DNA of 20,817 bases from positions 1-20,817 of the IMG/VR virus record IMGVR_UViG_3300048999_000102; one strand, 5' to 3'. This DNA comes from a virus. The notes below the pieces were generated by a model. That model was not told where the DNA came from, ran no database searches, and saw nothing but the letters and a program-made list of their open reading frames with translations. Positions 1 through 20,817 of the stretch are shown here, piece by piece. Numbering within the stretch: position 1 is the stretch's first letter; each line of letters starts with the position of its first letter. Both the position numbers and the translations under genes were made by a program.

Positions 1-666
1 CACGTGAGCGTCGGCCGTCAGCTCGCCGTTTACTATGGTCGCCCAGACGTCGATGCCCTGCGACGACTCGTTCGCGTCGCCGTGTGCACTGCCCGGGATG
101 AGCGACACGGCGCGCGACATGGTCGTGCCGCTGACACTGACACCCGAGCTGACCTGTCCCTCAACGAGAATACTGAAGACGATGACGATCGCGGGCGCTA
201 TGATCGAGACATCGGCGCCCTCGTAGTGTGCCCACAGATGGCGATGAGTCCGCCTGCGGTTCCAGAAGTGGCGATACGCTGCGTTGAGCCGCAGATTGAG
301 CGGCGCATTGCCGTCGGTGGTGTGCAGGCCCCCGAGCACCACGTTGTTCACGGCCATGATAGAGCCGGCCGCGCTCGCCTGACCAGTCGCGCTTCCGGAG
401 AACAGCGACCACGTCTCTAGAATGTTGATGCCGGTGGCGTTCGCACCACCAGACGCCGCGCCCGCGATGAGCGTGGCGTTGCGAGCGAGCGTCTGACCCG
501 AGACGTTCGCCTGCGTTGTTACGTGCCCCGAAGTCGGGACGCTGGCAGTCACGACGACCGTGCTGCCACTCTGGTTCACGTCACCCGACAGGAAGTTCTG
601 CCAGAAGTGACGATAGACCTTGTGACTAGCCCAGAAGTGCCTCCATCTGGCGTCGAGCCGTGACAT
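1..666 (-). CDS. Virion appendage-like protein with internal duplication (partial, 3' end outside window)
   Basis: The frame is open from an ATG at 664-666 to the window edge, giving 222 residues with no stop, so the C-terminus is missing. The protein is rich in Ser, Ala, Gly, Val and Thr, as in beta-rich fibre or tail proteins. It has two similar halves. Each begins with a paired motif RH[F/L]W-x6-RH[F/L]W (residues 9-22 and 132-145), followed by a segment with SG-x-T, a LI-x-G-[AS]-A stretch and ILETW or IDVWA. The repeat unit is about 123 residues. It lies 8 bases after the glycine-rich fibre gene and closes the visible structural operon. No family was recognised; a structural role is inferred from position and composition. 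Confidence 0.75.
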   Translation of the reverse strand, partial: MSRLDARWRHFWASHKVYRHFWQNFLSGDVNQSGSTVVVTASVPTSGHVTTQANVSGQTLARNATLIAGAASGGANATGINILETWSLFSGSATGQASAAGSIMAVNNVVLGGLHTTDGNAPLNLRLNAAYRHFWNRRRTHRHLWAHYEGADVSIIAPAIVIVFSILVEGQVSSGVSVSGTTMSRAVSLIPGSAHGDANESSQGIDVWATIVNGELTADAHV

Positions 667-674
667 TGTCTACC

Positions 675-2237
675 TCACGAGCAGATGGTGTAGATGCGTG
701 CCTCGCCTCGCGCGCCGCTGCCGCCAGCGCCGCCGTTGTTGGCAGTGCCGGCTCCACCGCCTCCACCTCCACCACCGGGCGCGAGACCGTTGCCGCCCGC
801 GCCGCCGTCGATCGAACCCGATCCACCGCCTCCGCCTCCACCACCGGCGACGTTGGCATTGCTGCCCGCGTTGTTCTGCGATCCACCGGTCGCGATGGAC
901 GTTGAGGCGTAGGGCAGGCCGCCTGTTCCACCCGTTCGGGTCGTCGTGTTCGCGGCCGGATTGCCAGCGCCGCCTCCACCTCCACCTCCACCACCGCGAT
1001 AGGCGTTGGCGGCATTCGACGCATTGGCAGACATGGTCGGAGACGTGGCGACGTCGGTGATGTCGCCGATGCCGCCGTCGCATCCCAGGTACATGTCGCC
1101 GTTGGTGAAGGAGGAGTTGGCCGCACCGCGCGAGACAGAGGTCGCAGCGCCGCCCGTTCCCTTGGTCCCACCGGGAGCCTTGATCCAGATGTTCGGCGCG
1201 GTGCCGATGATCGTGTCGTTGCCGTTGGTCCCGTCAGTGCCGCTCACGCCGTTGGACGTTGCGCCCGCGCCTCCCGTGACAGCCGCGCCGACGACCACTG
1301 TCTCGGTCGCGCCGAGCAGGCTCGATGGGAGCCAGCGCTCCTGCATGGATCCGCCGGAACCGCCCGAGCCGCCACCGCGCGCAGCCGACGAGGCGTCGCG
1401 ACGACCGCCACCGCCCGAGGCCCCCGAGCCGATACCGCGCATGAACGAGAACTGCGCGCCGACCGGCTTGGTCCACGTGCCATTGGCCGTGAACGTCTGG
1501 ATGTCCACAGAGACGGCGGCGGTGATGTTCACGTAGTAGATGTCGTCCGCATTGGTGCCGAACGAGATGTTGGCAGCAGCGCAAGTGCCCGTCAGCTCAT
1601 AGTGGTTCGTCTGATTGACGACGCTCGTCACGTTGAAGATATGGAGCGCGGTCTGCGCCGCGTTCTGGATGACAACGCGGGCAACGCCCCTCAGCACGAA
1701 GTCCAGCAGAGTGCCGAGCAGGAGACTGTTCGCATTGGTCTTCGACAGATTCATGCGAACGCACGACGTGGTCGGGGGTGCGATGTCGAACGAGAAGTAG
1801 CCCGACGTCGGGTCGCTGTTCGCGGTGGACCCGTTGTACTTGTACGGATACTGCGCCAGCGACGAGTTGGAGACTTTCATCACCAGATTGCCGTCGGAGT
1901 CGTAGACCTTCCAGCCGTCCTCCTGCATCGTGGCGAAGCCGGCGACTGGTATCGTCATCTGCACCGAGGCCGAGTTGCTGCTCGCGGTGCCGCCGATGTA
2001 GACACGGACGGTGTGCGATGACCCGGTGGTGTTCACCAAGAAGAACGACTTGATGAACGCCTGAGTCGACGATGGCGCGGTGTACACGGTCGTGATCGAG
2101 GTCGCGCACTGCGCCTGAGCGAGCACCTTGTACGACTCGACGCCGCCGTTGAGCTCCATGCCCAAGATCGTCGCCGTGATGGACGAGGCCGAGTCCGCGA
2201 CGCAGCGAATGGTCTCAGTGGGTGATAGCGTCAGCAT
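675..2237 (-). CDS. Tail fibre-like protein with glycine-rich C-terminal domain
   Basis: This 520-residue protein has three parts. Residues 1-115 are a module shared with the next gene upstream. Residues about 125-250 are a Ser/Thr/Asn-rich beta-type segment. From about 250 comes a glycine-rich domain introduced by TWTKP (254-258), the usual entry motif of phage glycine-rich fibre or receptor-binding tips, followed by long Gly runs broken by Asn, Ala and Ser. Glycine-rich tips of this kind form polyglycine-II-like sandwiches in some phage adhesins. The likely role is a fibre or adhesin recognising the host surface. The ATG at 2235-2237 follows the previous stop by 1 base, suggesting translational coupling. 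The whole region shows heavy proline/arginine-rich shadow frames on the opposite strand. Confidence 0.85.
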   Translation of the reverse strand: MLTLSPTETIRCVADSASSITATILGMELNGGVESYKVLAQAQCATSITTVYTAPSSTQAFIKSFFLVNTTGSSHTVRVYIGGTASSNSASVQMTIPVAGFATMQEDGWKVYDSDGNLVMKVSNSSLAQYPYKYNGSTANSDPTSGYFSFDIAPPTTSCVRMNLSKTNANSLLLGTLLDFVLRGVARVVIQNAAQTALHIFNVTSVVNQTNHYELTGTCAAANISFGTNADDIYYVNITAAVSVDIQTFTANGTWTKPVGAQFSFMRGIGSGASGGGGRRDASSAARGGGSGGSGGSMQERWLPSSLLGATETVVVGAAVTGGAGATSNGVSGTDGTNGNDTIIGTAPNIWIKAPGGTKGTGGAATSVSRGAANSSFTNGDMYLGCDGGIGDITDVATSPTMSANASNAANAYRGGGGGGGGGAGNPAANTTTRTGGTGGLPYASTSIATGGSQNNAGSNANVAGGGGGGGGSGSIDGGAGGNGLAPGGGGGGGGAGTANNGGAGGSGARGEARIYTICS

Positions 2238-2238
2238 G

Positions 2239-2619
2239 TCAGTCGTACCCCAACTTCATCTTGCGCGAGCCCTTCGACGAGAAGTACGTCCACCCATCCT
2301 CCTCGAACAGCGCACCGCCGAGAGCGTCGAGAGCCATCGAGCCGGTGATCTGATTCGCGGCCGCCGCACCACCGATGTAGAGGATGATGCCCTCCTTGCG
2401 ACCACCTGCCATGTTCACCAAGTGAATGGACTTGATGAACGCCTGAGTGCTCGAGGGCACGGTGTAGATGGTCGTAACCGTGACAGCCAGCTGACCCTGA
2501 GCGAGGGTCTTGTACGTCTCGACGCCCGCATTCAGCTCCATACCCTCGATGGTGTAGGTGATGAAGTTGGCCTGCGGTGCGACGCCTCGCAGCGTCTGTC
2601 CAGCCTCGAGAACAATCAT
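2239..2619 (-). CDS. Small structural protein, stand-alone copy of the fibre N-terminal module
   Basis: This 126-residue protein aligns along most of its length with residues 1-120 of the glycine-rich fibre downstream. Shared blocks include GMELN-x-GVE-x-YK-x-LAQ, PSSTQAFIKS, LVN, YIGG and EDGW. The module has a beta-rich look typical of fibre attachment or collar pieces. The ATG at 2617-2619 has a GAGG-type ribosome site about 7 bases upstream. The 9-base gap to the 138-aa gene and the 1-base gap to the fibre place all three in one operon. A plausible role is a virion decoration or fibre-anchoring subunit; this is inferred from the shared domain, not from a recognised family. Confidence 0.85.
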   Translation of the reverse strand: MIVLEAGQTLRGVAPQANFITYTIEGMELNAGVETYKTLAQGQLAVTVTTIYTVPSSTQAFIKSIHLVNMAGGRKEGIILYIGGAAAANQITGSMALDALGGALFEEDGWTYFSSKGSRKMKLGYD

Positions 2620-2628
2620 CGGTTATCC

Positions 2629-3045
2629 TCAGTTCTGCAGACGCAGGGTCGAGGCCGACAGGGCGAAGGTGCCAGCGGTCGAGCTGACGTTGCCGCCGAA
2701 GTCGATGTACGCGACGAGTTCGTCGGCCGAGCTCGCGCCCCCGCGATGCTTGTAGTAGACCGCGCCAGCCGCAGTGATGGTCGACGTCGGCCACGAGACA
2801 GCGCCGAGCGAGATGTCGATGCGGTCGTTGGCCGTGTCCTTGGTGACGGTGACGGTTGCCGCCGTGCCGCCCGCCGTGTATCCCGTGCCCGTGACCTCGT
2901 TGGTGACAGCCGAGCGCTTGAGGTCTGCGTCCTTGTCCGGGGTATAGGACGAGGTCACCAGTATCGCGTAGAAGGTGTCGCTGTCAAAGTCGATGTTGCC
3001 CTTGGCAAGATCGTCGAGGCAGGAGTTGTAGATCAGAGAAGCCAT
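2629..3045 (-). CDS. Conserved 138-aa phage structural protein
   Basis: From memory this matches a small protein seen in many Gram-negative phages and prophages beside head-tail and fibre genes. The typical marks are an N-terminal IYNS-x-LDDLAKGNIDF-like stretch, then YAILVTSSYTPDKD, VTNEVTGTGYT, VTVTKDTANDRIDI and RGGASSADELVAY, and it ends in LRLQN. All are visible here and the length fits the family. It has no signal peptide or membrane segment and looks all-beta. The biochemical role is not settled in my knowledge; a virion or tail-tip component is the usual guess. It starts 5 bases after the portal stop, with AAGGA about 10 bases before the ATG. Confidence 0.85.
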   Translation of the reverse strand: MASLIYNSCLDDLAKGNIDFDSDTFYAILVTSSYTPDKDADLKRSAVTNEVTGTGYTAGGTAATVTVTKDTANDRIDISLGAVSWPTSTITAAGAVYYKHRGGASSADELVAYIDFGGNVSSTAGTFALSASTLRLQN

Positions 3046-3050
3046 GATGC

Positions 3051-5372
3051 TTAGTCCTTATCTTCTGTTGAGATCTCTTCCGACTCCATCACCTCGGGCC
3101 TTCCGCGCTCGTCTCGCTTGACGACCTTCGTGCGCTTCTGGACCCGACGAGCTGCACTCGGCGGTTGCTGAACGTGAACGTTGACCTGCGGTGCGGGCAG
3201 GCCCTTGATCGCGTCGAGCAGAAGCTGCTCACGCGAGACGCTGTCGAGTGTCTTCTCCTCGAGACTGTCAGGGTCGAAGCCCTGCACCTTGATCTCCTCG
3301 AAGATCTCCGGTCCCAGCTCGATGGCCCCGGTGTACGGCTGGATGTTCTCGATGTCCAGCGCGCCCGGGTCATACGTGATGGTGACGTGAGGCGTGTAGT
3401 CGTCGTATCCCCACGTCATGCCGTCGTCCTCGCCCCTGCTCATCATCGAGCGGTGACGGTACTGCAGATCGGAGTTGCTGAATGCTAGTACGACTGCACT
3501 ACCAAACCTCTCCATGACCCGGGGTCCACCGGGCTTGACCACGATACCCCCGTTCTCGTCTGATCCCCAGTCGTTGGACCCAATCTTGAGCCAGTCGACG
3601 GGCTGCTTGGAGTAGACGATGGTGACGTGCATGTCGGGCACGACGGACTTGAATCCCTGCTTTCTCGCCCACTTGATGATATCAGCAGTATTCGTAACGT
3701 CCCGTCGAACGTAGAGGCTTCGCGGACGAGTTGCGTCAGCAAGTCGCTGTACAATGCCGTCGACCGCTGCCTTGTTCTTCTGCGAAGTCGTCGCTTTCTG
3801 TTGTGCCTTCGGCGGTGCGAGGAGTTTCGGTTTGGCATTGGGCAGAGCCTTCTGTGCCGGTGGAGCAGGCAGACCCGGAGCCTGCGGTGCAGGTGCAACA
3901 AACTTCGGCGAGTTCGGGTCCTTCGTCTCGTCGTAGTTGGGGTCGTTGGGATCCGTGATCGGGGGAGCGCCGAGGCTGGTCATCGCGGCCTCCTGTGCCT
4001 TCGCTGCCTCGAGATCTGGATCGTCGTCGTACTCCTCGATGATCTGCTCGAGCCCGGGATAGGTGCCGTCCTCGATGAGCTGAGCCTCGCGGGCCTTCTT
4101 GAGCACGACCTCGTTGATCAGACCAGCGCTCACGTCGATCTGGAACGCGGCGGCCTTGTCCTTCACGATGTTGGCCTTGTCCTTGTCGGACATCTGCCAG
4201 AGTGGGTTCCAGCTGTAGTACATCTGTCGATACTCGTCCTCTGGCACCTGCCCCAGGACGTTGCGAATCAGCACCTGATCCAGAACGTCGAGCTGCGGCG
4301 ACACGATCACCTTCTGCTCGGCAGACAGACGGTCGTAGTAGTTGCGCGTGTCGCTGTCCCCCGTTGCCGACAGGCCAGCGGGCGACTGCGCGAGGAAGCG
4401 AGTGGCTGGCACGTCGAACGCGGCCGACGCGATCATGAGGCTCACCTTCTGGACATCGGGCATGCCGGCGAACTGCTGCTCGATGCGCTCCCACTCTTCT
4501 TCCTTGTCGAGCAGGATCATGCCGAATATGGACTTGGCCAGATTGGCGAACGAGAACCGCTTGCTCAGCCGGTCTTCGTACTCTTGATTGATGATGTTCT
4601 CCGAGAGACCCGGGATCTTGATGACGTCGAGCTTGGCCTCGCTGACCAGCTGAGCGATGGACTGGTTCACGGTGCCCGCGCTCGTGATGGCGTCGAGCAG
4701 CGACTGCATCACGCTGTCACCCCAACCGTTTGCAACGTTCAGGTCGGGAATCTCGTTGCCGAGGAAGGTGATAACGCGCGACGGATGCATCTTCACCTGC
4801 TCGACGTCCTGCCCGCTGTTCATGCGAGCCGGCGCGTACCACTGAGGGCGACCGTACCACTCCGAGCTGATGTCCCACTCGATAGGGCCGGTGGTCAGGT
4901 CCCACCGCGACATCGTGTGCAGGAACTTGAGCTGGTCCACGTCCACTGTCTCGGGATCGAGCGGCTTCGACGGGTCGCCGTTGTCTACGCCCATCAGGAT
5001 CGCGCCGCCGCCGTACAGACGGCCGAGCATCATCGCCCGCATGACGCGCAGCTGGACCTTGAACTTCTTCTCGTTCGCCTCGATCTCGGTGACGTCGTCC
5101 TTGTCTGCGTTCCACGTGCGCCACTCGCGGCAGGTGTCGAACGCGGGGATGTCGATGCCCTTCCGCATCATCCAGTCACCGCGATAGGCGATGTCGATCT
5201 GACTGCGGTCCATGTTGATCATGCCGAACATGGTGGCGAGGCTCTTGTCCTTGCTCACCGTGCCCATGCCGCTGAACACGTTGGACAGACCGTCTAGCGT
5301 GGCCTGCCCCTTGCTGCGGCGATTGCTCGTCGCGGTAAAGGCGGCTTTCACCGCCGAGTCCTGGTGTGACAT
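3051..5372 (-). CDS. Portal protein (DUF1073 type) fused to Acb1-like 2H phosphodiesterase
   Basis: The N-terminal ~455 residues are a DUF1073/HI1409-type portal, the dodecameric ring through which DNA enters the head. Marks include IDIPAFDTCREW, RLYGGGAIL, DVPATRFL and GLSATGDSDTRNYYD. A Pro/Ala-rich linker (about 465-530) leads to a C-terminal domain with two HVT motifs, H582-x-T584 and H662-x-T664. These are the catalytic pair of 2H phosphoesterases, and Acb1, which cuts CBASS cyclic-nucleotide signals, belongs to that group. A conserved-looking EIFEEIKV follows. A basic tail of about 60 residues ends the protein. I chose the ATG at 5370-5372 because it forms TGATG with the terminase stop; an ATG 12 bases upstream (5384) is possible and would add four residues. 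Portal identity is firm; the nuclease activity is inferred. Confidence 0.92.
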   Translation of the reverse strand: MSHQDSAVKAAFTATSNRRSKGQATLDGLSNVFSGMGTVSKDKSLATMFGMINMDRSQIDIAYRGDWMMRKGIDIPAFDTCREWRTWNADKDDVTEIEANEKKFKVQLRVMRAMMLGRLYGGGAILMGVDNGDPSKPLDPETVDVDQLKFLHTMSRWDLTTGPIEWDISSEWYGRPQWYAPARMNSGQDVEQVKMHPSRVITFLGNEIPDLNVANGWGDSVMQSLLDAITSAGTVNQSIAQLVSEAKLDVIKIPGLSENIINQEYEDRLSKRFSFANLAKSIFGMILLDKEEEWERIEQQFAGMPDVQKVSLMIASAAFDVPATRFLAQSPAGLSATGDSDTRNYYDRLSAEQKVIVSPQLDVLDQVLIRNVLGQVPEDEYRQMYYSWNPLWQMSDKDKANIVKDKAAAFQIDVSAGLINEVVLKKAREAQLIEDGTYPGLEQIIEEYDDDPDLEAAKAQEAAMTSLGAPPITDPNDPNYDETKDPNSPKFVAPAPQAPGLPAPPAQKALPNAKPKLLAPPKAQQKATTSQKNKAAVDGIVQRLADATRPRSLYVRRDVTNTADIIKWARKQGFKSVVPDMHVTIVYSKQPVDWLKIGSNDWGSDENGGIVVKPGGPRVMERFGSAVVLAFSNSDLQYRHRSMMSRGEDDGMTWGYDDYTPHVTITYDPGALDIENIQPYTGAIELGPEIFEEIKVQGFDPDSLEEKTLDSVSREQLLLDAIKGLPAPQVNVHVQQPPSAARRVQKRTKVVKRDERGRPEVMESEEISTEDKD

Positions 5373-6874
5373 CACTGTGCCCATTTCATGGTCGTGTCAT
5401 AGTTGTACAACTTGCCGAAGCACTTGCCGAACGCGCCAGATGCAGCGTCCACTTGATCCTTGTACTTCGACGATGGAAACGCCTCATGCTCGTCGAGGAA
5501 GTCATCGTTCCAGCGACCACGAAGCAGCGTTATGTTCCCGCCCTGCCACTGAGCAGCATACGGGTCAGCTCGTACCTCTTTCTTGCCTGTCGGCCTGTCG
5601 GCATACGCCTTGTATCCCGCGAGCATGGCGATGGTGCGCTCGGCGCTCTCCTTGCCGCCAGAGCCCGGCTCCTGCTCGCTGTAGATCTCGATCTTCAGCT
5701 TGCCGTAGCGCATCGCGTCGGCCTCTGCCGTGTTCAGGATGATGCGCTCGCGCTCGAACGCCTGCCACTGACCACGAACCACGTTCTCGATGAACCATCC
5801 ACCGCTGTTGAGCGCGTGCATCAGGACACCTGCCGTGAACGCGCCCTCCTCGTGCGAGCCGGCCTTGTCCCAGTATCGCACCGTCTTCTTGATGTCCTTC
5901 TTGTCCGGAAGAGCATCGGTGTACTTCACGCGGTCCAGCGGGAACATGCCTCCCCCGACCACGATCGGGTTCTGCTGGTAGAGCGACTCCCACGACGCAG
6001 TGGTGTTCGCGTCCTTGCGGACCTTGAGAAAGGGCAGCGACTTGAACTGCGGGAACAGCGGGATGCCGGCTCGGCGACGAAGGTCGTACGGACGAGCAGG
6101 GTCGGGGGCCGTCGAGAGCGCGGGAAACTTGAACACCTTCGCGTGCGGAAACTTGGCGAGAAGGCGTCCAGTAGGATCGTCTACGTGCCAGCGCGTCGCG
6201 GTGAGGATCATGCCACCGCTGTCCGTGAAGCGCGTGAAGAAGTCGTCCATCAGCCAGTCCCATATCTTCTTTCGCATGGTGGGACTGGATGCGGCCTCGC
6301 GGCCCTTCAGTGGATCGTCGATGACGCCAACGTCCAGGGTCTTGCCCGTGATCTGCCCGTTCACGGTGGTGTTGCGGAAGTAGCCCTTGCGACCAACGAA
6401 CTCGATGAGCGATGAGTTGCGAAGGGCCTTGCCCGACATCGTCACGACGTTGGAGCTGTTGATCATCGTCTTCGGAAAGGCGATGTGGTACTTGGGATCG
6501 TCGAACATGCGCTGGAGCTGCCGGTTGGCGCTCACGCCCAGATCGGACGAGAATGATGCGTAGATGGTCTTCCAGTCAGGGTTCTTGCCCGCTATCCACG
6601 CGAGTGCGTCCTGAATGTTGCGCGTCTTGCCGTGCTGAGGCGGTGCCTCGATCACGTACATGGGGCGATTGCCCGCGAGCAGCTCCTCGTAGAACTCCTG
6701 CAGAATGATCGAGATGGCGCGCGGGAACCAGCCCTCGACGAGGTCTGGGTCCATGTACTTGCGGAACGACCAGAGGTTCTCTCGCGCCTCTACGGCTGCG
6801 GCCTCTGCAACCAACTCGAGGTCTTCCTCCGAGTAGTGAACCCGGAAGCGAGACTGCGGCTGATGGATGTTCAC
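5372..6874 (-). CDS. terL: Terminase large subunit
   Basis: This is the motor ATPase and nuclease that packages DNA through the portal. The 500-residue length is normal. The ATPase domain has a Walker A EAPPQHGKT (76-84), a Walker B GVIDDP with D186/D187, and a coupling motif TATRWH (225-230). The C-terminal RNase H-like nuclease (Terminase_6C type) shows RYWDKAGS with D336, IYSEQEPGSGGK with E400/E402, and KDQVDAASGAF with D473/D476, so all acidic metal ligands appear present. Translation starts at a GTG (6872-6874) that overlaps the stop of the small membrane protein as GTGA. The gene leads directly into the portal, the usual packaging order. Confidence 0.96.
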   Translation of the reverse strand: MNIHQPQSRFRVHYSEEDLELVAEAAAVEARENLWSFRKYMDPDLVEGWFPRAISIILQEFYEELLAGNRPMYVIEAPPQHGKTRNIQDALAWIAGKNPDWKTIYASFSSDLGVSANRQLQRMFDDPKYHIAFPKTMINSSNVVTMSGKALRNSSLIEFVGRKGYFRNTTVNGQITGKTLDVGVIDDPLKGREAASSPTMRKKIWDWLMDDFFTRFTDSGGMILTATRWHVDDPTGRLLAKFPHAKVFKFPALSTAPDPARPYDLRRRAGIPLFPQFKSLPFLKVRKDANTTASWESLYQQNPIVVGGGMFPLDRVKYTDALPDKKDIKKTVRYWDKAGSHEEGAFTAGVLMHALNSGGWFIENVVRGQWQAFERERIILNTAEADAMRYGKLKIEIYSEQEPGSGGKESAERTIAMLAGYKAYADRPTGKKEVRADPYAAQWQGGNITLLRGRWNDDFLDEHEAFPSSKYKDQVDAASGAFGKCFGKLYNYDTTMKWAQ

Positions 6875-7053
6875 TTGAACACGCTCTGCACTGCGAGCAG
6901 ATACCCTGACGTCAGCGCGCCGATGAGAGCCGCCACGACCTTGTCATCTGCGACAGAGCCGTGCGGTGCCCAGATGTAGGCGATGAAGACAGCCGCGTAT
7001 CCCACGATCAGCAGAGCAGCGACGCTGTACTTGACGACCTGCTCGGTGCTCAT
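6871..7053 (-). CDS. Small two-span membrane protein (holin candidate)
   Basis: This 60-residue protein has two hydrophobic segments, about residues 8-27 and 36-56, separated by a short polar stretch with the acidic pair DD. The ATG at 7051-7053 overlaps the stop of the Cys-rich gene upstream (ATGA), and its own stop overlaps the GTG of the large terminase gene. Two-span proteins of this size in a late operon can be holins, but no endolysin is visible nearby. The holin idea is therefore weak. It is too short to recognise a family. Confidence 0.75.
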   Translation of the reverse strand: MSTEQVVKYSVAALLIVGYAAVFIAYIWAPHGSVADDKVVAALIGALTSGYLLAVQSVFK

Positions 7054-7262
7054 CGCTGACTCGCCTTGTACGGACGCAGCATGGCGTGAACAGTGTCCCA
7101 CGTCTTGTTGATCTGGGACCGCTGCTCCTCGGTGATGATCTCGCCGCACGCCATGCAGAGCCGCTCGCCTCGCGGCCCACCGTTGATGCAGCACGGCCCG
7201 AGATGGATGCGTCCACACAGATTGTAGATGCGAGTCACCGGCGTTGTCTTGCGCTCAGGCAT
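7050..7262 (-). CDS. Small Cys-rich protein, probable zinc-binding
   Basis: This 70-residue reading starts at the ATG at 7260-7262. It carries four or more cysteines in a zinc-finger-like layout: a single Cys in YNLCG, a CC pair in GPCCING, and CMAC followed by GEIITEEQR. The same frame stays open upstream to 7466, but that part looks like non-coding overlap with the neighbouring gene, so the shorter start is preferred. It overlaps the upstream gene by 8 bases and the downstream membrane-protein gene by an ATGA. No function is assigned; a nucleic-acid or protein contact role would be typical of such small fingers. Confidence 0.65.
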   Translation of the reverse strand: MPERKTTPVTRIYNLCGRIHLGPCCINGGPRGERLCMACGEIITEEQRSQINKTWDTVHAMLRPYKASQR

Positions 7263-7476
7263 GGTCGGCGAGCGTGATCTTGTTCTTGCGACGCCGAGCA
7301 GTGAGTGAAATGCGCAGCCCAAGAGGTAGACCAACCTCGGGAGGCCGAGTGTCAGGTGGTAGAGGACGATGATTGACCCTCCCAGCATACGTGTTGGCAA
7401 TGCGCTGACGCTGCTCTGCGTTTCCGAAGTCTGAGCCACGAAACTGCATACCTCGCTTATCTGCACCCTTCATCAC
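7255..7476 (-). CDS. Small basic hypothetical protein
   Basis: This is a 72- to 73-residue, strongly basic protein with a central Pro-rich stretch (PLPPDTRPPEVGLP) and a basic segment TARRRKNK near the end. Two adjacent starts are possible: GTG at 7474-7476 (GTGA overlap) or ATG at 7471-7473 (TGATG overlap with the upstream stop). Both give tight coupling. I do not recognise a family. Its position in the packaging operon suggests a phage-specific accessory role. The main doubt is whether the competing longer frame of the Cys-rich gene, which covers the same bases, is the real one. Confidence 0.62.
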   Translation of the reverse strand: MMKGADKRGMQFRGSDFGNAEQRQRIANTYAGRVNHRPLPPDTRPPEVGLPLGLRISLTARRRKNKITLADHA

Positions 7477-7748
7477 TTCCCTCCGAACAGCGGCTTGGCA
7501 TTGTCCAGCGTTGCCTTCGCCATGATCTCCTGCGCGTCTGCGATGCGATGCAGATCGTTGAGCACTATGCCCGCGAGCGTCAGCCCGGCCTGCAATGCAG
7601 CTGTCGCGGCGAGCACGTCCTTCGGACCACCGAGCAGGCCGCCCGCGATGATGCGAATCAGGCCCTCGATCTCGGTGTTGCCCATGCCCATCTCGCCGAG
7701 CGCGGCCTGCATCTGCTTTCCGATGTCGTCAGACTTCGACGTCGTCAT
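7473..7748 (-). CDS. Hypothetical protein in packaging operon
   Basis: This 91-residue protein has a hydrophilic N-terminus, an amphipathic helix-rich middle with a Gly-rich turn (IIAGGLLGG), and an Ala/Leu-rich segment about 47-68 that is only mildly hydrophobic. It lacks cysteines and clear motifs. The ATG at 7746-7748 is preceded by AGAGGAT about 6 bases upstream. The start overlaps the end of the small-terminase gene by 20 bases and the stop overlaps the next gene's start. It could be a small head or packaging accessory protein, but nothing in the sequence shows that. Confidence 0.78.
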   Translation of the reverse strand: MTTSKSDDIGKQMQAALGEMGMGNTEIEGLIRIIAGGLLGGPKDVLAATAALQAGLTLAGIVLNDLHRIADAQEIMAKATLDNAKPLFGGK

Positions 7749-8286
7749 CTTGATCCTCTCCCTCGTGCTCGGGTGCCAGTGTCTCGCTTCCCTCGAAGCC
7801 CTCGCCGTTCAGCTCGGCGTCGTAGTCCTCTTCCTGCCGGTGCACCACCGCCTGACCAACGTTCTCGGCAAGAGATCGCAGAGCCGGGGGAACCGGAATG
7901 CCGCGCTCCTCGAGACGCTTGACGGCCTCGGGAGCTGTCATGGTGCGATCGGTCTTGTCCTTGACGTCGATCTGTAGCGGCATGACCTTCTCGAGCAGCC
8001 GACCGAACACGGCTGGTTCTGCGCGGCTGAGCCACGTTAGATAGCCGATAGCGCCGTTCTTGCCCTTGCCGTTGCTGCCTGATGCCTCGGCCGCTGCCAA
8101 GATGGCGTCCTTCAGCTTCGTGGTGAACTTGTTCTTGGCACCGGGCTTTCGCCCAGTCGCCGCTCCCTTCTGGAAAGGGACTAGACCAGTGGTGTTGCGG
8201 CCCGGCTGCGTTCGTCTGTCAGTCGGAGCCTTTGTCGGCTTGGGCTTGCGTCCCTTGACAGTCTTCGCAGTCGCTTTCTTCGCCAC
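7729..8286 (-). CDS. Probable terminase small subunit (DUF5681-like)
   Basis: This 185-residue protein has a Lys/Pro/Arg-rich N-terminus, then a core resembling phage small terminase or DUF5681-like proteins: PFQKG-x3-GRKPGAKNK, LKDAILAAAEASG, YLTWLSRAEPAVFGRLLEKVMPLQ. The C-terminus is very acidic, ending EDQDDDVEV. A small subunit would bind the packaging site and feed DNA to the large subunit encoded 855 bases downstream. I chose the GTG at 8284-8286 because TAGGTGAGGG sits 4-5 bases before it; the frame is open to 8376, but only with a TTG lacking a ribosome site. The four small genes between the two terminase genes are unusual. Family assignment is from memory. Confidence 0.8.
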   Translation of the reverse strand: MAKKATAKTVKGRKPKPTKAPTDRRTQPGRNTTGLVPFQKGAATGRKPGAKNKFTTKLKDAILAAAEASGSNGKGKNGAIGYLTWLSRAEPAVFGRLLEKVMPLQIDVKDKTDRTMTAPEAVKRLEERGIPVPPALRSLAENVGQAVVHRQEEDYDAELNGEGFEGSETLAPEHEGEDQDDDVEV

Positions 8287-8408
8287 ACTACCCTCACCTA
8301 ATTGATGTGAAACTTGAAAACGCGCCGGACTCTTGCCATGCTTCGCCTCGCCCCGTTCCTGGAGCTTTGCGCGCAATAGAGCAGGTGCGCTATGTAGTAG
8401 AGCCGTGA
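8287..8408 (-). other. Short leader between NusG-like gene and terminase operon
   Basis: These 122 bases lie after the TAG of the NusG-like gene and before the GTG of the small-terminase gene. I see no convincing -35/-10 pair or intrinsic terminator on the minus strand, only the ribosome site at about 8291-8300. Transcription probably reads through from the NusG-like gene. Confidence 0.4.
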
Positions 8409-8924
8409 CTAGGCCAGCTCTTGCGCCCGATACTCCGTCGTCTTGACCTTGCGGCCAAGCAACGTGAACAGCATCTCTGTCCGCCCATCAACTGCAAGCG
8501 AGGTGAGTTTCCCACCGAGACCGGCGAACCGGCCAGAGCGGGGGAAGCAGATATCACCGACGCGATGCAGACGCTGGACAGGATCGACATAGTATCCGTA
8601 GTCGTCAACAGACACGCTCATGAAGAACTGGAGCTCGTCATCCGCCAGAATGGCAGGCCTCCCCAGATTCATCAGAGTGTGACTGACGCAGCGGATTCCC
8701 TTGGACGGATAGCCGTGCCCGTTGTCACGGACGAAGCAGTATCCCTCGAAGAGTGGAAACACCGGACGGCCGCCGTGGCGGTTGAACGTTGCCGGTCGTA
8801 TCATCGGAAACTCAGCCTCGTATCCAGCCTTGTGCAGCTCGCGCTTTGCCTCGAACTCGCACCCGTCGAAGGTGACTACAACGAGCCAGCCTGCCGGAGC
8901 CTTCGATTTGCGCTTGCGTGCCAT
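8409..8924 (-). CDS. NusG/RfaH-family transcription elongation factor
   Basis: NusG-family proteins bind the RNA polymerase clamp and raise processivity or block termination. This 171-residue protein has both hallmark domains. The NGN domain spans about 12-105, with GWLVVVT at the first strand, a Glu/Lys helix EFEAKRELHKAGYE, and the signature FPLFEGYCFV (56-65), close to the cellular FPGYVFV. The KOW-type domain starts near 121 with VGDICF, GRFAGLGGK and LLGRKV. The length matches host NusG or RfaH. It is the first gene of the leftward structural unit, divergent from the plus-strand operon, so it may keep polymerase moving through the late genes. The ATG at 8922-8924 has only a weak upstream AGGG. 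A solitary phage copy is most likely a specialised paralog. Confidence 0.9.
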   Translation of the reverse strand: MARKRKSKAPAGWLVVVTFDGCEFEAKRELHKAGYEAEFPMIRPATFNRHGGRPVFPLFEGYCFVRDNGHGYPSKGIRCVSHTLMNLGRPAILADDELQFFMSVSVDDYGYYVDPVQRLHRVGDICFPRSGRFAGLGGKLTSLAVDGRTEMLFTLLGRKVKTTEYRAQELA

Positions 8925-8992
8925 GTGATGCTGGATACCCTGCCGAGGTTGCCAAGGCTTGGAGGTATGCGCCGCCCGGTGTCAGCGGGGCA

Positions 8993-9032
8993 ATCGCGTT
9001 TTGCGATAAGGTGAACGCGCTCGTATATCGCA
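8993..9032. repeat. Cluster of ATCGC/GCGAT inverted repeats
   Basis: ATCGC (8993-8997) faces GCGAT (9003-9007) across five bases. TGCGATA (9002-9008) faces TATCGCA (9026-9032) across 17 bases, an exact 7-base inverted repeat. The same half-site thus occurs three times in alternating orientation, as expected of a dimeric regulator's operator array. The position is 70-110 bases upstream of the NusG-like start. Confidence 0.45.
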
Positions 9033-9218
9033 GAGGAGTGGGCGCATAGCCTGTGCGCTACACGCACACTCATGGCGGGCAAGCGCGCGCATTAGGGGTT
9101 CTACAACCTGCCATGCCATCTAAGTGCTTGTTTTCTCTGGCCTTCAATGCAACCGCCCCCGATTCACTGCAACTGCGCGATGCAGCGTTTTCCGAGGCCC
9201 TTTTGCGAGTACACTGGA

Positions 9219-9252
9219 CTGTGCATCCACACCCAAAAATAGTTATGCACAG
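9219..9252. repeat. Exact 8-base inverted repeat
   Basis: CTGTGCAT (9219-9226) and ATGCACAG (9245-9252) are exact reverse complements separated by 18 bases. The right arm then continues into an imperfect dyad with CTGTATAAC, ending near 9263. It lies about 100 bases before the first plus-strand gene and could be an operator overlapping its promoter. Confidence 0.45.
9243..9251 (+). promoter_or_regulatory. DnaA-box-like 9-mer
   Basis: TTATGCACA agrees with the bacterial DnaA-box consensus TTATNCACA at every fixed position. The left arm of the nearby inverted repeat (TGTGCATCC) is a weaker reverse-strand match. One exact box is not enough to call an origin, because such a 9-mer can occur by chance and the region is not AT-rich. 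Confidence 0.3.
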
Positions 9253-9354
9253 CCCTGTATAACTTGCCCGGCCCCTTGCCGCGTCCAGCCGCACCGCGCC
9301 AAACTGCACACTCGCAGCCTACCTATACGTGCTCAACACCGGGGTTACACAACC

Positions 9355-9810
9355 ATGCTCAGACGTCACCTTGCGGCGGTAGCAGCCGTGACGCGTACAC
9401 CTGCACTCGAGTATCGCGTGCGGCAATACTTCGACCTTGACACATCACCGTTCATCATAGCATGCCAGCGCGCGGGACTGTCCCAGGCGGACCTCGTCCT
9501 CTGTCTCATGCGCATCAACACCAATGCGGCGCGCAACATAGCGGAGGGTCTCATCGGCAAGGAGATCACCGTGGGACCAGCGTGTCTGCTGCGATGGGCG
9601 TACAACAAGCAAGCACCATCCATCAGCACTCAGCCCGTAATAACTTTCGTACAAGCCCATCCGCTCCTCAGGAAGAAGTCGCGGCTGGACTTGGCGTACC
9701 GCGAGTTCAAGTGTGGACGTACGCTGCAACAGCTCCGCGCTCGGGGCATCACGAGAGGCGACCTGCGAAGAGCGATGAAGCAGGGTATCATCAAGATGGT
9801 GGGATTGTAA
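9355..9810 (+). CDS. Hypothetical basic protein, first gene of rightward operon
   Basis: This 151-residue protein is unrecognised. It is basic, with a helical N-terminal half and a C-terminal segment TLQQLRARGITRGDLRRAMKQG that could form a helix-turn-helix-like pair; this is suggestive only. The ATG at 9355-9357 is chosen because the region between the in-frame GTG at 9124 and here looks non-coding. The ribosome site is poor, with GGGG about 11 bases upstream. Its stop (TAA) is followed after one base by the next ATG, so the two genes are coupled. A DNA-binding or regulatory role is possible given its first position beside the control region. Confidence 0.72.
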   Translation: MLRRHLAAVAAVTRTPALEYRVRQYFDLDTSPFIIACQRAGLSQADLVLCLMRINTNAARNIAEGLIGKEITVGPACLLRWAYNKQAPSISTQPVITFVQAHPLLRKKSRLDLAYREFKCGRTLQQLRARGITRGDLRRAMKQGIIKMVGL

Positions 9811-9811
9811 C

Positions 9812-10123
9812 ATGAGTGGAATCATCAAGCCGACGCTGGCTGAAGTAGAATCACTGACGTCTGGGGGAATGGACATCTGGGTGTTGCTGCCAACTCCAAT
9901 CAAGAGCATGGAGGGACCAAAGCACCGCAAGGAGTTCGAGAAGGCAGTCAAGGACGCCCGATACGACTTGGCGTATCAGCTGCGTCCATGGCAACTTGTC
10001 AACGAGGCAGCGCGCGAGATGTCAGAGCGCGGCGGCATCGCCAAGGTTCAGGTGTTCCGCGTGTATCACACGGTGAAACCAAATGTAATCTACGTAGACG
10101 GCAAGGTAGTGGACAGAGAATGA
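9812..10123 (+). CDS. Hypothetical protein
   Basis: This 103-residue soluble protein has an N-terminal segment with GGMDIWVLLPTP, a central charged helix (HRKEFEKAVKDARYDLAYQL) and a C-terminal beta-like end (VQVFRVYHTVKPNVIYVDGK). No cysteine motifs or membrane segments are seen and no family was recognised. The ATG follows the previous stop by one base. The stop TGA overlaps an ATG at 10120, although the downstream gene more probably starts at 10145. Confidence 0.8.
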   Translation: MSGIIKPTLAEVESLTSGGMDIWVLLPTPIKSMEGPKHRKEFEKAVKDARYDLAYQLRPWQLVNEAAREMSERGGIAKVQVFRVYHTVKPNVIYVDGKVVDRE

Positions 10124-10144
10124 TGGCACACTGGAGACAAGACA

Positions 10145-10351
10145 ATGGCAACCGAGACGGTGACGTGGTTCGTGGTGATGTGGATCGGTGGAGTCTACGG
10201 CGGGGCGGCCCCGTTGACCTCGATGCCGCGCGGGACATGCGAGGAGTTAGCTGCGCACCTCACGATGAGAGGCTTAGAGGCGCGGCCCATGAGGACGTTC
10301 ACGTGCGAGAGAGGACTGAAGACACGTGGCGGAGTATCAGGGCGATCGTGA
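10145..10351 (+). CDS. Small protein with N-terminal hydrophobic segment
   Basis: This 68-residue protein has a hydrophobic stretch, TWFVVMWIGGVYGGAAP (about 7-23), that could be a membrane anchor or signal sequence. A soluble part with two cysteines (TCEEL and FTCERG) follows. The start ATG at 10145 has GGAG about 10 bases upstream, and third positions are strongly G/C through most of the frame. A different frame across the same bases (ATG at 10120 to stop at 10407) has tidy ATGA junctions at both ends, but its first two thirds look like Arg/Asp-rich shadow coding. The last part of this gene overlaps the small membrane protein downstream. Confidence 0.68.
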   Translation: MATETVTWFVVMWIGGVYGGAAPLTSMPRGTCEELAAHLTMRGLEARPMRTFTCERGLKTRGGVSGRS

Positions 10352-10407
10352 TTGGACTGGTGATATCCTCGCTCGTCACTCTGCTGATGATATGGGCCGG
10401 CAGATGA
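10303..10407 (+). CDS. Tiny membrane protein overlapping the preceding gene
   Basis: A 34-residue reading starts at a GTG (10303-10305) with GAGG about 8 bases upstream. It has a charged N-terminus (RERTEDTWRSIR) followed by one clear membrane span (AIVIGLVISSLVTLLMIWAG). It overlaps the end of the preceding gene by 49 bases in another frame, and its TGA overlaps the next gene's ATG (ATGA). Instead the gene could start at 10120 and encode 95 residues; the junction at 10120 fits that, but the composition does not. It resembles other very small phage inner-membrane proteins in layout only. Confidence 0.5.
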   Translation: MRERTEDTWRSIRAIVIGLVISSLVTLLMIWAGR

Positions 10408-10610
10408 GGATTCTCTTCCCTGACAACGAGCGGGCGCGCAGCTTCGTGTGGTCCTGCTCGCAGCACCTGCACGAGCTCGACGTTGTTCTCGCTGGCAACG
10501 TGGTCACGATCGAGAACGCCGATCACCCCGAGCTGCGCGCAGACCTGCTTCACGCGGCCTCCCATCTAGGTGGCACCGACATACCGGACAAGGGAGGGTT
10601 CAGGCAGTGA
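10404..10610 (+). CDS. Hypothetical protein
   Basis: This 68-residue protein starts MRILFPDNE and contains a helix (ARSFVWSCSQHLHEL), a short beta pair (VVLAGNVVTIEN) and a His-rich helix (LRADLLHAASHLG). The start is chosen for the ATGA overlap with the upstream stop; the frame is open a further 26 codons upstream without support. The C-terminus runs into the next gene by a GTGA overlap. No family was recognised and no membrane or zinc motif is seen. Confidence 0.72.
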   Translation: MRILFPDNERARSFVWSCSQHLHELDVVLAGNVVTIENADHPELRADLLHAASHLGGTDIPDKGGFRQ

Positions 10611-10798
10611 GAAGGCTCTATCAGTGCATCTGCGGCAAGACGTTCGGCACCTACGCCGCAGACGCGGTTCATCGGCACAATTTCCCAGCTCTATGCAGGA
10701 GGCGACGTGAGAAGAACACGGCAGAAGGCGGACAACGGACTGCGCCCCGAGATGCGCACTCACCTCAAGCCGCGAGGCCTCTGGGTCACGACGATTGA
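10607..10798 (+). CDS. Small zinc-finger-like protein
   Basis: The 63-residue frame starts at a GTG that overlaps the previous stop (GTGA). The first 31 residues hold a compact metal site: C7-x-C9 in YQCICGKTF, H22-x-H24 in VHRHNF, and C30. The remaining ~30 residues are Arg/Pro/Gln-rich and overlap the nuclease gene by 92 bases in another frame, so they may be under little selection. Small zinc fingers next to nuclease genes often bind nucleic acid, but no partner is shown here. Confidence 0.65.
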   Translation: MRRLYQCICGKTFGTYAADAVHRHNFPALCRRRREKNTAEGGQRTAPRDAHSPQAARPLGHDD

Positions 10799-11171
10799 GA
10801 CTGGCTTGGTCACGCAGGGCGTTCCGGACTTCAACTACATTGTGGACGGTGGGACCGAGGGATGGGTGGAGTGCAAGGCGACCGACGGTTGGGCCGTGGT
10901 GTTCAAGCCTATGCAGGTGGGATGGCACGAGCGACGCTACCGCATGGGCGGCAGAACGTGGATTGCCGTGCGACGACAGACGAAGGGCGGCCCTCGAAGC
11001 GGCCCTGCGGTCGATGAGCTCTACATGGTGCCCGGCTGCTACGTCATCGAGCTTCGTGACGAGGGCATTGACTGCGGACGCAGTCGTTTCATGGGCGCTG
11101 GCGGCCCGGCCAAGTGGGACTGGGACGAGGTCAAGCGCCTGCTCGTGGGGCGGGTTGTAACCCGGGGCTAA
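10707..11171 (+). CDS. PD-(D/E)XK nuclease (VRR-NUC/resolvase-like)
   Basis: This 154-residue protein has the core of a PD-(D/E)XK nuclease. An N-terminal Glu is at 31, GVPD at 38-41 (catalytic D41), and WVECK at 53-57 supplies E55 and K57. It is followed by KPMQVGWHERR, a Gln/Trp motif typical of VRR-NUC-type phage endonucleases, then GGRTWIAVRR. It probably cleaves branched or replicating DNA, or host DNA; the substrate cannot be read from sequence. The GTG start at 10707-10709 is fixed by a near-perfect ribosome site AGGAGG (10697-10702) 4 bases upstream. It is the last gene of the rightward operon and ends with TAA before the GC-rich block. Confidence 0.86.
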   Translation: MRRTRQKADNGLRPEMRTHLKPRGLWVTTIETGLVTQGVPDFNYIVDGGTEGWVECKATDGWAVVFKPMQVGWHERRYRMGGRTWIAVRRQTKGGPRSGPAVDELYMVPGCYVIELRDEGIDCGRSRFMGAGGPAKWDWDEVKRLLVGRVVTRG

Positions 11172-11191
11172 CAGCAACCTAAGATGCCCAA

Positions 11192-11228
11192 TGCCAGCCC
11201 GGGCGGCCTTGCCCGGTGCCCGCTGGCA
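11192..11228. terminator. Two-part hairpin after the nuclease gene
   Basis: TGCCAGC (11192-11198) pairs with GCTGGCA (11222-11228). Inside it, CCGGGC (11199-11204) pairs with GCCCGG (11211-11216), leaving a 6-base loop and a 5-base one-sided bulge. It begins 21 bases after the nuclease stop. There is no T-run, so it is a structured end or a non-canonical terminator rather than a textbook one. Confidence 0.5.
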
Positions 11229-11366
11229 GGCCAAATGCCGCGAATAGGGGTCGCGGCTAGGGGCCTGCCCGCCCGGGGGCTACCTACCTAGCGCCAAACC
11301 GGCCCCATGCGGCCCGCCCCGCCGCGCTAGGGCACGGCATGGCGGGCCAGCGCGGCCCGTACAGGC

Positions 11367-11403
11367 GGCCCCGGGGCTAGGGGGCTGGTACTGCCCCGGG
11401 GCC
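11367..11403. repeat. 11-base GC-only inverted repeat
   Basis: GGCCCCGGGGC (11367-11377) and GCCCCGGGGCC (11393-11403) are exact reverse complements separated by 15 bases containing TAGGGGG. Each arm is itself nearly palindromic around CCCCGGGG, so several alternative foldings are possible. Confidence 0.6.
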
Positions 11404-11420
11404 TGCCCGCCGCGCCAGCG

Positions 11421-11461
11421 GCCCGCCGTGCGCAGTTGGCCCGCCGTGCGCAGTTGGCCCG
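11421..11461. repeat. 18-base tandem repeat, about 2.3 copies
   Basis: GCCCGCCGTGCGCAGTTG occurs at 11421-11438 and again, identical, at 11439-11456, followed by GCCCG, the start of a third copy. Identity suggests a recent duplication. It lies inside the non-coding GC-rich block. Confidence 0.85.
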
Positions 11462-11515
11462 GGTCACCGCCCGGGCGCTGGCACGCGCAGCCGCCGCGCT
11501 ACCTCGAGACAGGGG

Positions 11516-11734
11516 CTATCGCGCGCCAGCCCGTATCCCGAGGATCAGTATTCCGATGACCGCGCACCACAACAGCACGCGCACGACGCGGCCCCTGCGA
11601 ATGCGATACAGCGCCACGCTCATCTCGGCGGTGGTGTCGCCGCACTTCGGACAGCGATAGTAGCACGCCACCGACCTGCCGTGGAACTCCATGATGTGAT
11701 CGTGCGGGCAGAAGAAGCGCTTCACCCTACCCAT
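11516..11734 (-). CDS. Zinc-ribbon protein with C-terminal membrane anchor
   Basis: This 72-residue protein has an N-terminal metal site (FFCPHDH, later YRCPKCGD) and a C-terminal hydrophobic span VVRVLLWCAVIGILILGI (about 50-67). It would be a tail-anchored inner-membrane protein with a cytoplasmic zinc ribbon. The ATG at 11732-11734 overlaps the previous gene by 8 bases. It is the last gene of the long leftward operon before the GC-rich block. No family name was recognised. Confidence 0.78.
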   Translation of the reverse strand: MGRVKRFFCPHDHIMEFHGRSVACYYRCPKCGDTTAEMSVALYRIRRGRVVRVLLWCAVIGILILGIRAGAR

Positions 11735-12116
11735 GGTCCACCGCCCCGGGATGCTGCGCGTTGAACGCCACGTACTTCGCGATGAACTCGGGCTCGATGG
11801 ACGTCTGCCATCCGCACTGGCACTTGAACTGCTTCCCGTTGAACGTGGTCCGCGGCCAGTGCCACCGGCACGTCTCCGCTCCGCAGTACGGCGTGTATCC
11901 CGGCCTCGTCAGCATGTTGTTCCGCACGATGCTCATGTTGGTCTCCCTTCGCTTCAGCTTGTACAATTGTTCCTTGACCGCGACGAGCCGGCGCAGTATC
12001 AAGAGCTCCTGCCACATGAGCGCCATCTCCTGTACGTGCGGCGGCTCCTGCTCCTTGGCGCGCTCAATCTCCTCGGCGATCTCTCTGTATTCCCACTCGG
12101 TTATGCCGATGCTCAC
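11727..12116 (-). CDS. Coiled-coil plus zinc-finger hypothetical protein
   Basis: The N-terminal ~58 residues of this 129-residue protein are a charged helix (EYREIAEEIERAKEQE, then LLILRRLVAVKEQLYKLKRRE), likely coiled coil. The C-terminal part has a Cys/His cluster: PYCGAETCRWHW and FKCQCGWQ. Start at GTG 12114-12116 is well supported by GGAGGA 7-8 bases upstream. An internal ATG at residue 60 also has a good-looking AGGGAGA site 5-6 bases upstream, so a short product carrying only the zinc-finger half is possible. It overlaps its upstream neighbour by 53 bases. Function unknown. Confidence 0.78.
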   Translation of the reverse strand: MSIGITEWEYREIAEEIERAKEQEPPHVQEMALMWQELLILRRLVAVKEQLYKLKRRETNMSIVRNNMLTRPGYTPYCGAETCRWHWPRTTFNGKQFKCQCGWQTSIEPEFIAKYVAFNAQHPGAVDHG

Positions 12117-12342
12117 GTTCTATCCTCCATGGACACTCACCCCTGCACGCACAGTCGTGCATCCCGCCGCCGTATGGACAGCCTCTATTCGCGTGGAACT
12201 GCTCGCGAGACATGGTGCTCGGTGTCCACTCCTGCAAGTGCAGCCGGGCAAAGTCACGCGCGCTTGGATACAGTTCGTACCACATCCAGCGCCAGACGTG
12301 CGAGTCGTGCTGCGGCGGCCAGTCGTCACCTAGAACCGCCAT
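12064..12342 (-). CDS. Hypothetical Trp-rich, Cys-containing protein
   Basis: This 92-residue reading starts at the ATG at 12340-12342, with GAGGAAGGGG about 6 bases upstream. The N-terminal two thirds are rich in Trp and aromatic residues (DDWPPQHD, VWRWMWYELYP), and a Cys cluster follows (RGCPYGGGMHDCACRGECPW), perhaps a metal site. The last ~17 codons overlap the next gene in another frame. A competing frame at 12120-12329 is Thr/Ser/Arg-rich and reads like a shadow. Family unknown. Confidence 0.7.
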   Translation of the reverse strand: MAVLGDDWPPQHDSHVWRWMWYELYPSARDFARLHLQEWTPSTMSREQFHANRGCPYGGGMHDCACRGECPWRIEREHRHNRVGIQRDRRGD

Positions 12343-12791
12343 CGGTCGCCCCTTCCTCGATTGCCGCTGCTCGCGTCCGACATCCGCTTGATGGTCTCGT
12401 ACTGCGGTGTCGTCAGGTAGCTCTTGCGCTCCCAGTGCTCTCGTATGGACGCGAGCATCATCATGGTACTCATGTCGTGGCGCTGCTCGCCGAGGAACGA
12501 GAGCATGCGATCTATGTCGTCGCCGGTGTGCCTCGTCGTGTCCTCTGTCGGTCGCTGGCTCGTCGGCCTGCCGTACGACGCAGTCCCCCGCCTCTTGCTC
12601 GGCGGCGTGCGATAGTCGGGGGAAGCCGCGACGGGCATGCCCAAGGTGGGACGGTGCAGGACATCGGACCACGAGACATCGGCCTCCTTGAGCATGGCGT
12701 TGGCCTTGCGCAGCGCGGTCAGGGCCTCGTTGTCGTGCGCGCTGCCCGTCATGCCCATGATGAGAGCCAGCTTCTTCGTATCAAGCGCCAT
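12330..12791 (-). CDS. DUF2786-like protein
   Basis: In this 153-residue protein the N-terminal ~45 residues look like the DUF2786-type helix pair: KKLALIMGMTGSAHDNEAL, then ALRKANAMLKEADVSWSDVL, a pattern often seen in phage and prophage proteins of unknown role. A Pro/Arg/Thr-rich linker follows. The C-terminal part has DDIDRMLSFLGEQ, a segment with three adjacent Met, and LTTPQYETIKRM. I start at the ATG at 12789-12791, which overlaps the membrane-protein gene upstream by 11 bases; eight more codons are open upstream without a better site. Confidence 0.75.
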   Translation of the reverse strand: MALDTKKLALIMGMTGSAHDNEALTALRKANAMLKEADVSWSDVLHRPTLGMPVAASPDYRTPPSKRRGTASYGRPTSQRPTEDTTRHTGDDIDRMLSFLGEQRHDMSTMMMLASIREHWERKSYLTTPQYETIKRMSDASSGNRGRGDRWRF

Positions 12792-12990
12792 ACTTGCGGC
12801 CCTCGTTGTGAGCAACCATCATGCCGTCGAAGAACGCGCTGACGGTGCCCGTGACCACGATGACCAGCAGCAAGCGCCACGAGAACTCGACGCCGAACAG
12901 ATAGGCGAAGGTGCGCACGAGCAAGAGCCAGAAGACAATGCGAAACACCTTCTGAGCCAGCGACATAGCCTTGAGTTGTGCCCACGTCAT
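12781..12990 (-). CDS. Small two-span membrane protein
   Basis: This 69-residue protein has hydrophobic spans at about 15-31 (VFRIVFWLLLVRTFAYL) and 37-53 (SWRLLLVIVVTGTVSAFF), with a short loop and a basic tail. The ATG at 12988-12990 is chosen because GGAGG sits 5 bases upstream and the start overlaps the previous stop as ATGA; the frame is open to 13020 but without a site. Inner-membrane location is likely. Superinfection exclusion or envelope functions are common for such proteins, but nothing specific is visible. Confidence 0.8.
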   Translation of the reverse strand: MTWAQLKAMSLAQKVFRIVFWLLLVRTFAYLFGVEFSWRLLLVIVVTGTVSAFFDGMMVAHNEGRKYGA

Positions 12991-13367
12991 TCGATCCTCC
13001 ATCCCATCTTGCCATACCACTCGGGCTTCAGGTGCAGAAGCTTGCGCTTGAAATCGTCGTGGAAGGCGTTGTCACCGATGAACAGTGGTGCGCGCTCATC
13101 TCGCCGTTCGAGCATCCACGGCGTGACGCCCTTCTCGCCCGTGTTGCGGCGTCTGCGCTCTCGCAGCGTGGCCTCGCACAGATGGAGGAGCGCCGAGACG
13201 TGCCCCTCCCACATGACGACGTCCACCGGCTGGCGCAGCATGCGGCCCGGTATGGTCAGCGCCTGTATGGCGTCGCGGCAGAAAGTGCGCTGCTCCCGCA
13301 GATGGTCGTCGTGAAGGCACTTCGCCGAGCGGTAGAAGTCCCGGTAGGGCAGGTAGAACGTGCTCAT
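12987..13367 (-). CDS. Hypothetical protein
   Basis: This 126-residue basic protein starts MSTFYLPYRDFYR. It has a helical middle (HVSALLHLCEATLRERRRR) and a C-terminal end HLKPEWYGKMGWRIE. It contains several His and Cys (KCLHDDH, TFCRD) but no regular metal motif. The start at 13365-13367 has AGGTGAG 4 bases upstream and an ATGA overlap. No family was recognised. It sits in the coupled run of small leftward genes. Confidence 0.78.
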   Translation of the reverse strand: MSTFYLPYRDFYRSAKCLHDDHLREQRTFCRDAIQALTIPGRMLRQPVDVVMWEGHVSALLHLCEATLRERRRRNTGEKGVTPWMLERRDERAPLFIGDNAFHDDFKRKLLHLKPEWYGKMGWRIE

Positions 13368-13555
13368 GTGCTCACCTTGTCCCATGTCTTGCGCTCAACT
13401 GACACCACGCACGATTCGTAGTGCGGCATCGACTGATTGCGGCTGCGCCCCGGTGCGAAGAATGATCGCATGTGCGAGTCTAGCTTGTCTGCGAACACCT
13501 TCTCGTCGTCGCTATCACCGATGTGGAATATCGCCTCTACTTTCATGCGCTTCAT
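13364..13555 (-). CDS. Hypothetical protein
   Basis: This 63-residue protein has an N-terminal beta strand (MKVEAIFHIGDSDDEKVF), a helix (DKLDSHMRSFF) and a C-terminal VSVERKTWDKVST. The ATG at 13553-13555 overlaps the previous stop (ATGA) and the end overlaps the next start (ATGA). Seventeen further codons are open upstream but look non-coding. No recognised domain. Confidence 0.75.
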   Translation of the reverse strand: MKRMKVEAIFHIGDSDDEKVFADKLDSHMRSFFAPGRSRNQSMPHYESCVVSVERKTWDKVST

Positions 13556-13779
13556 CTCAGCCCCTCCACTTCCATCGGCACGGCGGGCCGCTGCTGAACG
13601 GCCCAACGATGCATGATCTTGGCCTGTTCGTCAGTGACCCTGTACAGCACGTAGAGTCCGCCCTTGTACGCAGACGCGTTGTCTGGCAGAAGCTGGAGCA
13701 CGAACTTGCTGCTGATGGGGCAGTCGTTCATGTTGACCAATGCCGCGCGCATGCTGGCGCACCAGATCGAGACAATCAT
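13552..13779 (-). CDS. Hypothetical protein
   Basis: This 75-residue protein has two beta-like stretches (MIVSIWCAS and SKFVLQLLPDN), then GGLYVLYRVTDEQAKIMHRWAV. It has two isolated cysteines and no membrane span. The start at 13777-13779 is set by the ATGA overlap with the preceding gene; no strong ribosome site is present, consistent with coupling. Family unknown. Confidence 0.75.
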   Translation of the reverse strand: MIVSIWCASMRAALVNMNDCPISSKFVLQLLPDNASAYKGGLYVLYRVTDEQAKIMHRWAVQQRPAVPMEVEGLR

Positions 13780-14318
13780 GATTCCCACCCGTTGAACCAA
13801 TCGTTGATGAGCTCGTGCGCGGCCTGTAGCCCGGGAATGCGCAGCCCGTACTTGAGCAGCACGGCCTCCTGCTCCGACTGCTCGCCGGTGACCAGCGTGT
13901 CCCAGTCCATGTCCTCGTCGAGATCCGCGAGTCGGTCGAGAGCGGCGTCAGCGTTGACAACGTCGAGAACGCGGCTGTAGGGCGCGCTGAACACGTCTAG
14001 GTCAACCACCGTCTCGCCCGCAATGCGGTTGACATGGTGCGCGCCGTTGTCCAGCTCGACGCTGAGCATGGCGGCGTGCAGCTGGAAAAACGTGTGAGGC
14101 GTGATGAGAACCTTCTCGGTGGTCTTCGGAATGACACGCACGCTGCCGTCGTCGCGAAGCACGATGGTGTCGCCCATGTTCACGTTGATTAGCAGCGTGA
14201 TGCCGTGATTGCCGCTGTCCCAGTCGTTCTGGTCTTGCGAGGTGAGTGGATCGAGAAATGCGTGCAGAGCCTCGGTCTTCTGATCGTCCTCGCCGTCGTG
14301 AAGCGTGAATGCCTTCAT
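13776..14318 (-). CDS. Acidic hypothetical protein
   Basis: This 180-residue, clearly acidic protein opens MKAFTLHDGEDDQKTEALHAFLD. It then has beta-rich segments (HGITLLINVNMGDTIVLRDDGSVRVIP, VLITPHTFFQLHAAMLSVEL), an Asp-rich stretch (DLDEDMDWD), and a C-terminal helix (GLQAAHELINDWFNGW). Acidic phage proteins of this size are sometimes DNA mimics or inhibitors of host enzymes, but this is only a possibility. Start ATG at 14316-14318 has GGGAGAG about 8 bases upstream. No family was recognised. Confidence 0.82.
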   Translation of the reverse strand: MKAFTLHDGEDDQKTEALHAFLDPLTSQDQNDWDSGNHGITLLINVNMGDTIVLRDDGSVRVIPKTTEKVLITPHTFFQLHAAMLSVELDNGAHHVNRIAGETVVDLDVFSAPYSRVLDVVNADAALDRLADLDEDMDWDTLVTGEQSEQEAVLLKYGLRIPGLQAAHELINDWFNGWES

Positions 14319-14331
14319 TGTCGTCTCTCCC

Positions 14332-14796
14332 TTACATCATGTCGTGCGGTTGAAAGGCGGGATGCCACTCATTCATTCTACAGTCTCGCAGGTCGCGAGG
14401 TCCTATGGGCCTGCCAAGTTTCTTCATGATACAGCGCAGACACTGGAACTGCGCGTCGCGGCCGAAGTGCGCGTTCCAGACCACGGTGCGCAGCATGGGG
14501 CCGTATCCGTTGTTGATGCAGTTCACCGTGTCGCATTTCCACGCGTTGATGCGGTCCGGCGGCGGCTCGTTCATCGAGACCAGTGAGTAGTACATGTTCT
14601 CCACCTGCCGGTCGGTCAGGTTCCAGTGCCCGGGCATGACGAACCGCCTGCCGTCGCGGCGCATTGCGCGCCAGCGCCTGACGAACAGGCCGTGAGTTCT
14701 GCTCTGGTTGCCGAACTTGGCCCTGAAGAAGTCCTTGCGATCCTTGAGCCGGCGCTCGGCCTTGACGGGCCGCACGGTCTTATATTTCTTTGCCAC
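14332..14796 (-). CDS. Basic hypothetical protein with Cys motif
   Basis: This 154-residue, strongly basic protein has an Arg/Lys-rich N-terminal half (RPVKAERRLKDRKDFFRAKF, RRWRAMRRDGRR). It continues with WNLTDRQVENMYYSLVSM and four cysteines in two pairs, CDTVNC and CLRC, a possible zinc site. Start GTG (14794-14796) has GGGGGAT about 7 bases upstream and overlaps the previous gene by 17 bases. The charge suggests nucleic-acid binding. Family unknown. Confidence 0.8.
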   Translation of the reverse strand: MAKKYKTVRPVKAERRLKDRKDFFRAKFGNQSRTHGLFVRRWRAMRRDGRRFVMPGHWNLTDRQVENMYYSLVSMNEPPPDRINAWKCDTVNCINNGYGPMLRTVVWNAHFGRDAQFQCLRCIMKKLGRPIGPRDLRDCRMNEWHPAFQPHDMM

Positions 14797-15055
14797 CTGC
14801 TATCCCCCTGCATATCAACTGAAAGTCCCACTCGGACAACTCCGGCGGGCCGATGACCACCGCCTTGCCGCACGCCAGACAACGGTCGCTGCCCTCGGAG
14901 CGCAGGAAGCGCAGCGACACGTGACCGTTCTCGCAGAACCAGTGCGGCATCTCGTACCACGCGTCTGGCAGCAAGAGAAACATCGGAGCGCCGGTGGCCT
15001 TGACCTTCTCGACCTCGCGCTTCCGCCATTCTAGCAGTTGCTTGAAGGTGATCAT
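14780..15055 (-). CDS. Zinc-ribbon hypothetical protein
   Basis: The N-terminal helix of this 91-residue protein (TFKQLLEWRKREVEKVKAT) is followed by MFLLLPDAWYEMPHWFCENGH, then a ribbon motif with FCENGH and RCLACGKA, and a C-terminal PPELSEWDFQLIC. The pair of Cys knuckles about 20 residues apart fits a zinc ribbon. The ATG at 15053-15055 overlaps the upstream stop (ATGA). Probably a small nucleic-acid or protein binding protein; not recognised. Confidence 0.8.
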   Translation of the reverse strand: MITFKQLLEWRKREVEKVKATGAPMFLLLPDAWYEMPHWFCENGHVSLRFLRSEGSDRCLACGKAVVIGPPELSEWDFQLICRGIAGGKEI

Positions 15056-15234
15056 TCGTTGCTCCAGACCTTGGCGGCGTGCAGCACCGACGACACCTTG
15101 CTGCATTGGCCGCTGAGGTGCCGAGCAGCCTGCATCTCGGGAAGCGGTTGAGCCGTGCGCAGTAGCAGCGACAGAGCCGCCATTATCTCCTGCTGATTCT
15201 CGAGTATCAACTTCTCTGCTGATGTCATTCTCAT
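15052..15234 (-). CDS. Small helical hypothetical protein
   Basis: This 60-residue protein starts MRMTSAEKLILENQQEIM and is almost entirely helical (ALSLLLRTAQPLPEMQAARHL). The ATG at 15232-15234 is preceded by GAGGAG about 6 bases upstream and overlaps the stop of the tiny membrane-protein gene (ATGA). A longer open frame to 15387 exists but its upstream part overlaps that gene and lacks a site. No family recognised. Confidence 0.75.
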   Translation of the reverse strand: MRMTSAEKLILENQQEIMAALSLLLRTAQPLPEMQAARHLSGQCSKVSSVLHAAKVWSNE

Positions 15235-15356
15235 CTGTGACTCCTCAGTAGGAACAGCATTCCAACGTCGAGCATCAAGAGCATGGTGATGCCGAACACG
15301 CAGAACGCCGTTATGATCTTGTCTTCTGGAAGCAGGTCGCGCCACCACGCGATCAT
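15231..15356 (-). CDS. Tiny single-span membrane protein
   Basis: This 41-residue protein starts MIAWWRDLLPEDK and has one strong hydrophobic span, ITAFCVFGITMLLMLDVGMLFLL, then LRSHR. It is easily missed because of its length. It is well supported: GAGGAAAG lies about 7 bases before the ATG, its ATG overlaps the upstream stop (ATGA), and its TGA overlaps the downstream start (ATGA). It leaves no gap between neighbours. The Trp/Arg-rich N-terminus probably lies in the cytoplasm. Role unknown. Confidence 0.8.
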   Translation of the reverse strand: MIAWWRDLLPEDKIITAFCVFGITMLLMLDVGMLFLLRSHR

Positions 15357-15619
15357 GATTTCTTTCCTCCACCCCAAGGCAGTTCACTCTTGAGCATCAC
15401 CATTGGTCCTTGCTTGTGCGGCGTGCCGACGAAGAACTCGCCGGACAATTTCACGGACTCCTTGCCCCTGCCACTTGAGCAGATCGTCGATACGCCCGTT
15501 GATGTCAGACTTGGCCCTGACGGTCGGTCTACTGCCAAGTTCGGCAAGGCGTTGACTTGCAGCACGGGATGCCGCCTGCGTAACCGCCGCAGTTCCGCCT
15601 GTCGCTTTTTCCATTTCAT
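15353..15619 (-). CDS. Small conserved phage-type protein (HKS-like C-terminal motif)
   Basis: In this 88-residue protein the N-terminus is basic (KWKKRQAELRRLRRR). The C-terminal half has KLSGEFFVGTPHKQGPMVML, which resembles, from memory, a small family in alphaproteobacterial phages with a YTG-x3-GI-x3-HKS-x2-VP core. Here the central His-Lys is kept. Start ATG 15617-15619 has GGAGG 5 bases upstream and an ATGA overlap. A competing frame at 15384-15614 on the same strand is Arg/Ala/Gln-rich and is rejected. Function of the family is unknown to me. Confidence 0.72.
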   Translation of the reverse strand: MKWKKRQAELRRLRRRHPVLQVNALPNLAVDRPSGPSLTSTGVSTICSSGRGKESVKLSGEFFVGTPHKQGPMVMLKSELPWGGGKKS

Positions 15620-15846
15620 TCTGGCCTCCGTCGCCTGCGCACCACGCGCCTTCGCTTGGTCACCGTGTCAACTTCTACCGGGTCGAACGTGCCGAGCGCC
15701 TCGGCGGCCGAGTTCACGCCCTCGACCCGGCCCCACTGCGCTCCGGCGTAGAACGCGGCTTTCATCTGGCGCCGAAGTGCCGCGAACTTGTTGCCCGGTG
15801 GCAACGTGGCCGCGATCCACTTGCGCCACGCGGCCTCGGTTCTCAC
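15616..15846 (-). CDS. Small basic hypothetical protein
   Basis: This 76-residue protein has an N-terminal helix (EAAWRKWIAATLPPGNKFAA), a middle FYAGAQWGRVEGVNSAAEAL, and a C-terminal very basic tail (KRRRVVRRRRR). Start GTG 15844-15846 with GGAGG 4 bases upstream and GTGA overlap with the previous stop. The tail suggests nucleic-acid contact; no family recognised. Confidence 0.76.
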   Translation of the reverse strand: MRTEAAWRKWIAATLPPGNKFAALRRQMKAAFYAGAQWGRVEGVNSAAEALGTFDPVEVDTVTKRRRVVRRRRRPE

Positions 15847-16127
15847 GTGCCCTCCATGCGTATCTGCATCTTGAACTCGAACCGCACCTTGCGATCAACG
15901 TGGACCTCGGTGCGATTGCCGCTGTACACCACCGAGATGCGGTCCATGTTGATGCGCTCGCGGTGAAGCTGTTCGCATCGCGCCTTGAGCCACTCACGGA
16001 ACGTCACCGTGCTGGCGTTGAGTATGCCCTTGCGAAATGCGGTTGCGTCCCACTCGACCCACTGCGGCGCGGGCGGCTGGAATGCGGGCGACTTCGCCAT
16101 GTCGGCGAATGACTTGATAGCAGGCAA
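15843..16127 (-). CDS. Hypothetical protein just after the terminator
   Basis: The reading is 94 residues from a TTG at 16125-16127, with GGGAGAG ending 4 bases upstream; an in-frame ATG at 16098-16100 would give 85 residues but lacks a site. The core has FQPPAPQWVEWDATAFRKG and TVTFREWLKARCEQLHRE, and a C-terminal beta region (RTEVHVDRKVRFEFKMQIRM). The open frame extends through the terminator hairpin upstream, which cannot be coding. The gene therefore begins within about 15 bases of the terminator's T-tract, so its transcription depends on read-through. Family unknown. Confidence 0.7.
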   Translation of the reverse strand: MPAIKSFADMAKSPAFQPPAPQWVEWDATAFRKGILNASTVTFREWLKARCEQLHRERINMDRISVVYSGNRTEVHVDRKVRFEFKMQIRMEGT

Positions 16128-16141
16128 TGTACTCTCCCATG

Positions 16142-16170
16142 AAAAAGGGGACCGGCGCGAACCGGTCCCC
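16142..16170 (-). terminator. Intrinsic terminator after the Lys/Ala-rich gene
   Basis: On the minus strand a 9-base stem is formed by GGGGACCGG (complement of 16162-16170) and CCGGTCCCC (complement of 16147-16155), with a 6-base loop. It is followed at once by TTTTT (complement of 16142-16146). It starts about 19 bases past the TAA of the Lys/Ala-rich gene. This is the only textbook rho-independent terminator in the window. Confidence 0.93.
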
Positions 16171-16189
16171 TGATGAAGCACGCCAGCGT

Positions 16190-16873
16190 TTACTTGACGC
16201 TGATGAACTTGCGATCGACCAGGAACCGGAGGGTGTCAGTGCGGTTGTACGGCGGCTTCTCGCCCTCGTAGAACGCGGACACCTTCTTGTTGGCGTACTT
16301 GAACACCGCAGCAATGCGCTTGCCGCGCTCGCTGTCGGCGCGCACGCCGGTCTCCTTGTTCAACACCTTGATGACAGCGTTCTCGCCGAACGGGTTGCGC
16401 GCAACGCCGGTGCGAGCATTGGCAGACGCCTTCTTCGCGCCCTTGGCGGCCTTCTTGGCCGGTGCCTTCGCTGCCTTCTTCGCAGGTGCAGCCGCCTTCG
16501 CGGCCTTCTTCGCGGTCTTAGCCATCTTGGGCTCTTTCTCTTTCGCTGGCGGTTTCTGCGCTGCCTCCTTGGCAGGCTTCGTCACCGCTTTCTTGCTGAC
16601 AGCCTTGGCGGGCTTCTTCTCCGCCGCAGCCTTCTTGGTCTTCGCCTCGGCTTGCGCCTCAGCGTTGTACTTCACGAGGCCGGTGTGGAGCGCCGGGATT
16701 ACGCCCCGAAGCTTCTCAGCGTCCTCGGTCTCGATCAACTGTGCGTCCGGCACCTTGTATCCAAGGTCGTGCGCGCTGGCGAGCATCTCGCTGTACAGGG
16801 CGATGACATCGTCCGCGCCCATGTCTGCGAGGCCATCAATTGACTTCGACCAGTCCTTTAGTTCCTTAGCCAT
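16190..16873 (-). CDS. Histone H1-like Lys/Ala-rich protein
   Basis: This 227-residue protein has three parts. Residues 1-75 are a mostly acidic helical domain. Residues about 78-150 are Lys/Ala/Pro repeats such as AAKKAAKAAAPAKKAAKAPAKK, like the tails of histone H1 and bacterial AlgP/H1-like proteins. Residues about 158-227 are a compact domain with NPFGENAVIKVLNKETG, RGKRIAAVFKYAN and RTDTLRFLVDRKFISVK. The basic middle should bind DNA without sequence preference; compaction of phage or host DNA is inferred. AGGGA lies 6 bases before the ATG. It has its own promoter and terminator, unlike its neighbours, which fits high expression. Confidence 0.85.
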   Translation of the reverse strand: MAKELKDWSKSIDGLADMGADDVIALYSEMLASAHDLGYKVPDAQLIETEDAEKLRGVIPALHTGLVKYNAEAQAEAKTKKAAAEKKPAKAVSKKAVTKPAKEAAQKPPAKEKEPKMAKTAKKAAKAAAPAKKAAKAPAKKAAKGAKKASANARTGVARNPFGENAVIKVLNKETGVRADSERGKRIAAVFKYANKKVSAFYEGEKPPYNRTDTLRFLVDRKFISVK

Positions 16874-16891
16874 CTTCGTCCCTTGCTGCTG

Positions 16892-16909
16892 ACCCTCTGA
16901 CTTGAGGGT
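16892..16909 (-). promoter_or_regulatory. 5' hairpin of the Lys/Ala-rich mRNA
   Basis: ACCCTC (16892-16897) and GAGGGT (16904-16909) form a 6-base stem with a 6-base loop. The predicted transcription start, about seven bases past the -10 box, falls near 16908, so the stem would be at the very 5' end of the mRNA. Such a hairpin can stabilise transcripts; it might instead be an operator. Confidence 0.55.
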
Positions 16910-16914
16910 GCTCC

Positions 16915-16944
16915 ATTATACGCACAGACAGGATGTCCGCGCAA
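16915..16944 (-). promoter_or_regulatory. Sigma70-type promoter for the Lys/Ala-rich gene
   Basis: On the minus strand there is an exact TATAAT -10 box (complement of 16915-16920) and a weak -35 TTGCGC (complement of 16939-16944), 18 bases apart. It lies about 42 bases upstream of the start codon, in the gap after the 244-aa gene. This is the clearest promoter in the window. Confidence 0.75.
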
Positions 16945-16970
16945 TCTGCTATCGCTGGGTTATCCCCCGT

Positions 16971-17705
16971 TCAAAGTGCAACCTGAGCCGGGGGAGCTGG
17001 TATCTCGATCGGAGCCTCGTCGCTGAGGCGCGGCGGCAACCACTTCAGTGTCTCGCCGACTCGCAGTAGAAGTTCGTCGTATGCCTCTTCCTTACTGTGT
17101 CGCGTCTCCTCCTGTTCGCATGCCTCGTAGAGCAGTCCGATGCCAGATGTTATGCTCATCATGACATCGGTGAATGTCGCGTGTCCGCGCTTGGCGTACC
17201 ACTCGACCGCTGATGGCGGCCCCATCTCGATGAGCAGGCCTCCGTCGCCGTCGTTGAATGGCTTGTACGAATTCGTGACGAGCACCGCCGCGCAGCCCGG
17301 GTTCCTCATGATGGCGGTGCCGGGCGGCGGCCGGTGACCCTCGGGAAGTTCGGCGGCGTTGCGCTTCATGCGCGGGCTGGCGAGGAACGGACACGCGATG
17401 GCGCTGTACACGCCGCAGGAGTAGTGCGACGGCGGCTCGGCGCTGGTTCGCGTGATAACGCACATCGGGCCGACGACGAAGGCCAGCTTGCTTCCCATGG
17501 ACTTGCCGCAGACCCAACAGAGTTTCTCCTTGAGACAGCGGACGGTGGTGCCTGGATGCGTGACCCGGAAGTCCCACTCGCCGTTGATCTTGCCAGCGAA
17601 GAACGGCACGGGATAGCCCTGCCTCGAGACGGGGCGGTCCAGCATGTTCTGGGGCAGCGGTATCTTGCGTATCGACTCGTTCAAGTCGGACAGCTGTATC
17701 TTCAT
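16971..17705 (-). CDS. Conserved phage hypothetical protein with CWVCG motif
   Basis: This 244-residue protein matches, from memory, a hypothetical family common in phages and prophages of Proteobacteria and Actinobacteria. Marks are GYPVPFF near the N-terminus, DFRVTHPG, LCWVCGKSMGSKLAFVVGPMC, then TSAEPPSHYSCGVYSAIACPFL and PRMKRN. The paired Cys (CWVC) with later single Cys suggests metal binding. The C-terminus is helical, then Pro-rich. The ATG at 17703-17705 overlaps the upstream stop (ATGA). The family has no known function in my knowledge. It is the last gene before the promoter of the Lys/Ala-rich gene. Confidence 0.85.
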   Translation of the reverse strand: MKIQLSDLNESIRKIPLPQNMLDRPVSRQGYPVPFFAGKINGEWDFRVTHPGTTVRCLKEKLCWVCGKSMGSKLAFVVGPMCVITRTSAEPPSHYSCGVYSAIACPFLASPRMKRNAAELPEGHRPPPGTAIMRNPGCAAVLVTNSYKPFNDGDGGLLIEMGPPSAVEWYAKRGHATFTDVMMSITSGIGLLYEACEQEETRHSKEEAYDELLLRVGETLKWLPPRLSDEAPIEIPAPPAQVAL

Positions 17706-17968
17706 GACAGTTCGTCTCCCAAGTTCTTCATGGCCTGTTCGATGAATTCGCGGTACGACATGCCAGCTGGACCGGGCATTGGACCGACCACGTTGCGCAC
17801 CACGCGGCTCCGCTCCGCGATGGCGTACATAGCCGTCGCGAACGCGTCGATGTTGTTGATAGTGTGCACGCCGTTGAGCGTGACGTGCAGCGCGTTGTCT
17901 GCCGAGAGTTCGACGGTGACACCGCGCTTGTAGCGCTCCATTGCGCGCCTGTTGATCTCGTCATTCAT
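17702..17968 (-). CDS. Hypothetical protein
   Basis: This 88-residue protein has an N-terminal basic stretch (NRRAMERYKRG), then a beta segment (VTVELSADNALHVTLNGVHTI), a helix (DAFATAMYAIAERSRVV) and a C-terminal SYREFIEQAMKNLGDEL. No motif was recognised. Start ATG 17966-17968 overlaps the previous gene by 8 bases, with AAGG about 10 bases upstream. A competing Arg/Ser/Thr-rich frame on the same bases is a shadow. Confidence 0.8.
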   Translation of the reverse strand: MNDEINRRAMERYKRGVTVELSADNALHVTLNGVHTINNIDAFATAMYAIAERSRVVRNVVGPMPGPAGMSYREFIEQAMKNLGDELS

Positions 17969-18185
17969 GCTTCGGAACCTTTCTGCCCATCGCGTCGCGG
18001 GCCTTGCCTATTGCGGGTGACATGTGATCCTTCAACCAGTCGCTTATCTCCAGCGGGCTGTAGTCTCGTCCGCCGGGCAGTTCCTCCCACGCATTGATGA
18101 CACCGTCGAGCGCCGACCACACTGCGTGATAGTGGTCGGCGTTGGCGCCGAGTCGCTTGCCGACGAAGTCTGCTTTCTTCTTCAT
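17961..18185 (-). CDS. Hypothetical protein
   Basis: This 74-residue protein starts MKKKADFVGKRLG, followed by HYHAVWSALDGVINAWEELPGG and SPLEISDWLKDHMSPAIGKARD, probably all helical. The start at 18183-18185 is set by the ATGA overlap and an AGAGGAAG site about 9 bases upstream; the longer open frame to 18479 is Arg/His-rich and rejected. No family recognised. Confidence 0.77.
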   Translation of the reverse strand: MKKKADFVGKRLGANADHYHAVWSALDGVINAWEELPGGRDYSPLEISDWLKDHMSPAIGKARDAMGRKVPKHE

Positions 18186-18757
18186 ACCCTCAACTTCCTC
18201 TTGAGTGCGTGATGCCTGAAGAGCAGCGTGTCCTCGTGCTCCTTCTTCACCACGTGATCGATGATATACCCAGACTGGACCATCGCCATCTCGAAGTGCT
18301 TGAGGCCGAGACGCCACGATTTCACGAGGCGATGCGAGCCGTCGATGGTGGACGTGTGCGTGCTGTCTGGCCCCATGATCCACTGGACCAGAATGCCGGG
18401 CCGCAGGCAGGACTCCATCGTGTGACGCTCGATGCCAGCCTCCTCGCAGTTGCACGACTGCATGATGTAGTCGACCCACTCCTGCGTGAGTTCGAGCCGT
18501 ATCATCTGATAGGGCACCGCGCAGTGTGCGAGCAGAAGCTTGACGCTTGTTACGTCAACGATGACGGGCCGCGTACCGAACACCGCCTTGTTCTCGAGCT
18601 CGTATATCTCCATGCCGGTCATGCCGACATGCCACAGTTCGTCGCCTCGCAGTTCGACGTGCTCGGCGTTGAACTCGAGAACGTGCTTGTGCGCAAACCC
18701 GCGCAGATGCGCGGGCGACGTGTCGATAGTCCACGTGTGAACCATGGGCATACTCAT
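18182..18757 (-). CDS. Hypothetical protein with IDGSHR motif
   Basis: This 191-residue protein has a beta-rich N-terminal half (VHTWTIDTSPAHLRGF, VLEFNAEHVELRG, RPVIVDVTSVKLL). The middle holds an acidic/Cys segment (SCNCEEAGIE). Near 137-143 comes TIDGSHRLV, a motif reminiscent of ParB/sulfiredoxin-like folds where an Asp-Gly-x-His-Arg loop binds nucleotide; this resemblance is weak. The C-terminus is basic. Start 18755-18757 has AAGGA 3-4 bases upstream and an ATGA overlap. Function unknown. Confidence 0.82.
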   Translation of the reverse strand: MSMPMVHTWTIDTSPAHLRGFAHKHVLEFNAEHVELRGDELWHVGMTGMEIYELENKAVFGTRPVIVDVTSVKLLLAHCAVPYQMIRLELTQEWVDYIMQSCNCEEAGIERHTMESCLRPGILVQWIMGPDSTHTSTIDGSHRLVKSWRLGLKHFEMAMVQSGYIIDHVVKKEHEDTLLFRHHALKRKLRV

Positions 18758-19011
18758 CGTCCTTCATCCTTGTCGCCGTAGAGTGTTGACCGCATCTCTG
18801 ATCCCAGCTTCGCGTACTTGCCGAGGACGCGGCGTAGATCCTCGACCTCGTAGATCTCGCGTGGTCTGGTGCCCTTCCACAGCACGATGTCGTCGTCTGT
18901 GCCGCGCTTGCTCTTGTCGTACACGATGGCGAAGAACGTGAGCAGCGGCTGGTCCCAGCCGACGACCACCTCGTGCCCATCATCCTTGGCCGGTATGGTG
19001 TGTCTGCTCAT
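18754..19011 (-). CDS. Hypothetical protein
   Basis: This 85-residue protein contains a beta-rich core (HEVVVGWDQPLLTFFAIVYD) and a helix with EVEDLRRVLGKYAKLG. Starts at 19009-19011 with GGAGAAG upstream and an ATGA overlap with the zinc-ribbon gene. From memory, small proteins reading GWD-x-PL-x-TFF are found in many phages and prophages of Gram-negatives, but their function is not known to me. The open frame extends to 19389 but the extra part overlaps two other genes. Confidence 0.8.
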   Translation of the reverse strand: MSRHTIPAKDDGHEVVVGWDQPLLTFFAIVYDKSKRGTDDDIVLWKGTRPREIYEVEDLRRVLGKYAKLGSEMRSTLYGDKDEGR

Positions 19012-19331
19012 GCTCTCTTCTCCTTGTGATGGTCCTTGATGAGCACCGGGTTGCAGCGGTGACGCCAGAAGAAACCCTCGAAGGCCTCCTTCGTGCCGCA
19101 GTCGCTGCAAATGTACGTCGTGGCGTACCGCGAGTACGAGTTCCCCCGGCCGACGCTCCCGGTGAAGAACGCCTTCACCGAGAAACAGGCGGGGCAGGTT
19201 GGCTGCGAGCGATAGCCCTCCTGAACGGGGGACCAGTGCGCCCACGAGCCCGGTATCGGCTCGAGCTTGCGACCCTTGCACGTTGCGCTGCGAACGCGAT
19301 GCGGATACTTCATGTCGTGGCGGCGCGTCAT
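19008..19331 (-). CDS. Zinc-ribbon protein (CSDCG type)
   Basis: This 107-residue protein carries CPACFS near residue 46 and ICSDCGTKEAFEGFFW near 73-88, two Cys knuckles about 26 residues apart. The second follows a small phage zinc-ribbon pattern in which CSDCG is followed by REA-x-EGFFW. The C-terminus is His/Lys-rich (KDHHKEKR). Start ATG 19329-19331 overlaps the upstream stop (ATGA). Likely binds nucleic acid or a host transcription component; role not shown. Confidence 0.82.
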   Translation of the reverse strand: MTRRHDMKYPHRVRSATCKGRKLEPIPGSWAHWSPVQEGYRSQPTCPACFSVKAFFTGSVGRGNSYSRYATTYICSDCGTKEAFEGFFWRHRCNPVLIKDHHKEKRA

Positions 19332-19624
19332 CGCTCACCCACCATGATGACAGCGGGCAGCGGCTGGCCCTCGAGAAACTGCGTGACATCGGCGTAGCGC
19401 ACCGGAATCTCCGAGATGCGCTTGACGTGCGATGCCGACGGGATGGCGTCTCTGCAGATGTCGAGCGCGGCGTCGCGGCTGTAGGTGCCGGCTCCGAGTA
19501 GGCCCGGGCTGTATCCCCTGCGATTGGGACCCCACCATCCTCGGTGCTCGTTGGACCATATCAGGTAGAGGTCCTCTTTCTCCGTGAGCGGCTTGACCCG
19601 CGTAGACGTGCTGCTGTTCGCCAT
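19328..19624 (-). CDS. Conserved small phage protein (WSNEHRGWW motif)
   Basis: This 98-residue protein has the stretch LYLIWSNEHRGWWGPNRRGY followed by AGTYSRDAALDICRDA, which I recall from many small phage and alphaproteobacterial proteins of unknown role. The N-terminus is Ser/Thr-rich. The start ATG (19622-19624) has the strong site AAGGAGGAC about 7 bases upstream and follows the previous stop with no gap. The end overlaps the zinc-ribbon gene (ATGA). Confidence 0.85.
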   Translation of the reverse strand: MANSSTSTRVKPLTEKEDLYLIWSNEHRGWWGPNRRGYSPGLLGAGTYSRDAALDICRDAIPSASHVKRISEIPVRYADVTQFLEGQPLPAVIMVGER

Positions 19625-19993
19625 TCAGGCGTCCTCCTTCTTGCGCACCTTGCGCTTCACTCTGTGATCCCAGTCGTCGTCACCGCCCCTGAAGAAGTTG
19701 GGCGTCGCGTCGCGGGCTTTCTCTAGGTCTCCGATGTCCGTTGCCGGCTCGAAGCGGTCTTCGTGGAAACCGGCCTCGTAGCGCGTACCACAAGGCCAGC
19801 GTATCACGCGATTGGAGATGCCCTGCACAAGCACGAACGTGAGTCTGTCGCGTATGGGCACCTCCGCAAGTCGGATGGTGTAGCGGCGGCCCTTCACGGG
19901 CCACCGCAGACCAGGATATCGGCGCTCTGCGTTGGGGTTGCTTCCACCCTTCACGCAGACCACCGGCTGTCCGTCGTAGAACCGCGCCATCAC
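19625..19993 (-). CDS. Conserved small phage protein (YTIR/E-x-GF type)
   Basis: This 122-residue protein reads GQPVVCVKGG near the N-terminus, then PVKGRRYTIR, LTFVLVQGISN, YEAGFHEDRFEPATDI and a basic C-terminus (HRVKRKVRKKED). This order (strand, YTIR, a strand ending in N, GF-x4-RF-x-P) is a pattern I recall from small Rhizobiales phage proteins, possibly SH3-like. The start is GTG 19991-19993 or ATG 19988-19990; both overlap the previous stop. Function unknown. Confidence 0.82.
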   Translation of the reverse strand: MMARFYDGQPVVCVKGGSNPNAERRYPGLRWPVKGRRYTIRLAEVPIRDRLTFVLVQGISNRVIRWPCGTRYEAGFHEDRFEPATDIGDLEKARDATPNFFRGGDDDWDHRVKRKVRKKEDA

Positions 19994-20391
19994 GCAGCCC
20001 TGCCACCTTTCACCACGCGCGGCTTCCAGCCCTTCTTGCGCTGGCGCGGCTTGGCGGCGGCCTTGGCCTTTCTGGCCTTGTGAGCCTTGTTGGCGGCCCG
20101 GGCCTGCTTGAGCTCGCCGTCAAGGTCCTTGATGACGCGCACTTGCTGCATGACGCGCTCGTAGCCTATGCCCTCGAGAATGGCTGCGATGGTGGCATTC
20201 TGCGGGCGCTTGGTGCTCCCGAAGAAAAGGTTGTCGAGCGTGGCGGGCGCGCGATTCGCGAGAATTGCCACCTGCCTGAGCTTCTGCCTGCTGAACAGGC
20301 CCACGTCTTGGAGGACCGTCTGGAGTTCGTCCTTCACGGGGTCCTTGTCCATGAAACGATAGTCACGCACCATGCGTCGGTGAACGGCCAT
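19990..20391 (-). CDS. HTH DNA-binding protein with basic tail
   Basis: This 133-residue protein opens VRDYRFMDKDPVKDELQTVLQD. A probable helix-turn-helix follows (RQVAILANRAPATLDNLFFG, then TKRPQNATIAAILEGIGYERV). The layout matches small XRE-like proteins seen in alphaproteobacterial phages, where the TKRPQN stretch is conserved. The last 40 residues are Lys/Ala/Arg-rich (KAHKARKAKAAAKPRQRKKG) and should add non-specific DNA affinity. It starts at 20389-20391, 6 bases after the previous TAG. A regulator of the leftward operon is possible. Confidence 0.83.
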   Translation of the reverse strand: MAVHRRMVRDYRFMDKDPVKDELQTVLQDVGLFSRQKLRQVAILANRAPATLDNLFFGSTKRPQNATIAAILEGIGYERVMQQVRVIKDLDGELKQARAANKAHKARKAKAAAKPRQRKKGWKPRVVKGGRAA

Positions 20392-20397
20392 GTGATG

Positions 20398-20778
20398 CTA
20401 GTCCTCAATTGGGCAGGAGGTCTCGTAGAACTTGCGACCTGCCGGGGTTACAGTGTACATCGCTTTCGCGATCGTGATGTGCTTCGCCTTCTTCAGCTTG
20501 GTCAGCGTGTCCGGTAGAGACGTCGCTGACTTACCATTTGACTTGAGCACCTCGCGAAGAGCATCGCGGTTGATCGCGCCCTTCGCGTCGATAAGCGCCT
20601 TGAGCACCAGACAGTAGACGGTGCCGGACTTACCCTTCTTTGCTGCGGACTTGGGTTGCTTCGGCCCATCGCCGACCGACGTGATAGACACGACGCCCTG
20701 CGTTCCGTCGAGAAGTCGAAGAACGCGCCCGTAGGCAATCTCTTCGACCTCGACAAGCATTTTCATCGGTTTCGGCAT
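20398..20778 (-). CDS. Hypothetical protein with probable winged-helix C-terminus
   Basis: The N-terminal part of this 126-residue protein is beta-like (MLVEVEEIAYGRVLRLLDG). A Lys/Ser/Gly linker precedes a C-terminal segment of about 75 residues: VYCLVLKALIDAKGAINRDALREVL, SLPDTLTKLKKAKHI, then the hairpin YTVTPAGRKFYE. The order helix-helix-helix-hairpin ending in TPAGR fits a small winged helix. The ATG at 20776-20778 overlaps the upstream stop as TGATG. A DNA-binding or transcription role is inferred. Confidence 0.78.
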   Translation of the reverse strand: MPKPMKMLVEVEEIAYGRVLRLLDGTQGVVSITSVGDGPKQPKSAAKKGKSGTVYCLVLKALIDAKGAINRDALREVLKSNGKSATSLPDTLTKLKKAKHITIAKAMYTVTPAGRKFYETSCPIED

Positions 20779-20817
20779 CAGCCCGCCACGCTCTCCATGA
20801 GCGTGACGAAGTGCCGC
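20778..20817 (-). CDS. C-terminus of an upstream gene (partial, 5' end outside window)
   Basis: Reading leftward from the window edge, 12 codons (RHFVTLMESVAG) end in a TGA at 20778-20780 that forms TGATG with the next start. Too short to identify; listed because the coupling pattern predicts a real gene continuing beyond the window. Confidence 0.6.
   Translation of the reverse strand, partial: RHFVTLMESVAG

Follow-up and report, generated by a model that had tools for sequence, protein, structure and literature searches.

The virus record analysed here, a stretch of 20.8 kb that we refer to as the window and that is possibly a fragment, encodes a portal protein whose C-terminal part contains a domain of the Acb1 family. 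The family and fold of this domain, its intact active site, its dispensability and its exchange as a cassette were established computationally. The explanation that best accounts for the data overall, to which we give a probability of roughly 0.6, is that the fused domain is a competent Acb1 phosphodiesterase that would hydrolyse CBASS signals late and so blunt CBASS.

The fusion ORF encodes 777 aa on the minus strand (window positions 3051..5384). Its portal core (residues 62-415; 4140..5201, minus strand) matches PF06381 (E 2.8e-96) as well as the portal family PHROG_146. Together with a TIGR01555 score above the cut-off and an adjoining gene for the terminase large subunit, which lies directly upstream (5372..6874, minus strand; PF03237/PF17289, phrog_38), this match places the protein among the DUF1073/HI1409 portals. 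A Pro/Ala-rich linker, which the initial annotation had already pointed out (residues 456-553; 3726..4019, minus strand), contains 17 prolines and 20 alanines in 98 residues and ranks with the longest linkers in a set of 101 distinct fused proteins, where 14 to 30 residues are typical. Beyond it lies the Acb1-family 2H phosphodiesterase domain (residues 556-699; 3288..3719, minus strand), assigned by PF23474, by profile comparison and by predicted fold, and located inside the interval 3285-3767 (residues 540-700) that had been proposed for it. The two HVT motifs that had drawn attention to this region, 80 residues apart and both encoded by CACGTCACC, were found at residues 586-588 (3621..3629, minus strand) and 666-668 (3381..3389, minus strand), with their histidines at window positions 3627-3629 and 3387-3389. 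The protein does not end in the 2H domain as had been supposed, since a tail of 78 residues, longer than in most relatives, comes after it (residues 700-777; 3054..3287, minus strand).

We also made some observations on the surroundings of the domain. The tails past the Acb1 domain in the window (3054-3287) and in three relatives (L035, L077 and L082) have a motif in common that follows the pattern PxPxxNVxVxxP...K...(H/R)DxxGR. On the downstream side of the portal (window 675-3045, minus strand) are encoded a member of phrog_644 whose function is unknown, an unnamed ORF and a tail-type protein rich in glycine; no capsid or scaffold gene was recognised after the portal in the window, a gene order that is unusual for such phages. 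A NusG-like transcription antiterminator is encoded near the terminase genes (window 8409-8924, minus strand), and the phage RHph_N28_2 likewise carries a NusG-like gene near its terminase.

The Acb1-like 2H identity suggested by the initial annotation was borne out by the family profile, by a sequence match to a solved Acb1, by the predicted fold and by the retention of catalytic and ligand residues. Paired HxT/S motifs 65 to 95 residues apart occurred in 0.7% of domain shuffles, and the spacing of the motif pair, taken alone, is only suggestive. The match of the window protein to PF23474 (Acb1), with 116.4 bits at a cut-off of 27 (E 1.2e-33), is by contrast far beyond what chance would be expected to give. 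When solved structures were searched with the single sequence, the Pam3 cyanophage portal 8hds came first (E 5e-27), followed by Acb1 7t26 (E 3e-5); with a profile of 71 domains, the corresponding values were 1.5e-52 for 8hds and 3e-18 for FBB1 Acb1. Comparing a predicted structure with Acb1, as had been proposed, gave a concordant picture. An AlphaFold2 model of the domain from a 71-sequence alignment reached a pLDDT of 90.2 and a pTM of 0.82, whereas prediction from the single sequence reached a pLDDT of only 34.7. The best Foldseek matches to the model were the apo and product-bound crystal structures of FBB1 Acb1 (7t26/7t27; E 1.4e-7 and 3.1e-7), and VIA-align superposed it on product-bound 7t27 with Z 14.9 and an rmsd of 2.1 A over 130 residues, compared to Z 12.6 for a Burkholderia phage Acb1 and Z 11.1 for E. 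coli LigT. The LigT/2'-5' RNA ligase profile PF13563 scored 12.6 to 15.4 bits against the window protein, below its cut-off of 27, and membership in that family was dropped for this reason. Matches to pentatricopeptide repeats were ignored, as they came from a short stretch at the end of the domain and beyond, and PADLOC gave no relevant match.

In Acb1, catalysis has been assigned to H44, T46, H113 and T115, stacking to Y12, W74, F107 and W147, and an adenine contact to E141 (PMC9117128); numbering from the annotated start of the RefSeq T4 ORF gives values one lower than those of Hobbs et al. The window domain is 25% identical to T4 Acb1, and its H586, T588, H666 and T668 align with the catalytic tetrad. 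As mapped by alignment, the structure being a prediction, Y558 corresponds to Y12, Y660 to F107 and E696 (3297..3299, minus strand) to the adenine-contacting E141, while F703 lies one residue off W147 and the alignment gave no clear partner for W74.

These residues were well kept among relatives. H586, T588 and H666 were present in 101 of 101 distinct domains, position 668 was threonine in 90 and serine in 11, and E696 was glutamate in 87 of the 101. The patterns used to search for relatives covered GPEIFEE and the LYxRR region and not the HxT motifs, so that the conservation of these motifs is independent of the search, whereas that of E696 is circular. The median pairwise dN/dS was 0.084 for the Acb1 domain, compared to 0.075 for the portal core. 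Retention of the HxT motifs together with these low ratios argues that the enzyme site is under constraint in the fused form, and the active site thus appears, from sequence, intact and under purifying selection.

Comparison of related phages indicated that the domain comes and goes. The portals of L138, which carries the domain, and L144, which lacks it, share 74% identity across 442 residues, with divergence setting in directly behind the core, and the gene downstream, a head-protease-like ORF, is recognisably homologous in both. In the complete phages RHph_N28_2 and CUB19, the portal is present without the domain, and Acb1 was not found elsewhere in the genome. Other pairs differ in which domain is attached to which portal. 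Two Shinella prophages (L114 and L122) have portals that are 96% identical and domains that are only 66% identical, while L114 and L112 have portals that are 42% identical and domains that are 96% identical; between L068 and L102, the domain is the only nucleotide match within the portal gene. In AU tests, the domain data rejected a clade of L114 and L122 (p 7e-5) and the portal data rejected one of L114 and L112 (p 0.003); these p-values are optimistic, as the pairs were picked after the outliers had been seen, and the identity contrasts stand without them. By these comparisons, the domain is accessory, portal function dispensing with it, and it is exchanged as a cassette between portals.

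The fusion to this portal family predominates. Portals of the PF06381 family were the fusion partner in 114 of 119 domain-containing ORFs; the remaining five were two free-standing genes of packaging modules, a T4-type reference that had been fetched on purpose, an ORF cut by a contig end and an assembly artefact. One free-standing gene, in L012, lies just upstream of the large terminase. The other free-standing Acb1-family gene lies just before the portal of Edwardsiella phage vB_EpM_ZHS (L017:2116-2715, plus strand), and its annotation as a prohead protease is probably wrong. Split portal and Acb1 genes in Synechococcus phage Yong-M3-232 were set aside as a likely assembly artefact, about 128 bases being repeated at the junction, inside the portal gene (L013:1467-1720); in the sister phage Ssp-JY40, portal and Acb1 form one intact ORF. 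We also examined less selected samples, namely 397, 388 and 378 bacterial genomes from the orders of three carriers. They yielded 15 Acb1 matches over the cut-off: 11 on PF06381 portals (three of them the seed genomes themselves), one on a Mu-type portal, one frame-shifted remainder just after a PF06381 portal and two short separate ORFs. Among the 397 genomes, 4 of 13 PF06381 portals carried the domain, with the seed counted. In L155 (1486-3254, minus strand), a PF06381 portal and an Acb1 domain occupy two overlapping frames, through sequencing error, decay or frameshift.

The domain was also found on other partners and in longer chains. In L154 (115-2217, plus strand), a 49% identical Acb1 domain sits in the same place, at the C terminus, on a Mu-type portal (PF06074) whose core gave no BLAST match to the portals described above. 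In L136 (1345-3003, plus strand), a weaker 2H/Acb1-like relative, with a PF23474 score just under the cut-off, is fused ahead of a DUF2213 head maturation protease, and the fused protease follows a domainless portal. The initial annotation had considered a structural protein of fixed copy number an unusual way to dose an enzyme of this kind. That objection loses weight because the domain recurs on proteins of the head, namely on portals of two families and, less clearly, on a head protease; this recurrence suggests that attachment to the head is tolerated or useful. In L091 (1832-5329, plus strand), portal, Acb1 and an ADP-ribosyltransferase (PF03496, E 3.7e-13) form a single ORF of 1166 aa, and in L034 (1342-4059, plus strand), the tail that comes after portal and Acb1 includes a JAB-like HNHPS stretch, for which the RadC match was weak (E 0.09). 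We tentatively entertain a broader reading, in which the portal C terminus could be a general docking slot for exchangeable, head-borne and possibly protease-released anti-defence payloads matched to host immunity. As part of the same tentative reading, the payload might be Acb1, to which an ADP-ribosyltransferase or a JAB-like domain is added in some cases. A Gly/Asn-rich motif (like NPNHxxxGEHGGEF) recurs between the modules of the fusion ORFs in L006, L034, L035 and L091 and could serve as a sorting signal or be cut by a head protease. In L022, L023 and L024, the stretch that immediately follows the portal contains unexpected additional genes (for an esterase, an FAD oxidoreductase and endonuclease II) and is perhaps an insertion hot spot.

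We infer the substrate of the domain, its activity while fused, its timing and its effect on CBASS. The flexible linker would tether the domain to the portal on its inner side, at the C terminus. Being produced together with the other late proteins, portal chains would cleave cyclic di- and trinucleotides (e.g., 3'3'-cGAMP) 3' of adenosine, before or during their assembly into rings, and would thereby blunt CBASS during the production of head proteins, a stage at which these can trigger it. Activation of CBASS by head proteins, among them the prohead protease, has been reported (cited in PMC12409349), which fits the late timing of a fused Acb1. We found no enrichment of CBASS in carrier bacteria: SMODS/CD-NTases were present in 2 of 16 carrier genomes, compared to 39 of 397 in one order. 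This neither supports nor excludes an anti-CBASS function; phages infect more hosts than the resident one.

An enzyme on the portal could also act earlier than we propose. The domain could lie inside the head, be freed by maturation proteolysis and be injected with the DNA, removing alarm or other nucleotides from the first minutes, a course of events that we consider unlikely. Portal rings are not ejected and hold 12 copies, so that release would need a cleavage that is hypothetical so far, and the injected dose would be small. Still, packaging and injection are put forward for 2H-portal and 2H-MuF fusions in the passages that Iyer et al. devote to them (PMC5512222, PMC9503650), and in the P1 portal the C termini form a crown inside the capsid (PMC12810830). 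Proteolysis would find a candidate in the DUF2213 head maturation protease, which adjoins the portal in many carriers and is itself fused to the weak relative in L136; no head protease, however, was recognised in the part of the genome covered by the window. The sequence of the Pam3 portal 8hds holds the domain, yet 8hds was absent among the fold matches, suggesting that the virion structure lacks the domain or contains it in disordered form, but disorder alone explains this absence.

That the domain resembles LigT or Usb1 in acting on 2',3'-cyclic phosphates at RNA ends or on 2'-5' linkages, and not on CBASS signals, is in our estimate improbable. The LigT and Usb1 folds do match the model at Z 10-11, the PHROG_755 match carries the label RNA ligase, and RNA ends or 2'-5' oligoadenylates are among the possible substrates named for 2H enzymes in the relevant passages of PMC5512222. 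Nevertheless, Acb1 is closest by fold and by profile with a clear margin, and residues specific to its ligand site align, including the adenine-contacting glutamate. We regard as highly improbable that the domain is a structural part of the portal that aids assembly or DNA packaging and retains the enzyme site as a relic. Its fusion in frame to a structural protein and the purifying selection on it would be compatible with such a role, but close portals work without it, its catalytic residues are among the best-kept positions, and it has been swapped between distant portals. A competent phosphodiesterase directed at CBASS signals, acting late, is thus the reading that we prefer.

To our knowledge, every anti-CBASS enzyme characterised so far is a free protein. 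An Acb1 that works as part of an essential head protein, if confirmed, would tie counter-defence to proteins that, in some phages, trigger CBASS when they are synthesised. Natural mutants for testing the role of the portal-Acb1 fusion are available through the cassette exchange and in the presence/absence pairs, and annotated phages with isolates (Pam3, phiPSA1 and RHEph04) make it directly testable.

The architecture itself is not new, and the window is a further member of a published one. The initial annotation stated that the fused form was known to databases, and indeed PHROG_146 spans both the portal and the Acb1 part, and 2H-portal fusions are described in passages of PMC5512222 and PMC9503650. 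In the former, Iyer et al. 2017 note 2H domains fused to MuF or portal proteins as possible RNases or degraders of counter-invader nucleotides; in the latter, Iyer et al. 2022 repeat the proposal, naming injection and SMODS systems. Neither portal nor fused occurs as a word in the main text of Hobbs et al. 2022 (PMC9117128), and we found no literature on an Acb1-portal fusion under the Acb1 name, the precedent being recorded as 2H phosphoesterase fusions, and no report of an activity assay on any fused form. Relative to the literature found, the structure-level assignment to Acb1, the strict retention of the active site, the cassette exchange, the presence/absence pairs, the second portal family and the repeated recruitment to head proteins are new.

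The window domain resembles T4 and FBB1 Acb1 (PF23474; PMC9117128) in family profile, 2H fold, HxT/HxT tetrad and the aligned tyrosine, aromatic residue and glutamate. However, the known Acb1 proteins are free-standing and of about 145 to 165 aa, whereas that of the window is the C-terminal part of a portal. The window fusion shares its architecture with the 2H-portal and 2H-MuF fusions that Iyer et al. described in 2017 and 2022 and, as far as the passages on these fusions go, also the general idea of counter-immunity; unlike the present account, those passages make no mention of Acb1, which had yet to be reported in 2017, and do not describe cassette exchange, presence/absence pairs or fusions to a Mu portal and a protease. 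The Pseudanabaena phage Pam3 portal (8hds) is likewise of the PF06381 type with a C-terminal domain, about 37% identical to that of the window, but its linker is shorter, it lacks the long tail and its second motif is HIS instead of HVT. Finally, the fusion recalls the MuF polymorphic toxins of temperate phages (PMC5576092), in which a head protein of the packaging module also bears an exchangeable C-terminal enzyme domain. Here, however, it is the portal that bears the domain, and a signal-degrading enzyme, not a toxin, is the predicted main payload.
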